Shown one piece after another: positions 1-64,000 of a stretch of 64,000 nucleotides of DNA. Positions within the stretch are counted from its first letter, which is position 1; every line of letters begins with the position of its first letter. The position numbers and the translations under genes are program-made. Below the pieces are notes generated by a model. It was not told where the DNA came from. It ran no database searches and saw only the letters and a list, made by a program, of their open reading frames with translations. The stretch covers positions 3,906,001 through 3,970,000 of the forward strand of contig NZ_CP014943.1 in assembly GCF_002077175.1 (NCBI RefSeq), in the 5' to 3' direction. The DNA is from Colwellia sp. PAMC 21821. GTDB taxonomy: Bacteria > Pseudomonadota > Gammaproteobacteria > Enterobacterales > Alteromonadaceae.

Positions 1-2183
1 TAGTGCCGGTTTATGACCGTTCTGCACTAATAGAGCGAGCTGTCGATAACTTGGCTTTTAAGTTATTAGAAGAGTTTGGTGTCGTTGCCTTAGTGTGTAT
101 TATTTTCTTATTTCATGTTCGCTCTTCTTTAGTGGCGATTATCAGTTTACCTGTCGGAATTTTAACGGCATTTATTATCATGCATCTACAAGGTCTTAAC
201 GCCAATATTATGTCTTTAGGCGGTATTGCTATTGCGATTGGCGCGATGATCGATGGTGCTATTGTCATGATAGAAAACATGCACAAGCATATGGAAAAGC
301 TTACGGCTCAAGGGAAAACACTAACCAATGAAAATCGCTGGCAAATAGTGGTTGAGTCAGCCAGTGAAGTAGGCCCCGCATTATTCTTTAGTTTATTAAT
401 TATAACCGTCAGCTTTGTACCGGTATTTACCTTAGAAGCACAAGAAGGGCGTATGTTTGCCCCGCTAGCTTTTACTAAAACTTATGCTATGGCGGCATCT
501 GCGGCATTAGCCATAACCTTAGTACCGGTATTAATGGGCTATTTTATTCGCGGTAAAGTACTGTCTGAGCATAAAAATCCGGTTAATAGATTTTTGACCT
601 TTATCTACATGCCAGCGCTTAAAACTGTGTTGAATTTCCCTAAAATAACATTACTAGCAGCATTAATCGTATTGGGCATTGGTATATATCCCATTAATAA
701 AATTGGTAGTGAGTTTATACCCCCGCTCGATGAAGGCGATCTAATGTATATGCCAACAACCTATCCGGGTATATCGATTGGTCAGGCTCGTCAATTGCTA
801 CAACAAACGGACAAACTGATTAAAACAGTGCCAGAAGTAAAAACGGTATTTGGTAAAATTGGGCGTGCTGAAACTGCAACCGATCCAGCACCTTTAACTA
901 TGATAGAAACCTTTATTCAGTTTAAGCCCCATGACCAATGGCGCGAAGGGGTAACACCTGAAAGCTTAAAACAAGAACTCGACGCTTTGGTGAAACTCCC
1001 AGGGGTGACTAATGCTTGGGTTATGCCGATAAAAACCCGCATTGATATGCTAGCTACAGGGATAAAAACCCCCGTTGGCATAAAAGTAGCGGGGCCTGAT
1101 TTATCGGTTATTCAAGATATTGGTCAACAGTTAGAAGTGATATTAAAAGACGTACCTGGTACAGCATCAGTTTATTCAGAACGTGTGGCGGGTGGTCGCT
1201 ATATCAAAGTGGACATTCAGCGGGCGAAAGCAGCTCGTTATGGTTTGAATATCGCTGAAATTCAACAAGTAGTGGCAACTGCTGTTGGCGGTATGAATGT
1301 CACGCAAACCGTTGAGCGTTTAGAGCGTTATCCGGTCAACGTGCGCTACCCACAAGACTATCGTGACTCTCCGGAGCAGTTATCATTACTACCCATAGTT
1401 ACGCCAAATGGCCAACGTATTGCCTTAGGTGATGTTGCTCATATATATATAGAAGATGGTCCTCCAGGTATTAAGTCTGAAAATGCTCGTTTAAATGGTT
1501 GGGCTTTTGTTGATATTGAAGGTGTAGATGTTGGCAATTATGTTGAAGCCGCCCAGAAAGTGGTAACAGAGCAATTAGTGCTACCGGCAGGTTACTCAGT
1601 TACTTGGGCCGGCCAATACGAATATATGCAGCGCGCAAAAGTGAAACTCGCCTATGTAGTGCCATTAACCTTATTTATTATCGTCATTTTACTTTACCTT
1701 AACTTTCGAAATGTTATTGAAGTGGCGATGATCATGGGTACTCTGCCGCTAGCGATGGTGGGTAGTATTTGGTTAATGTATTTAGAAGGCTTTAACTTCT
1801 CAGTGGCGGTGGGGGTTGGTTTTATTGCACTGGCAGGCGTGGCGGTAGAAATTGGCGTTATTATGCTGGTGTATTTAAACCAAGCTTATAACGCCATGCT
1901 AGATGAACATCGCTTAAAAGCTATTGCCACCACCAAAGAAGACTTATTTCAGGCCGTACTACATGGTGCGGGTATGCGTGTGCGCCCGGTGATGATGACA
2001 GCAGCAGCAATCATTGTTGGTTTGCTGCCTATTTTATATGGCACGGGTACAGGTTCTGAAGTCATGAGCCGCATTGCAGCCCCTATGGTTGGGGGCATGA
2101 TGAGCGCGGTGATATTAACTTTGCTAGTTTTACCGGCATTATTTTATTTATGGCGTTCGTCATCGATAAAAGAACTTAACTAA
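1..2183 (+). CDS. CusA/CzcA-family heavy-metal RND efflux permease, 5' truncated
   Basis: Inner-membrane proton-driven pump of the HME-RND class, which exports metal ions through a tripartite complex. Only the last 726 or so residues are in the window. The reading frame is open to base 1, so the GTG at position 3 is not the true start; a full CusA is about 1040 residues, so roughly 320 N-terminal residues are missing. Visible are the YDRS segment that follows the first periplasmic domain, the transmembrane relay motif GAMIDGAIVMIEN (about residues 80-92 of the visible part), the RIDMLATGIKTPVGIKV segment typical of Cu/Ag (CusA-like) rather than Zn/Co pumps, and the last membrane block ending in LPALFYLWR. 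The NTF2-like proteins and Cu-ATPase downstream fit a copper or silver role. The exact metal is inferred. Confidence 0.93.
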   Translation, partial: VPVYDRSALIERAVDNLAFKLLEEFGVVALVCIIFLFHVRSSLVAIISLPVGILTAFIIMHLQGLNANIMSLGGIAIAIGAMIDGAIVMIENMHKHMEKLTAQGKTLTNENRWQIVVESASEVGPALFFSLLIITVSFVPVFTLEAQEGRMFAPLAFTKTYAMAASAALAITLVPVLMGYFIRGKVLSEHKNPVNRFLTFIYMPALKTVLNFPKITLLAALIVLGIGIYPINKIGSEFIPPLDEGDLMYMPTTYPGISIGQARQLLQQTDKLIKTVPEVKTVFGKIGRAETATDPAPLTMIETFIQFKPHDQWREGVTPESLKQELDALVKLPGVTNAWVMPIKTRIDMLATGIKTPVGIKVAGPDLSVIQDIGQQLEVILKDVPGTASVYSERVAGGRYIKVDIQRAKAARYGLNIAEIQQVVATAVGGMNVTQTVERLERYPVNVRYPQDYRDSPEQLSLLPIVTPNGQRIALGDVAHIYIEDGPPGIKSENARLNGWAFVDIEGVDVGNYVEAAQKVVTEQLVLPAGYSVTWAGQYEYMQRAKVKLAYVVPLTLFIIVILLYLNFRNVIEVAMIMGTLPLAMVGSIWLMYLEGFNFSVAVGVGFIALAGVAVEIGVIMLVYLNQAYNAMLDEHRLKAIATTKEDLFQAVLHGAGMRVRPVMMTAAAIIVGLLPILYGTGTGSEVMSRIAAPMVGGMMSAVILTLLVLPALFYLWRSSSIKELN

Positions 2184-2321
2184 ACTCTCACTTAACTGTG
2201 GGCATGATTTAAGGACTAACTTGAGCGCAAATTTTATCGATGAGCGCTCAATACTATGCACATATCTACTGATGCAGACATAAAGTGTAAAAGCTGACTT
2301 TAGAAAAGTAGCAGAATAAGT

Positions 2322-2386
2322 AGCTATAAATATCAGCTATAAAAATTAGCTATAAATATTAACAACGAATATTAACTATAAATATT
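2322..2386. repeat. Five 13-bp tandem repeats upstream of an NTF2-like gene
   Basis: Five consecutive 13-base units with consensus agctataaatatt occupy this AT-rich leader: units start at 2322, 2335, 2348, 2361 and 2374. Unit 4 is the most diverged (aacaacgaatatt). The array ends 15 bases before the start codon at 2402, so copy number could affect leader spacing or transcription. No function is known. Confidence 0.85.
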
Positions 2387-2401
2387 ATAAAAGAGACAAA
2401 T

Positions 2402-2887
2402 ATGAAGATAATTAAAAGTATTTTAATAGCGACTTTACTGTTGAATATATCAATGAGCTTTAACTTACACGCTCATAATAACGAGAAAAATTCAGTTAAA
2501 ACTGAAGCCAAATTTTCTGCAAAAGAAACTGCAGCGGGTAAGGTCATTACTCAATTTCATCAAGCGCTAAAATCAGGCGACAAACTAACAGCTAGAGCGC
2601 TATTAGCTGACGATGTATTGATTTTTGAAGGTGGAGGTATAGAAAAATCAGCTGATGAATATGCCCAGCATCATATGCTTTCAGATATGAAATATCTGGC
2701 AGAAATTAACACCGAAGTAGTCGATTATAATATCAAAGTTATGGGTGATATTGCTTACGCTATGTCGAAAAGTAAATCTACGGGTCAATACAAAGGTAAA
2801 AGCATTAATAATGAAGGTATGGAAACCATGGTGCTACAAAAAGAAGCAGGAAAATGGAAAATTGTTCATATTCATTGGTCAAATTAA
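2402..2887 (+). CDS. Exported NTF2-like (DUF4440/SnoaL-type) protein
   Basis: A 161-residue protein with an N-terminal signal peptide (basic MKIIK, hydrophobic stretch, probable cleavage after LHAHA-like residues near 24-26). The rest has the pattern of an NTF2-like fold: helix with FHQALKSGDKLTARALLADDV, then strands ending in MVLQKEAGKWKIVHIHWSN, the usual C-terminal DUF4440/SnoaL signature. Such proteins are often found beside copper RND pumps; their substrate is not known. A histidine-bearing motif (AQHHMLSDM, VHIHW) could bind metal, which is a guess. An AGAGA ribosome site sits just before the ATG. It lies in the same direction as the RND pump, 218 bases after it, and 25 bases before a second protein of the same fold. 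Confidence 0.8.
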   Translation: MKIIKSILIATLLLNISMSFNLHAHNNEKNSVKTEAKFSAKETAAGKVITQFHQALKSGDKLTARALLADDVLIFEGGGIEKSADEYAQHHMLSDMKYLAEINTEVVDYNIKVMGDIAYAMSKSKSTGQYKGKSINNEGMETMVLQKEAGKWKIVHIHWSN

Positions 2888-2912
2888 GTTTACTTATTAA
2901 TAGGATAAAAAA

Positions 2913-3416
2913 ATGAATAAATATATTACGGCAATCTTAGTGCTAATGGTAAGTTTTTTCTCAATAGCTCATGGTGATGAAAACCATGATAATAAGGATG
3001 AAAAGGCGATCGTCGATATCATCAGCAGCATTAAATATGGTTGGGAAAACGGTGATGGCACACCTTTTAGAGAAAACTTTCTTGATGTTAAAGGTGCTCG
3101 ATATGTTGAGAGTGGTGGTCAAAATGCGGGATTAAACTCTTTAGTTGAGCACCATGTTGAACCAGAAAAAGATGCATTAGAGTACTTAACGCTAGATTTT
3201 AGTGAAATTGAAGTTCACTTTGAAGGTGAAGCCAAAAATTTTGCATGGGTAATTGCCGATACGCGTGTTAAAGGTAAGGTTAATAAAAGTGGTAAAGTAT
3301 TCGACAAAAGTGGTTACCAAACATTTCTGTTGAGAAAAATTGATGGTTTTTGGAAGGTAGTTCACAGCCATTCATCAAGTCGTGATTACAAGCCCAAAAA
3401 AGTCCATAAGCATTAA
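2913..3416 (+). CDS. Second exported NTF2-like protein
   Basis: A 167-residue protein with a signal peptide (about 1-21, ending SIAHG) followed by an NTF2-like domain: an early helix with [21 protein letters not shown], a central [14 protein letters not shown], and the C-terminal pair of strands [21 protein letters not shown]. It is a distant paralogue of the protein encoded just upstream (25-base gap, very probably one transcript). The tail is rich in lysine and histidine (KPKKVHKH), and His residues recur through the mature part, consistent with but not proof of metal binding in the periplasm. Reaction or ligand unknown. Confidence 0.78.
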
Positions 3417-3445
3417 TGCTTGTAGACTTTTCCAGAGACACATAT

Positions 3446-3482
3446 AGCGGTTGAGTATTAATTTTAGCCGCTTTACTTTTTT
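3446..3482 (+). terminator. Possible intrinsic terminator after the NTF2-like genes
   Basis: Short GC-containing stem (agcgg at 3446-3450, ccgct at 3468-3472, 17-base loop) followed by a T-rich tract ending near 3482. The stem is short, so this is a moderate call. Confidence 0.4.
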
Positions 3483-3594
3483 AAAGTTCAACCTAACATT
3501 TTATTTGTAGATATGACTTTAAACACTCTTATATCTACATTATTTAGCTATATTCTTCAGGCTTATTTAATTTAAAGTGCGATATAAGTAACTT

Positions 3595-4416
3595 ATGAAA
3601 ATTGTTTATTTTGGGAATAACTTATTCTCCTCATGCTTAAAATATTTGATTGATGAAGGTCATCAAATACTCAGAGTATATAAAAATAGCTTCTCATACG
3701 ACTCATCTATTATTGATAAGTTGTGTGAGAACAATTGTATTCCTTTACATAGTCATAAGCCTAGCTTAAGTGAGTTAAACCAATTAATTACACTGGGTGC
3801 ACAAATGTTTATTGTGGCTGAATATTCTTATTTAGTCCCTGTTACTCAGGTGAAATATGCTTTAAATATACACCCAACATTATTGCCCGAAGGTAGGGGA
3901 CCGTCGTCTTTATCTTACCTTATAAAAATGCCTGAGTTTTCAGGGATCACAATACATAAAATAACTGAAGACTTTGACTCTGGAGATATAATTTTACAGG
4001 CCAAAGTCCCGCAATCGATTAATGAAAGTTTTACGACGTTAATGATAAAAATGCATCTTGAATCTGCAAAGCTATTGCAGTGTTTTTTTGAGGATATTGA
4101 CAAATGGTATCAGTCTGCGCGTCCGCAAGTTAATTACTCTTATTGGCCCAGAATTGATGTGTCAGAGCGAGTTTTGGATTGGAATTCATCCATTAAAGAT
4201 ATCGAAAAACAAATAAAATTCTTTGGTCATATAGGGTTGATTGTAAAATTAGAGCAAGATTTATGGGTGACCTCTCATATAGAAACAATCGATTATCAGC
4301 ATACTTCAAAGGCTGGGCATGTCGCGTTTGAAAATGACAGTTTACTGGCTGTTCATGCTTCAGATGGCATTGTTTGTATACATAAGTCATCACTGTCTTT
4401 GATGCCTTCGGGCTGA
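3595..4416 (+). CDS. Formyltransferase-fold protein (Fmt-like)
   Basis: A 273-residue protein with the formyl-transferase fold that uses 10-formyltetrahydrofolate. The catalytic triad region is visible: the Asn/His motif NIHPTLLPEGRGPSS (about residues 91-105) and, after it, ITEDFDSGDI with the conserved Asp. The C-terminal part (from about 195, VLDWNSS, then a region like the OB-type C-terminal domain of methionyl-tRNA formyltransferase) is short and diverged. It is shorter than Fmt (about 315) and lacks Fmt's usual N-terminal sequence, so it is more likely a sugar- or amine-formylating relative than the housekeeping Fmt. It sits alone between the NTF2-like genes and the copper operon; no partner sugar genes are visible. 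The acceptor substrate cannot be told. Confidence 0.75.
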   Translation: MKIVYFGNNLFSSCLKYLIDEGHQILRVYKNSFSYDSSIIDKLCENNCIPLHSHKPSLSELNQLITLGAQMFIVAEYSYLVPVTQVKYALNIHPTLLPEGRGPSSLSYLIKMPEFSGITIHKITEDFDSGDIILQAKVPQSINESFTTLMIKMHLESAKLLQCFFEDIDKWYQSARPQVNYSYWPRIDVSERVLDWNSSIKDIEKQIKFFGHIGLIVKLEQDLWVTSHIETIDYQHTSKAGHVAFENDSLLAVHASDGIVCIHKSSLSLMPSG

Positions 4417-4431
4417 AATTACTTTATTCAC

Positions 4432-4462
4432 TTGACCTGTGTCTTAGACCTAGGTGTAAAGT
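4432..4462 (+). promoter_or_regulatory. MerR-type promoter of the merR-copA operon
   Basis: A -35 ttgacc (4432-4437) and a -10 taaagt (4457-4462) are separated by exactly 19 bases, the over-long spacer that MerR-family activators untwist. The spacer holds an interrupted dyad, acct ... aggt (4435-4438 and 4452-4455). It lies 53 bases before the regulator's start codon, so the regulator probably controls its own operon. Confidence 0.75.
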
Positions 4463-4515
4463 GAGCTTAGGTATTAATAAACAATTTTTGCATTATCGAA
4501 AAGAGGATTTATGTC

Positions 4516-5022
4516 ATGAGAGTAACCGAATTAGCTAATGCGCTGAATACAACGCCAGATACAGTGCGTTATTACACTAAAATTGAGTTTATTACACCCA
4601 GAAAAAATCCTGATAATGGTTATAAAATTTATGGTAAAAGTGCTCAGAACAGACTTAATTTCATATTAAGTGCTAGGCAATTAAACTTTTCAGTAGCAGA
4701 AATAAAAAATATTTTGATTGAATCTGATAAAGGACATGCACCATGCCCTTTGGTTAGAGAAACGATTGAACATCATTTAGCGGAAACCGAAAAGCAGTTT
4801 CAAGCAGCACTACTATTACGTGAAAAGTTAAGAAGCGCTATTAAAGATTGGCAAAATAAACCTGATAAAGCACCTACAGGGCACATGATTTGTCACCTCA
4901 TTGAAGGTGATAGTGGTGACGAGAATATAGTCCAGAATATGGGCGAGAATATAGTCGAAAATAAAGGTGATAGTCAATACGGTAGCGCAGATCAAATGAA
5001 CCGAGGAGATAAAGATGAATAA
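4516..5022 (+). CDS. MerR-family metal-responsive transcriptional regulator
   Basis: A 168-residue MerR-type activator. Residues 1-70 form the winged helix-turn-helix ([20 protein letters not shown], then [10 protein letters not shown] and the [14 protein letters not shown] helix), followed by the dimerisation helix (about 78-115). Metal-binding candidates are Cys77 in HAPCPLV and Cys126 in GHMICHLIE. The first matches the extra Cys that divalent-metal sensors such as ZntR carry and CueR lacks; the usual second C-terminal Cys of CueR is absent. So although the target operon encodes a Cu(I) pump, the inducing metal is uncertain. The C-terminal tail (about 130-168) is acidic and low in complexity, with a repeated ENIV motif. 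Start ATG at 4516 follows a GAGG site; an ATG at 4511 runs into a stop at once. The last 8 bases overlap copA, implying translational coupling. Confidence 0.9.
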
Positions 5023-7279
5023 ATTAACCGGCAACAAGCCCAGCGATAATACTCAAGAGTTGATTATTGAAGGTGCGGGTTGTGCAAGTTGCGTTGGTAA
5101 AATTGAAACAGCGTTAAAAAATATTAATGGCGTAGACAATGCTGAAATGAACTTTGCTTTACGCACAGTCACAATCAGTGGCGATGTTGCCGTAGAAGTG
5201 CTGATCAAGGCGATTGAAACTATTGGTTACAACGCAAGAAGTGCCAGTGACAGTAGCGATGATGAATTACTTGATGAGAAAGAAGTTGCTGATCAAAAAT
5301 ACTACAGCAGTTTAATGAAGCAAATGTGGATTGCTTTAGGCTTAGGTATACCCTTAATGATATATAGCCTTTTTGGCGGCCCGATGACCGTTGAAACATC
5401 GTTAGAGCGCGGTGTTTGGTTATTTATTGGCATATTATGTGCCGCCATTATGTATTTTGCAGGTAAACATTTTTACATTGGCGCATGGAAGTCCTTGGTT
5501 AATCACACAGCAAACATGGATACCTTAATTGCATTAGGTACAGGCACCGCTTGGATTTATTCCATGATAGTAGTGTTCTTTCCTATGGCGTTGCCAGAAA
5601 TGGCGCGACATGTATATTTTGAAGCGACAGCCATGATTATCGGTTTAATCAACTTAGGCTTAGCGCTTGAGGTCAAAGCAAGAGGGAAAACCAGTGAAGC
5701 CATAAAGCGTTTAATTGGTCTACAAGCTAAAACTGCCCGGGTTGTGCGTGACAATAAAGAAATTGATATCGCTATTGAGCAAGTATTACTTAACGACATA
5801 GTACGCGTAAGACCAGGTGAAAAAGTGCCAGTCGACGGTGTTGTAACGCAAGGTAATACCTCAATTGATGAGTCGATGTTAACAGGTGAACCAATGCCTG
5901 TTGTAAAAGCACAAGGTGATGAAATTGTTGCGGGCACGTTAAATAAGTCAGGTTCAATTTTATTTAAAGCTACTCGCGTCGGCAAAGACACCGCGATAGC
6001 GCAAATTATTAACATGGTTAAAAGAGCACAAAATTCTAAGCCGCCTATTGGTCGTTTAGCTGACATTATTTCAGCTTATTTTGTGCCAGTTGTGATGATT
6101 ATTTCAATTGTAAGCGCATTAGTGTGGCTTAATTTTGGTCCTGATCCTGTACTCGCTTTTGCCGTTGTTTCAGCGACAACTGTGTTGATAATTGCTTGTC
6201 CGTGTGCGCTTGGTTTAGCAACGCCTATGTCTGTAATGGTGGGAGTAGGTAAAGCGGCTGAAGCAGGGGTGTTGATCCGTAATGGTGAAGCTTTACAAAG
6301 CGCTTCAAAAATTACCGCCATGATTTTAGATAAAACAGGCACAATTACTGAGGGTGCGCCGAAAGTAACAGATATCATTGTTGCCGACGAAAGCTACACA
6401 GAGCAATATATCTTAACTGTTGCCAGTAGTATTGAAAGCGGTTCAGAACATCCGCTTGCTCAAGCTATTGTTGATTCAGCTACTGAACAAAACATTGCAA
6501 TTGAAAATACAACGGACTTTCAAGCTATTGCCGGTCATGGTGTAGCAGCCAACTTAAACGGTCAGAACATCCTGTTTGGTAACCAAAAGCTGATGTTAAA
6601 AAATGGTATTGCGTTAAACGGTTTTGTTACTAAAGCACAACAACTTGCCTATAAAGCTAAAACCCCTATGTATTTAGCGATAGATAATAAACTCGCGGCA
6701 ATTATCGCCGTCTCTGATCCCATTAAAAAAGATTCAATTGCCGCGATTAAAAGGCTTCAAGCAATTGGTATTCGTGTTGTTATGCTTACTGGTGATAACC
6801 GAGCGACGGCAAATGCTGTGGCAAAACAGGTTGGTATTAAAGAAGTTTTTGCTGACGTACTGCCCCAAGAAAAATCTAATAAGGTTGCCGAGCTGCAAGC
6901 ACAAGGTGAAATTGTTGGTATGACAGGCGACGGTATTAATGATGCGCCGGCTTTAGCGCTAGCTAATGTTGGTTTTGCCATTGGAACAGGTACTGACGTT
7001 GCTATCGAAAGTGCCGACATTACGTTAATGCGAGGTTCATTACATGGTTTGGCCGATGCTATTGCGGTGAGTAAAGCGACATTGCGTAATATAAAACAAA
7101 ACTTATTTGGCGCCTTTATTTATAACGTGGCAGGTATACCTTTTGCCGCTGGCATTTTATATCCATTGTTTGGTCTGATGTTAAACCCGGTTGTTGCTGG
7201 TGCTGCAATGGCATTTTCATCTTTAACCGTGGTGAGCAATGCCAATCGCTTACGCTTGTTCAAACCACAAGATCATTAA
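5015..7279 (+). CDS. copA: Cu(I)-translocating P1B-type ATPase
   Basis: Inner-membrane ATPase that exports Cu(I) from the cytoplasm. 754 residues: one N-terminal heavy-metal-associated domain with GAGCASC (Cys23, Cys26), eight membrane helices, the actuator motif MLTGEP, the transmembrane metal-site CPC ([13 protein letters not shown]), the phosphorylation motif DKTGT, the nucleotide-domain HP (SEHPLAQ), and the hinge [10 protein letters not shown]. The late helices carry FIYNVAG and [18 protein letters not shown], giving the Tyr-Asn and Met-Ser-Ser signatures of copper-specific P1B-1 pumps. A single metal-binding domain explains the length, shorter than E. coli CopA. The start overlaps the merR stop by 8 bases, with the ribosome site inside merR (gaggag). 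A cupredoxin gene follows after 15 bases. Confidence 0.96.
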
Positions 7280-7294
7280 TAAGAGGAGTTCAAT

Positions 7295-7660
7295 ATGTTA
7301 TTAATCAATGTAATGGGTTTAGGTTTAATTGTTTTAATTATTTGGTGGTTCTGGATATATAAACCACAATCGACTCAAGTGAGTGATGAAACTGACAAAA
7401 GTGAAATAACGGTCTTCGTTGAAAATGGTACATATCAACCGGCATATATTTCATTGCTTGAGAATAAACCACTGAAGATTAAATTCATTCGCAAAGATGA
7501 AAGTCCTTGCGCGGCGACTGTGATATTTCCTGACTTAGAAATAAGTGCAGATTTACCGATAAACAAAGAGTTTTCAGTGCAATTACCCGCGATGAAAAAA
7601 GGTGAGTATGCCTTTCACTGTCAAATGAAAATGTATAGCGGTAAGGTTGTTGTTAAATAA
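7295..7660 (+). CDS. Membrane-anchored cupredoxin-domain protein
   Basis: A 121-residue protein with one N-terminal membrane helix (about 2-22, LINVMGLGLIVLIIWWFW) and a periplasmic cupredoxin-like domain (about 35-121). Possible copper ligands are Cys in DESPCAAT, then the late FHCQMKMYSGKV segment, which supplies His, Cys and Met in the order expected of a blue-copper loop. Proteins of this type are commonly encoded after CopA ATPases and are thought to accept or buffer copper in the periplasm. It has a good AAGAGGAG-like ribosome site and lies 15 bases after copA, so it is the third gene of the merR-copA operon. Confidence 0.82.
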   Translation: MLLINVMGLGLIVLIIWWFWIYKPQSTQVSDETDKSEITVFVENGTYQPAYISLLENKPLKIKFIRKDESPCAATVIFPDLEISADLPINKEFSVQLPAMKKGEYAFHCQMKMYSGKVVVK

Positions 7661-7721
7661 GACCAGGGTCATAAATTAGTTGAATTTAATTAATTACATT
7701 ACTAATAAGATAGCTTACAAT

Positions 7722-7736
7722 TGATAATAGTTATCA
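7722..7736 (+). promoter_or_regulatory. Fur box before the FTR1 iron permease
   Basis: tgataatagttatca matches the 7-1-7 Fur inverted repeat (tgataat-n-attatca) at 14 of 15 positions. It lies 28 bases upstream of the preferred start of the FTR1-family gene, so iron repression of that gene is expected. Confidence 0.75.
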
Positions 7737-7764
7737 TTACGCAATGTTGTTAAGGTTATTTAAC

Positions 7765-9726
7765 ATGAATAAAAGCGCTACCCACTTTTGTTGTCCATAT
7801 AGCTTTTCTGTAAAAGCTCAACAAAAACTACTCAGCATATTCACAGTAATTTTTCTGTCGTTTACTTTGTTTTCTCAACAGGTTTTCGCGCAGACTAATG
7901 ACACAGCTCAGCTAAGGCAATTAGCCCAATTGGCAGAATATATTGGTGTTGACTATGCTGCAGCAGTAGAAAATGGCCAGGTAGTTGATGCGGGTGAATA
8001 TCAAGAAATGCTTGAGTTCTCAGCCATCATTATTGACAGGGTTTCTAGTCAAGTTGGCCCAGATCAAAAAGCGGCAATATATCGTCAATCAGTCGCGTTG
8101 GAACAGGCGATTAAAGACAAGTCGTCAGTGAGTAGTATACGTCAAATAAGTGCTGAAATTCGTGGTCAGCTATTAGCTATTTTACCCGAGTCACTTTTAC
8201 CAACACGTTTATTGTCAGCACAAAATACCCAAGCACTATTTCAAGAAAACTGTTCAAGTTGTCACGGCGCTATGGGTAAAGGTGACGGTGTTTTAGCACA
8301 GGGGTTAACGCCAGAGCCAACAAATTTTACCGATAAAGAACGTGCAATTAATCGATCATTATTAGGCTTGTTCGACGCTATCTCTAATGGCTTAGATGAT
8401 ACGGCTATGCCCGCATTTACGCAGTTAAAAGAACAGCAGCGTTGGTCATTAGCCTTTTATGTCGGTGGCCTTGCTTTTAAATCACCAAATAGTGCAGCCG
8501 AACGACCTAAAGATATTGATTTACAAAATTGGATTAACTTTAATCCAACACAATTGCTTAATGGTGATGCCAATATAGATGCTGATTTTATTGAAACCTA
8601 TAGAGCTACCCCAACATTATTATTTAACAAACAACAAAGCCCGGTAAATACCGCAAAAAGCCAATTAAGTGCGGCTTTAGATGCCTATCATAAGCAAGAT
8701 TATGAAAAAGCCAATACGCTTGCGGTTAGTGCTTATCTTGATGGTTTTGAATTAATAGAAAATAGCTTAGACGCTAGAGATGAAGCGTTACGAAAACGTA
8801 TTGAAGTTAACCTGATCAATCTAAGGCAAGTGATTAATGTTGCTGGCGAAGAAGTGCAATTATCGCAATTATCAGCAGAAATATTTAATCAGCTAGATGA
8901 AGCCGAACAATTATTAACGGGCGCTGCTTTATCAAGTGGTGCATTATTTACCGCAAGTTTAGTCATTTTGCTACGCGAAGGACTTGAAGCGTTATTAGTT
9001 GTAATTGCCCTAATGACAGTACTGATTAGAACCAATCGACAAGATGCCCTTAAATATGTCCATATGGGGTGGTTGTTAGCATTATTAGCTGGCGTGGCTA
9101 CTTGGGCCGTTGCGCAATCTATTATCGACATTAGTGGCGCAAGTCGTGAGGTGATGGAAGGGGTTGCCGCTTTATTAGCCGCAATTATGCTGTTATATGT
9201 TGGTATATGGATGCACAGTAAAACTAATGCTGAGCAGTGGCAGACTTACATTCAAAAACACATTAATACGCAATTACGCTCTGGTACATTATGGGGGCTG
9301 ACCTTGCTTTCATTTATTGCGGTATATCGTGAAGTATTTGAAACTGTTTTGTTTTACCAATCACTATTAACACAAGCATCAACGGGTCAATATTCAGCTG
9401 CTATTACAGGCTTTATGGCTGGGGTAGTTATTTTAGCGATAGTCGCTTGGGCTATTTTAAAATATTCGATTAAACTGCCGATTGCGCGTTTTTTCTCTAT
9501 GACGACTTATTTATTACTCGCGTTAGCCTTTATTTTAATGGGCAAAGCAATAACCGCTTTACAAGAAGCCGCCGTAATCAGTATTTCTGCTTTACCGGTT
9601 CATGTTGATTTGCCATGGATTGGTGTTGGTTCTACTTGGCAGGGTGCACTTGCCCAAATCGCGGTTATTTTGTCTTTTGCTTTTTACCGCATATCGAGCA
9701 AGCAAAAATCTGTAATGGTTAAGTAA
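7765..9726 (+). CDS. Cytochrome c / FTR1-family iron permease
   Basis: Fusion of a periplasmic c-type cytochrome and an FTR1 iron permease, 653 residues from the ATG at 7765. That start is preferred over the ATG 21 bases upstream because an AAGG site lies 8 bases before it. Order: signal peptide ending near VFAQ; a helical N-terminal region; a class I heme site CSSCHGAMGKGDG (about residue 165); a linker helical domain; then seven membrane helices with the iron-binding motifs REGLEA and REVFE of Ftr1/EfeU permeases. The heme domain probably oxidises Fe(II) for permeation as Fe(III), by analogy with Fet3-Ftr1 and EfeUOB. A Fur box precedes it. It follows the copper operon in the same direction but seems to have its own promoter. 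Confidence 0.9.
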   Translation: MNKSATHFCCPYSFSVKAQQKLLSIFTVIFLSFTLFSQQVFAQTNDTAQLRQLAQLAEYIGVDYAAAVENGQVVDAGEYQEMLEFSAIIIDRVSSQVGPDQKAAIYRQSVALEQAIKDKSSVSSIRQISAEIRGQLLAILPESLLPTRLLSAQNTQALFQENCSSCHGAMGKGDGVLAQGLTPEPTNFTDKERAINRSLLGLFDAISNGLDDTAMPAFTQLKEQQRWSLAFYVGGLAFKSPNSAAERPKDIDLQNWINFNPTQLLNGDANIDADFIETYRATPTLLFNKQQSPVNTAKSQLSAALDAYHKQDYEKANTLAVSAYLDGFELIENSLDARDEALRKRIEVNLINLRQVINVAGEEVQLSQLSAEIFNQLDEAEQLLTGAALSSGALFTASLVILLREGLEALLVVIALMTVLIRTNRQDALKYVHMGWLLALLAGVATWAVAQSIIDISGASREVMEGVAALLAAIMLLYVGIWMHSKTNAEQWQTYIQKHINTQLRSGTLWGLTLLSFIAVYREVFETVLFYQSLLTQASTGQYSAAITGFMAGVVILAIVAWAILKYSIKLPIARFFSMTTYLLLALAFILMGKAITALQEAAVISISALPVHVDLPWIGVGSTWQGALAQIAVILSFAFYRISSKQKSVMVK

Positions 9727-9791
9727 AAATAGCGCTTATTTGCTATTTTATGGTTAAGTAACTGATTAAATAATATTAATCAGTTACTTAA
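9726..9791 (+). terminator. Two tandem hairpins after the FTR1 gene
   Basis: First: aaaatagc (9726-9733) pairs with gctatttt (9742-9749). Second: a 15-base perfect stem, 9754-9768 with 9777-9791, 8-base loop. Neither is followed by a long T tract. The IS66 insertion joins directly at the foot of the second hairpin, and the target duplication overlaps its 3' arm. Confidence 0.5.
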
Positions 9792-9872
9792 TTGTGAGCG
9801 TCTGCCCAATAGCACATTATATTTAGTCGCTTTTCACCTTACAGTTGTTTCAATTTAATTTTGGAGTAACTT

Positions 9873-10184
9873 ATGACACACAAAGTATTTAATGATTGCC
9901 AGTACCCCGTTGATAAAACAAACACCTTTGGTTTAGCTAAACCGCCATGTAATCGCTTGACTTACTTACATCAGGCATCCCTTTGTACGCACAGCGAAAT
10001 GGACCTCACACAACGTGATGAAGGCAGCGTCATCCAAGGCCACATTATTTCCCTTCACACGATACAGCTGATAAATCAGCTCATGCAAAACATAAAACTC
10101 ATCATGCCACTTGCTGATTTACCGCTACTTTGTAGTACATCACAGGCCATTATGGATAAGTTACTTAGCGGGTTATCCCAATGA
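9873..10184 (+). CDS. IS66 first-ORF accessory protein (tnpA position)
   Basis: A 103-residue protein in the first position of the IS66 element, where tnpA normally lies. Its start has a good ribosome site (ggag, 9 bases before ATG). Its stop TGA overlaps the ATG of tnpB in an ATGA junction, the usual coupling in IS66. The sequence does not show the helix-turn-helix I would expect in a classic IS66 TnpA; it has a Cys-rich N-terminal half and a hydrophobic helical C-terminal half (IQLINQLMQNIKLIMPLADL). Function unknown; it is called by position, reading frame and ribosome site. Confidence 0.65.
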   Translation: MTHKVFNDCQYPVDKTNTFGLAKPPCNRLTYLHQASLCTHSEMDLTQRDEGSVIQGHIISLHTIQLINQLMQNIKLIMPLADLPLLCSTSQAIMDKLLSGLSQ

Positions 10185-10531
10185 AAATGTTTGTTGATGT
10201 GCCAGAGGTCTATCTTTATCGTAACGTCGTTGATTTTAGAAAATCTATCAATGGCTTAGTCATGATTGTTGAACAACAAATGCAAGTATCACCGCTAACC
10301 GGCAGCGTCTTTGTGTTTTGCAATAAAGGGCGAGATAAACTTAAGGTGTTGTATTGGGATAAAACCGGTTTTGCTTTGTGGTATAAACGGCTTGAAAAAG
10401 ACAAGTTTAAATGGCCCAATAAACTTACTTCAACATCACTTGATTTATCTGAGCAGCAATTGCATTGGCTGTTTAACGGCTTTGATGTGCTGGGACATCA
10501 AGCTATTCGTTATGACACGGTTGCCTTATAA
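10181..10531 (+). CDS. tnpB: IS66 accessory protein TnpB
   Basis: A 116-residue IS66 Orf2-type protein. The family signature is clear: VYLYRNVVDFRKSINGL near the N-terminus, then GSVFVFCNKGRDKLKVLYWD and a FALWYKRLEKDKFKWP block. TnpB is needed for IS66 transposition although its exact role is not settled. It is coupled to the preceding small ORF by an ATGA overlap and followed by the transposase after 86 bases. Confidence 0.95.
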   Translation: MKMFVDVPEVYLYRNVVDFRKSINGLVMIVEQQMQVSPLTGSVFVFCNKGRDKLKVLYWDKTGFALWYKRLEKDKFKWPNKLTSTSLDLSEQQLHWLFNGFDVLGHQAIRYDTVAL

Positions 10532-10617
10532 CATGTGATCATAAGCAGCATTTATTGATCACGAAATAATCTTAATAAAGCCAACAAGTTAGTGTGATTT
10601 ATTGATAAAATAAGTCC

Positions 10618-12132
10618 ATGAATGATGACGCGCAATCCTTACCCAATAACATTGAACAGCTCAAAGCGATGCTGTTGGCTGAGCGTAAGCAATCAGCTAA
10701 CCAGGCCGCGAGATTGCAGTTTCTGGAGGAGCAGTTCCGCCTTGCTCAACAGCAACGCTTTGGTGTGCGAAGTGAAGGTCATCCTGCACAAGGTGATTTG
10801 TTTAATGAAGTCGAAGTCGTCCTTGATGAGGTTTTAGCAACGGTTGAGTCAACCCCTGCAGTTGTTAAGAAAAAACCGGTGAGACAAAAGCTCCCTAAAA
10901 CGCTTGAGCGTGAAATTATAATTCATGATTTAAGCGACACAGAAAAGACCTGTGACTGCTGTGGTGAGTCATTGCATCCTATGGGTGAATCGCGCAGTGA
11001 GAAGCTTGAGTTTATTCCGGCAAAAGTTAAAGTGATTGAGCATGTACGACTCAAATACAGTTGTCGAACATGTGAAAAAGAAGGTGTTAGCACGCACGTT
11101 AAAAGTGCACGTGTCCCTCTCAGCCCAATACCTAAAGGGTTTGCAACGCCGTCATTGTTAAGTCAAATCATCACCAGTAAATATCAATATGCATTGCCGC
11201 TTTATCGCCAAGAAAGCTTGTTTAAGCAATACGGTATTGCATTAAGCCGGCAGACGATGAGCGAGTGGATGATGAAATGCAGCGAACTATTTAAGCCGCT
11301 TTATGAACAGTTAAAGAAAACGCTCTTACAGCAATATGTTATTCAAGCGGATGAAACCACGCTTAACGTGATTAATGAAGATAAAGCTAAGTGCTATATG
11401 TGGCTCTACTGCACGGGCAGTGATACGCCTGTGCACAGTGATGTGCCTAATATTGTGCTTTTTGATTATCAATCTAGTCGTGCGGGGCAATGTCCGGTTG
11501 ATTATCTCAATGGATATACGGGCTATTTGCAAGTGGATGGCTATGCGGGTTATGAAAAAACGCAAGCAACCCTCGCGGGGTGTTGGGCACACGCGCGTCG
11601 AAAATTTAAAGAAGCAGACATCGCACAACCAAAAGGAAAAACAGGTAAGGCGAATATGGCGCTGAGCCATATTCAAAAGCTGTATCGATTAGAAACACAA
11701 ATAAAAGATAAAACGGCGCAGGAAAAGTATCAACAGCGCCAGGAAAAAGCTAAGCCTATACTCGTACAGTTTTATCAATGGTTAGAAAAAGCCAACGTGC
11801 CACCCAAAACAGCCTTAGGTAAGGCTATTCAATACTGTAAAAATCAACGCCATAAACTCAGTCGTTATATTGAAAATGGTGAGCTAAGTATCGACAATAA
11901 CCGTGCAGAGCGTGCCGTGAAACCGTTTGTGATTGGTCGAAAAAACTGGTTATTCTCAAACACCGCGAATGGCGCAAACACCAGTGCGATGCTTTACTCG
12001 ATGATAGAAACAGCAAAAGCGAATGATTTAGTCCCGTTTGATTATCTCATGCATTGCCTTGAGCAATTAACCAACTCAACACTCGACATTAACGCATTAT
12101 TACCTTGGAACGTAAAACTTAATAAAGTGTAG
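10618..12132 (+). CDS. tnpC: IS66 transposase (TnpC)
   Basis: A 504-residue DDE transposase. It has an N-terminal coiled-coil and leucine-rich segment (about 10-50), a zinc-finger-like CDCCGE ... CRTCEKEG region (about 120-160), and the DDE catalytic core, with Asp in IQADETTLN (near 243), Asp in LQVDGYAGY (near 306) and Glu in DNNRAERAVKPF (near 432). The C-terminal LPWNVKL tail is typical. Full length and intact. Confidence 0.96.
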   Translation: MNDDAQSLPNNIEQLKAMLLAERKQSANQAARLQFLEEQFRLAQQQRFGVRSEGHPAQGDLFNEVEVVLDEVLATVESTPAVVKKKPVRQKLPKTLEREIIIHDLSDTEKTCDCCGESLHPMGESRSEKLEFIPAKVKVIEHVRLKYSCRTCEKEGVSTHVKSARVPLSPIPKGFATPSLLSQIITSKYQYALPLYRQESLFKQYGIALSRQTMSEWMMKCSELFKPLYEQLKKTLLQQYVIQADETTLNVINEDKAKCYMWLYCTGSDTPVHSDVPNIVLFDYQSSRAGQCPVDYLNGYTGYLQVDGYAGYEKTQATLAGCWAHARRKFKEADIAQPKGKTGKANMALSHIQKLYRLETQIKDKTAQEKYQQRQEKAKPILVQFYQWLEKANVPPKTALGKAIQYCKNQRHKLSRYIENGELSIDNNRAERAVKPFVIGRKNWLFSNTANGANTSAMLYSMIETAKANDLVPFDYLMHCLEQLTNSTLDINALLPWNVKLNKV

Positions 12133-12858
12133 AGAAAGTTTGTGGGGGAAAACAGAGGAAATCATCCATGATCAACACTCCCTGTTTTATTCGTCCTTGT
12201 AGTGGCTCCATGCCACCGCACTTCATCCTGAAGTATCCATAACCCAGCATCCTGCTTGGTGTTGTTGCCAACACCAACAATACTAGAAGAATATAAATAT
12301 AATGCAAACCTGAGTACGATTTAAATTCAAGGTGTTCATTAGCCGACGCTCACACTTAATTATTTATTCCTCTAGTTGCTATTCATCCAGCAACATTCAT
12401 CTAGTGCCTATTAATATTTAGCCCAGGTGCGGTTTGATAAAAGTGTATAGCGAAATTACCAGCGAAAATATTAGCTAAATTATGTAGCTAATCTATGTTT
12501 TTGGTGGGGTTGTCTAATAGTATATGCTGTTCTGTATTTTAATTTTACTTGTTTCAACTCCATGTGATACAACATGATTTATACAAAAAATATTGTTCAC
12601 TAATACCAATTGAAATAAATAATCGATCATTTTAAGGCGGTTTAAATCGTCAATAACTGCGTTGTTTTCAATCACACACGCCCACTATTACTCGACAATT
12701 GCTCCTGCATTGTTCTACTTACGGGCATCCATGCCCTAATCAATCAAACGCCTTGCCTGCAGGGATAATGGTATGGACCCACTCCAACTTTATTTCAGGC
12801 CTCTTTAGGGCCAAAATGAAAGTGATAACAATCATTTATAAAAGCGGAGTGGATCAAC

Positions 12859-13875
12859 ATGAAGATTACTACAATCGGTTTAGACATTGCAAAATCAATT
12901 TTTCACATGTTCGCTGTGAATAAAAATGGGCGATTTGTAAAAAAGAAACAATTAAGAAGAAAACAAGTGTTGAGTTTCATGGCAACATTAGAGCCTTGCC
13001 TAATTGTAATGGAAGCTTGTGGCAGTGCGAACTACTGGGCTAGAAAATTTATTGAATTGGGGCACCAAGTAAAACTTATTGCGCCTCAATATGTAAAACC
13101 CTTCGTTAAAGGCAATAAAAATGATTATAACGATGCCGAAGGTATTGCAGAGGCAGCGCAACGCCCGACCATGAGGTTTGTGCCAATTAAATCGATAGAA
13201 CAACAAGATATTCAAAACTTCCATCGACAACGTGAACGCATAAAGAAAGAACGTAAAGCATTAGCAAGTCAGGTACGAGGCTTGTTAGGAGAATATGGCA
13301 TTGTCATCAATAAAGGTATTTCTGCAATTCGCAATGAACTGCCGGATATTTTAGAGGATGCGACAAATGAGTTAACGTATTTAAGTCGGGAGATATTTAA
13401 TGAGTTATGGCTTGAATTTCAAGTCACAGAAGTGAAGTTTAAAGCGTGTGAAGTTCGCTTAAACACGATGAATAAAGAAAATGAAATATGTGTTCGCTTA
13501 GATGAAATATTAGGTATTGGAGCAATCACAGCTAGCGCTACTTATGCAGCTGCAGGAGATGGAAAAGACTTTGTAAATGGTCGACATTTTTCGGCATGGC
13601 TTGGGCTTGTTCCTGGGCAGCATTCAACGGGTGGAAAGGCCACCTTACTCGGTATAAGTAAACGCGGTAATAGTTATTTAAGAACACTATACATCCACGG
13701 GGCCCGGGCAGTATTAAGGCACAGTGAAAACAAAACTGACCGATTTAGTTTGTGGGCACAAGCGTTAAAATCCCGACGAGGACACAACAAAGCATGCGTT
13801 GCTGTGGCGAATAAAATAGCAAGAATGGCTTGGGTAATAATGGCGAAGGGGGAAAGTTATCGCCCGGCTATATAA
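12859..13875 (+). CDS. IS110-family transposase (IS1111 type)
   Basis: A 338-residue DEDD transposase/recombinase. The N-terminal RuvC-like domain shows Asp in TIGLDIAKSIFHMFAV, Glu in IVMEACGSANYWAR, and the paired acidic residues in KNDYNDAEGIAEAAQRP. A coiled-coil linker runs about 110-200. The C-terminal Tnp_20 domain has the LGLVPGQHSTGGKATLLGI and KRGNSYLRTLYIHGAR blocks, including the conserved serine region. Enzymes of this family are guided by a structured RNA made from the element's own non-coding end. Intact, with a start supported by gcggagtggatcaac before the ATG. An upstream in-frame start in another frame at 12699 is not credible. Confidence 0.95.
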   Translation: MKITTIGLDIAKSIFHMFAVNKNGRFVKKKQLRRKQVLSFMATLEPCLIVMEACGSANYWARKFIELGHQVKLIAPQYVKPFVKGNKNDYNDAEGIAEAAQRPTMRFVPIKSIEQQDIQNFHRQRERIKKERKALASQVRGLLGEYGIVINKGISAIRNELPDILEDATNELTYLSREIFNELWLEFQVTEVKFKACEVRLNTMNKENEICVRLDEILGIGAITASATYAAAGDGKDFVNGRHFSAWLGLVPGQHSTGGKATLLGISKRGNSYLRTLYIHGARAVLRHSENKTDRFSLWAQALKSRRGHNKACVAVANKIARMAWVIMAKGESYRPAI

Positions 13876-14156
13876 ATAAAGCTCAAAACTGAAGCAAGTT
13901 AGATTGGTTTCAGTGATGAGATAACAGTAAAACCCTTTTACTTCAGTTGCAAAAGATAAATTAATCGGATGGTAAGATAGTCAGACTGGCTTGCACAAAA
14001 CCTGGTACCTGCATTGGCTAATAAAAAGCCGGAGGGATGATGAGGAGTGTGAGCGCAAACAACCATCGGGGCCAGAAGGTAAAAATCCTTCATAAACAGG
14101 CCGGATATATGAGAGCAATGATTTTCTCTTACATAACGATTAAATGTCTTGCAAAC
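13876..14156 (+). ncRNA. Candidate bridge/seek RNA of the IS1111-type element
   Basis: The 280-base region between the transposase stop and the right inverted repeat is where IS1111 elements encode their guide RNA. Seen: nested hairpins, ggct/agcc (14016-14019 with 14027-14030), gaagg/ccttc (14075-14079 with 14087-14091) inside an outer ggcc/ggcc (14070-14073 with 14099-14102). The ten bases gtacctgcat (14005-14014) are an exact reverse complement of atgcaggtac at the right junction (14172-14181), as a guide would be. RNA ends are not defined. Confidence 0.5.
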
Positions 14157-14267
14157 GGAGTGGGTCCATATATGCAGGTACTTATGTTTAGTCTGGAACA
14201 ATAAACATGTATTCTTGAACAATTTATCCTCGCTTAAAATTGGTCAATAACTTATTACATTTGGTAT

Positions 14268-14822
14268 AACAACCTGATTAATAAAACCATTCGCAGAATT
14301 ATAAATGAACGCTTAAATCAGTTGTTCGTTATCAATGGTTCCTTGATAAAATTATACAGGGAGTTTCATCCAAACATAAGCAACTGCTGACTAAACAAGG
14401 CTTATTAAACATAAGCCAGCGTAAGGCATAAAACGCTTTCCACTCTTGCACAACTAAAGCCATTTTAGCTCAATTAAAGCTATTTCGAAAATACTACTGC
14501 CGTTTTATTTTCTGATAAAATCGCCATTTAAAAATTACTTTAGAATCGTCCAAAGTTAACCTGCATAGCCCAACATATCTTAGTAATAACTCATTGCCTG
14601 ACTTCACCATTTTAACGTGCCAGTGCATCAGTATTTTATTTCCAATAAGTTATTTTATGCTTACGCTTTTGAACGCAGAGTATGAAATATAACCAATTGA
14701 ATTAAAGGTAAATATAGAATCTTTAATTAATTCAAAATTTAATTTGTTATTTCAAAATCCTTTACTAGTATTAATTTTATATTTGTAGAAATAAGTATTC
14801 TGGATGATTCACAGGAGTAGTC
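14268..14822. other. Intergenic stretch without recognised gene
   Basis: 555 bases between the repeat/IS block and the small ORF. All frames are broken by stops; I see no RNA gene, terminator or recognisable repeat. Confidence 0.5.
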
Positions 14823-14993
14823 ATGAGTCCAATATTAGTTAAAAGTTCCTCACCGTTAAATTTAGTTCCCCGTAAATTAAATATATTACTTAGCTTGGCC
14901 GTTTCCGCTTTTACGCGAATTCCATCTAGTATTGTACTACTCCGTCACAAGCGCGTGAGTGGGACATTATATCAACATGATCATATTTTATGA
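14823..14993 (+). CDS. Small ORF with signal-peptide-like sequence
   Basis: A 56-residue ORF with a good ribosome site (aggag, 7 bases before ATG). The middle reads KLNILLSLAVSAF, resembling the hydrophobic core of a signal peptide after basic residues, and the C-terminus is basic (LLRHKRVSG). It lies 120 bases before the giant surface-protein gene. It could be a real small secreted or membrane peptide, or a decayed 5' end of an earlier surface gene. No family recognised. Confidence 0.3.
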   Translation: MSPILVKSSSPLNLVPRKLNILLSLAVSAFTRIPSSIVLLRHKRVSGTLYQHDHIL

Positions 14994-15113
14994 TTTGAGA
15001 ATCAGTTATTAACTCTGTTTATATTAGTCCCTAGTGGGCTTTTTAATATTTTCAATAATCCTAAATTTCAAGTCAATACAGGAATTTTAGGGTGAATCAT
15101 TAGGTAGGTTTAT

Positions 15114-18100
15114 ATGCAAAAGTCAAAGGTATTGGTTTCGGTACTGCTAGCATTATCATTCAATTCTGGTGTAACGCTAGCAGAAACTGTCGGCACGAAA
15201 GGTGAAACAGTATCTCAAAGAGATGGCACAACAGTTACCACCGCAGATCTTGTTAATAGGCTTTCCGGAAACGGTTTAACTATTACCAACCCCGTATTTT
15301 CAGGAGGTGATACTCAGGTAGGGGTGTTTGATAACTTTGGCTTTTTATTAGACCCAACAGGCGCTAATGATTTCTCCAGTGGTGTTATTCTCAGTACAGG
15401 CTCGGTAGAGCCTGTTGTGGCAACTGGGGGTAGTAATGACTTAGATAACCAAGGCTATGCTATTGCTCCTTCAGAGCCATTTGGTTCTCCAACAGACGAT
15501 CCAGATTTAGGGTCTGGGTATGATCACGCAAAGTTAACATTTACAGTTTTGCCAACATTCGATACCTTGATATTAGACTTTGTTTTTGGCTCAGATGAAT
15601 ATAATGAATATGTAAACTCAGGTTTTAATGACAAACTTCAAATTTTAGTTGGTGGAACAAATTGTGCGTTAACGCCAGATAATCAAGTGTTTAGTATTAA
15701 TACGGTCAATCGGTCAAGCGAGTACCAAGGTGAATTTAGAACCCAGACACTGCCATCCGAGAATCCAGAGTTATATATAAACAATGATCCAGGCCTTAAC
15801 GATAACGGCAATGAGGCGAGCACGGCAAACTTTGCCACCCAAATGGACGGTTTTACCAAAAGAGTGAGTTGTCGCGCAGCAGTAACACCTAATCAAGCTG
15901 TTAATGTAGTTGTCGGTATCTCAGATGATGGCGATGAAGGTTTAGATTCTTGGGCCTTCTTTAGAGCAAAAAGTTTACGTGCAGAGCCCGGTGGTGACTT
16001 AGGTGATGCACCAGATTCTTATCAAACGCTATTATCTTCATCTGGACCAAGCCATACTATTGTTGAAGGTGTGCATTTAGGTACTCAGCCTAGTGGTGAT
16101 GTTGATGGCTTTCGTGATGGTTTTGATGACAGTAGTGGCACAGCAAGAGATGATGTTGATGATGGTATTACTACTTTCCCTCAGTTAGACGACACCGATA
16201 CCACCTATGCTATAACAGCCAATGTAACTTCCTTTAATGGTCAACCTGCTTATATTGGTGCTTGGATAGATTTTGATGGCAATGGCTCATTTGAAGCTGA
16301 TGAGTTTACCAACCAGATATCAGACGCGGGCACTGTTGTTAATGAAGCCGCAGATGAAATTGCCGCAGGCACTTACGAAGAAGATATTACCATTACATGG
16401 AATATGATCCCAGCAGGCACTCAAATTGGTAATAGTTTTGCGCGTATTCGTATTTCTAATACACCTTTAACTTCTGGCGATTTTGGTGGCAGTTTTACCT
16501 CTGGTGAAGTTGAGGATTATGGTTTTGTTATTTCTGGTGCGGCAGATGCCACTGCACCAGTTGTAACGATTGACGATCCAACCTTAGTTACTGCAGCCGA
16601 TGATACCTCTTATGTTATATCAGGTACGTGTACTGTCGGAGACGGCGTAGTTACTGTTGTAGTAGATGATTTAGATGGTACACCTTCAGGGCTAACTAGC
16701 TCGCCTGTTTGTAATGCAGAAGGTGTTTGGACCGCTACTTTTAACGTTACTGGTATTGATAATGGCTTAGGACAAGTAATCATTAATGCCTCGCAAACCG
16801 ATAAAAATAGCAATTTAGGCAATGCAACACAAAAAGCAGCCGATAAAGACAGTACATCAGCAATAACACTGAATAATTTAATTAAGGTCACAACAGAAAA
16901 CCAATTTGCTTATGCAGTGAATGGCAGTTGTGTTGATGCCAATACCCCGGTAACAGTTTTAATCGCGGGTTTACCTGATAAAACCGCAGTATGTGCAGAC
17001 AATACTTGGCAAGCGACCTTTGATGTCAGTTCTATCGCAGATGGCACAGGGATAATTATTGCCGATGCCAATGATAGCTCAGGTAGTGCCGTGCAAAAAA
17101 ATGCAGATAAAGATACTACTGGTCCAGCCTTAACCTTGAACGTACCGTCAACAGCAAATTCGTCTAATCAGGCAAACTATACCGTAACTGGCATGTGTGA
17201 AAGTGCCGGCACGGATGTATCTGTATATATACCGGGTGCGTCGCCAGAGCGCCAACGAGTTACCTGTAATGTTGGAATGTGGACGGCAACGACCAACGTC
17301 ACAGCCATTACTGATGGTACTGATGTAATTACCGTATTTGTTGAGCAAGATGATTTAAGTGGCAATGGTTCAGCGGTTGATGATACTGCAAATAAAGATG
17401 TGGTAGTGCCGAGTGTTGTTATTAATGCCCTAACAGTAGGTAATAATGCCAATCAAAATAGCTACCCTGTAAATGGTACATGTACCAGTGGCGATGGTAA
17501 TGTTACCGTTGCTGTTGCTGGCGCTACACCTGCAAGCCAAGCAGTAAACTGTTCAGGGGCAGGTACTTGGACTTCAGCATTTAATGTTAGCGCGATTGCT
17601 GATGGCACTAACGTTATTGTAGCCGATGCAAACCAAACTGATACCGCGGGTAATACCGGTAATGCTACGCAGCAAAGTGCGAATAAAGATATTGTGCCGC
17701 CAACCGTGAGTATAAATACCTTAAACGATGCTAATGCCGCTAACGCTAGCACTTATGCCGTGAGTGGCAGTTGTTCGATTGGCGATGGTAATGTTAACGT
17801 GTTAATTGCCGGTGCAACGCCAGCTAATCAGCCTGTAAGTTGTTCCCCTGGCGGTACTTGGACAGCAACTTTTGATGTAAGTGCGATAGCCGACGGAACC
17901 AATGCAATTGTAGTTGATGCAAATCAAACCGATGCGGTAGGTAATACTGGAACGGCGACTCAAGCAACGACAGATAAAGATGTTGTGTCACCGAATGTTG
18001 TGATTAACGCACTCAATGATGCCAATGCGAGTAATTCATCGGCCTATGTGGTAACGGGTACATGTACGATAAATGACGGTAACGTCACCACTTCCATAGC

Positions 18101-19805
18101 TGGTGCAACACCGAGTACACAAGCGGTAGCCTGTTCTGCAGGTGGCGCTTGGACTGCGACTTTTAATGTTTCTGCAATCGCTGATGGTAGCAACACCATT
18201 ATTGCCGATGCAAATCAAACTGATGATTCAGGTAATAGCGATAATGCTGTGCAATTAATGGCCGATAAAGACACGGCTGTTCCAGTAGTGACGGTAGACC
18301 CTTTAATTGAGGTTAATGCCAGCAATGTTGCTACTTATCCTGTCACTGGTACCTGTACAGTAGGAGATGGCAATGTCGCTGTGATGTTAGCCGGAGCAAG
18401 TCCGACGAGTCAAAGTGTAGTGTGTAATCCAGACGGTACATGGAGCGCAACATTTGATGTCAGTGCGATTGCTGATGGTGAAGACAACATTGTTGTTAAC
18501 GCGAGCCAAACAGATGCGACGGGTAACACAACGACTACAGCTAACCAAGCAAGTGATAAAGATAGTACGCTGCCTGTTGTTGCAATTGATGCCTTAGAAG
18601 ATGGCAATATTGTAAATAAAACGAGCTACCCTGTAACCGGTACTTGTACTATTGGTGATGGGAATGTCACGGTCGAGCTTGCTGGGGCTTCGCCTGGCAG
18701 TCAAGCGGTGACTTGTAACCCTGATGGCACTTGGAATGCGACTTTCGATATAAGTGCAATAGCTGATGGCACTGGTGTTATTGTGGTTGATGGCAACCAA
18801 ACTGATTCATTTGGCAATATAGGCAATGCGACGCAGCTCACAGCAGATAAAGATGAAGACCAACCAATAGTCTCTATTTTAAATGCCCCTATGAGTGTCA
18901 CCAATACGGATCCTTTTGTTCTGACCTTTGAATTTAGCGAAGATGTTATGAACTTTGATTTAAGCGATATCGTATTTAGTAATTCAGCAGTAGCGAATTT
19001 TACCATCATCGATAACAACACTTACACAGTGGACGTAACACCCAATGGTGGTAATGTTAATATAAGTCTACTTGTTGGTGCTGCTCAAGATGCTACAGGT
19101 AACGATACCAACGCAACTGCAGTTGTGGTTATTTTCGATCAAGATAATGATGGCCTCAGTGATGAAGATGAAATAGCACTTGGGCTTGATCCTACCAGTA
19201 ATGATAGCGACAAAGACGGTATTCCTGATGGGGCTGAAGTGGGTGATGTTAATAACCCGACCGACAGTGACGGCGATGGCGTTATTGATGCAATTGACCC
19301 AGATGATGATAACGATGGTATAGCAACAGCAAATGAAGATGCTAACTTAGATGCCGACAACAACCCCTCTACAGGCATAACTGATAGTGATGGTGACGGT
19401 ATAGCTGACTATTTAGATACTGACTCAGATGGCGATAATATTACAGATGCGAATGAATCTGTGGCTACCGGCACTGATACCGACAATGACGGTATTGATG
19501 ATGCGATTGATGTTGATCAAACCGGCGGTGTTGATGCTAATGGTGATGGTGTTGATGACAATGTTGTTGCTGTTAATACCGATGGCGATACCGCACCTGA
19601 TTACCTAGATTTAGATAGTGATGGCGATGGTGTTCCTGATTACTGGGAGTCGGGCGCGTTAAATATCGATTCTGATATGGATGGCATTGATGATGCTTTT
19701 GATATTGATATTACTGGCGGCACAGACGCTAACGGTGATGGTATCGATGATAATACAACGCCCCGAACAGTGATGCTGACACAAAACCTGATTTTAAAGA
19801 TCTAG
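15114..19805 (+). CDS. Giant surface protein, N-terminal part (choice-of-anchor L, GEVED, Ig-like repeats)
   Basis: The first 1563 residues of what is probably one protein running to 23548. Order: signal peptide (1-23, ending LAE); a choice-of-anchor L domain (about 45-290; [18 protein letters not shown] is its hallmark); a GEVED domain (about 295-475; DLGDAPDSY to [10 protein letters not shown]); eight Ig-like repeats of about 96 residues (about 482-1250); one further Ig-like module with [15 protein letters not shown] (about 1252-1340); then the first thrombospondin type-3 Asp-rich repeats. The frame is lost at about residue 1550, after TTP, and the last 13 codons or so are out of frame. The protein would be a calcium-stabilised adhesin or surface-layer-like stalk. 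Its ribosome site is weak (aggtagg). Partner specificity unknown. Confidence 0.88.
16557..18863 (+). repeat. Eight tandem Ig-like repeats, about 288 bp each
   Basis: Protein-level repeats with the pattern YxVTGTCTxGDGNVTV ... [13 protein letters not shown] ... ADGTN ... ANQTD ... GNATQ ... DKD. The first three are diverged; copies 4-8 are close to one another. Each has two conserved Cys, in GTC and in VxC, about 25 residues apart, a likely disulfide. Similar extracellular Ig-like repeats mediate adhesion. Confidence 0.88.
19761..19764 (+). other. Frameshift site: one base missing in a C homopolymer
   Basis: Reading acg ccc cga leads to a stop at 19803-19805. Adding one C to the cccc run gives [18 protein letters not shown], which aligns with the neighbouring repeat boundary [18 protein letters not shown] and continues open for 3.8 kb. 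Hence one base is missing, in the cell or only in the assembly. Confidence 0.9.
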
Positions 19806-22800
19806 ACAGTGATAATGACGGGATTTCTGATGCGGTTGAGTCAGGAGCCTTGGGTGTTGACACTGATGGTGATGGTATTGACGATTACTTCGATGTTGAC
19901 GAAACCGGTGGTATAGATGCAAACGGTGATGGTATCGATGATGCAGTTACGCCTATTGATACTGATAGCGATGGCATTCCTGACTTCCAAGATCCAGATA
20001 GCGATAACGACGGTCTACCCGATGTTATCGAAATAGGCGCCAGTGGTGTTGATAGCGATGGTGATGGTATCGACGACGCATTTGATGTTGACCAAACCGG
20101 TGGTGTAGACGTTGATGGTGATGGTATGGATGATAATGCCAACCCATTTGCCGTTGACTCTGATGGTGACGGTGTAGTCGATCATCTAGATGCCGATAGT
20201 GATAATGACGGTTTAAACGATGGTGCTGAAGCAGGTTTAAGCGGAATTGACACTGATGGTGATGGCATAGATGACAGCCTAGATGTCGATGAAACTGGCG
20301 GGCCTGATGCTAACGCTGATGGAATAGATGATAACTTTGTGCCAAAAGATAGTGATGGTGATGGCCTTCCTGACTATATTGACCAGGACTCAGATGGTGA
20401 TGGTATCAGTGATGTCGATGAAGGTAATGGTGACTCTGATGGTGATGGCATTCCAGACTATTTAGACCAAGACTCGGACGGTGATGGTATCAGCGATGCT
20501 GACGAAGGAAATGGTGATGCAGATGGTGATGGCATTCCAGATTATTTAGACCAAGATTCGGACGGTGATGGTATTAGCGATGCTGACGAAGGCCAAGGTG
20601 ATGCAGATGGTGATGGCATTCCAGATTATTTAGATACTAGCTTGGATGAAGACGGTGATGGTATACCTGACATTGTCGAAGGCCTTGGTGATGATGATAT
20701 GGATGGCATACCAAATAGTTTTGATTCTGACAGTGATAACGATGGCATTGTTGATGGCTTTGAAGCTGGCATTAGTGGTATGGATAGCGATGGTGATGGT
20801 ATTGATGATAGCTATGATGTTAATCAAACTGGCGGTGTAGACACCAATGGTGATGGGATTGATGATGCTGTTTTACTCAATGACACCGACCAAGATGGTA
20901 TTGCCGATTATATCGATGTAGATAGCGATAATGATGGTCTTCCAGATGTAATGGAGTCACAGCTTAAAGTTGTTGATTCTGACTCTGATGGTATAGTTGA
21001 TCAATATGATGTTGATGCTACTGGAGGTGTTGATAGTGACAGTGATGGTATCGATGACGCCTTCGATGCTGATGTAACCGGTGGTCGTGATGCCGATGGT
21101 GATGGCATTGATGACGCGTTACTTATCTTCACTGATACTGATGGAGACGGACAAGCCGATTACTTAGAACAAGACAGTGACAATGACGGTATAAGTGATG
21201 GTGTTGAAGCCGATGTCAGCGCATTGGATGCAGATATGGACGGTATTGATGATGCCTTCGATGTCGACTTTACCGGTGGTATGGACATCAATAACGACGG
21301 TATTGATGATAATGTAAACTTTACCGATACGGATGGCGACGGTGTTATTGATATGCATGATCTAGATAGCGATAACGACGGTTTATTTGATACCAAGGAA
21401 GCTGGCGTTGTTGACGAAAATGGTGATGGTTTTACCGATGATCCAAGTGTGTTAATCACTGAACCTGTTGATACGGACACTGATGGGGTACCAGATTATC
21501 GAGACTTAGACAGCGATAACGATGGTGTTTTTGATATCGCTGGCACACCAGCCGCCGGACTGGATAAAAATAACGATGGCATGATTGATCCTAGCGAAGA
21601 TCTCGACGGTGATGGTATTTATGATAACTATGATGCCAACCCTGGAGGACGTGGCTCTAGTCTAGGTACAGATCCAGACGGTGATGGTATACCTTCACAC
21701 ATCGATAGAGATGATGATAATGATGGTATTGCTGATGTAATAGAAGGTACAGGTGATAGTGATGGTGACGGCTTACCTGATTATCTCGATGTTGATAGTG
21801 ATAATGATGGGCTGCCTGACGCCTTTGAAGCTAACCGACCTGCGCTAACCGGTATGGATTCAGATGCTGATGGAATAGACGACGCGTTTGATGCTGATGC
21901 TACCGGTGGATTAGATAGCGACGGAGATGGCATTGACGATGCTTTGACTATTGCAGATACCGATAATGACGGTATACCTGACTATTTAGATGTTGACTCT
22001 GATGGTGATGGGATCAGCGATACCGTAGAGCAACTACTGGTTGCCTTAAGCGGCAAGGACAGTGATGGCGACGGCATCGATGATGCAATCGATGTTGATC
22101 AGACGTTGGGTAGTGACGTTAACGGTGATGGCATTGATGATAACACGCTAGATATGCAAGACCTTGATGGTGACGGATTACTTAATTTTCGTGACCTTGA
22201 CAGTGATGGAGATGGTATCAGTGATGCAATAGAAGGCATTCTTGATACGGATGGTGATGGTGTACCTAACTTTAAAGATCTTGATAGTGATGGTGATGGT
22301 GTACCTGATAGCAAGGAAAATGGTGACTTTAACAATGATGGTATCAACGACAGCTTACAAGAGTCGCTTAAGGTACAGTCAACACTAGAAGCTACCGGTA
22401 GTAGTGGTTTAATTATGATTGGAGGGTTGTTATTAATGGTAGTACTCAGAAGAAAACGTCAGCTTATGGCATTAGCTTTATTAGTATCGGTAAGTTTTTC
22501 TAGCCAAGCAGAGCAGAATTGTCAGGGGCTAGAGGATGAAAATTGTTGGTACTTATCCGGGGCTTTAGGTTTATCTTTACTTGAACCTAATGAAAACAAT
22601 TCAGGCTGGGAAACGTTTGATGATAAAGATACCGGCTTTAAGCTCTACGGTGGCTATACATTTAGCGAACACTGGTTTGCTGAGCTGAGTTATACCGATT
22701 TAGGTGAAGCATTATTGAGTAACACTAACCCGAATATTACAGATACTTTAAAAATAGAGTATTCAGGTGCTGCGGTTCAGGCCGGTTATTGGCTCATGCC

Positions 22801-23548
22801 CGTTGATAATGAATGGAATGCCTTCGTCAGAGGTGGGGTGTCTGTGTTGGATACAAAGAGTAATTTAGAGCAGTATCATGAGAAGCTAAATAGTATTCAA
22901 CTGGTTTTTGGTGCAGGTATACAATGGCGCTTTAGTGATAACTGGATGACGCGTTTTGAGGTAGACAGTTATGATAAAGATGCGCTCTTCATCGGGTTAT
23001 CTATTAGTAGATTCTTTGGCGGAGGTAAGTCACGTAAGTTGGCAGGTGTTAGTAAATCTACAGAGCAATCTAAACCTGTACCTCAACCAATGCCTATGGT
23101 TTCCCCATTAGATAATCCAGATAAAGATGCTGATGGTATCTTAAATGCAGCTGATAATTGTCCCGATACAGCGAGTGGTTTAGAGGTAAATGCGCAAGGG
23201 TGTCCGTTACCCAAAATGATGACAATTCAGTTTGATAATAACTCAACGGTTATTGATGCTAAATATCAGCAAGAAGTTGATACGGTTATCGCTCAATTAA
23301 AGCTTTACAACGATGTGAAAATTAAGCTTGAAGGCCACACTGATTGGCGGGGTAAACAAACAGCAAATCAACCGCTTTCAGTATCACGCGCTCAAACCTT
23401 AGCTAATGCATTAATAAAAGGGACTAATATACCTGAGTCGGCTTTTACGGTAATAGGTCATGGCGAACTTAAACCTGTGGATACGAACAGAACAGAAGCA
23501 GGGCGATATAATAATCGTAGAGTTGAAATTACGATTGAAGGTTATTAA
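19766..23548 (+). CDS. Giant surface protein, C-terminal part (TSP3 repeats, sorting-like segment, OmpA)
   Basis: Continuation of the preceding gene in the shifted frame; the apparent start at 19850 is only a TTG inside a repeat. Order: about 870 residues of thrombospondin type-3 repeats ([18 protein letters not shown]), which bind calcium through Asp side chains; a hydrophobic segment [17 protein letters not shown] followed by RRKR (22397-22465) resembling a C-terminal GlyGly-CTERM sorting signal; then a second signal-peptide-like stretch [15 protein letters not shown] (22466 on); an 8-strand OmpA-type barrel (about 22515-23035); a short calcium repeat; and an OmpA C-terminal peptidoglycan-binding domain ending [12 protein letters not shown]. 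With one base restored the whole protein has about 2811 residues. The odd join suggests two ancestral genes fused. Confidence 0.88.
20372..20623 (+). repeat. Three near-identical 84-bp tandem units inside the TSP3 region
   Basis: Units start at 20372, 20456 and 20540, each encoding 28 residues that begin [13 protein letters not shown]. Copies 2 and 3 are almost identical in DNA, pointing to recent duplication. Confidence 0.85.
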
Positions 23549-23580
23549 GTAAGCTCGAGTTATTGAGTGTTGTAGCATCA

Positions 23581-23610
23581 AAAAAGCAGCGATAATTCGC
23601 TGCTTTTTTA
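23581..23610. terminator. Bidirectional intrinsic terminator
   Basis: aaaaaagcagcg (23581-23592), 6-base loop, cgctgctttttt (23599-23610): a 12-base perfect stem with T runs on both strands, placed between the convergent surface-protein gene and yfaE. Confidence 0.9.
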
Positions 23611-23683
23611 CATTTAAACGTCCAGAAAAAGTAATCTTCGCTGTATTTTTTACGTTAACAGTAAAACTAAAACAGTAATATTA

Positions 23684-23938
23684 TTAGTCAATCGTAATTT
23701 CTATATTAGAAGTAGGGTACGAACAGCATGTGAGAATTTCATTGTCGCCAATAAAAGCTAAAGGGAATTGACTGTACTCAACCGTGCCTTTTGTTAACGC
23801 ACACCGACAAGCGCCACAAAAACCATCACGACAATGAAAGTGTGATTCGATATTTTCTCTTTCTAGACTATTTAGAATGTTTTTGTCTTTATCGAGGAAC
23901 ATTATTTCCTGTCCCTCGACCGTAATACTAAAAGACAT
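23684..23938 (-). CDS. yfaE: 2Fe-2S ferredoxin-like protein YfaE
   Basis: An 84-residue plant-type ferredoxin. The cluster ligands are visible in FHCRDGFCGACRC (C-x4-C-x2-C) and a later Cys in ILTCCSYP. YfaE reduces the diiron centre of NrdB and helps rebuild its tyrosyl radical. It starts 5 bases after the nrdB stop, the usual nrdAB-yfaE arrangement, and ends at a bidirectional terminator. Confidence 0.92.
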   Translation of the reverse strand: MSFSITVEGQEIMFLDKDKNILNSLERENIESHFHCRDGFCGACRCALTKGTVEYSQFPLAFIGDNEILTCCSYPTSNIEITID

Positions 23939-23943
23939 AAATA

Positions 23944-25074
23944 CTATAAGTCGAAATCGTCGAAGTCGTCGCTCGATACTGACGAGTCAACCTGGCCAAC
24001 TAAGTAACTAGAAATTTCCGTTTCTTGTGGTGCAACTTGTACATTATCGCTAACTAAGTATGAGTTCATCCATGGTAGTGGATTACTTTTTATATCATAG
24101 GGTGCGTCAAAGCCAATAGCGCTCAAACGTTGATTACTGATGTATTCAATATATTGTTTTAAAATTGCGGCGTTAAGACCAATCATTGAGCCATCTTTAA
24201 ATAGATAGTCGGCCCACTCTTTTTCTTGCTCTACAACGTCTAAGAAAATTTGTTTACCCTGCTCACGTAACGTAGTGGCAATTTCTTGCATTTCAGGATC
24301 GTCTTTACCTGACATCCAATTGTTTAGGATATGCTGTGTACCGGTTAAATGTAGTGCTTCGTCACGGGCAATAAGCTTAATGATTTTTGCATTACCTTCC
24401 AGTAGCTCACGCTCAGCAAAGGCGAATGAGCAAGCAAAACTGACATAAAAACGAATAGCTTCTAAAGCATTTACCGAACATATAGCTAAAAATAAGCGTT
24501 CTTTCAATTTACGTTCGCTAACTTCAATCGTCTTACCGTCAACTTCATAGCTACCAGCACCTTGCGATTGTAATAATTGCGTGGTGATAATTACGGCGTC
24601 AAAATATTGTGCGATGCTTGAGGCACGTTTTAAAATGGCAGGATTCACCATAATATCGTCAAACACTTCGCTAGGGTCGGTAAATAAGTTACGTAAAATA
24701 TGCGTGTACGAACGAGAGTGAATCGTTTCACTGAACGCCCATGTTTCTACCCATGTTTCAACTTCTGGCAATGAAACCAATGGCAGTAATACCGCGTTTA
24801 CTGAACGAGCAGCCATTGAATCAAGTAACGTTTGATATTTTAAGTTAGAAATAAAAATATGTTTTTCAGAGTCAGTTAAACTCTGCCAATCGGCACGGTC
24901 TTTTGATACATCAATTTCTTCTGGACGCCAAAAAAACGATAATTGTTTTTCAATCAGTTTTTCAAACGCCATATAACGTTGTTGATCGTATCGTGCAATA
25001 TTAACACTGTTCCCCAAAAACATTGGTTCTAACAAGGCATTGTTAGCTGTTTGGTTAAACGTAGTGTACGACAT
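23944..25074 (-). CDS. nrdB: Class Ia ribonucleoside-diphosphate reductase, beta subunit
   Basis: Small (R2) subunit that carries the diiron-tyrosyl radical for NrdA. At 376 residues it matches E. coli NrdB. Visible are the iron-ligand and radical blocks: Asp in LLDSMAARS, the [16 protein letters not shown] block with Glu, His and the radical Tyr, and the later Glu/His ligands in [25 protein letters not shown]. The C-terminal acidic tail ([10 protein letters not shown]) is the peptide that docks to NrdA. The start has a strong AAGGAG site. It is separated from nrdA by 140 bases containing a terminator-like hairpin, so R2 may be under separate control. Confidence 0.97.
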
Positions 25075-25175
25075 TTATATCTCCTTGAAATAGCGCCATT
25101 TGAAGGCAGTATTTCATTACTTAATGGTAATTTATCTAGTTTTTATTAGTTTTTTTGCCAGACAAATATGTTGAC

Positions 25176-25205
25176 AAAAAAAGAGGAAAACCTATGTTTT
25201 CCTCT
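25176..25205 (-). terminator. Intrinsic terminator/attenuator between nrdA and nrdB
   Basis: On the minus strand a 10-base perfect stem (plus-strand coordinates 25196-25205 and 25182-25191, loop 4) is followed by seven T (the a run at 25176-25182). It begins 9 bases after the nrdA stop. It may end much of the nrdA transcript or attenuate nrdB-yfaE. Confidence 0.82.
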
Positions 25206-25214
25206 GATGATACG

Positions 25215-27485
25215 CTATATCTTACAAGCGCCACCGGCACAATCGTCATCAACATCTATTTGATTGTCATCAGCGCCATCACGAGTGTTGTGATAATACA
25301 TGGTTTTAATACCAAGCTTGTAGGCGGTTAAAATGTCTTTTAACACTTGTTTGATTGGCACTTTACCACCTTCAAAGCGTGAAGGGTCGTAGTTGGTGTT
25401 AGCTGAAATAGTTTGGTCAATAAACTTTTGCATAATACCAACTAACTGCAAGTAACCTTCGTTACTTGGAATATTCCACAGTAATTCGTAGTTATCTTTT
25501 AATCGTTGATACTCAGGTACGACTTGCTTTAAAACACCATCTTTACTCGCTTTAATGCTGATCAAACCACGAGGTGGCTCAATACCATTAGTTGCATTAG
25601 ATATTTGCGATGAGGTTTCTGACGGCATTAATGCCGATACTGTTGAGTTTCTAACTCCGTGCTTTTTAATACTAGCGCGCAGTGACTCCCAATCTAAATG
25701 AAGTGGTTCACCGGTAATGTTATCGATTTCTTTTTTGTAAGTATCGATAGGTAATATACCCTGTGATAAACGCGTTTCATTAAACTTAGGACAAGCACCT
25801 TGCTCAATGGCTAATTCGTTAGACGCTTTTAATAAATAGTATTGAATGGCTTCAAAAGTACGATGAGTTAAATTATTCGCACTACCATTTGAGTAGAAAA
25901 CACCATTTTTTGCTAAGTAATAAGCGTAGTTAATAACACCTATACCTAATGTACGACGGCCCATAGTTGCGGTATGTGCAGCCGGAACTGGGTAGTCTTG
26001 GTAATCTAATAAACTGTCTAAAGCACGTACGGCTAAATCAGCTAAACCTGCTAATTCGTCAAGGCTGTCAATCGCGCCTAAGTTAAAGGCGGATAATGTA
26101 CATAGCGCAATTTCACCATCAGGGTCGTTAACATCCTTCATTGGCTTGGTTGGTAAGGCAATTTCTAAACATAAATTACTTTGACGAATAGGGGCTACAG
26201 TTGGGTCAAATGGTGAATGCGTATTACAGTGATCCACGTTTTGTAAGTATATACGACCCGTACTTGCGCGCTCTTGGGCAAATAAAGTAAACAGTTCAAT
26301 CGCTTTGATGCATTTTTTACGAATTGAAGCATCGGCTTCGTATTTAACGTAAAGCTCTTCAAACTTGTCTTGATCTTCAAAGAATGCGTCGTATAAGCCA
26401 GGTACATCACTTGGGCTAAATAAGGTAATAGATTGACCTTTGATCAAGCGTTGATACATTAATTTATTAAATTGTACGCCGTAATCTAAATGGCGAACGC
26501 GGTTCTCTTCAACACCACGGTTATTTTTAAGTACCAGTAAACTTTCAACTTCTAAATGCCAAAGCGGATAGAAAAGGGTAGCTGCGCCACCACGAACTCC
26601 ACCTTGCGAACAGCTTTTAACCGCTGTTTGAAAGAGCTTGTAAAAAGGAATACAACCGGTATGAAATGCTTCACCATTACGAATTGTGCTACCTAATGCG
26701 CGAATACGACCGGCGTTAATACCAATGCCCGCACGCTGAGAAACATATTTTACAATTGAACTCGTTGTCGCGTTAATTGAATCTAAGCTATCGCCACATT
26801 CAATTAATACACAAGACGAAAATTGGCGAGTAGGCGTACGAACACCTGCCATAATAGGTGTTGGCAATGAAAGCTTAAAGGTAGAAATAGCGTTATAAAA
26901 ACCTTTAACATAATCTAAGCGGGTTTCTTTCGGGTATTTAGCGAATAAACAAGCCGCGACTAAAATATAAAGAAATTGCGCACTTTCATAAATTTCACCG
27001 GTGACACGGTTTTGTACAAGGTATTTACCTTCTAACTGTTTTACCGCCGCATAACTGAAATCTAGATCACGTCCGTGATCCATAAAACCTTCTAACTGTT
27101 CGAATTCTTCAGCGCTGTAATCAGTTAATAAATGCTGATCATATTTGCCCGCTTCAACTAATTTTACGACATGTGGATAAAGCTTTGGAGGCTCAAATTG
27201 GCCGTAAGCTTTTTTACGTAAATGGAAGATAGCTAAGCGTGCTGATAGGTATTGATAATCAGGTGTTTCTTCCGAGATTAAATCAGCGGCTGATTTAATA
27301 ATGGTTTCATGAATGTCAGCGGTTTTAATACCGTCATAAAACTGAATATGAGATTTCAATTCAACTTGTGACACCGAAACATTGTCTAGGCCATTAGCTG
27401 CCCAAGCAATAACTTTGTGGATTTTTTCTAAGTCGATGAGTTCTTTTGAACCATTGCGTTTTGTAACAAAGAGTTTGTTATTCAT
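25215..27485 (-). CDS. nrdA: Class Ia ribonucleoside-diphosphate reductase, alpha subunit
   Basis: Large (R1) subunit reducing NDPs to dNDPs. 756 residues: an N-terminal ATP-cone for allosteric control (about 5-95, beginning VTKRNGSKELIDLEKI), then the ten-stranded barrel. Active-site residues are visible: Cys in FSSCVLIECGDSL, the SNLCLEI block (radical Cys and Glu), Cys in ALCTLSAFNLG, and the C-terminal redox pair in DDCAGGACKI that receives electrons from thioredoxin or glutaredoxin. First gene of nrdA-(terminator)-nrdB-yfaE. Two NrdR boxes lie upstream. Confidence 0.98.
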   Translation of the reverse strand: MNNKLFVTKRNGSKELIDLEKIHKVIAWAANGLDNVSVSQVELKSHIQFYDGIKTADIHETIIKSAADLISEETPDYQYLSARLAIFHLRKKAYGQFEPPKLYPHVVKLVEAGKYDQHLLTDYSAEEFEQLEGFMDHGRDLDFSYAAVKQLEGKYLVQNRVTGEIYESAQFLYILVAACLFAKYPKETRLDYVKGFYNAISTFKLSLPTPIMAGVRTPTRQFSSCVLIECGDSLDSINATTSSIVKYVSQRAGIGINAGRIRALGSTIRNGEAFHTGCIPFYKLFQTAVKSCSQGGVRGGAATLFYPLWHLEVESLLVLKNNRGVEENRVRHLDYGVQFNKLMYQRLIKGQSITLFSPSDVPGLYDAFFEDQDKFEELYVKYEADASIRKKCIKAIELFTLFAQERASTGRIYLQNVDHCNTHSPFDPTVAPIRQSNLCLEIALPTKPMKDVNDPDGEIALCTLSAFNLGAIDSLDELAGLADLAVRALDSLLDYQDYPVPAAHTATMGRRTLGIGVINYAYYLAKNGVFYSNGSANNLTHRTFEAIQYYLLKASNELAIEQGACPKFNETRLSQGILPIDTYKKEIDNITGEPLHLDWESLRASIKKHGVRNSTVSALMPSETSSQISNATNGIEPPRGLISIKASKDGVLKQVVPEYQRLKDNYELLWNIPSNEGYLQLVGIMQKFIDQTISANTNYDPSRFEGGKVPIKQVLKDILTAYKLGIKTMYYHNTRDGADDNQIDVDDDCAGGACKI

Positions 27486-27561
27486 GAAAGACCTGTAAAT
27501 CTATTTGTTGTTACAACCACCCAAAATAGGTGCTCATAATGTTAATTGCCTCAATATGTCA

Positions 27562-27591
27562 TTTATACGAGATAAATCGTATTTCATTCAA
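27562..27591 (-). promoter_or_regulatory. Predicted sigma-70 promoter of nrdA
   Basis: On the minus strand, -35 ttgaat (plus coordinates 27586-27591) and -10 tataaa (27562-27567) with an 18-base spacer, about 75 bases before the nrdA start and just downstream of the NrdR boxes. Confidence 0.6.
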
Positions 27592-27611
27592 AATGCCTTT
27601 GAATGAAAAAT

Positions 27612-27658
27612 GCACTATATATTGGGGTTTTTCAAAATCTGATCACAAGATAGTGAGG
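27612..27658 (-). promoter_or_regulatory. Tandem NrdR boxes
   Basis: Box 1 gcactatatattgggg (27612-27627) fits the NrdR consensus acacwatatatwgtgt well. Box 2 tcacaagatagtgagg (27643-27658) fits at about 11 of 16. Their starts are 31 bases apart, three helical turns, the normal spacing for NrdR dimers at nrd promoters. Confidence 0.72.
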
Positions 27659-28098
27659 TTTGCACTACAATGCAAGCGATATAAATTATCGAATATTACT
27701 TGATTTTTTTAGAGTAAAAGTTCTGTTAGTGACAACTAACTTAGTAGCGCTTTTCAATTTTGATTTATATAAAACGCAACGCTTATTTGTATTTTTTTTT
27801 GAGACCTAAATTATTTTATTTTAATTTTTAGCGTTTATATGACTAAAGGTAATATAAAAAATTTAATTGTTATTATTCAGTGGCTTATGTTTTTAGGTTA
27901 ATTCTTGTGCGCTAAATTGACGAGTGATTATTTTATCAACGCTTTAAGATCATGTTTAGAAATTTTTATAAAGCGGTAGGTTATATATAAGGCAATTTAG
28001 CGGCTAAAACGTGTTGCGAGACAAAATGATGGTTATTTCATTTTTTTGTCAGTATTTGGCTAGAGTGGTGAGCACAAATCGGCTTGAAAATAACGAAT
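27659..28098. other. AT-rich intergenic stretch upstream of the nrd operon
   Basis: 440 bases with no gene I can support between the NrdR boxes and the hairpin after the HAD gene. Confidence 0.5.
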
Positions 28099-28133
28099 GC
28101 CTTACTGTAGTGAAACAAAAATAACAGTAAGGC
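28099..28133 (-). terminator. Hairpin after the HAD phosphatase gene
   Basis: gccttactgt (28099-28108) pairs perfectly with acagtaaggc (28124-28133) across a 15-base loop. No clean T run follows on the minus strand, so function as terminator is only possible. Confidence 0.35.
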
Positions 28134-28144
28134 TTTACTCAGTT

Positions 28145-28822
28145 TTAGTTAATAAACATAAGTAGGTCTAGTGGCTTTTCGATGATGTGATCGGCTTGCC
28201 AAGTTTGACAATTTTCATTACTAAGAATATATCCCCATTTCGCAACGAAGGTTGTCATTTGAGCACTATTTCCGGATTGAATATCGCGCAGGGCATCGCC
28301 GACATAAAAACACTGTTTATTATCGACATTAATTTGTTCACAGGCGTGCAATATAGGCTCAGGATCGGGTTTGCGTTTAGCCAAGGTGTCACCACCTACC
28401 ATAACTGCACAGTTGGTAAACTCAGGATAATGAGGTAGCAGTAATTTTGTTAAACCTTCTGGTTTGTTGGTGATAATCCCCCAAGGTATAGCATGATCCT
28501 CTAAGTGTTGTAATAGCGCTTTAACACCTGGGTACAAACGTGTATGTACGGCAATGTTCTCTTGATAGTAATGAAGAAACTGTTGACGCAAAATTTCATA
28601 GTCATATTGCTTTATATCATGACCAAAGCCTAGTTTAAGTAATCCTAAAGCGCCGTCTGAAGCAATAGGGCGATAATCTTTGGCTGCAACAGCGGGTTTA
28701 TTGTATTGCTGCAAAACATGATTTAATGCCGCACCTAAATCATCGGCGGTATCTAATAGTGTGCCGTCTAAATCAAAAAGTACGCTGGCAAGCTGCTTTG
28801 TTGAATGGTTAACCGTTGGCAT
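28145..28822 (-). CDS. HAD-family phosphatase (MupP/Gph type)
   Basis: A 225-residue HAD-superfamily IA hydrolase. Motif I FDLDGTLLDT, motif II ITNKPEG, the motif III Lys in KRKPDPEP and motif IV FYVGDALRD are all present. The cap domain lies between about residues 20 and 85. The family includes phosphoglycolate phosphatase (Gph) and MupP, the N-acetylmuramate-6-phosphate phosphatase of cell-wall recycling. MupP is the better guess because mupP is the gene usually adjacent to ubiG in pseudomonads and relatives, and ubiG is the neighbour here (154 bases upstream, same strand). Sequence alone does not settle it. Confidence 0.88.
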   Translation of the reverse strand: MPTVNHSTKQLASVLFDLDGTLLDTADDLGAALNHVLQQYNKPAVAAKDYRPIASDGALGLLKLGFGHDIKQYDYEILRQQFLHYYQENIAVHTRLYPGVKALLQHLEDHAIPWGIITNKPEGLTKLLLPHYPEFTNCAVMVGGDTLAKRKPDPEPILHACEQINVDNKQCFYVGDALRDIQSGNSAQMTTFVAKWGYILSNENCQTWQADHIIEKPLDLLMFIN

Positions 28823-28976
28823 AAATATGACTCTTTCTTATTGTGGTTATTTAAAAGCTGGCGGTAGCGCTGATATGTTTATTTTATATCAACGCACTCA
28901 TGAGTTGGAGTTATGTTAATTGAAGTTATGTTAGTTGAAAGTATGCTGACCTAACTACAGCCTAACTACAGCCTAG

Positions 28977-29699
28977 CTACAGAACGCGTTGACAACAGAG
29001 GATATAGTTAACATCAAGCGATGCGGTTAACTTATGATTTTCAGTTATCGGGTTGTAGTGAATACCGGCGGCATCAATACATTTTAAGTCAAATGATTCA
29101 GCCCACGATATTAAAGTGGATGGGCGTATGAAACTGTTGTGATCATGTGTGCCATTAGGCACAAGCTTGAAAATTTTCTCTGCTGCCACAATCGCCAATA
29201 AATACGCTTTTAAAGACTTACTCAATGTTGAGAAAAAAACAAATCCACCAGGTTTTACCATTTGGGCACAGGCATTGACGATTGACTCAGGATCAGGCAC
29301 ATGTTCTAGCATTTCCATACAAGTGACTACATCATAGTATTGCGGCTGTTGCTGGGCTTTCTCTTCGGCAGTAATTTTTTGATAGTCAACGTTAACGCCT
29401 GTTTCTAAAGCATGCAGTTTGGCAACATTCAAGGGCTCTTGACCCATATCAATACCGGTAACGTCTGCACCAAGTTGTGCGAGGCTTTCTGCTAAAATTC
29501 CGCCACCACAGCCGACATCGATTACTTTTTTAGCAAAAATATCGCCGACATGCTGGCAAATAAATTGTCGACGCAAAGGGTTAATTTGGTGTAAAGGCTT
29601 AAAATCGCCGTCAAGATCCCACCATTGGCTGGCAACTTGTTCAAATTTGGCAATTTCGTCTGGATTAACATTTAAAGGATTAGACATGGCTATTATCAT
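28977..29699 (-). CDS. ubiG: Ubiquinone biosynthesis O-methyltransferase
   Basis: SAM-dependent methyltransferase for both O-methylation steps of ubiquinone synthesis. 240 residues from the outer ATG, 236 from the inner ATG at 29687. The inner start gives [16 protein letters not shown], which lines up better with known UbiG N-termini, but no ribosome site decides between them. Visible: the family block [19 protein letters not shown], the SAM motif [16 protein letters not shown], and the membrane-association region [16 protein letters not shown]. ubiG beside gyrA, transcribed the opposite way, is the usual gammaproteobacterial order. Confidence 0.95.
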
Positions 29700-30162
29700 T
29701 ATTTGTCTTTTAATAAAGGCGATTCTAAACCAATAATAACGACAAGCCTAGTGTCAAAATTAATTCATCTTAAATAAACTGAAAATGCTGAAGCTTTTTA
29801 TTTATAGGGCTTAATTATTGTAATTTAACTTGGGTTAGTTAGCCGATACCTGATGATAAATAAGTTATAACGACAATAAAACAAACGCTTGAGTATAACA
29901 TTTGCTTAAAATGCGTACAATGGCCACTATTTAAGCGTTTCTTTAGCAAAAATAGCTTAATAAATACCTTTAAAATCAGATCTGTATTGTGATTAAAGTT
30001 AATATCTAGCATTTACTTGAAACTTTGCCTTTTTAACGGCAGAATTAAGCAAAACAAAGCGGTAGGGCATGACAAATATTTATGCTAGTATGCCGTGTTA
30101 ATTAAAAATAATAATTTCGAAATTTTCTGAATTAGATTTACGTTAAGGGATACCATCAATTT
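29700..30162 (+). promoter_or_regulatory. Divergent ubiG-gyrA intergenic region
   Basis: 463 bases without a gene. It must contain both promoters. The only plausible motif I see is an extended -10, tgctagtat (30083-30091), 72 bases before gyrA, with no clear -35. Confidence 0.4.
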
Positions 30163-32895
30163 ATGACCGATTTGGCGAATAATATTGCTCCTGTCAATAT
30201 TGAGGATGAGCTAAAAAGCTCCTATTTAGATTACGCAATGAGTGTAATCGTAGGTCGTGCATTACCAGATGTGCGTGATGGCTTAAAGCCAGTGCATCGT
30301 CGCGTACTTTTTGCGATGAACGTGTTAGGCAACGACTTTAACAAGCCGTACAAAAAGTCTGCACGTGTTGTTGGTGATGTTATCGGTAAGTATCACCCGC
30401 ATGGTGATACAGCTGTTTATGACACAATTGTTCGTATGGCGCAGGATTTTTCATTACGCTATATGCTTGTAGATGGCCAAGGTAACTTCGGTTCTGTTGA
30501 TGGTGATTCAGCGGCTGCGATGCGTTATACCGAAATTAGAATGTCGAAAATCGCACATTCTATTTTGGCTGATTTAGATAAAGAAACCGTTGATTACGTT
30601 GCCAACTACGACGGCACGGAAATGATACCAGCGGTTATGCCAACGCGCATTCCTAACCTACTTGTCAATGGTACCTCAGGTATCGCGGTAGGTATGGCGA
30701 CCAATATTCCGCCACATAACTTAACAGAAGTTATTAATGGTTGTTTAGCTGTTATCGAAAATAGCGATATTACTTTTGAAGAATTATTAGAATATATTCC
30801 AGGACCAGATTTCCCAACGGCTGGTATTATCAGTGGTCGTGCGGGAATTCAAGAAGCTTACCTTACCGGTCGTGGTAAAATTAAAATTCGTGCCAGAGCT
30901 AGAATCGAAGTCGATGAAAAGTCGGGTAAAGAAACAATAGTTGTGTTCGAATTACCTTATCAAGTTAACAAAGCCCGTTTGATTGAAAAAATGGCTGACT
31001 TGGTAAAAGAAAAACGCTTAGAAGGTATTTCTGCTTTACGTGATGAGTCTGATAAAGACGGCATGCGTATGGTTATTGAAGTGAAACGTGGTGAAGTAGG
31101 CGAAGTTATTTTAAATAACTTATATAAGCTTACTCAAATGCAAGTTTCATTTGGTTTGAATATGGTGGCATTGACCAACGGTCAGCCGAAATTATTCAAC
31201 TTACGAGAAATGCTCGATGCCTTTATTTTGCATCGTCGTGAAGTCGTCACACGTAGAACCATCTTTGAATTGCGCAAAGCACGTGAACGCGCACATTTAC
31301 TTGAAGGTTTGTCGATTGCACTTTCTAACATTGACCCAATAATCGCTTTAATTAAAAATTCACCGACACCTAGTGAAGCAAAAGAGCAATTATTAGCACA
31401 GGGATGGGACTTAGGTCTTGTTTCTGACATGTTAGCTGCTGCTGGCGATGACGCTGCACGCCCTGAGTGGGTTGAAGAAGAGTTTGGTATTCGTGATGGT
31501 CTGTATTTCTTAACGCCTCCACAAGCACAAGCCATTCTTGACTTACGTTTACATAAGTTAACAGGTCTAGAACACGAAAAAATCATCAGTGAATACAAAG
31601 CCTTATTAGATATTATTGCTGAATTACTTTATATTTTGGCAACACCTTCTCGTTTAATGGAAGTTATTCGTGAAGAGCTTGAAGCGATTCGTGATGAATT
31701 TGGTGATGAACGTCGTACTGAAATTACCAATGCTTCACATGACTTATCTATGGAAGATTTGATCACTGAAGAAGACGTAGTGGTTACGCTTTCACATGAA
31801 GGTTATGTTAAGTATCAAATATTAAGTGATTACCAAGCGCAACGTCGCGGTGGTAAAGGTAAAGCAGCAACTAAGATGAAAGAAGAAGATTTCATTGAAC
31901 GTTTATTGATTGCTAATACCCACGATACCATTTTATGTTTCTCAGATCGCGGTAAGCTTTACTGGTTAAAAGTATTCCAATTACCATTAGCAAGTCGTAC
32001 AGCGCGTGGTCGTCCAATTGTGAACATTCTGCCACTAGAAGAAGGCGAGCGTATTACAGCCATTCTACCGGTTCGTGAATATGCAGAAGATAAGTTTATT
32101 ATCATGGCTACAGCATCTGGTACCGTGAAGAAAACTGCGTTAACAGCATATAAAAATCAACGTGCCAACGGTATTATTGCCTTGAACTTGCGTGATGACG
32201 ATACCTTAATTGGTGTTGATATTACCGATGGTGAGAATGATATAATGTTGTTCTCTGATGCCGGTAAAGTGGTACGTTTTAACGAGAAAAAACGTGACAG
32301 CGAAACAGGTGAAATAAAAGTTGATCCTGAAACTGGCGAACAATTATGGGCATTAAAACCTATTGGTCGTACAGGTACTGGTGTTCGTGGTATTAAGTTA
32401 GAAGGCGATCAAAAAGTTGTGTCTTTAATTGTGCCGAAAAACGATGGCCCGATATTGACCATTACTGAAAATGGCTATGGTAAGCGTACTGCTTTAGAAG
32501 AATACCCTGCGAAAAGTCGAGCGACTAAAGGTGTTGTTTCAATTAAAGTCAGTGAGCGTAACGGCCCAGTAGTTGGTGCAGTGCAAGTAGAAGAACAAGA
32601 CGAAATTATGCTGATCACAGACAACGGTACGTTAGTGCGTACTCGTGTTGGTGAAGTTAGTGTTATTGGTCGTAATACTCAAGGTGTTCGTATTATTCGT
32701 ACGATTGAAGGGGAACATGTTGTTGCCTTACAACGTATCGATGAAATAGAAGAAGTTGAAGTATACGAAGAAGATGAAAATGGCGAACTAGTGCCAACGC
32801 TAGCAGCAGTTGAAGGTGAACAAGTAGATACACCTGAAACTGATGAGAGTGAAGGCGAAGATTCTCCACTTGATAATGACGATACTCCAGAGTAA
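30163..32895 (+). CDS. gyrA: DNA gyrase subunit A
   Basis: Breakage-reunion subunit of DNA gyrase, 910 residues. The catalytic Tyr122 is in AAMRYTEIR. The quinolone-determining region reads [17 protein letters not shown], with Thr83 and Asp87; Thr83 is the natural residue in several genera and is not by itself evidence of selected resistance. The C-terminal wrapping domain contains the GyrA box QRRGGKGK, and the tail is strongly acidic (about 870-910), as in other gammaproteobacterial GyrA. Closed by a strong terminator 14 bases after the stop, so it is a single-gene unit. Confidence 0.98.
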
Positions 32896-32908
32896 CCGTC
32901 ATTAACTT

Positions 32909-32938
32909 AAAAAAAGGCGGTTATAACCGCCTTTTTTT
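32909..32938. terminator. gyrA intrinsic terminator
   Basis: A 30-base perfect palindrome: seven A, ggcgg, ttataa, ccgcc, seven T. Confidence 0.93.
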
Positions 32939-33174
32939 ATGAGTAAAATTTATCAATTTACTTATACCAAGTTGAAAATGGTTATATCAAAGTTGATTTA
33001 TGAATTGATGCTGCCTACCAAATAGGTATGCTAGTAGCCGTGAAATTTAAGTGAATTTTTACACAGGGTATTACAGCCGTAATAGCCAGAGATAATAGAA
33101 TGACTTGTTAATAATCTTGACCTATAAAACTATTTTCAATTTAACAAGTTAAATAAAGAAGGGTGTAGTGTTAG

Positions 33175-34260
33175 ATGTCTAGTGTTTACAATTTTTGCGC
33201 AGGTCCAGCCATGTTACCTGTTGATGTAATGAAAAAAGCACAAAGTGAATTTTTAAATTTTGCCGAAACTGGTAGCTCCGTGATGGAACTCAGTCATCGA
33301 AGTAAAGAATTTATTGCTGTTGCTGAAACCGCTGAAGCAAATTTGCGTAAGCTGATGACTATTCCTGAAAATTATAAAGTGTTGTTTTGTCATGGTGGAG
33401 GTCGTGGTCAGTTTTCTGCGGTCGCTTTAAACTTGCTGGGTGAAACAAAAAGCGCAGATTATATCGTCTCAGGTGCTTGGTCAAAAGCTGCAGCCGAAGA
33501 AGCTAGTCATTACGGTGATATTAATATTATCAATGTAATGGACAATGTCGATGGCATCCAACGAGTTCAACCAAGTAACGAGTGGCCAATTAGCCAAAGT
33601 GCAGCGTATGTGCACTATTGTCCTAATGAAACTGTTGATGGTATCGAGATTTTTGAGGTGCCAAATATTGGCGATATTCCATTAATTGCTGATATGTCAT
33701 CAACTATTTTGTCTCGAGAGTTCGATGTCAGTAAGTTTGGCTTAATTTATGCCGGCGCACAAAAAAATATTGGCCCGTCAGGTTTAACCATAGTTATCGT
33801 GCGCGAAGATCTGCTTGGCAATGCTCACATAGACACGCCATCAATAATGAATTACCAGGTGCTGGCAGAAAATGGCTCAATGTATAATACCCCTCCTACC
33901 TATGCGTGGTATTTAGCAGGGCTAGTGTTTGACTGGCTATTAGCTAAAGGCGGCGTTACTGCTATAGCGGATATTAATCAGCAAAAAGCTCAGTTGCTTT
34001 ATCAATATATTGATCAAAGTTCTTTTTATAAGAACACGATAGCGCCAGAAAATAGAAGCTTGATGAATATACCTTTTTGGTTAACCGATGACAGTTTGTC
34101 TGCTGATTTCGTTAAACAGGCTGAAGCTCAAGGCTTAACAGCGCTTAAAGGTCATCGTATGGTGGGCGGAATGCGTGCGAGTATCTATAACGCGATGCCG
34201 ATAGCAGGCGTTCAAGCGTTGATCGATTTTATGAAAAAATTTGCAGCAGAGGCTAAATAA
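33175..34260 (+). CDS. serC: Phosphoserine aminotransferase
   Basis: PLP enzyme of serine and pyridoxal-phosphate synthesis, 361 residues, the usual length. Visible: the N-terminal [12 protein letters not shown], the substrate loop SHRSKEF, the cofactor segment [12 protein letters not shown], and the PLP-lysine motif [14 protein letters not shown]. The C-terminal RASIYNAMP block is standard. It lies one base before aroA, the classic serC-aroA operon. Confidence 0.97.
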
Positions 34261-34261
34261 C

Positions 34262-35545
34262 ATGGAACAACTAACCTTAAATCCAATCGCTAAAATTAAT
34301 GGTGAAGTATTTCTCCCGGGTTCAAAGAGCTTGTCTAATCGTGCATTGCTAATAGCAGCGCTTGCAAATGGTGAAACTAAAATCACTAATCTGCTAGTCA
34401 GTGATGACATCAACTATATGTTAGGTGCTTTAAAAACCTTGGGTATTCAATATGCTTTAAGTGATTGTGGCACAGAGTGTACCGTTACAGGCAACAACGG
34501 CTTTTTTGATGCCAATGAACCGTTAGAGTTATACCTAGGCAATGCTGGTACCGCGATGCGTCCGTTATGTGCTGCACTTGCTGCGAGTAAAGGCGACTTT
34601 GTTTTAACCGGTGAGCCAAGAATGAAAGAAAGACCCATTGGTCACTTGGTAGACGCTTTAGCCCAGCTCAATGCCGATATTGAATATTTAGAAAACAAAG
34701 ACTTTCCACCCGTAAAAATTAAGGGCAAGGAGCTAACTGGCAGTACCGTAAGCATTGATGGCTCTATTTCAAGTCAGTTTTTAACCGCGATATTGATGGT
34801 GTCACCGTTACTAAAAACTGATACTAACATCAATATAGAAGGTGAATTAGTTTCTAAGCCTTACATTGATATCACGCTAGATATTATGGCTAGGTTTGGC
34901 GTAACAGTACAAAACAACGATTATCAGTCGTTTACCGTAAAAGGTAATCAGTCTTATCAAGCCCTTGAAAAATATATGGTAGAAGGTGATGCATCATCTG
35001 CTTCATATTTCTTAGCGGCCGGAGCTATTAAAGGCGGAGAGATTACGGTACACGGCGTAGGTAAATTGAGCGTTCAAGGCGATAAACATTTTGCTGATGT
35101 GCTTGAAAAAATGGGTGCAGAAGTTATTTGGAACGATGAGTCAATCACCGTTATTGGTAAACCGCTTACTGCTGTGGATATGGATATGAACCATATACCC
35201 GATGCGGCGATGACAATAGCGACAACGGCACTTTTTGCTAAAGGCACCACCACGATTCGAAATATCTACAATTGGCGTGTAAAAGAAACTGATCGTTTAA
35301 CGGCAATGGCAACGGAATTAAGAAAAGTAGGCGCTGAAGTCGTAGAAGGTGAAGACTATATTTCGATAACACCACCTACCGTTTTGAAACATGCAAACAT
35401 TGATACTTATAATGATCATCGAGTTGCCATGTGTTTTTCACTTATTGCATTAAGTGATACACCGGTAACGATTAATGATCCTAAGTGTACGGCTAAAACA
35501 TTTCCTGACTATTTTGAAAAGTTATCGACGGTCTCACTTTTTTAA
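34262..35545 (+). CDS. aroA: 3-phosphoshikimate 1-carboxyvinyltransferase (EPSP synthase)
   Basis: Sixth step of the shikimate pathway: adds enolpyruvyl from PEP to shikimate-3-phosphate. 427 residues from the ATG at 34262, one base after the serC stop; an ATG 21 bases upstream would extend into serC and is less likely. Conserved blocks: [12 protein letters not shown] near the N-terminus, [11 protein letters not shown] (PEP site), [17 protein letters not shown], and [12 protein letters not shown] near the C-terminus. The GNAGTAMRP loop is of the glyphosate-sensitive class I type. Co-transcribed with serC. Confidence 0.97.
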
Positions 35546-35629
35546 ATAGTGACAGAATAAATTATTACGCGATTTTGAACGATAAATCCCGTATAATGCC
35601 GCCGATTTTCGACTTTAGGAGAAAAATGT

Positions 35630-36310
35630 ATGCAGGAAAGCATTCCAGTCATCACTATTGATGGACCAAGTGGTGCGGGTAAAGGAACTGTTGCGCGTAT
35701 TGTCGCTGAACAACTCGGTTGGCACTTATTGGACAGTGGCGCTATTTATCGCGTTTTAGCGGTAGCAGCTCAACACCATAATATTAGTGTTGAAGATGAA
35801 GAGTCCTTATTGCCGATAGCGGCTCATCTCGATGTGCAATTTCAAATATGCAGCGTAGGTGAGGGTAAAGTCATTTTAGAAGGCGAAGATGTTTCAAATG
35901 CAATACGTACAGAAGAAATTGGCGCTTTAGCGTCAAAAGTGGCGGCATTTCCTCGTGTTCGTGAAGCATTACTTAGGCGCCAACGCGCTTTTAAGGTTGC
36001 ACCTGGCTTAGTTGCTGATGGTCGTGACATGGGCACTATTGTATTTGCTGATGCGCCAGTTAAAGTATTTTTAACGGCCAGTGCCGAGGAAAGAGCACAA
36101 AGAAGATTTAATCAGTTGAAAGGGAAGGGCTTTGATGTTAAAATCGGGCGCCTTTTGGATGACATACGTCTAAGAGATGAGCGAGATCAAAACCGCAAGG
36201 TGGCGCCGCTTATCGCTGCAGAGGGTGCATTAATTATTGATTCTACTGAACTTTCTATTGAAGAAGTGGTTAGTAAAATCCTTTCATTTTGTAATGAAAA
36301 ATTAATGTAA
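35630..36310 (+). CDS. cmk: Cytidylate kinase
   Basis: Phosphorylates CMP and dCMP. 226 residues with the P-loop [16 protein letters not shown], the lid/CMP segment [12 protein letters not shown] and [12 protein letters not shown], and the later arginines in [11 protein letters not shown] -10-like tataat at 35592-35597 precedes it, so it may have its own promoter besides read-through from aroA. rpsA follows after about 107 bases, as in most gammaproteobacteria. Confidence 0.96.
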
Positions 36311-36417
36311 GCTGAAAATTAACCTATGCCTACTGTAAGGATGCACTGGGCAATTATTTAATTACCCCATGAAACAATGACGTTGACTGGATTAATAACT
36401 GAGTTTATATACAAGTT

Positions 36418-38085
36418 ATGACTGAAAATTTTGCACAACTTTTTGAAGAAAGTTTAAAAACAATCGAAACACGTCCTGGTTCAATCATTAAAGGGACTGT
36501 AGTTGCCATCACTAAAGACAACGTTTTAGTAGACGCTGGCTTAAAATCTGAATCTGTTATTTCAATTGACCAATTCAAAAGCTTAACAGGTGAAGTTGAA
36601 GTATCTGTTGGCGATGAAGTTGACGTGTCACTTAAAGCTACAGACGATGGTTTCGGTGAAACTATTCTTTCTCGTGATGACGCAAAACGTCATGAAGCAT
36701 GGCAAGTGCTTGAGAAAGCATATGAAGAAAAAGAAACTATTATCGGTGTTATCAACGGTAAAGTTAAAGGTGGTTTCACAGTTGAAGTTAGCAACATTCG
36801 TGCTTTCTTACCTGGTTCACTAGTAGATGTTCGTCCAATTCGTGACACTACTCACCTTGAAGGTAAAGATTTAGAATTTAAAGTTATTAAGCTTGATCAA
36901 AAGCGTAATAACGTTGTTGTATCTCGTCGTGCTGTTATCGAATCAGAAAGCAGTGTTGAACGTGATGAACTTCTTGCTTCTCTTGCTGAAGGCATTGAAG
37001 TTAAAGGTATCGTTAAGAACCTTACTGACTACGGTGCATTCGTAGATTTAGGCGGCATTGACGGCCTACTTCACATCACAGATATGGCTTGGAAACGTGT
37101 TAAGCACCCAAGTGAAATCGTAAATGTTGGTGATGAAATTCAAGTTAAAGTATTGAAATTCGACCGTGAGCGTACTCGTGTATCTCTAGGTATGAAGCAG
37201 TTAGGCGAAGATCCATGGGTTGCTATCGCTAAACGTTACCCTGAAGGCGCTAAGCTTACAGGTCGCGTAACTAACTTAACTGACTACGGTTGTTTTGTTG
37301 AAATCCAAGAAGGCGTTGAAGGACTTGTTCACGTTTCTGAAATGGATTGGACTAACAAAAACATCCACCCATCTAAAGTTGTTAACTTAGGTGACACAGT
37401 TGAAGTTATGGTATTAGAAATTGACGAAGAACGTCGTCGTATTTCTCTTGGCCTTAAGCAATGTATCCCGAACCCTTGGGAAGAGTTTGCTAAGAACTTC
37501 AACAAAGGTGATAAAGTATCAGGTAAGATCAAGTCAATCACTGACTTTGGTATCTTCATTGGTCTTGACGGCGGTATTGACGGTTTAGTTCACTTATCTG
37601 ACATTTCATGGGCTGGCGGTGAAGAAGCTGTTCGTGAGTACAAGAAAGGTGATGAAATCTCAGCTGTAGTACTACAAGTTGACCCAGAGCGCGAGCGTAT
37701 TTCTTTAGGCGTTAAGCAAACTGAAGATGATCCGTTTAATCAATACCTTGCAGATAACAAAAAAGGTGCTATTGTTACAGGTAAGGTAATTGAAGTAGAC
37801 GCTAAGGGTGCTAAAATTGAATTAGCCGAAGGCGTTGAAGGTTACTTACGTGTTGCTGATATTTCACGTGAACGTATCGAAGATGCGACTACTGAATTAT
37901 CTGTTGATGACAGCGTTGAAACTAAGTTTGTTGGTGTTGATCGTAAGAACCGCACTATCAGCTTATCAATCAAAGCTAAAGATCAAGCAGACGAGCGTGA
38001 AGCTATGGATACATTGAACCAAGCTCCAGAAGAAGATTCTGGTCTAAGTGCAATGGCTGAAGCGTTTAAAAACGCTAAAATTTAA
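36418..38085 (+). CDS. rpsA: 30S ribosomal protein S1
   Basis: RNA-binding protein that brings mRNA to the 30S subunit. 555 residues, the standard length, with six S1 (OB-fold) domains spaced about 87 residues apart; motifs such as [21 protein letters not shown] and [19 protein letters not shown] mark individual repeats. The codon use is visibly biased to a highly expressed pattern compared with its neighbours. A 28-base palindrome follows the stop. Confidence 0.98.
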
Positions 38086-38104
38086 TTCCTAGCATTACCA
38101 AGTG

Positions 38105-38132
38105 AAGAAGAACTGCTTAAGCAGTTCTTCTT
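38105..38132 (+). terminator. Palindrome after rpsA
   Basis: aagaagaactgctt (38105-38118) is followed directly by its complement (38119-38132), giving a strong hairpin with a U-rich 3' side. Probable terminator or partial terminator before ihfB. Confidence 0.7.
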
Positions 38133-38180
38133 AATGTTTAAACCCGATGGCGCGAAGCTATAGTGAACACTGGAGGTCAA

Positions 38181-38468
38181 ATGACCAAATCAGAACTCAT
38201 TGAAAGATTAGCAGATAAATTAAATCATTTAGCTGCGAAAGATGTAGAACAAGCTATTAAAGAAATTCTTGAAATGATGGCGCAAACTTTGTCGAAAGGC
38301 GAGCGTATTGAAATTAGAGGTTTTGGCAGCTTTTCGTTGCATTATCGTGCTCCTCGCGTGGGACGGAACCCAAAAACTGGCGAGTCTGTAGAGCTTGACG
38401 GTAAATATGTTCCGCATTTTAAACCTGGTAAAGAGTTACGTGAAAGAGTAAATCTTTCAATAGCGTAA
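38181..38468 (+). CDS. ihfB: Integration host factor beta subunit
   Basis: DNA-bending nucleoid protein, heterodimer with IhfA. 95 residues from the ATG at 38181, chosen because tggagg lies 7 bases before it and the product then starts [13 protein letters not shown] as in known IHF-beta; the GTG at 38163 would add six residues. The DNA-intercalating arm is in [12 protein letters not shown], and GFGSFSL is the usual beta-strand motif. Positioned after rpsA as in E. coli. Confidence 0.97.
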
Positions 38469-38489
38469 TTGCAGAATTAATGAATAAAC

Positions 38490-38516
38490 GGCATGCTATG
38501 AGCATGCCTTTTTTTT
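38490..38516 (+). terminator. ihfB intrinsic terminator
   Basis: ggcatgct (38490-38497), 3-base loop, agcatgcc (38501-38508), then eight T. Confidence 0.93.
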
Positions 38517-38538
38517 GTGTTGTTTTGGATGAACTATT

Positions 38539-38790
38539 ATGCGCCTTTATATAACCGTTATTCTTTTTCTTATTCTACTTGCCATTGCGTTTATTTTTGG
38601 TAGTCAAAATGATCAAATGCTTAGCTTAAATTATTTGATTGCAAAAACTAATATCTCTGTTGCGACTGCAGTAGGTTTATTTACATCTATTGGTTTTGTC
38701 TTAGGCTTATTATTTGTTTTGTTTTGGAAACTAGTAGGCATGGTGAAACCCGCTAAAAAAGATCCAGCGTTAACAGGAAAGAAGTCTTAG
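38539..38790 (+). CDS. lapA: Lipopolysaccharide assembly protein LapA
   Basis: An 83-residue inner-membrane protein of the LapA (DUF1049) family: two membrane helices (about 3-20 and 40-65), with the family motif IAFIFGSQNDQMLSLNYLIA between them and a basic cytoplasmic tail. LapA and LapB act with FtsH and YejM to set LpxC degradation and so LPS synthesis. One base separates it from lapB. Confidence 0.93.
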   Translation: MRLYITVILFLILLAIAFIFGSQNDQMLSLNYLIAKTNISVATAVGLFTSIGFVLGLLFVLFWKLVGMVKPAKKDPALTGKKS

Positions 38791-38791
38791 T

Positions 38792-39961
38792 ATGCTAGGT
38801 TTATTATTTTTATTGTTACCTGTTGCTATGGGCTATGGTTGGTTTATGGGGCGCAATAGCGTCAAACAAAACGATCATTCTGCCAAGCAAGAACTTTCAA
38901 TTAAATATTCTACAGGTTTAAACTACTTATTTTCAAATCAACAAGATAAAGCGATTGATTATCTGCTTGAAGCCTTAAAAGTTGAAGATGATACTGTAGA
39001 AGCTCACTTTGCTATGGCAAATTTATTCAGACGACGAGGTGAGCTTGATAGAGCATTGAAAGTTCATGAGCACCTGGTACGTCAAAAGCATTTACCTAAT
39101 AGTGCTAAGCAACAAGCGGTATTTGAACTTGCGAAAGATTTTCTCAGTGCAGGTCTTTACGATCGCGCTGAAGATATGTTCCATAAATTACTAAAATCTA
39201 AAATTTACGGTTTAAAGTCGTTAACTTCTTTAATGCAGATTTATCAATCTACTAAAGACTGGAATCAAGGCATTGGGCTTAAAAAAGCCATAGCTAAAAC
39301 CCGTGATACCAAACTCTTACACACTTTAGCTAATTTTTACTGCGAACTCGCTACTATCGCGTTAGAGAAAGATGAATTTATTGAAGTTATTGAGCTTTTA
39401 GATAATGCATTAAGTCATGATCCAAACTCATCTCGTGCTAATTGGTTAATGGCACAAATATATGAAAATCATCAACAATATAATGAAGCTTGCCAATGCT
39501 ATAAAGCCATTTATGAGCAAGATAAAGAATTCTTTCCTGATGTTATCGAAAAAATGTTTATTTGTTATCAAGCCCTTGATGCTGAAAAAGAATTTTTTCA
39601 GTTTATCAGGAAAGTATACGAGGAAACGGGCAGTACCAGCGCGCTGATTAAATATTTAACACATATTGAGCAAGCAAAAGGTGGTAATCATGCGAAAACT
39701 TTTATTCTAACGGCTTTAAAGCGTCGACCCACCATTCGTGGTTTTAAGCACTTCGTAAAAATGCAAATGGGTGACAGTCAATCTGAAAATACTTCGGATA
39801 ACCTAGAAGTTATCACCGAGCTTGTGAGCTCCTATTTAAATGTTAAGCACCGTTACAGCTGTAGAACTTGTGGATTCAACTCGAGTACTCATTATTGGTC
39901 ATGTCCATCATGCCATGATTGGGAGCAGTTGAAGCCTATCCGTGGTTTAGATGGCGAATAA
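38792..39961 (+). CDS. lapB: Lipopolysaccharide assembly protein LapB (YciM)
   Basis: A 389-residue membrane-anchored adaptor that delivers LpxC to FtsH. One N-terminal helix (LLFLLLPVAMGYGWFMGR) carrying the conserved GWFMGR end, a series of TPR repeats (about 45-330), and a C-terminal rubredoxin-like zinc module with CRTCG and CPSCH (about 355-375). Directly after lapA; lapA-lapB-pyrF is the conserved order. Closed by a strong terminator. Confidence 0.96.
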   Translation: MLGLLFLLLPVAMGYGWFMGRNSVKQNDHSAKQELSIKYSTGLNYLFSNQQDKAIDYLLEALKVEDDTVEAHFAMANLFRRRGELDRALKVHEHLVRQKHLPNSAKQQAVFELAKDFLSAGLYDRAEDMFHKLLKSKIYGLKSLTSLMQIYQSTKDWNQGIGLKKAIAKTRDTKLLHTLANFYCELATIALEKDEFIEVIELLDNALSHDPNSSRANWLMAQIYENHQQYNEACQCYKAIYEQDKEFFPDVIEKMFICYQALDAEKEFFQFIRKVYEETGSTSALIKYLTHIEQAKGGNHAKTFILTALKRRPTIRGFKHFVKMQMGDSQSENTSDNLEVITELVSSYLNVKHRYSCRTCGFNSSTHYWSCPSCHDWEQLKPIRGLDGE

Positions 39962-39999
39962 AGCCATATCTCAATCACCGTCTAGGTGTTGTTAGTTAC

Positions 40000-40028
40000 A
40001 AAAAGCCTGTTATTTACACAGGCTTTTT
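40000..40028. terminator. Terminator between lapB and pyrF
   Basis: aaaaagcctgt (40000-40010), 7-base loop, acaggcttttt (40018-40028). The symmetrical A and T runs allow use in either direction. Confidence 0.88.
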
Positions 40029-40082
40029 AGCGCAAAGTAGCGCAGAATTTTTATTAAAATATTACCTATTGAGGAAAACAGC

Positions 40083-40778
40083 ATGAGAGATGCAAAAGTT
40101 GTCGTGGCCCTAGATTTTGATAACAAAGTTGAGGCTTTATCTTTTGTAGATAAAATTCAACCCAGTGACTGTCGATTAAAAGTAGGCAAAGAAATGTTTA
40201 CTCACTTCGGTCCTGAATTTGTAAAAGAGCTTGTTAAGCGTGGTTTTGATGTTTTTCTTGATTTAAAATTTCATGATATCCCTAATACCGTTGCCAAAGC
40301 CGTTGCAGCATCTGCTGACTTAGGTGTTTGGATGGTCAATGTACACGCTTCTGGTGGCCTTAAAATGATGCAACAAGCTAAGGCTGCGTTGCTACCTTAC
40401 GGTGTAAAAGCGCCATTATTGATAGCGGTAACGGTGTTAACCAGTATGGGTGAAGAAGATCTTGCTGACATAGGTATAACTAAGTCACCTGCCGAACATG
40501 TTTTGCAGCTAGCAACATTAACTAAAAAGGCTGGCTTAGACGGTGTGGTTTGCTCTGCTATGGAAGCTGAATCATTAAAGCAACATTTAGGTAAAGAATT
40601 TAAGCTTGTTACGCCAGGTATACGACCAGCAGGAAGTAATGCTGATGATCAAAAACGTATTATGACACCGCGTGAAGCTTTAGATGTTGGCGTTGACTAT
40701 TTAGTTATTGGTCGCCCGATCACCAAAGCAGACAATCCACATGCTGTGTTACAAGAAATTAACCAATCAATTAGCTAG
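40083..40778 (+). CDS. pyrF: Orotidine-5'-phosphate decarboxylase
   Basis: Last step of UMP synthesis. 231 residues, TIM-barrel. Conserved blocks: VVALDFDNK, the catalytic [16 protein letters not shown] (Asp-Lys-Asp array), [15 protein letters not shown] and the phosphate-binding [14 protein letters not shown]. The start has a gagga ribosome site. A dispersed repeat begins 12 bases after the stop. Confidence 0.97.
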
Positions 40779-40789
40779 TGCCAATAGTT

Positions 40790-40945
40790 ATACCAAGTTG
40801 ATTAATTGGCAGCTTATTTTTAATGGTTAAAATGAATAATTACGGTGTTATAAAATTTATAAGTAGAACAACTACGGACTAAATTTAAACCTTGTCATTA
40901 TCCATTTTTTCGCATAAAAAATAGATCACTTTATTAATCAAATTT
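40790..40945. repeat. Dispersed extragenic repeat, copy A
   Basis: About 156 bases beginning ataccaagttgattaatt and ending near ttaatcaaattt, so the ends are inverted. Its first 70 bases differ from copy B (41377 on) at only 4 positions. No coding capacity. Confidence 0.8.
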
Positions 40946-41074
40946 GAATTAAAGGATTATTTTTATCCTGATTGTTTGACAAATAACGACAAGACTTCTA
41001 AACCTAATGCAGTGAATTATTATCTATAGTAATTCACTTATAAGGAAATTAACTCTATTTAGAAGGAAAGTTAT

Positions 41075-41377
41075 ATGAAAAAGCACATCTATTATTCTCT
41101 CATTATCTTATTTACAGTAATGTCATTGCCACTTCGAGCTGCAGGTTTCAATAATGCGCCCGAAGTTATTTCTACCGCAGAAATACAAGTTGTTGATATT
41201 AATAAAGCTGATATTGAAACCTTAGTTTTATTGAAAGGTGTTGGAGAAAAAAGAGCAAAAGCAATCGTCGCTTATCGTGAATCAAATGGTCAATTCAACT
41301 CTGTTGATGATTTATTGAATGTTAAAGGCGTAGGTGCGCAGACATTACAACTAAATAAAGGAAGGATTAAGTTGTAA
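41075..41377 (+). CDS. ComEA-like helix-hairpin-helix DNA-binding protein
   Basis: A 100-residue exported protein: signal peptide (about 1-23, ending LRAAG) and two helix-hairpin-helix motifs (about 46-100), with VDINKADIETLVLLKGVGEKRAKAIV and FNSVDDLLNVKGVGAQT. This is the ComEA C-terminal domain in its short gammaproteobacterial form, which binds incoming DNA in the periplasm during natural transformation. A ribosome site (aaggaaag) precedes the ATG. It stands alone between two direct copies of a dispersed repeat; the second begins on the last base of the stop codon. Confidence 0.9.
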   Translation: MKKHIYYSLIILFTVMSLPLRAAGFNNAPEVISTAEIQVVDINKADIETLVLLKGVGEKRAKAIVAYRESNGQFNSVDDLLNVKGVGAQTLQLNKGRIKL

Positions 41378-41533
41378 TACCAAGTTGATTAATTAGCGGC
41401 TTATTTTTAATGGTTAAAATGAATAACTACGGCGTTATAAAATTTAAATGTAGAAGAACACAGACTACATTTTATGCCTTGTCATTATCCACTTTTGCTG
41501 ATGAAGAAGTAGATCACTTAATTAATCAAATGG
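41377..41533. repeat. Dispersed extragenic repeat, copy B
   Basis: Same family and orientation as copy A: begins ataccaagttgattaatt, ends ttaattaatcaaatggg. It starts at the final base of the comEA-like stop codon. Confidence 0.8.
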
Positions 41534-41580
41534 GCATAATATTTGATAATTTCGCATGTTAAATGTTTTATCAAGTGGTA

Positions 41581-41608
41581 AAAAAGCCAGTCATTTGACT
41601 GGCTCTTT
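41581..41608. terminator. deoD terminator
   Basis: gccagtca (41586-41593) pairs with tgactggc (41596-41603). On the minus strand it is followed by a run of T, ending deoD; on the plus strand by tctttt. Confidence 0.87.
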
Positions 41609-41626
41609 TGTTAGTTCGCTTGGATG

Positions 41627-42331
41627 CTACAATAAGCTATCGAGCGTTAATTCCATCATACCTTTAAAGGTTGTTTCGCGTTCATCAGCCGTGGTTTGTT
41701 CACCGGTTTTAATATGATCGCTCACGGTCAATACCGTTAAAGCTTTTTTACCGTACTCAGCCGCCACACCATATAAACCTGCAGCTTCCATTTCAACGGC
41801 TAAAATACCGTACTTCTCCATTAAGGCAAACATTTCTGGTTGTGGAGTGTAAAATAAGTCTGAGGTAAATATATTACCTACACGAATCTTCTTGCCAGTT
41901 TTTTCTGCTGTTTTTACTACACTATTGAGTAAATCAAAATCAGCAGTTACGGCGAAGTCACAGCCATTTAAACGTGAGCGGTTAACATTCGAGTCGGTAC
42001 TTGCGGACATGCCTACAATAATGTCTCGAAGTTTTATATCATCACGCACAGCCCCACAAGAGCCAATACGAATAATGTTTTCAACGCCGTAGTCTCTATA
42101 TAATTCTGTTGCGTAGATTGAAATTGATGGGATGCCCATACCTGAGCCCATTACGGAAACGGGTTTACCTTTATAAGTACCCGTGTAGCCAAACATGTTA
42201 CGTACACGAGTGACACATTTTGCGTCATCAAGAAAATTTTCTGCTATATATTTTGCGCGTAGCGGGTCGCCCGGCATAAGTACCGTTTTTGCGAAGTCGC
42301 CGTTTTTTGCTTCAATATGTGCTGTTGCCAT
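41627..42331 (-). CDS. deoD: Purine nucleoside phosphorylase, DeoD type
   Basis: Cleaves purine (deoxy)nucleosides with phosphate in salvage. 234 residues, the normal length of the hexameric bacterial enzyme. Visible: the phosphate site [30 protein letters not shown], the IRIGSCGAV block, and [13 protein letters not shown] (ribose/base site), then the Asp in TVSDH. It lies downstream of add on the same strand with a 173-base gap; together they convert adenosine to inosine and then hypoxanthine. Confidence 0.97.
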
Positions 42332-42504
42332 GAGTGTTAACCTTTTTTAGTGGTGTTCAATCACAGTAAGTTTCTAGCCTTTGCTGATATTATATCTATT
42401 CAGCCGCTATCAAGGATGTTTTACTGATATTTCTGTCATTTAAAGTGAGATTCTAACTGAAAAAGCATTCAATGATCCAGTCATTACTTTTCTTCTCGTA
42501 GTCG

Positions 42505-43518
42505 TTATTTAACATAGTCGTTATTTAACACTTTTTGCTTTAATGCAGACTTTTCGTTGTCTGATAAAAAGCTCGCCTTAAGCGCGTTCTCTTGTAGCTG
42601 CTTTATATCTTTATCATCAAAACCTAGTGTATTACGTGCAATTTTATATTCATTTTTTAGTTCAATACCTTGTACACCCGGATCATCCGTATTTAAACAA
42701 ACCAATAGTCCTCGCGCTAGAAAGCCTTTGATAGGGTGTTGGCTTAAATCTTTGATTGTACCTGTTTGAAAGTTAGAGGTAAGGCAAGATTCTATAGCGA
42801 TATTATGTTCAAGCATATAATCCATAAGTTTTTCATCGCGATGACATGCAACACCATGACCAATACGTTTAGCATGTAATTGGTTTATGGCTTGCCAAAT
42901 ACTTTCAGGCCCCGCGGCTTCACCGGCATGAATAGTGGCATGTAGCCCAGCTTTATGTACTTGGCTAAAATGCTCAACAAACATTTCACCAGGGAAATTG
43001 TATTCATCACCGGCTAAATCAACTGCGACTAAATGTTGTTTGTGTGCAAGCAGGGCGTCTAACTCCGCTTGGCATTTTTCTACACCAAAGGTACGACTTA
43101 AAATACCAATTAGGTTTATTTTTACGTCGTAAATTTTACATGCGGCATTAACACCGTCTATAACGGCGGCAACCACATCAGCAACGACCAAGTTGTTGTT
43201 CATTGCCATATAGTAGGGGGAAAAACGCAATTCGGCATAATGAATACCCGCATTAAAGGCATCTTCAACGTTTTCATAGGCTATGCGCTTACAATCATCG
43301 AGTGTTTTAAGCACGGCAACACCCCAATCAAGCTTGCTAAGAAAAGCTAATAAATCGCTTTCACTGCCTTGTACTTGCACATGAGGAATAAAGGCTTCGA
43401 AGTCAGTTTCAGGTAGAACAATGTTATGTTGTTGTGCTAATGCCCAAATGGTTTTAGGGCGAATATTACCGTCTAAATGGCGGTGTAAATCAATTAATGG
43501 CAGGTGAGAATGGTTCAT
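42505..43518 (-). CDS. add: Adenosine deaminase
   Basis: Hydrolyses adenosine and deoxyadenosine to inosine forms. 337 residues. Zinc and catalytic residues are in place: His pair in IDLHRHLDGNIRP, His/Glu in ATIHAGEAAGPESIW, the HGV motif in RIGHGVACH, and Asp-Asp in CLNTDDPGVQG. Functionally paired with deoD downstream. The start has an AGG site at ordinary spacing. Confidence 0.96.
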   Translation of the reverse strand: MNHSHLPLIDLHRHLDGNIRPKTIWALAQQHNIVLPETDFEAFIPHVQVQGSESDLLAFLSKLDWGVAVLKTLDDCKRIAYENVEDAFNAGIHYAELRFSPYYMAMNNNLVVADVVAAVIDGVNAACKIYDVKINLIGILSRTFGVEKCQAELDALLAHKQHLVAVDLAGDEYNFPGEMFVEHFSQVHKAGLHATIHAGEAAGPESIWQAINQLHAKRIGHGVACHRDEKLMDYMLEHNIAIESCLTSNFQTGTIKDLSQHPIKGFLARGLLVCLNTDDPGVQGIELKNEYKIARNTLGFDDKDIKQLQENALKASFLSDNEKSALKQKVLNNDYVK

Positions 43519-43740
43519 AGTACTTGGTAACCTATATATTTGTTGTATGAAAAATACGACTAGAGTCTTTTAAAATAAACGTATTTATAATGCTCTTATG
43601 TCGAATATTTTTATTATACCGTTTTTTTGGTATTTTATGTTGCTATTAGTGTAGGAACACTGATAAGTTAAATTTGAGACTAATCATCTAGGTGTCTAGA
43701 CGTAAACATTCAATAGAATCGCAGTATAAAGAGAAGCAAT

Positions 43741-44796
43741 ATGTTTGAGCAAACCGACGACGTTCGTATTAATAACATTAAAGAACTTTTACCTCCTATC
43801 GCATTACTTGAGCGATATCCTTCATCTGAGCAAGCAACAAAGTCGGTTTTTTCTGGCAGACAAGCCATAAGCAACATTTTTAATAACCAAGATGATCGCC
43901 TACTCGTGGTTATTGGTCCTTGTTCAATACATGACCCTAAAGCGGCATTAGAGTATGGTGAGCGCTTAGTTAAGCTACGTGAAAAATATAAAGATACGCT
44001 AGAAATTGTTATGCGTGTCTATTTTGAAAAGCCAAGAACAACCGTAGGTTGGAAGGGACTTATTAACGACCCATATATGGATAACAGCTTCCAACTTAAC
44101 GATGGTTTGCGTATCGGTCGTAAATTATTACTCGACTTAAATAACCTAGGCTTACCTACCGCAGGTGAGTTTTTAGATATGATCACCCCACAATACATGG
44201 CTGATTTTATGTGTTGGGGCGCCATTGGTGCCAGAACGACAGAAAGCCAAGTACATCGTGAATTAGCGTCAGGGTTATCATGCCCAGTTGGTTTCAAAAA
44301 TGGTACCGATGGTACGATTAAAGTCGCCATTGATGCGATTGGTGCTGCCAGTGCTTCACATCACTTCCTTTCTGTGACTAAATATGGTCATTCGGCTATA
44401 GTAGAAACAACGGGGAATGAAGATTGCCATATAATTTTACGTGGTGGTAGAAAAACAAACTTTGACGCTGAAAGTGTTAAAGCCGTAACTGAGCAGTTAG
44501 ATAAATCGGGTTTAAATACCAACATTATGATCGATTTTAGTCATGCTAACAGTAGTAAGAAGTTTGAAAATCAAATGTTAGTGTGTCGTGATGTTTGCGA
44601 TCAAATGAGTAGCGGTAATAAAAATATTTTTGGTGTCATGGTAGAAAGCCATTTAGTAGAAGGTCGTCAAGACTTAGCTCTTGGTGAAAAAGGCACCTAT
44701 GGCCAAAGTATCACGGATGCTTGTATCGGTTGGCAAGATACTGAAACGTTATTGGCTGAACTTGACCAAGCTGTAACTCAGCGTCGCGCTTTGTAG
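43741..44796 (+). CDS. aroG: 3-deoxy-7-phosphoheptulonate synthase (DAHP synthase)
   Basis: First step of the shikimate pathway: PEP plus erythrose-4-phosphate to DAHP. 351 residues of the AroAI-alpha type, closest in pattern to E. coli AroG (DDVRINNIKELLPPIALLE at the N-terminus, LLVVIGPCSIHDP, VYFEKPRTTVGWKGL, GARTTESQVHRELASGL, MIDFSHANSSK). Which aromatic amino acid inhibits it cannot be decided by eye, so the aroG symbol is a best guess among aroF/G/H. It is a single gene with a strong terminator. An imperfect MetJ-like tandem box lies 36 bases before the start. Confidence 0.93.
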   Translation: MFEQTDDVRINNIKELLPPIALLERYPSSEQATKSVFSGRQAISNIFNNQDDRLLVVIGPCSIHDPKAALEYGERLVKLREKYKDTLEIVMRVYFEKPRTTVGWKGLINDPYMDNSFQLNDGLRIGRKLLLDLNNLGLPTAGEFLDMITPQYMADFMCWGAIGARTTESQVHRELASGLSCPVGFKNGTDGTIKVAIDAIGAASASHHFLSVTKYGHSAIVETTGNEDCHIILRGGRKTNFDAESVKAVTEQLDKSGLNTNIMIDFSHANSSKKFENQMLVCRDVCDQMSSGNKNIFGVMVESHLVEGRQDLALGEKGTYGQSITDACIGWQDTETLLAELDQAVTQRRAL

Positions 44797-44841
44797 TAAC
44801 CAACAATATAAAAAATACCCATGTAAAATAGCCTATTTTGC

Positions 44842-44875
44842 AACGCCAGTCAGTTAACCACTGACTGGCGTTTTT
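44842..44875 (+). terminator. aroG terminator
   Basis: A 13-base perfect stem (44842-44854 with 44860-44872), 5-base loop, T run to 44875. Confidence 0.93.
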
Positions 44876-45239
44876 CGTTATATCGAATCTACATTGCTTT
44901 AGAGTAAACAATGCTAATCAGCACTTTTTGTTTCAGTTATTAAAAATAACCTGTCCATGCATTTGGTCAGTATGATATTAATTCAGCTATCACTTCTCTT
45001 TATAAAAACACCATTTATCGTTGAAAAACATCCACTCATCGCTGTTAATTGGGCCTAATGTAAAGCAGTGTAAAGAATATTGTTTGCCGGATTACCCAGT
45101 CATACTATAGTGAATTATTAAGGTATTAAAATTGTAATTATACGAGTGAGTATTTTTTGAAGTTTCGTTCAAAGCAAGGCTGCAGGTTAAGCGAGCTAGT
45201 TAATGTAAGCATCTCTGGCAAAATATTAAGGAAAAAACG
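44876..45239. other. Intergenic region before the efflux operon
   Basis: 364 bases without recognised gene. It must hold the efflux operon promoter; I see no convincing operator or -35/-10 pair. No regulator gene is adjacent. Confidence 0.5.
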
Positions 45240-46751
45240 TTGAAAAATACTAAGCATATTTTAGTACTTGCTATGTCAATGATAATCAGTGGTTGTAGCA
45301 CCCCCAGCGGTTTGTCTGATAATAAAACGCTGAATGCTATTGAACAGAATATGCCAGAAAATTGGCAAGCAAACACTTCGCAAGAAAACAATTGGCAAGT
45401 AAACAAAGCAAAACCTGCTGCCGAAAACCTAGTTGCTGATGGTTGGTTAAAGCGCTTTAACGATAAAGCTTTAGAGCAAATGGTCGCCCACGCGTTACAA
45501 AAAAATTATCAACTTGCCGCTGACCGCAAAACTGTTGAACTTGCTAAAGAGCGTTTAAATGTCAGTGCTGCATCTGATTTTCCAGAATTATCATTATCAA
45601 TAGATAACGCCAGAATTAAGCAAGTAACGGACAGTGGGGTAAGTTATCAAACGAATGCTGATATTAGTCTCAACTTAGGTTATGAAGTCGACTTGTGGGG
45701 GAAATTGTCTGACCAACAAAATCAGAATCGTTTAGATTATGCTGCTGCGCAAGCGAATTATCAGTATAATAAGCTCACTTTAGTGGCCAATATTACGAAA
45801 GCCTGGTTTGATTTAACAAAAGCACAGCAATTGCTAGATTTATATCAAGAGCGTTCAGATAACTTACAACGTAATTTATTGATGATTCAATCATCATATC
45901 AGTTAGGGTTAAACGATGCGCTTGATGTCTACCTTACTAAAAATACAGTAAACCAAGAGCTTGCTCGTGTAGCTCAGCAAGAACAAAGCATCAAGGTAAG
46001 CAGTAGGGTGCTTGAGTTGCTGATTGGGGATTATCCGTTAGCTAAAAAAATAGCGGAGCGAAATCTACCCTACATAGATGAAGAAATTAATCTTGGCTTA
46101 CCTGCGCAATTATTAACGCGCCGGTCAGATATTCAAGCAGGTTGGTTAGAGCTATTAGCCTTAGATGCGGGTTTAGCCGTGGCGCACAAACAACGTTTTC
46201 CTAGTTTTAATTTAAATGCCGGTGTTAGTGACAATGCCAGCGAATTAACTCATTTACTCGATGGTGGTGCGTTAGCTTGGTCGCTTCTTGGCAGTATATC
46301 AACACCGTTATTTAATGCAGGAAGACTTGAATCACTGGAACAACAAGCAAAACTGACGGTTGAACAAAAAGAGCAACAATATTTACAGCAAGTTTATCAA
46401 GCGTTTGCTGATGTTGAGAATAATATTAGCGAACGGGAATCACTTAATCGGCAATATGCTTATTACCTTAAAGCACAAGAGAATGCTTTAGCGGCAGAAA
46501 AATTGTCATTTGATCAATACTTACGGGGCTTAGTGACTTATACCACTGTATTAGAGGCTCAGCGTCGATCTTTTGATGCACAAACCACCGTTATCGAATT
46601 AACTAATCAGTTATTACAAAATAGAGTTGAAACATACCTAGCATTAGGTGGCGACTATTTTAGTGTCACGAACCCAGTACAGCAAAAATCCCAAAGCCAA
46701 GGTAACTCATTTCCCGCACCGTTAACTAACCTCATACGTATGGAAAAATAA
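45240..46751 (+). CDS. Outer-membrane efflux lipoprotein (NodT/OMF family)
   Basis: TolC-like outer-membrane channel of a tripartite pump, 503 residues. The start is the TTG at 45240: it has an AGGA site about 7 bases before it and yields a proper lipoprotein signal, MKNTKHILVLAMSMIISGC, with the acylated Cys at about 19; the next ATG would remove the basic residues. Two repeated OEP domains with long helices follow (WADLWGKLS-like GYEVDLWGKLSDQQN is the family hallmark). First gene of a three-gene operon; its stop overlaps the next start by one base. Confidence 0.93.
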   Translation: MKNTKHILVLAMSMIISGCSTPSGLSDNKTLNAIEQNMPENWQANTSQENNWQVNKAKPAAENLVADGWLKRFNDKALEQMVAHALQKNYQLAADRKTVELAKERLNVSAASDFPELSLSIDNARIKQVTDSGVSYQTNADISLNLGYEVDLWGKLSDQQNQNRLDYAAAQANYQYNKLTLVANITKAWFDLTKAQQLLDLYQERSDNLQRNLLMIQSSYQLGLNDALDVYLTKNTVNQELARVAQQEQSIKVSSRVLELLIGDYPLAKKIAERNLPYIDEEINLGLPAQLLTRRSDIQAGWLELLALDAGLAVAHKQRFPSFNLNAGVSDNASELTHLLDGGALAWSLLGSISTPLFNAGRLESLEQQAKLTVEQKEQQYLQQVYQAFADVENNISERESLNRQYAYYLKAQENALAAEKLSFDQYLRGLVTYTTVLEAQRRSFDAQTTVIELTNQLLQNRVETYLALGGDYFSVTNPVQQKSQSQGNSFPAPLTNLIRMEK

Positions 46752-48052
46752 TGTCGTTAAAATTTAAAAAACTACTGCCAATCATTGTTTTATTATCGCT
46801 CTTATTCGCTGCGTATATCGTTACCAGTAATCCGCCTTCAGCAAAGCGAGGTCAGCCCAGTGCAACACCACAGATCAGTGTCGAAGTTGCAAAATTAATA
46901 CGAAACGATCTTGCTATTGGGATCGATAGTTATGGCACGATAAAACCGCGTACTCAGAGTGTGTTATTACCTCAAGTGTCAGGACAAATTATCAGTATTA
47001 ATCCTAAATTTAGAGCGGGCGGATTTTTCGAAGAAGGCGATATTTTACTTCAATTGGATCAAAGAGATTTACTCGCTGAAGTTAAAATTGCTCAAGCAAA
47101 TTTATTTAGTGCACAACAGAGTTTTAGCGAAGAGCAAGCCCGAGTAGAGCAGGCAGAGCAAGATTGGCAGCGCTTAGGTAATAACAAAAAAGCACCTGAT
47201 TTAGTGCTTCGTAAGCCGCAATTAATGGCGGCGCAAGCTTCAGTATTTTCAGCCGAAGCCAGTTTATCTAAAGCTGAATTAGCGGTTGAGCGTAGTAATA
47301 TTATTGCACCCTATACAGGCCGAGTATTAAGCAAATCTGTTGATGTAGGACAAGTGGTGAGTATAGGTACACAACTTGCTGAAATTTATGCCGTTGATTA
47401 TGTTGAAATACGTTTGCCGTTAAAAAATAAAGACCTAGCGCATATGATATTGCCTGAAAGCAATCGTTTTGAAAATGCTGCAGTCCAAGAACAACCAGAC
47501 GTGACAATATTCTCAGATTTAGCCACCCGTCAAAGTTGGCAAGGTAAAGTTGTGCGTACTGAAGGGGCGTTTGATGAAGAGTCGCAACAATTATTTGTTG
47601 TAGCACAAATTGACGATCCGTACGGAGAAAATGAAGGCAATGGCTTACCTTTAAAAATTGGCCAGTATGTGAGCGCAAAAATTAAGGGTAAAACTATTGA
47701 AAATGCCCTGAGTATTCCAAATAAAGCGATTTATCAAGGCAGCTATGTTTATGTTGTTGATGATAATGTACTCAAACGTAAAAACATTTCGATCGCTTGG
47801 CAAAGTGAAGACGTAGCGGTTATTAAATCGGGTTTAGAAGTTGATGAATTGTTAGTATTAACCCCTTTAGGTCAAGTTACTTCAGGCACAATAGTGAGTA
47901 TAAATAGCATCGATGGTAAGCCGGTAAAAACAGCTAAAAAAACCAGAGAAAAAGCTAACGCTGGCAAAAGGCCTGATAAAAGACCTGATAAAAATGCAGG
48001 ATCTAAACAGGATGAAAAGCAAGCGTTTGATGATCAAGGAGCTAGGTCATGA
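46751..48052 (+). CDS. RND efflux periplasmic adaptor subunit (MFP)
   Basis: Membrane-fusion protein linking the RND permease to the outer channel, 433 residues. N-terminal membrane anchor (about 5-25), a lipoyl/barrel-sandwich half (VSGQIISINPKFRAGGFFEEGD), a coiled-coil hairpin (about 105-180), the second lipoyl half (IIAPYTGRVLSKSVDVGQVV), and beta-barrel and MP domains (about 220-380). The C-terminal 45 residues are a Lys-rich low-complexity tail, longer than usual. Its stop overlaps the permease start (ATGA). Confidence 0.94.
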   Translation: MSLKFKKLLPIIVLLSLLFAAYIVTSNPPSAKRGQPSATPQISVEVAKLIRNDLAIGIDSYGTIKPRTQSVLLPQVSGQIISINPKFRAGGFFEEGDILLQLDQRDLLAEVKIAQANLFSAQQSFSEEQARVEQAEQDWQRLGNNKKAPDLVLRKPQLMAAQASVFSAEASLSKAELAVERSNIIAPYTGRVLSKSVDVGQVVSIGTQLAEIYAVDYVEIRLPLKNKDLAHMILPESNRFENAAVQEQPDVTIFSDLATRQSWQGKVVRTEGAFDEESQQLFVVAQIDDPYGENEGNGLPLKIGQYVSAKIKGKTIENALSIPNKAIYQGSYVYVVDDNVLKRKNISIAWQSEDVAVIKSGLEVDELLVLTPLGQVTSGTIVSINSIDGKPVKTAKKTREKANAGKRPDKRPDKNAGSKQDEKQAFDDQGARS

Positions 48053-50073
48053 TCGATTGGTTTGCTAAAAATCATGTTGCGGCTAATTTATTGATGATCA
48101 CCATTTTATTGACCGGTATTTTCTCAATAAAAAGTAGTATTCCATTAGAAGTTTTTCCGTCTTTTGAATCTGAAATAGTGAATGTTTCTGTTACTTTACA
48201 GGGCTCTACACCAGAAGATGCAGAGCAAGGCGTAGCCATACGCATTGAAGAAGCGGTTCAAGATCTTGAAGGTATAGAAAAAATCATTAGTACCTCTGTT
48301 GAAGGCGGCGCTTCGGTTCGAATTGAAGCGGACTCGAGTATTGATGTTCGAGATTTACTGGCTGATATTAAAAGCCGTGTAGATGCGATAAATACCTTTC
48401 CCGTTGACGCAGAAAAGCCCGTTACCGCAATCGCGCAACGTATTCGTAATGTAATTTCAGTTACTATTGCCTCTGATTACGGTGAAAAAGAGATACGTGA
48501 ATTTGCCGAGCAAGTGCGTGATGACTTACTGAAATTACCTCAGGTAACGCAAGTTGCGTTAGATGCTGTTCGAAATTATGAAATTAGTATCGATATTAAT
48601 CAAAGTAAATTAGAACAGTATCAATTAACCCTAAGTGAAATATCAACAGCCATTAGTAATAGCTCTGTGGATATTTCAGCAGGTAATGTGCGTACCGATG
48701 GGGGTGATGTACTAGTGCGTAATATTGGTCAAGCATACCGTCGTGACGAGTTTGAAAAAATTGTAATAAAAACCAATACCGATGGTACGTTTCTTTTATT
48801 ACAAGATATAGCAACAGTAAATGACGGTTTTGAAGAAACGCCACTGCGCGCCCGTTTTAACGGTCAGCAAGGTGCGTTAATAGATGTGTATAGAATTGGT
48901 AATCAAAGCGCAATTGACGTTGCTGATGCGGTTAAAGAATATATCGATGACCGACAAGATACCTTACCTCAAGGCTTTGTGCTTAGTTATTGGGATGATG
49001 ATTCTGAAATTGTAAAAAGTCGACTTAACACTTTAATTACCAATGCGTTACAAGGTGGCTTTCTTGTTTTAATTCTACTGACATTATTTTTACGTCCTTC
49101 GATAGCTTTTTGGGTGTCAATTGGTATACCGGTAAGTTTTATGGGCGCATTTATCGTTATGCCATTCTTCGATATTTCTATTAATATCATGAGCTTATTT
49201 GGTTTTATTTTGGTGTTGGGTATAGTTGTTGATGATGCCATTGTAACCGGCGAAAATATTTATCGGCATACCCAAACGGCATCTAGCGGTTTAGAGGCCG
49301 CCATTAAAGGAACACAAGAAGTTGCAACCCCAGTAACTTTTGGTATTTTGACCACAGTAGCAGCCTTTTTGCCGTTAGCTTTTATTGAAGGGCAGCGAGG
49401 CGCTTTATTTGCACAAATTCCGATTATTGTTATCCCGGTTTTATTGTTTAGTTTAATAGAGTCTAAGTTTGTACTACCTTCACATTTAAAGTCGCTACGT
49501 TTGCGCAGTGAAAGTACCAAACAATCTAAATTTAGTGTTTGGCAACAAGGCTTTGCTGATGGCTTTGAAAATGCGATCCTTAAATACTATAAACCATTGT
49601 TGGCATTGTCTATTCGTAATCGTTTAACTACAGTGGCATTGTTTTTTGGTGTTCTTATTCTAATTGTAGCCTTTATTACTAGTGGCTGGACTCGCTTTGT
49701 ATTCTTCCCACGTATTGCTAGTGAAACAGCGCTTGGTAGTGTCACTATGCCTGTGGGTACGAGTTTTGATGTAGTAGATTCATATGTTGAAAAAATGTCT
49801 AATTCTGCGAAATTACTGCAAGATAAATATCGTGATGAACAAGGCCAAAGCTTGATTTTAAATACCTTAGCTATCACCAGTGAAGAAAAAGGTCGTGTGC
49901 GTTTTGAAATATTAGCTGCTGATAAAAATACCACCGGCATTGGTACTGCACAATTAGTTAAAGAATGGCGAGAATTAATTGGCCCATTACCGGGCGCCGA
50001 AAGTGTTACGTTCAGAGCAGAAATAGGTAGGGGGGAGATCCCATTGATGTTCAGCTCTCCGCAACAGATTTGA
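48049..50073 (+). CDS. RND efflux permease, N-terminal part (frameshifted)
   Basis: First 660 or so in-frame residues of an AcrB-like proton/drug antiporter. TM1 (about 10-30), the first porter domain, then TM2-6 with the proton-relay Asp pair in LGIVVDDAIVTGENIY and the conserved FIEGQRGALF. After IGRG the reading leaves the correct frame and ends at 50071-50073 with an unrelated tail (EIPLMFSSPQQI). Restoring one G in the G run at 50030-50035 joins it to the next ORF to make 1032 residues, the normal length. Order outer channel, adaptor, permease; substrate unknown. Confidence 0.92.
   Translation: MIDWFAKNHVAANLLMITILLTGIFSIKSSIPLEVFPSFESEIVNVSVTLQGSTPEDAEQGVAIRIEEAVQDLEGIEKIISTSVEGGASVRIEADSSIDVRDLLADIKSRVDAINTFPVDAEKPVTAIAQRIRNVISVTIASDYGEKEIREFAEQVRDDLLKLPQVTQVALDAVRNYEISIDINQSKLEQYQLTLSEISTAISNSSVDISAGNVRTDGGDVLVRNIGQAYRRDEFEKIVIKTNTDGTFLLLQDIATVNDGFEETPLRARFNGQQGALIDVYRIGNQSAIDVADAVKEYIDDRQDTLPQGFVLSYWDDDSEIVKSRLNTLITNALQGGFLVLILLTLFLRPSIAFWVSIGIPVSFMGAFIVMPFFDISINIMSLFGFILVLGIVVDDAIVTGENIYRHTQTASSGLEAAIKGTQEVATPVTFGILTTVAAFLPLAFIEGQRGALFAQIPIIVIPVLLFSLIESKFVLPSHLKSLRLRSESTKQSKFSVWQQGFADGFENAILKYYKPLLALSIRNRLTTVALFFGVLILIVAFITSGWTRFVFFPRIASETALGSVTMPVGTSFDVVDSYVEKMSNSAKLLQDKYRDEQGQSLILNTLAITSEEKGRVRFEILAADKNTTGIGTAQLVKEWRELIGPLPGAESVTFRAEIGRGEIPLMFSSPQQI
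50030..50035 (+). other. Frameshift site: one base missing in a G homopolymer
   Basis: With six G the frame reads RGEIPLMF and stops. With seven G it reads GRGGDPIDVQLSATDLKTL, continuing in the frame of the downstream ORF and matching the RND family. Single-base loss, real or a sequencing error. Confidence 0.9.
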
Positions 50074-51146
50074 AAACATTGAAACTGGTTTCTGATGAAG
50101 TTAAAAACCGTATTCGAACTTACCCTACCGCTTTTGAAATAGCTGATAGTTTATCCAATGGTAAAGAAGAGCTGCAAATACAATTAACAGCGCAGGGATA
50201 TGCCATGGGTATGAATAACACTTGGGTTACCAGACAAGTTAGAGATGCTTACTTTGGATCACAAGTTCAGCGTATTCAACGTGGTCGTGATGATGTACGA
50301 GTTATGTTGCGTTTTCCATTGTCAGAGCGGCAATCAATATCAAAACTAAACGATATGCTGATAAATACTCCAAGTGGTGGCAAAGTACCTTTATCACATG
50401 TTGCCACATTAAAGCCCGGTAAGAGTGCGTCTGCTATTACTCGTATAGACCGATACCGTACGGTTAATGTAACCGCTGATGTTGATAAAAATGCCACCAA
50501 TATGACCACGCTAAATGCTGATCTTAATCAGTTTTTAACCGAGTTAATAAGCAAATACCCTGGGGTTTCTTATAGTTTAGAAGGTGAAGCGCGTGAGCAA
50601 GCCGACTCTTTTAGTAGTTTAGCTTGGGGCTTAGTCTTTGTATTCTTTATTATTTACTGTTTATTGGCGATACCTTTTAAATCTTACATACAGCCCATTA
50701 TTGTTATGTCAGTTATTCCGTTTGGTGCCATCGGTGCGATTATTGGTCATTGGATCATGGGCATGGATTTAACCATTATGAGCTTATTAGGTTTAATGGC
50801 ACTGATTGGCGTTGTGGTTAACGATAGTTTGGTATTAGTCGACTTTATAAACGCTAAAGTTAAAGCAGGTATTAAAGCGTATGACGCAGTATTAATTGCA
50901 GCGCAATCACGCTTTCGACCCGTAATACTAACTTCATTAACTACTTTTATTGGTTTAATGCCGTTATTGTTTGAAAAAGCTACCCAAGCCCAATTTTTGA
51001 TACCAATGGCGGTTTCATTAGGTTTTGGAATAATATTTGCGACCTTTATTACCTTAATTTTAGTACCGGTAAATTACTTATTGGTTGAAGATATGAAAAG
51101 GTTAACAACTAAAGGTAAGCAAAAATTGGTTGCTCAGTTAACTTAA
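50034..51146 (+). CDS. RND efflux permease, C-terminal part (frameshifted)
   Basis: Second part of the split permease: end of the second porter domain (QVQRIQRGRDDVRVMLRFP, VPLSHVATLKPG), then TM8-12 with YCLLAIPFKSYIQPIIVMSVIPFG and VVNDSLVLVDFINAK, the family's second half relay region, ending at LVPVNYLLVEDMKRL. The apparent start at 50070 is a TTG lacking independent support; translation as a separate polypeptide is unlikely. If the frameshift is real the pump is dead. Confidence 0.9.
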   Translation, partial: GDPIDVQLSATDLKTLKLVSDEVKNRIRTYPTAFEIADSLSNGKEELQIQLTAQGYAMGMNNTWVTRQVRDAYFGSQVQRIQRGRDDVRVMLRFPLSERQSISKLNDMLINTPSGGKVPLSHVATLKPGKSASAITRIDRYRTVNVTADVDKNATNMTTLNADLNQFLTELISKYPGVSYSLEGEAREQADSFSSLAWGLVFVFFIIYCLLAIPFKSYIQPIIVMSVIPFGAIGAIIGHWIMGMDLTIMSLLGLMALIGVVVNDSLVLVDFINAKVKAGIKAYDAVLIAAQSRFRPVILTSLTTFIGLMPLLFEKATQAQFLIPMAVSLGFGIIFATFITLILVPVNYLLVEDMKRLTTKGKQKLVAQLT

Positions 51147-51207
51147 CTAATCTTGGTTTTGCTTAATTAAATAAACCCAACTTTAGGTTAAAATTAAATC
51201 AGATACA

Positions 51208-51243
51208 GTTAAACGAATGATAAGTCTTTGTTATTCGTTTAAC
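51208..51243 (+). terminator. Hairpin after the efflux operon
   Basis: gttaaacgaat (51208-51218) pairs with attcgtttaac (51233-51243) over a 14-base loop. No T run follows. Confidence 0.4.
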
Positions 51244-51293
51244 TCATGGTTAAACTAAGTAAATAAATAACAGCAACTCAATAAGGTAAACTG

Positions 51294-51662
51294 ATGGCTG
51301 ATAAAATCACTCCAGAAGAAACGATATTCTCTAAAATTATTCGCCAAGAAATTCCAACCCCGTTACTTTTTCAAGATGAACTTGTAACCGCATTTCGTGA
51401 TATATCTCCACAAGCCAAAAGCCATATTTTGGTTATCCCAAATAAACTCATTGCAACCGCGAATGATATTGAACAAGAAGACGAGCTAACAATAGGCCGT
51501 ATGTTCAGTGTTGCTAAAAAACTGGCAAAAGAAGAAGGTATAGCCGAGGACGGATATCGCTTGATCATGAATTGTAATCAACACGGCGGCCAAGAGGTTT
51601 ACCATATTCATCTACATTTAGTGGGTGGTGAACCGTTAGGCAGAATGCTAGACCTTAAATAA
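51294..51662 (+). CDS. hinT: HIT-family nucleotide hydrolase (HinT-like)
   Basis: A 122-residue histidine-triad protein; HinT enzymes hydrolyse purine nucleoside phosphoramidates and aminoacyl-AMP. The triad motif is [11 protein letters not shown] near the C-terminus, and the N-terminal [20 protein letters not shown] and [15 protein letters not shown] blocks are typical. Single gene with its own ribosome site (aaggtaa). Not functionally linked to the pump before it or the thiamine unit after it. Confidence 0.94.
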
Positions 51663-51850
51663 TCAGCAGTACGATTGACTCTCACTAAAACCGTATATGG
51701 TATAAATATAAAAGTGATCAAGTTTGAACAAATAGATAATTTGGTTAATACCGTTATCTTTAGCTTAAGTTATAGTAATAACAGCATAATTTATCGTGCA
51801 TGAAGGTTTTTCCCCTGTACTTTTTAAAAAATATTGTTAGTATGCATAAC

Positions 51851-51955
51851 GAGCCAAGGGGTGCCTGAAAATCGTATACGATTTTAAAGGCTGAGATGCG
51901 AAGCGAACCCTTAGAACCTGAACCGGATAGTACCGGCGTAGGAATGGTTAAGCTA
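51851..51955 (+). promoter_or_regulatory. TPP riboswitch (THI element)
   Basis: The conserved parts appear in order: caaggggtgcc, then ggctgagatg, cgaacccttagaacctga, and ccggatagtaccggcgtagga. A variable P3 hairpin (aatcgtatacgatt) lies between the first two. It lies 134 bases before the TonB-dependent receptor start, so thiamine pyrophosphate should repress the downstream unit. The expression platform is not clear; a possible tagcatta/taatgcta stem lies near 51974-52010 but lacks a T run. Confidence 0.95.
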
Positions 51956-52088
51956 ATCGCATTACCGCTCTGTAGCATTATATTTTCAGCACTTTTGCTT
52001 TAATGCTATAGATTGTTACCGAACAGCTATCTAACTTCCCCCATGCCGGATCCCATAACATATTCTTAATCGAATTTATGAGATCATA

Positions 52089-54194
52089 ATGAAATTTATA
52101 AAATCACCTGTAGCTTTGGCTATTTTTACTAGTATTGTTACACCAACAATTTTTGCCGCTGACACGTCATCAAATACCGCATCTAAAACCGTAGAGCAAG
52201 CTACGGAAGTTATCACTGTTAATGGCGACTTTCGCACGAGTTCACTACAAAAAACTGCAAGTTCTTTATCTGTTATCGCTAGTGATGAAATTAGCGCGCG
52301 TAACGCACAGAACTTAGAAGAGATCATTGCACGTGCACCCAATATAAATTTTTCTAGTGGTACTCAACGTGCTAGATATTATCAAATTCGTGGTATTGGT
52401 GAGCGTAGCCAATTTAAAGAGCCAATTAATCCATCTGTTGGTTTAGTGATTGACGGCATAGACTTTTCAAGCATAGGTAGCATAGCGTCAACGTTTGATG
52501 TTGAACAAGTCGAAGTTTATCGTGGTCCTCAAGGAACACGCTTTGGTGCTAATGCCATGGCTGGAATGATAAATATTACTTCCAGTGCACCTACCGACAC
52601 TTTTGAGGGTAAAGTCAAATTATCTGCGGGAAATTACGACAGCTATAGCGCCGGTTTGGTGTTGTCTGGTCCCGCAACCGAAAAGGTAAATTATCGCATA
52701 GCGGTTGAACAGTTCAGTAGTGATGGTTTTATTGAAAATGATTCTCTAAATAGTGACGACACTAATAATCGTGATGAATTAACCTTGCGTGGCAAGTTAG
52801 CGATTAAGGCAAGTAATGACTTAACTATTGACTTAACCGCGTTTGTGGCTGATTTTGATAATGGCTATGATGCCTTCTCACTTGCTAATACTCGCCATAC
52901 CTTATCAGATCAACCAGGTTTTGATCGCCAAGACACCAAAGCGTTAGCGGCTAAATTTACCTATCGCGGTTTTAATGATTTTACAGTTGAAAGTATTATT
53001 AGCTATGCTGATTCAGCACTGGACTACGGCTATGATGAAGATTGGGCCTATGTGGGTATTCGTCCAGGATGGGAATATAGTTCAGAAGATCACTACTTTC
53101 GTGATAAGTCATCATCAACACTGGAGTTAAGAGCCGTATCAGAGCTTGGCGGAGAAATTTTTAATAACACGACAGCTTGGATAACAGGATTATACTTCAA
53201 GCAAGAGAAAGAAGATTTATTGCGCCAATACACTTATTTGCCTAGCGATTTTACATCAAGTTTTGATACCGATAATATTGCTGCATTCGTTCAATTTGAC
53301 ACTCAACTTAACCATAAATTAAGCCTGACGACAGGGTTAAGGGTGGAGCGCAGAAATTCAGATTACGCCGATGCAGAACAACTTAGTTTTGATCCTAGCG
53401 ATACTATGGTTGGTGGTAAAGTGGTGTTGTCATTCCAAATGGACGACAATAATTTATTTTATGGCTCGGTTAATCGAGGTTATAAAGCCGGTGGCGCCAA
53501 TACTGATGGTAGTTTACCCGCTAACCTACGTGAGTTTACGCCTGAATACCTATGGAATTATGAATTAGGCTATAAAGTCAGTCTATTGGATAATCAAGCT
53601 TATGTTCGAAGTGCCATATTTTATATGGATAGAGACGACATGCAGGTACGTACGTCTTATTTAGAAGAGCGTCAAGACGGCAGTACAGATTTTGTTTCAT
53701 ATTTAGGCAATGCCGCTACTGGCAGTAATCTAGGTCTTGAATTAGAAGCAGGTTGGCAAATTACCCCTAAACTTGAAATATACGGTGCGTTAGGGCTGCT
53801 AGATACTGAATATAAAGGTTTTATTGCCGCTGATGGCAGCGATAAGTCAGGTGACGAACAAGCGCATGCACCTAGTTATCAGTTTAATCTCGGTTTAAAT
53901 TATCAATTATCGGATCATTTGTTAGTAAATATTTCGGTTGATGGTAAAGACGAATTCTTGTTTTCTGATACTCATCAAGAAAAGTCAGAGTCAATTGAAG
54001 TCGTGAATATGTCTATTAGTTATGTCAAAGATGATTGGCAAGTGAAGCTATGGGCGCGTAATTTATTTGATGAAACCTACGCTACTCGTGGCTTTTATTT
54101 TGGCAATGACCCACGAGACGAATACACAGCCAAAGCCTATTATCAATTAGCCGAACCCGCTGTGTTTGGTGCTACTTTTGACTATGATTTTTAG
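52089..54194 (+). CDS. TonB-dependent receptor, probably for thiamine
   Basis: Outer-membrane TonB-gated transporter, 701 residues. Signal peptide (1-23, ending IFAAD), a TonB-box region near EVITVNG, the plug domain (about 50-165; ARAPNINFSSGTQRARYYQIRGIG, RGPQGTRFGANAMAGMINI), then the 22-strand barrel ending in the terminal aromatic FDYDF. The family alone would not give the substrate. The TPP riboswitch just upstream, and the thiamine-type genes downstream, make thiamine or a precursor the likely ligand, as for the TPP-regulated receptors noted in earlier comparative work. There is a copy of the dispersed repeat between it and the next gene. Confidence 0.88.
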   Translation: MKFIKSPVALAIFTSIVTPTIFAADTSSNTASKTVEQATEVITVNGDFRTSSLQKTASSLSVIASDEISARNAQNLEEIIARAPNINFSSGTQRARYYQIRGIGERSQFKEPINPSVGLVIDGIDFSSIGSIASTFDVEQVEVYRGPQGTRFGANAMAGMINITSSAPTDTFEGKVKLSAGNYDSYSAGLVLSGPATEKVNYRIAVEQFSSDGFIENDSLNSDDTNNRDELTLRGKLAIKASNDLTIDLTAFVADFDNGYDAFSLANTRHTLSDQPGFDRQDTKALAAKFTYRGFNDFTVESIISYADSALDYGYDEDWAYVGIRPGWEYSSEDHYFRDKSSSTLELRAVSELGGEIFNNTTAWITGLYFKQEKEDLLRQYTYLPSDFTSSFDTDNIAAFVQFDTQLNHKLSLTTGLRVERRNSDYADAEQLSFDPSDTMVGGKVVLSFQMDDNNLFYGSVNRGYKAGGANTDGSLPANLREFTPEYLWNYELGYKVSLLDNQAYVRSAIFYMDRDDMQVRTSYLEERQDGSTDFVSYLGNAATGSNLGLELEAGWQITPKLEIYGALGLLDTEYKGFIAADGSDKSGDEQAHAPSYQFNLGLNYQLSDHLLVNISVDGKDEFLFSDTHQEKSESIEVVNMSISYVKDDWQVKLWARNLFDETYATRGFYFGNDPRDEYTAKAYYQLAEPAVFGATFDYDF

Positions 54195-54295
54195 TCGGAA
54201 GTTTTAACAAGCTACCGTTATTATTTTAGTTTTTTACTTAAAAATAACGGTAGCGGAATAAGTATAAATATAAATATAGTGGAGCACATTAAGTA

Positions 54296-54362
54296 ATACC
54301 AAGTTGATTAAGTATCCATTTTTCCTGATGGAAAAGTAGAACACTTAACTAATCAAATTGGT
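54296..54362. repeat. Dispersed extragenic repeat, copy C (short form)
   Basis: 67 bases: begins ataccaagttgattaag and ends aactaatcaaattggt. It keeps both inverted ends of copies A and B but lacks about 85 bases of the middle. Confidence 0.75.
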
Positions 54363-54406
54363 CTATATACTGATGTGTTGTTTATTTATTATAAAGAGAA
54401 TTATCT

Positions 54407-54673
54407 ATGAAAATATCAATTGAAATTAGTTTATACCCGCTAGCAGAAGACAAATTTAAAACTGAAATATGGGCGTTTATTAAACGTTTACGTTTAGTCT
54501 CAGGTTTAACGGTAGTAACTAATGGCATGAGTACACAAGTATTTGGTGATTATGATTTAGCTACACAACATGTCATGGCAGAAATAAAACATGTGCATCA
54601 AACGCTAAATGCTGCGGTATTTATTTGCAAATTTATAGGCGGAGATCGATCCGTTGTAGAAGCTGAATCATAA
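54407..54673 (+). CDS. YkoF/MTH1187-type thiamine- or HMP-binding protein
   Basis: An 88-residue single-domain protein of the YkoF-like / MTH1187 fold: IEISLYPLAEDKFKTEI at the start, VSGLTVVTNGMSTQVFGDYDL in the middle, AAVFICKFIGGDR at the end. YkoF domains bind thiamine or hydroxymethylpyrimidine. No signal peptide, so it acts in the cytoplasm, possibly as a thiamine carrier. Its stop overlaps the start of the transporter by one base (taatg), which ties it to thiamine uptake. Confidence 0.85.
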   Translation: MKISIEISLYPLAEDKFKTEIWAFIKRLRLVSGLTVVTNGMSTQVFGDYDLATQHVMAEIKHVHQTLNAAVFICKFIGGDRSVVEAES

Positions 54674-55347
54674 TGTCGAATTCAATCAGTGCAACAAGCG
54701 AAATTATTACTTATTTCACAACATTGCCAGTATTAGAGCTAGTCGCTGTTGCCGCATCATTACTTTATGTAATTTTAGCGGCAAAAGGTAGTATTTGGTG
54801 CTGGCCAGTTGCTATTTTAAGTACCGTGTTATACACCGTTATTTTTTATAGTGTGTATCTATGGATGGACAGCCTACTGCAGTTGTATTATTTACTCATG
54901 GCGGTTTATGGTTGGGCTTGCTGGCACAAAAATAGTAGGCTGAACTTTGATAGTCATTCTAAAGAGCTTTTGTACAGTCAATGGACGTTACAGCGCCATA
55001 GCCGCATTATTTTGGCTTTAACGGCTGTGTCTTTAGTTTTAGGTTGGATAATGGCGACTTATACACCAGCACATTTTCCGTATCTTGATAGCGGCACAAC
55101 CGTATTTGCGGTGTTTGCTACCTATTTAGTGACGCAAAAAGTACTGGAAAATTGGTTATACTTTATTGTGATCGATATGGTGTCTATATTTCTTTATGTA
55201 GAAAAGGGCTTGCTGCCAACGGCAGTACTATTTGGAGGTTTTGTCATTATAGCGGCTTATGGCTATTGGCAATGGCGTAAGCAATATAAGCTGCAATTTC
55301 GTCAACAGCACCAAGACGTGTGTATCAATAATTCGGTTGCGGGTTAA
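54673..55347 (+). CDS. pnuC: PnuC-family vitamin transporter, probably thiamine (PnuT)
   Basis: A 224-residue membrane protein of the PnuC family, with about seven predicted helices, including LELVAVAASLLYVILAAKG, WCWPVAILSTVLYTVIFY and the LLQLYYLLMAVYGWACW helix typical of the family. PnuC proteins move nicotinamide riboside, riboflavin or thiamine by facilitated diffusion and rely on a cytoplasmic kinase to trap the vitamin. Between a thiamine-binding protein and a kinase, under a TPP riboswitch, this one is best read as the thiamine type (PnuT). The substrate is inferred from context. Confidence 0.9.
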   Translation: MSNSISATSEIITYFTTLPVLELVAVAASLLYVILAAKGSIWCWPVAILSTVLYTVIFYSVYLWMDSLLQLYYLLMAVYGWACWHKNSRLNFDSHSKELLYSQWTLQRHSRIILALTAVSLVLGWIMATYTPAHFPYLDSGTTVFAVFATYLVTQKVLENWLYFIVIDMVSIFLYVEKGLLPTAVLFGGFVIIAAYGYWQWRKQYKLQFRQQHQDVCINNSVAG

Positions 55348-55387
55348 CGGTAATTTTTGCTCAATAGCATGTTAACTAGTTTCTAAA

Positions 55388-56512
55388 ATGGCTTATTGGC
55401 AAGTGTTGAATAAGTCGTGTGACTTTTTGGGAAACGTTTTGAAATTTGATCAAGCAATATTAGACCAGCAGCAACAGTCGTTAGTACGCGAATTATGCCA
55501 TTTACCTTGTTTTAACCAACTTAAAATAGATGGCATTCGTTATATTGATGCAGGGTTAAGCAATGCCTGTTTTCATGTTAGCTATGAAAATAAATCTTTT
55601 TTCGCCAAGCATTTATCCGCTAACAGTATTGAGCCATTAGCAAGCCAGCTTGCCGCTAGCAATGGAATTGCTCCAAAATTGGTCTATGTTGACCACAACT
55701 GGCTAATTACAGAGTTTATAACCGGTCAGGGGCTTGAAAAAAGCGATCAGAGTGAAGATGAAAAAATAGCCATTGTACTTGCGCTATTGGCACGCTGTCA
55801 TAGCATTTTTGCTGTTAATATAAGTCATCATAGTCACGGTACTCATCAAGCTTTAGCTCAGAAAATATTATTGTCCGATCTGAATTTACCTATAAAACCT
55901 TGTATACCAAACCTCGATACATCAGCTACGATCAAGCAATTATTACAAAAGACCGAATTGAGTGTTGCTCAAGATAATGCCTTACACGTTTTATTAGCTA
56001 TGTTGGAGAAAAGCTTGGCTGATACCATCAAAATAGTGCCTAACCGTCAGCAAGTTCTGTGTCATGGAGACACTAATTTTAGTAATGTTATACAGCGAGT
56101 AAATGACGATAAAACTGCTAAACCAATATACCAACTAATTGATTTTGAATGCGCATGTATCGCCCCAATAGAGTATGACTTAGCAATGCTAATGGCTGTT
56201 AATCATATCAATGCTAATAAAGTTGAACGGATCAAATTGCTATATCAGCAAGCATTAATATCCTTAAATTTACAGAAAAATCCATTAGATATTGTCGACA
56301 ATTTAGCAAGTAAAGTACAAGACACACTTGAGATATCAGTTGAACTGGTAACGTGTTACCTAGATTTATCATTTTTAATCAATGCCTTGTGGTATTTAGC
56401 TGAATATCAGAGTAGAAAGCAATTAAAATACAAAAAATTAGCCGAAAAGCAACTCAACATACTGGCGATTAGGTATCCACAGGCAAATATTTTTTTAAAC
56501 GAAATGAGATAA
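55388..56512 (+). CDS. APH-fold kinase, probable thiamine kinase
   Basis: A 374-residue protein of the choline/aminoglycoside phosphotransferase fold. Motifs: LSNACFHVSY (nucleotide loop), the catalytic loop LCHGDTNFSNVI, and the metal Asp in LIDFECACIAPIEYDLA. The C-terminal part is helical. In this place it would phosphorylate thiamine entering through the PnuC-type carrier, like ThiK; other small alcohols are possible by family alone. It begins 40 bases after the transporter stop. The start ATG lacks a good ribosome site, and internal Met starts are not obviously better. Confidence 0.82.
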   Translation: MAYWQVLNKSCDFLGNVLKFDQAILDQQQQSLVRELCHLPCFNQLKIDGIRYIDAGLSNACFHVSYENKSFFAKHLSANSIEPLASQLAASNGIAPKLVYVDHNWLITEFITGQGLEKSDQSEDEKIAIVLALLARCHSIFAVNISHHSHGTHQALAQKILLSDLNLPIKPCIPNLDTSATIKQLLQKTELSVAQDNALHVLLAMLEKSLADTIKIVPNRQQVLCHGDTNFSNVIQRVNDDKTAKPIYQLIDFECACIAPIEYDLAMLMAVNHINANKVERIKLLYQQALISLNLQKNPLDIVDNLASKVQDTLEISVELVTCYLDLSFLINALWYLAEYQSRKQLKYKKLAEKQLNILAIRYPQANIFLNEMR

Positions 56513-56597
56513 GGCGTACTGATCTTAAGATTAGTGGTAGTGCGAGAATAACTTGCTTAGCGCATAATTACATTAACCTCACTTGTTGGTGTATTGT

Positions 56598-57671
56598 GTG
56601 AATTGGAAAGAGTTTATAGAAAATAGAAATCGCTTATTTTGGTTGGTTCATACCGCTGGTTGGTGTGGTTTTGCCTTAGTACATTACTTAGGCTCATTAC
56701 TGCACGATTTACGTGATATTTTTCTTGTTATTATCTTATTAAATGCCTATGCCGGTTGGTTATTTACCGCACCACTTAGGTATATATATCGTCGTATCTG
56801 GAATTTTACACCCTTAAAAATTGCCATCGTGGTGATATTAGCTTCCTATTGCACCGGTGTATTATGGCAGGTAGTCAAAAACATCAATTATTGGGAAATA
56901 TATAAGCACGGTTATCGACCTGACTTCTGGCTTTATTACACCAAAAATAGCCTGTTATCTTTCTTTATTATTTTAAGTTGGAGCGGCTTATACTTTGGTA
57001 CTAAATACTACCAAATGCTGCAAAAAGAAAAACAAAATGTATTACGCGCTAATACTGTCGCTCATCAAGCGCAACTTAAAATGTTACGTTATCAACTGAA
57101 TCCTCACTTTTTGTTTAATACCCTTAATGCAATATCAACCTTAATTTTGGTGGAAGAAAACAAAGCCGCTAATGGCATGGTGACTAAATTAAGTGAGTTT
57201 TTACGTTACTCACTTGAAAAAGATCCCATGAAGCGAGTAACGCTCGATAGCGAATTACAAGCACTCAGGCTTTATTTAGATATTGAAAAAGTGCGCTTTG
57301 AAGAGCGATTACAAGTAACCTTTGATGTTGCTAATGACTGTAAATTTGCTTTGGTGCCTAGCATGATATTACAACCATTAGCTGAAAATGCGATTAAGCA
57401 TGCCGTTGCAGTGCAAGAACAAGGCGGCGGAATTCATGTGAAAGTACACAGATTTGGTAACGATTTATTGATAGAGTTAGCTGATGATGGACCTGGTGCC
57501 GAAATTAAAAATGGTAACTTATTTCGAGAGAATGGTGTTGGTTTAGTCAATACCCGTGAACGATTGCAGGCTTTATATCAGAATGATTTTTCTTTAGTTG
57601 TTGCCAACAATACACCAACTGGTGTTAAAATCAGTATACGCATTCCCTATGAAGTTGGCCATCGAGTATGA
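56598..57671 (+). CDS. LytS/YehU-type sensor histidine kinase
   Basis: A 357-residue membrane kinase. Start chosen at the GTG (56598), giving MNWKEFIENRNRLFWLVHTAGW like related proteins; TTG codons upstream would add five residues. Four predicted membrane helices in the first 145 residues, a short coiled coil, then the His_kinase domain with the phospho-acceptor His in LRYQLNPHFLFNTLNAIS, and an HATPase domain with LAENAIKHA and ADDGPGAE. No extracellular sensor domain; the signal is not known. Stop overlaps the response regulator start (ATGA). Confidence 0.92.
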   Translation: MNWKEFIENRNRLFWLVHTAGWCGFALVHYLGSLLHDLRDIFLVIILLNAYAGWLFTAPLRYIYRRIWNFTPLKIAIVVILASYCTGVLWQVVKNINYWEIYKHGYRPDFWLYYTKNSLLSFFIILSWSGLYFGTKYYQMLQKEKQNVLRANTVAHQAQLKMLRYQLNPHFLFNTLNAISTLILVEENKAANGMVTKLSEFLRYSLEKDPMKRVTLDSELQALRLYLDIEKVRFEERLQVTFDVANDCKFALVPSMILQPLAENAIKHAVAVQEQGGGIHVKVHRFGNDLLIELADDGPGAEIKNGNLFRENGVGLVNTRERLQALYQNDFSLVVANNTPTGVKISIRIPYEVGHRV

Positions 57672-58492
57672 GCAAGCAGCTCACCACTATAATTGTTGAT
57701 GATGAACCCCTTGCCAGAAAAGGCCTCGCGGTTCGTTTACAAGCACACCAAGACATTAACATTATTGCCCAATGCAGCAATGGCAGAGAAGCATTGGAAG
57801 CGGTTAGGGCTTATCAACCTGATCTCATATTTCTCGATATTCAAATGCCAGGTTTAAACGGTTTTGAAGTCGTGGAAGCTATTATTGAACAGGACTTATT
57901 ATTGCCTATGGTGGTTTTTGTGACCGCTTATGATCAATACGCCATGCAAGCCTTTGAAGTACACGCACAAGATTACTTACTTAAACCCGCTGACGAACAA
58001 CGCCTAGCGCAAACTTTAGATAAAATTCGCCAAAGCCTTAGTAGTGAAGTAAATGCACTCCACAAATCAAAATTAGTGCGTTTAGTGAGTGATGTAACCG
58101 GTAACGATTGTGAAAAAATCCTACAAGAATTAGAAAACAACGAACCCGTTAGTATGTCGAGCTATTCCGACGTATTAGCAATAAAAGACGCCGGAGAGGT
58201 TAGCCGGGTACCCGTTAAAGATATTCTATGGATCGACGCTGCCGGCGATTACATGTGCGTACATACCCATGAAAATACCCATATTTTACGTAAAACCATG
58301 AAACAGCTTGAAGAAGTATTAGATCCTAGACGCTTTTTACGCAGCCATCGTTCTACTATAGTAAACAAAAGTTACATTGATAAGTTTTGCAGCCAACTTA
58401 ATGGTGAGTATTATTTAGTGATGTCAAACGGCAAAGAATTAAAAGTCAGCCGTAGCTATAAAGAGAAAGTTAAGAAAGCGGTGACGGCATAA
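57668..58492 (+). CDS. LytTR-family response regulator
   Basis: A 274-residue regulator: receiver domain (1-125) with the acidic pair in IIVDDEPLARKG, the phospho-acceptor Asp in DLIFLDIQMPGLNGFE, Thr in VVFVTAYD and Lys in YLLKPADE; then a LytTR DNA-binding domain (about 175-272) with VPVKDILWIDAAGDYMCVH and FLRSHRSTIVNKSYI. Partner of the histidine kinase just upstream (4-base overlap). Target genes are not evident nearby. Confidence 0.94.
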   Translation: MSKQLTTIIVDDEPLARKGLAVRLQAHQDINIIAQCSNGREALEAVRAYQPDLIFLDIQMPGLNGFEVVEAIIEQDLLLPMVVFVTAYDQYAMQAFEVHAQDYLLKPADEQRLAQTLDKIRQSLSSEVNALHKSKLVRLVSDVTGNDCEKILQELENNEPVSMSSYSDVLAIKDAGEVSRVPVKDILWIDAAGDYMCVHTHENTHILRKTMKQLEEVLDPRRFLRSHRSTIVNKSYIDKFCSQLNGEYYLVMSNGKELKVSRSYKEKVKKAVTA

Positions 58493-59021
58493 CGGTTAGA
58501 TCTTAAAATTAATCTTTCATGAATAGATATTCTGTCCCTATTTAAACAGAAACTTCTTACTCGTTGCATTAGTTTGTATGTAATATGTTGATTTTATGTC
58601 GTGTGCACCCCTGTTTTATCTAAAAATAGTGCAGCTGAGTTTTACTTTCCCATGAAAATATAAAATATAAAATATAAAATAAAAACTGAAAAACCGAAGT
58701 AACAGGCTTTTTAGCCCGACTTAAATTGGCAATATCCCTGAAACTTGAATTAATGGCAGAAACTGAACCTTCTCAAATTGCTATTAACGTATCTACACTA
58801 TCAGAAAAAGTAGCATCGCTTGCTCGTAAATGCATGAAATTATTAAATTCTAGTAGATAACTGTCTCTATATGGTTATCGTTAACAAGTATTGCTCATTG
58901 GTATAATACTCCGTTAAAAAAGGTTTGAAGTATCGAGCCTTATCAGGGAAGTAGCGCTTAAAAAAATAATAATTTGACTGAGTAAATTGAATTATCAGTA
59001 AACAAACAAGGATGGAATAAA
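58493..59021. other. Intergenic stretch with a possible ORF remnant
   Basis: 529 bases. A short frame open from about 58686 to 58860 (ATG at 58753, 35 residues, ending KCMKLLNSSR) has no ribosome site and no recognised family; it may be the end of a decayed gene. Otherwise I see only AT-rich sequence, including three copies of aaaatataaaat-like sequence near 58658-58680. Confidence 0.4.
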
Positions 59022-59294
59022 ATGCAGATATTAATGGTTAGGTTAAGGGTTAAGTTAATGGTTAGGTTAATGGTTGGATTAATGTTGTTAACTTTAGCCG
59101 CGGGCTGTGCATCAAGTTCGGATTTAGATAAAAGTGCTCAAAAGCACATTAAATCCGGAAATTATTACCAATCTATCGGTCAGCCTCAAGCAGCGAGAGA
59201 AGAGTATAGTGAGGCTGATAAAGATTTTGATCAAGCAGGGGAAGTGTTTTCCATCTTGGTTGATTTATTTAATCACTTTTCAAAAGACGACTAA
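59022..59294 (+). CDS. Small lipoprotein with a repeat-built signal peptide
   Basis: A 90-residue predicted lipoprotein: lipobox LTLAAGC with Cys at about 29, then a helical TPR-like stretch (HIKSGNYYQSIGQPQAAREEYSEADKDF). An aagga site lies 9 bases before the ATG at 59022, but ATGs at 59034, 59058, 59070 and 59082 are in frame and the first residues are made of a 12-base tandem repeat (MVRL units), so the true start is uncertain. Function unknown. Confidence 0.68.
   Translation: MQILMVRLRVKLMVRLMVGLMLLTLAAGCASSSDLDKSAQKHIKSGNYYQSIGQPQAAREEYSEADKDFDQAGEVFSILVDLFNHFSKDD
59034..59081 (+). repeat. Four 12-bp tandem repeats in a signal peptide
   Basis: Units atggttaggtta, agggttaagtta, atggttaggtta, atggttggatta. 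Each keeps the reading frame and encodes MVRL-type tetrapeptides within the signal peptide. Confidence 0.88.
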
Positions 59295-59355
59295 TGTTAA
59301 CATAAATAAGTTAATGAACCCGCTCAAAAAGTTATTATATTTGGAGTACCTCTAA

Positions 59356-59805
59356 GTGCAAAGTATTGATCGTTATATGGAAAACAACTGCAATGAGCAA
59401 GCTATGACTCCTATAGCTAACCTTGATATTGCTGAGCTTGAAGACCGCCTTTCTGTCATATTACCTGACTCGTACAAATATCTATTGTCAAATTACGGTT
59501 TACTTCACACGCCTAATGTTATGACTAAAACATGTGATTTATCAGTCGAGCTTTCTCAAGTGCAAGACTTTTTAAGCCTTGAAGATGTATATTCACTTTC
59601 TAAATTATATGAAATGAGTGGTATGCCAAAAGGTCATATCGTGTTTGCGTCAGATTGTAAGGGCAACATGTTTTGTTTTAAACTTAGCGATTGTGAAATC
59701 GAGCACACTGATGTACCCGTATGGTTTTACGAACATGAATTTCATATTGTGAAAAAAGTATCAGACAGTTTCTGCGCATGGATCGGGGATTTCAATAAAG
59801 ACTAG
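59356..59805 (+). CDS. SMI1/KNR4 (SUKH) domain protein
   Basis: A 149-residue protein with a SUKH-type fold: LEDRLSVILPDSYKYLLSNYGLL near the N-terminus, the central IVFASDCKGNMFCFKL strand pair and a C-terminal aromatic helix (SDSFCAWIGDF). SUKH proteins often act as immunity proteins against polymorphic or contact-dependent toxins. No toxin is visible beside it, so it is an orphan here. Start is GTG with ggag about 10 bases upstream; the first ATG would be at residue 8. Confidence 0.8.
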   Translation: MQSIDRYMENNCNEQAMTPIANLDIAELEDRLSVILPDSYKYLLSNYGLLHTPNVMTKTCDLSVELSQVQDFLSLEDVYSLSKLYEMSGMPKGHIVFASDCKGNMFCFKLSDCEIEHTDVPVWFYEHEFHIVKKVSDSFCAWIGDFNKD

Positions 59806-60179
59806 ATAAGCTGACTTTTCTTTTATTTTCATTACCCTAGATATTATTTATGCTAAATGTTCTATGCTTATGTATTATGTAATTAAGGTTAATATATCTA
59901 CTTATCTAACTGTAATTCACTTTGCTTTATATATAGATATACAAAACACAGTTTACATTTATGACATTTACAGTAAGTATTCATAGGTTCAAATAATAAT
60001 TTTCTTACACCATAACTAATAAATAACCTGTAAATGAGCAATAAATAACTAATAAAGAATCGAGTCCCTATTGAATGGTTACTAAACATAAAACGGCACA
60101 GTAATATTGTGAATGTAGATTTTTGTTTGAAGGCGCCATTTAAAGATACTAAGTAAAATCCTTTGTTAAAAAGAGTAAT
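59806..60179. other. Intergenic region before the chemoreceptor gene
   Basis: 374 AT-rich bases with no gene or terminator I can support; a 63-codon minus-strand frame here has no family resemblance or ribosome site. Confidence 0.5.
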
Positions 60180-60185
60180 GTGCCA

Positions 60186-62051
60186 ATGAAATATAAGTTA
60201 AGTGCAAGCATAACAATATTGTTTTTGTTGATTCAAATTACACTTGCGGCTGTTTACAGTGAAAAACCGATAACAGGGCTGGTTATTGATTACTTTTTCG
60301 GTGGGGTAGTTGGTTTAGTTTTAGTTTTTTGTGTCACTTTATTTATCTTGAATTACTGGCTTTTTTCCGACCAAAGTAAATTTAATACCCAACTAGCTAG
60401 CTTAGCTTGGCAAGATGAGCATTTTGAATCTGATGTTCGTCAATTGGTATCTAAAACAAACTCTTCTGATAGCAAAGATACGGTACTTTTTGAAAATCTT
60501 GCAAGAATACTAAAGCGATTTGTTGATATTATTGACGAGATAAACGAATCATCTAATCATTTATCTGAAAACTCTACTAAGGCTAATAACCTTGCCGAAA
60601 AAACCAATGAGGGAATAATTAAACAATATAATGAGTCTAATGCTATTTCTTTAACAACGGAAAAAATTGCTTCTGCTGTCAGGGATATCGCCAATAATAG
60701 TAATGCGGTGGCTGACGCAGCAACGCAAGCAGGCGAGGATGCACACCTAGGGCAATCGGTCATTGAAGGCGTTATAAACTCGATAAATGAACTTGCGAAA
60801 GATGTTGAAATAGCCGTTTCTGGCATTGAAGAGTTAGCGATACACAGTGAGAAAATTGGTTCAATCGTCAGCGTTATTAATGATATATCTAGTCAAACGA
60901 ATTTACTGGCCCTAAATGCGGCCATTGAAGCCGCTCGCGCTGGAGAAGCCGGACGCGGATTTGCAGTAGTCGCGGATGAAGTTCGAAACCTTTCACGGCG
61001 CACGGCAAATGCCACGATCGATATTCAAAGTATGATTTCAGAGCTACAAGTTGATAGCCAACATGCCGTGACCTTAATTACGAAGGGGAAAACTAAAGCC
61101 GATGAAAGCGTCGTAATGGCTTTAAAAGGGCGTAAGTCATTAGATCAAATTACTGAGGCTGTAGCGACTATTTCAAGTATGAGCATGCAAACAGCCACAG
61201 CGGTAAAAGCGCAAAGTGAATCGGTTGAACATATTTACACTGGACTACAAAATTTAACCTGTATGATTGATGAAACAGCGGTATTCGCTGAAGAGAGTGC
61301 GGCAACCGAGCAAGAACAAACCCTGATGATGGATTACATTAGAGCAAAGCTTAATTTAGCCAACTCTTCGGTTAGCCCTAACACCATTAAAATTTATAGC
61401 TATCAAGTATCTCCACCCTTTGTTACTGGCAAAGGCCAAGGCTTAAATTATGAATTAGCACAATACTTAAACAGTAAGTTAAATGGCGAATATAAATTTG
61501 TTATTTATCGTTTACCCAGATCTCGGGTAAATATGCTAATAGATAGCACTGAAAAAGGTATTATACCTTGGACACTTCCCGCCTGGCACGAAGATGCAAA
61601 CGAAACTAAGTATCAATGGACACATGGCTATACTCAAGAAGCTAATTGTCTTCTGTCTAGCATTGATACTCCGTTTGAATATAAAGGACCTGAATCGTTA
61701 AAAGGTCATACTTTGGGTGGATTAGTAGGGTATCGATATTTAGGATTAGATGAGTTGATCGACAGTGGTGATATTAAACGCGTGAATGTCAGTCATGCCA
61801 TGGAGAATATTAAAAAACTCATGGCAAAACGAGTAGATGTAACACTATTAACGCAATCAACGGCACGTTATTTGATCACAGAAATGAAACTAAAAAACCA
61901 AATTCATTTTTCAAATAGTAATCACCAAGACTTTACCTACAGAATGATGATGAACTCGTTATCAGGCGAGTTACAAAATAGGCTAATGAAAATATCAAAA
62001 GAAATGTTAACAGATCAAGCATGGTTGTCGCGCCTAAGTAAGTATCGCTAG
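60186..62051 (+). CDS. Methyl-accepting chemotaxis protein with C-terminal substrate-binding-protein domain
   Basis: A 621-residue chemoreceptor from the ATG at 60186 (aagag about 10 bases before it; the GTG at 60180 is too close). Two membrane helices (about 5-23 and 35-58) with only about 10 residues between them, so no periplasmic sensor domain. A cytoplasmic signalling domain follows (about 110-390) with the hairpin tip [17 protein letters not shown]. Then, after residue 400, about 220 residues resemble a type-3 (amino-acid) periplasmic binding protein: [29 protein letters not shown], the [15 protein letters not shown] and [20 protein letters not shown] blocks. By topology that domain lies in the cytoplasm, an unusual arrangement. 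Ligand unknown. Confidence 0.9.
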
Positions 62052-62087
62052 GCATTGATAAACACGTATCGATTAAATTATAGATAT

Positions 62088-62124
62088 AAAAAAAGAGTAA
62101 ACAACACTTGTGTATACTCTTTTT
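62088..62124. terminator. Bidirectional terminator between convergent genes
   Basis: aaaaagagta (62090-62099) pairs with tactcttttt (62115-62124), 15-base loop, A and T runs on both strands. Confidence 0.82.
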
Positions 62125-62153
62125 AAATTTTTATTAATCTGGCGACATACAGC

Positions 62154-63242
62154 TTATTTAGCTAATTCGATCGGACCTACTTCTATAACACGTTTACCGA
62201 AATTCTCACCTTTTAAAAGGCCGATAAAAGCACTTGCTGCTTGTTCTAAACCGATAACTTTATCTTCACGATATTTAATTTTATCTTCAGCAAGCCATTG
62301 ACCCATCGCTTGACTAAATTCGTTGTAACGATGACCGTAATCATCAAATACGATAAAGCCTTGCATTTTAATGCGCTTAACTAATATTAGCCCCATCAGT
62401 TGTGACATTCTGTCAGGCCCTGAAGGTAGCTCAGTAGCATTGTATTGTGAAATCAAACCACAAACAGGTATCCGCGCACTAGCATTTAATAGTGGCATTA
62501 CAGCGTCAAAGACAGAGCCACCGACATTTTCAAAATATACATCAATACCGTCTGGACATTGCTCAGCGAGTAGCGTTGCTAAATTGCCATCTTTATGGTT
62601 TAAACAAGCGTCAAAACCAAGCGTGTTAGTGACGTAGTTACACTTTTCTTCATTACCGGCGATACCAATAACACGACAACCTTGTAACTTCGCAATTTGG
62701 CCGACTAAACTGCCTACAGCACCACTTGCTGCTGCCACAACTACGGTTTCACCTGTTTTTGGTTGGCCAATGTCGAGTAAGCCCATATAAGCAGTTAATC
62801 CCGGCATACCTAGCACGCCAAGTGCATATGATGGTGTCGTTAACGCTTTAGGTAACGTTAACAGGTCATCACCATTAGATAGCGCGTAATCTTGCCAACC
62901 GGTATAAGCCACAACTAAATCACCAACTTGGAAATTGTCATTAAGGGATTGTTCAACACGACAAACCGCGCCACCGACCATAACTTCGTCAATAGCAACC
63001 GGTTCTGCGTAAGACTTAGCATCGCTCATACGGCCACGCATGTACGGGTCAAGGGATAAATATACCGTTCTTAACAATACTTCACCTTGGCTTGGTGTCG
63101 GTATTTCAGCATTAATAAGGTTAAAGTTCTCGGCTGTTGGTGCGCCTACAGGACGAGAAGCTAAAGTAAATTGTCGGTTTTGCTGCCAATTTTGTTTTAA
63201 TGACGGAGTGCTATCGGCATTATTAACTATTTTCGATGTCAT
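62154..63242 (-). CDS. NADP-dependent MDR oxidoreductase (CurA/YncB type)
   Basis: A 362-residue zinc-free medium-chain reductase of the leukotriene B4 dehydrogenase group. N-terminal block NRQFTLASRPVGAPTAENF, substrate region LSLDPYMRGRM, GLTAYMGLLDIGQPKTGETV, the Rossmann motif AASGAVGSLVGQIAKL, and VDVYFENVGGSVFDAV-type sequence are standard. Such enzymes reduce the double bond of enones (curcumin, 2-alkenals) with NADPH. No Cys/His zinc site is visible, as expected. It lies 101 bases downstream of a DJ-1/PfpI gene on the same strand; the two may share a role against reactive carbonyls. Confidence 0.93.
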   Translation of the reverse strand: MTSKIVNNADSTPSLKQNWQQNRQFTLASRPVGAPTAENFNLINAEIPTPSQGEVLLRTVYLSLDPYMRGRMSDAKSYAEPVAIDEVMVGGAVCRVEQSLNDNFQVGDLVVAYTGWQDYALSNGDDLLTLPKALTTPSYALGVLGMPGLTAYMGLLDIGQPKTGETVVVAAASGAVGSLVGQIAKLQGCRVIGIAGNEEKCNYVTNTLGFDACLNHKDGNLATLLAEQCPDGIDVYFENVGGSVFDAVMPLLNASARIPVCGLISQYNATELPSGPDRMSQLMGLILVKRIKMQGFIVFDDYGHRYNEFSQAMGQWLAEDKIKYREDKVIGLEQAASAFIGLLKGENFGKRVIEVGPIELAK

Positions 63243-63343
63243 TATATTGTCCTAACTAAATTTCATAAGTGTTAGAGATAACATAGCCAAAATTCTATCG
63301 AGATATTTTGGCTATGTGGAGTTTGTTGTAATGACTTTACTTA

Positions 63344-64000
63344 TTAGCTTAATTTTTTAATTAAACGTGCAGCCGCTTCGCTTGAACTAGCCGGGTTTTG
63401 GCCACTGATAATACCGCTGTCTTCAACAACGAATGATGCCCAGTCGTCACCTTTTTGATAGTTTGCGCCTTGCTTAATAAGTTCATCTTCAAGTAAAAAT
63501 GGCACGATGTCGGTTAACTGAACTGCTGCTTCTTCACTGTTAGTAAAACCAGCCACTTTCTTACCTTTAACAATTGGGTTGCCATTTTTGTCTTTAACAT
63601 TAAGCAATACAGACGTTGAATGACAAACTACAGCTACAGGCTTATTTTGTTCGATAAAAGCTGAGATCAAGGCAATAGAGTCTTGATCATGAGTTAAATC
63701 CCACATTGGACCGTGACCACCAGGGTAAAATACAGCGGCATAATCATTCGCATCGACAAGATTTAACTTGGTCGTTGTTGCCAATACTTTTTGATTTTCT
63801 TTGTCTTGCTCAAAACGACGAGTAGCATCTGTTTGAAAGTCAGCTTCTGCGCTTTTTGGATCTAGTGGTGGTTGTCCGCCTAAAGGTGAGGCTAATGTTA
63901 CAGAGTAGCCCGCGTCAATTAATTGATAATAAGGGGCAGCAAATTCTTCTAACCAGAAACCAGTTTTCTCGCCAGTGTCACCTAATTTATCATGCGAAGT
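63344..64000 (-). CDS. DJ-1/PfpI-family protein (type 1 glutamine amidotransferase-like), 5' truncated
   Basis: The frame is open on the minus strand to the window edge, giving 218 residues; the TTG at 63784 is not a start. Family features: GEKTGFWLEEFAAPYYQL near the visible N-terminus, YSVTLASPLGGQPPLDPKS, FYPGGHGPMWDL, and the nucleophile Cys in VAVVCHSTSVL. This is the Hsp31-like class I subgroup, linked to glyoxalase III or deglycase-type and chaperone activities. Only the first few residues are missing. Next gene on the strand is an MDR enone reductase, consistent with a carbonyl-detoxification pair. Confidence 0.92.
   Translation of the reverse strand, partial: TSHDKLGDTGEKTGFWLEEFAAPYYQLIDAGYSVTLASPLGGQPPLDPKSAEADFQTDATRRFEQDKENQKVLATTTKLNLVDANDYAAVFYPGGHGPMWDLTHDQDSIALISAFIEQNKPVAVVCHSTSVLLNVKDKNGNPIVKGKKVAGFTNSEEAAVQLTDIVPFLLEDELIKQGANYQKGDDWASFVVEDSGIISGQNPASSSEAAARLIKKLS

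Follow-up and report, generated by a model that had tools for sequence, protein, structure and literature searches.

Covariation with target and donor DNA points to a four-guide RNA in the 3' non-coding end of an IS1111-group insertion sequence of Colwellia sp. PAMC 21821

The insertion sequence and its target

The window, here the whole analysed stretch of 64,000 nucleotides from Colwellia sp. PAMC 21821, contains an intact insertion sequence on the forward strand at 12766-14172, with a length of 1407 bp in the 7/3-bp convention. Its transposase gene (12859..13875, +) encodes 338 aa with the domains DEDD_Tnp_IS110 and Transposase_20, as identified with Pfam and NCBIfam profiles (PF01548, 63.5 bits; PF02371, 75.6 bits; NF033542, 345 bits), and the 338-aa frame is present in all 25 complete copies of the element in the genome. 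The left end is made up of the terminal extension TAATGGT (12766..12772, +) and the subterminal inverted repeat ATGGACCCACTCC (12773..12785, +), the right end of the subterminal inverted repeat GGAGTGGGTCCAT (14157..14169, +) and the terminal extension ATA (14170..14172, +). The repeat is 13 bp long and perfect, and the 7-bp and 3-bp extensions agree with the empty sites described below. The IS1111 group is defined in PMC11187229 by subterminal inverted repeats of 11-13 bp with a 7-bp left and a 3-bp right extension. Non-coding DNA amounts to 297 bp 3' of the stop codon versus 93 bp 5' of the gene, and insertion is sequence-specific without added bases, the left and right flanks joining into the empty site. 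By its domains, its repeats, the length of its 3' non-coding end and its clean insertion, the element is a member of the IS110 family, IS1111 group. Two neighbouring genes (116 and 504 aa) at 10181-12132 of the window look like genes of an IS66-type insertion sequence, and a repeat-rich open frame of 1563 aa, adhesin-like by eye, directly follows the element at 15114-19805.

The element interrupts a MITE-like repeat, of which the left part (12603..12765, +) ends in CCTGCAGGGA and the right part (14173..14267, +) starts with TGCAGGTAC and ends in TTGGTAT. The outer ends were placed by alignment of empty copies of the repeat, row L030 being left out, and the window copy without the element measures 258 bp by coordinates and repeat ends. 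The repeat is dispersed, with many copies in the genome, unique TA-rich surroundings and imperfect inverted ends (ATACCAA..TTGGTAT). In addition to the 25 complete copies of the element there is one truncated copy (L026), and pattern scans of the whole genome counted 26 left junctions, 25 right junctions and 25 guide regions. The same hairpin of the repeat hosts 24 of the 25 complete copies, the remaining one (L025) lying in the variant hairpin GCATGGA^TGCAGG, and the orientation is identical in 25/25.

Eleven perfect empty sites were found, all reading GCCTGCAGGGA^TGCAGGTAC. The 14-mer AGGGATGCAGGTAC, which spans both target guides described below, has 11 uninterrupted chromosomal occurrences, identical with the 11 empty sites, and six further ones with one mismatch. 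Because the empty sites place the insertion point, the ends can be set at 12766 and 14172 with the 7-bp and 3-bp extensions. The cut lies between 14172 and 14173 in the IS1111 convention, in agreement with all 11 empty sites, and 14173-14181 is therefore target flank; a first-pass annotation of this DNA had called the boundary uncertain and the target and donor roles inseparable, a point that the empty sites settle. The A at 14172 is the same base as the last of the left flank (the core), and for the core A and T at the two sides an origin from the element or from the target is indistinguishable by sequence alone.

Some copies of the repeat carry possible traces of lost elements. Two repeats at unrelated loci (L049 and L050; G000 815719-815738 and 3059642-3059661) have the identical scar GGGATAATGGTAC, which looks like loss of the element between two GGTA motifs. 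Comparison of the 3020-bp loci found only the 269-bp repeat region in common, and the shared scar would reflect either later movement of a scarred repeat or the same deletion occurring twice. At L030 (G000 508383-508518), an empty site has an additional AT (GGGATATGCAGG), perhaps an excision footprint or slippage.

Comparison set and tests

Relatives of the element were collected, and their ends were assigned from the repeat in combination with the 7/3 rule, not from empty sites. The repeat pair had to have the form ATG...CAT, as an inverted-repeat scan without this requirement misplaced the ends of several loci; the sample is biased towards elements with subterminal repeats of this form. The first set started from 142 inputs, of which 12 had no repeat pair, leaving 130. 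Eight were excluded by hand (L163 as a duplicate; L063, L071, L082, L125, L142, L168 and L176 for implausible ends) and the remaining 122 formed 87 clusters, from which four were removed (L097 and L100 with an unaligned guide region, and two loci with N runs). Of the resulting 83 elements, three had no flank for the right-target test and two none for the left-target test, giving n=80, 81, 83 and 83 for the right-target, left-target, right-end and left-end tests, respectively.

A held-out set of 28 loci was reduced to 15, as 12 had no repeat pair and L193 was dropped for having the same RNA as L192; the first alignment served as the template for aligning this set, and the genomes of the two sets overlap taxonomically. 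Per-base tests used 96 elements (L209 and L214 dropped, RNA incomplete in the alignment), and fold and promoter analyses 95, with L219 also removed. The permutation tests leave relatedness in; it is addressed by the tests on close pairs, for which distances were computed on the RNA without the guide slots. When 31 excluded loci were re-examined, eight were flagged as cut by contig ends and, apart from L211, L215 and L220, the others had no clear ends. At L211 and L220 plausible ends were present, but a right-end segment of the form sought was not found. The ends of L215 lay beyond the range of the first scan, and the right end ACA plus T of this locus is fitted by its CCGGATACAT.

Target guides

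The first-pass annotation pointed to a ten-base match between the 3' non-coding end and the right junction of the element, which is confirmed in the sequence: GTACCTGCAT at 14005-14014 (+) has its exact reverse complement at 14172-14181. This 10-mer occurs three times in the window (both strands counted) versus 0.10 expected. The third copy, at 53640-53649, was set aside as chance, nothing in a 401-base context being recognisably related to the repeat. In 20,000 shuffles of the non-coding end, a match to one of the 10-mers of 14171-14184, on either strand, arose 49 times. The segment (14005..14014, +) is a target guide for the right flank, top strand, and not a donor guide, because it is the right flank that it matches and only core bases are shared with the element. 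Of the two roles between which the first reading had left the choice, that of target guide thus stands and that of donor guide falls, on the evidence of the empty sites and the relatives. A second segment, AGGGATG (14033..14039, +), absent from that annotation, matches the left flank and is therefore able to pair with its bottom strand as the target guide for that side. A small hairpin of the consensus fold (14016..14030, +) separates the two guides, whose order is top-strand match (14005-14014) 5' of bottom-strand match (14033-14039), with overlap at the cut.

Within the genome the guides are nearly constant. The right-target guide context is exact in 24 of the 25 complete copies, the left-target and right-end contexts in 25 each, and the left-end context in 22, with the five guide bases themselves unchanged in 25/25. 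In L023, the sole copy with an altered target guide, C is replaced by T, which as U is still able to pair with G. Covariation of guide and flank could not appear inside this one genome, because 24 of the 25 complete copies share one target hairpin and the 25th lies in a close variant.

Relatives with 37-80% identical transposases sit at different targets, and among them both target guides change with the flanks. Scored over its best 8 bases, the right-target slot paired with its own flank at a mean of 7.26 against 5.98 permuted (n=80 non-redundant elements), with 66/80 elements scoring 7 or 8 of 8 and 14/80 merely 5 or 6; for the left-target slot the mean was 5.47 of 6 against 4.49 permuted (n=81 non-redundant). 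The held-out elements (n=15) gave 7.00 versus 5.63 for the right-target and 5.47 versus 4.42 for the left-target slot, and in each of these tests 0/10,000 permutations reached the observed value. In disjoint close pairs with different flanks, the right-target slot fitted its own flank better in 29 cases and the swapped flank in 3, with 8 ties; for the left-target slot the counts were 31, 0 and 5. Loop bases covarying with flanks, which the first-pass annotation had named as the pattern to look for, are thus seen among relatives at different targets, and the match is not kept unchanged at unrelated targets, which it had named as the opposing case: the slot changes with the target.

Among these relatives, L062, L067 and L076 have the flanks AAT^TGGTATTA or GAT^TGGTATTA and are inserted at TTGGTATTA or ATTGGTATTA, sites that resemble the end of this repeat type, with TAATACCAA as the matching segment. 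The sequence TTCAATTGGTATTA in L062 is identical to the end of a repeat of the MITE-like target's type, and this suggests that the lineage may have switched to another part of such repeats. L054 and L055, from MAGs labelled Colwellia and Oceanospirillaceae, agree in flanks, ends and transposase identity, owing to either recent transfer or a binning error.

Proposed donor guides

Two further segments are proposed as donor guides. ATATAT (14105..14110, +) equals in sequence the right end plus core (14168-14172 and 12766), which comprise the final two bases of the repeat, the 3 bp of the right extension and base 1 of the left end. Its mean score was 5.90 of 6 against 4.92 permuted (n=83) and 5.27 against 4.36 in the held-out set (n=15), both with 0/10,000 permutations reaching the observed value, and in 26 disjoint close pairs with different DNA the own combination was better in 23 and the swapped one in none, with 3 ties. 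Bases 1, 2 and 3 of the right extension are identical to the RNA in 95, 96 and 95 of 96 elements (permuted 0.75, 0.59 and 0.97); base 3 varies little, and 226/10,000 permutations reach its observed agreement. The core base is identical to the RNA segment in 89/96 elements (permuted 0.56). It is unlike between left end and right flank in 13/94 elements, and the RNA mismatches the left-end core base in 7/94.

The other proposed donor guide, ACCAT (14062..14066, +), is complementary to ATGGT of the left end (12768-12772), which are left-end bases 3-7. The mean was 5.20 versus 4.82 permuted (n=83; 0/10,000 reach) and 4.93 versus 4.72 in the held-out set (n=15; 312/10,000 reach), and 33 disjoint close pairs with different DNA gave 15 own, 1 swapped and 17 ties. 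Pairing of left-end base 6 was 0.94 against 0.62 permuted and that of base 7 0.89 against 0.52, while bases 3-5 are nearly invariant and hence uninformative. For base 2, pairing (0.33) was below the permuted value (0.38), and for base 1 it was not above it (1,558/10,000 permutations reach); an extension of the guide in which RNA 14067-14068 would pair with left-end bases 1-2 was unsupported per base against permutation and was dropped. RNA 14063 also pairs inside the RNA (80/96). RNA 14062 pairs with left-end base 7 in 77/88 elements versus 25/88 with its RNA partner, so that the RNA helix does not account for the pairing of base 7. Taken together, the covariation supports putative guides for both donor ends, for the left end less, and the left-end guide would be the weakest of the four.

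RNA structure and predicted promoter

The structured guide RNA region extends over 13947..14118 (+), with a closing helix of 13947-13950/14115-14118. RNAalifold on 95 sequences gave an energy of -53.3 kcal/mol compared to -1.7 (sd 1.57, lowest -6.6) in 60 column shuffles. In the consensus fold the two target guides lie on opposite sides of an internal loop, and the helix that closes this loop has the 5' arm 13989..13996 (+) and the 3' arm 14047..14054 (+). All four Watson-Crick pairs are found at 7/8 positions of this helix, and its pairing is 0.80 versus 0.35-0.45 for slid partners. A stem-loop on the donor side (14070..14102, +) consists of 14070-14073/14099-14102 and an inner hairpin. The several hairpins reported around the match in the first-pass annotation thus correspond to a consensus fold with covariation surrounding the site, and its proposal of an IS1111-type element with a guide RNA predicted in the 3' non-coding end gains support. 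No Rfam family reached its gathering score in the guide RNA region; the only Rfam match in the window is a TPP riboswitch elsewhere, at 51847-51961 (69.5 bits).

Joining of the element ends in a circle would give TTGCAA, 16 bp and TATAAT. TTGCAA (14149..14154, +) would be the -35 box of a promoter formed in this way, and the -10 box TATAAT would combine 14171-14172 with 12766-12769, the TAAT of the left extension. Such a circle-junction promoter, with both boxes having at least 4/6 bases, is predicted in 78/95 elements versus 0.8% of shuffles.

Discussion

With the insertion point fixed, the guides matching the DNA, and two target and two donor segments covarying with it in a covarying fold, the RNA looks like a four-guide bridge RNA, and we consider it very likely that an RNA of the 3' non-coding end guides the DEDD transposase, bridging donor circle and target with four guides. 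The structured RNA encoded in this end would be transcribed from the circle-junction promoter and form a complex with the transposase. The GTACCTGCAT segment would read the right flank (top strand) and AGGGATG the left flank (bottom strand), while ACCAU would pair with the left extension (top strand) and AUAUAU with the right extension and core (bottom strand) of the joined circle ends. The donor circle and the target would in this way be bridged by the RNA, with a presumed part for the donor segments in the recombination, and recombination at the shared core would lead to insertion at one place and in one orientation.

The donor guides may be dispensable, because an ISEc11 mini-element was moved by an 82-nt seekRNA, described by its target matches, at 42% versus about 15% with the long form (PMC11187229). 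Such an RNA being enough for ISEc11, and the left-end segment pairing within the RNA as well, one could suppose that the RNA reads the target only, that the transposase alone recognises the ends via the subterminal repeats, and that the donor-like segments are structural or leftover. We hold this to be unlikely: the right-end segment follows the extension bases by identity in 95, 96 and 95 of 96 elements, an agreement that does not stem from pairing inside the RNA because it is identity and not complementarity; 23 of 26 close pairs favour their own right end and none the reverse; and left-end base 7 follows the RNA, not the RNA helix.

Recognition of a hairpin or cruciform by the protein, with an incidental RNA match, is suggested by the palindromic target (CCTGCA..TGCAGG) and by the likewise palindromic targets of some relatives, such as L057, L074 and L083. 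It appears very improbable, as the guides change with the flanks in close relatives (29:3 and 31:0), and the one orientation of all 25 complete copies in a near-palindrome is explained by an RNA with unequal guides. We give least credence of all to a donor guide, or mere coincidence, as the explanation of the ten bases. Under the 7/3 convention the element ends with the A at 14172, and the match thus does include one core base in common with the donor, but the remaining nine bases are target flank, shuffling reproduces such a match in only 49/20,000 trials and the slot varies with the target among relatives.

Comparison with known systems draws on excerpts of PMC11187229, PMC11208160 and PMC11208158. 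For IS1111 elements the target guides have been shown, with the top-strand match 5' of the bottom-strand match in the seekRNAs, while the domain that binds the ends of the element is stated as not known (PMC11187229). The present element resembles ISEc11, ISPa11 and ISKpn4 in its 3' non-coding RNA, guide order, target overlap and subterminal repeats with 7/3-bp extensions (PMC11187229). It shares a circle-junction promoter, predicted here, with ISEc11, for which one is published (figure legend in PMC11187229), and a potentially folded target site with ISPa11 and ISKpn4 (PMC11187229). It differs from these three in that its target is a hairpin of a MITE-like repeat, and covariation with the donor ends is not among the results in the excerpts of PMC11187229.

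Two target guides, a shared core and a DEDD recombinase are features in common with IS621 and the IS110-group bridge RNA, and the two proposed donor guides would be a further one (PMC11208160, PMC11208158). The element differs from IS621 in the position of its RNA 3' of the gene, in its long subterminal repeats, in a reversed order of the target guides and in a proposed left-end donor guide that is partly within a helix (PMC11208160, PMC11208158). Bridge RNAs were predicted in 93.0% of IS1111 elements (PMC11208160), and the same work proposed donor pairing from six manually inspected elements, three in each group. For the inspected IS1111 bridge RNAs donor-pairing nucleotides were likewise proposed, there often in a multiloop (PMC11208160, legends of Fig. 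6 and Extended Data Fig. 10); six elements were judged by eye in that work, whereas covariation over at most 98 elements was used here. Among the matches listed for open-licence PMC papers, none reported donor-guide covariation in IS1111 by its title or abstract opening, which is weak evidence of absence.

IS4321/IS5075, with a 39% identical transposase, has the same RNA layout, its segment AAAACGGAA matching the flank TTCCGTTTT. The donor side of IS4321 fits as well, with a right-end segment that matches AGA and a left-end segment CTCAT that matches ATGAG. The target of IS4321/IS5075 is, by the title of a cited reference, the terminal repeats of Tn21-type elements.

While the target guides of IS1111 are already known, the donor-guide covariation is the newer, testable part, and over at most 98 natural elements it points to RNA positions and DNA bases that can be tested. 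In general, IS1111 guide RNAs are probably complete four-guide bridge RNAs, and the 7-bp and 3-bp extensions outside the subterminal repeats would then be the donor as read by the RNA, doubling as the -10 box of the circle-junction promoter. The element of Colwellia sp. PAMC 21821 would owe its spread to the reading of a hairpin within a MITE-like repeat and, if the proposal is true, RNA could set both the donor and the target of IS1111 systems.
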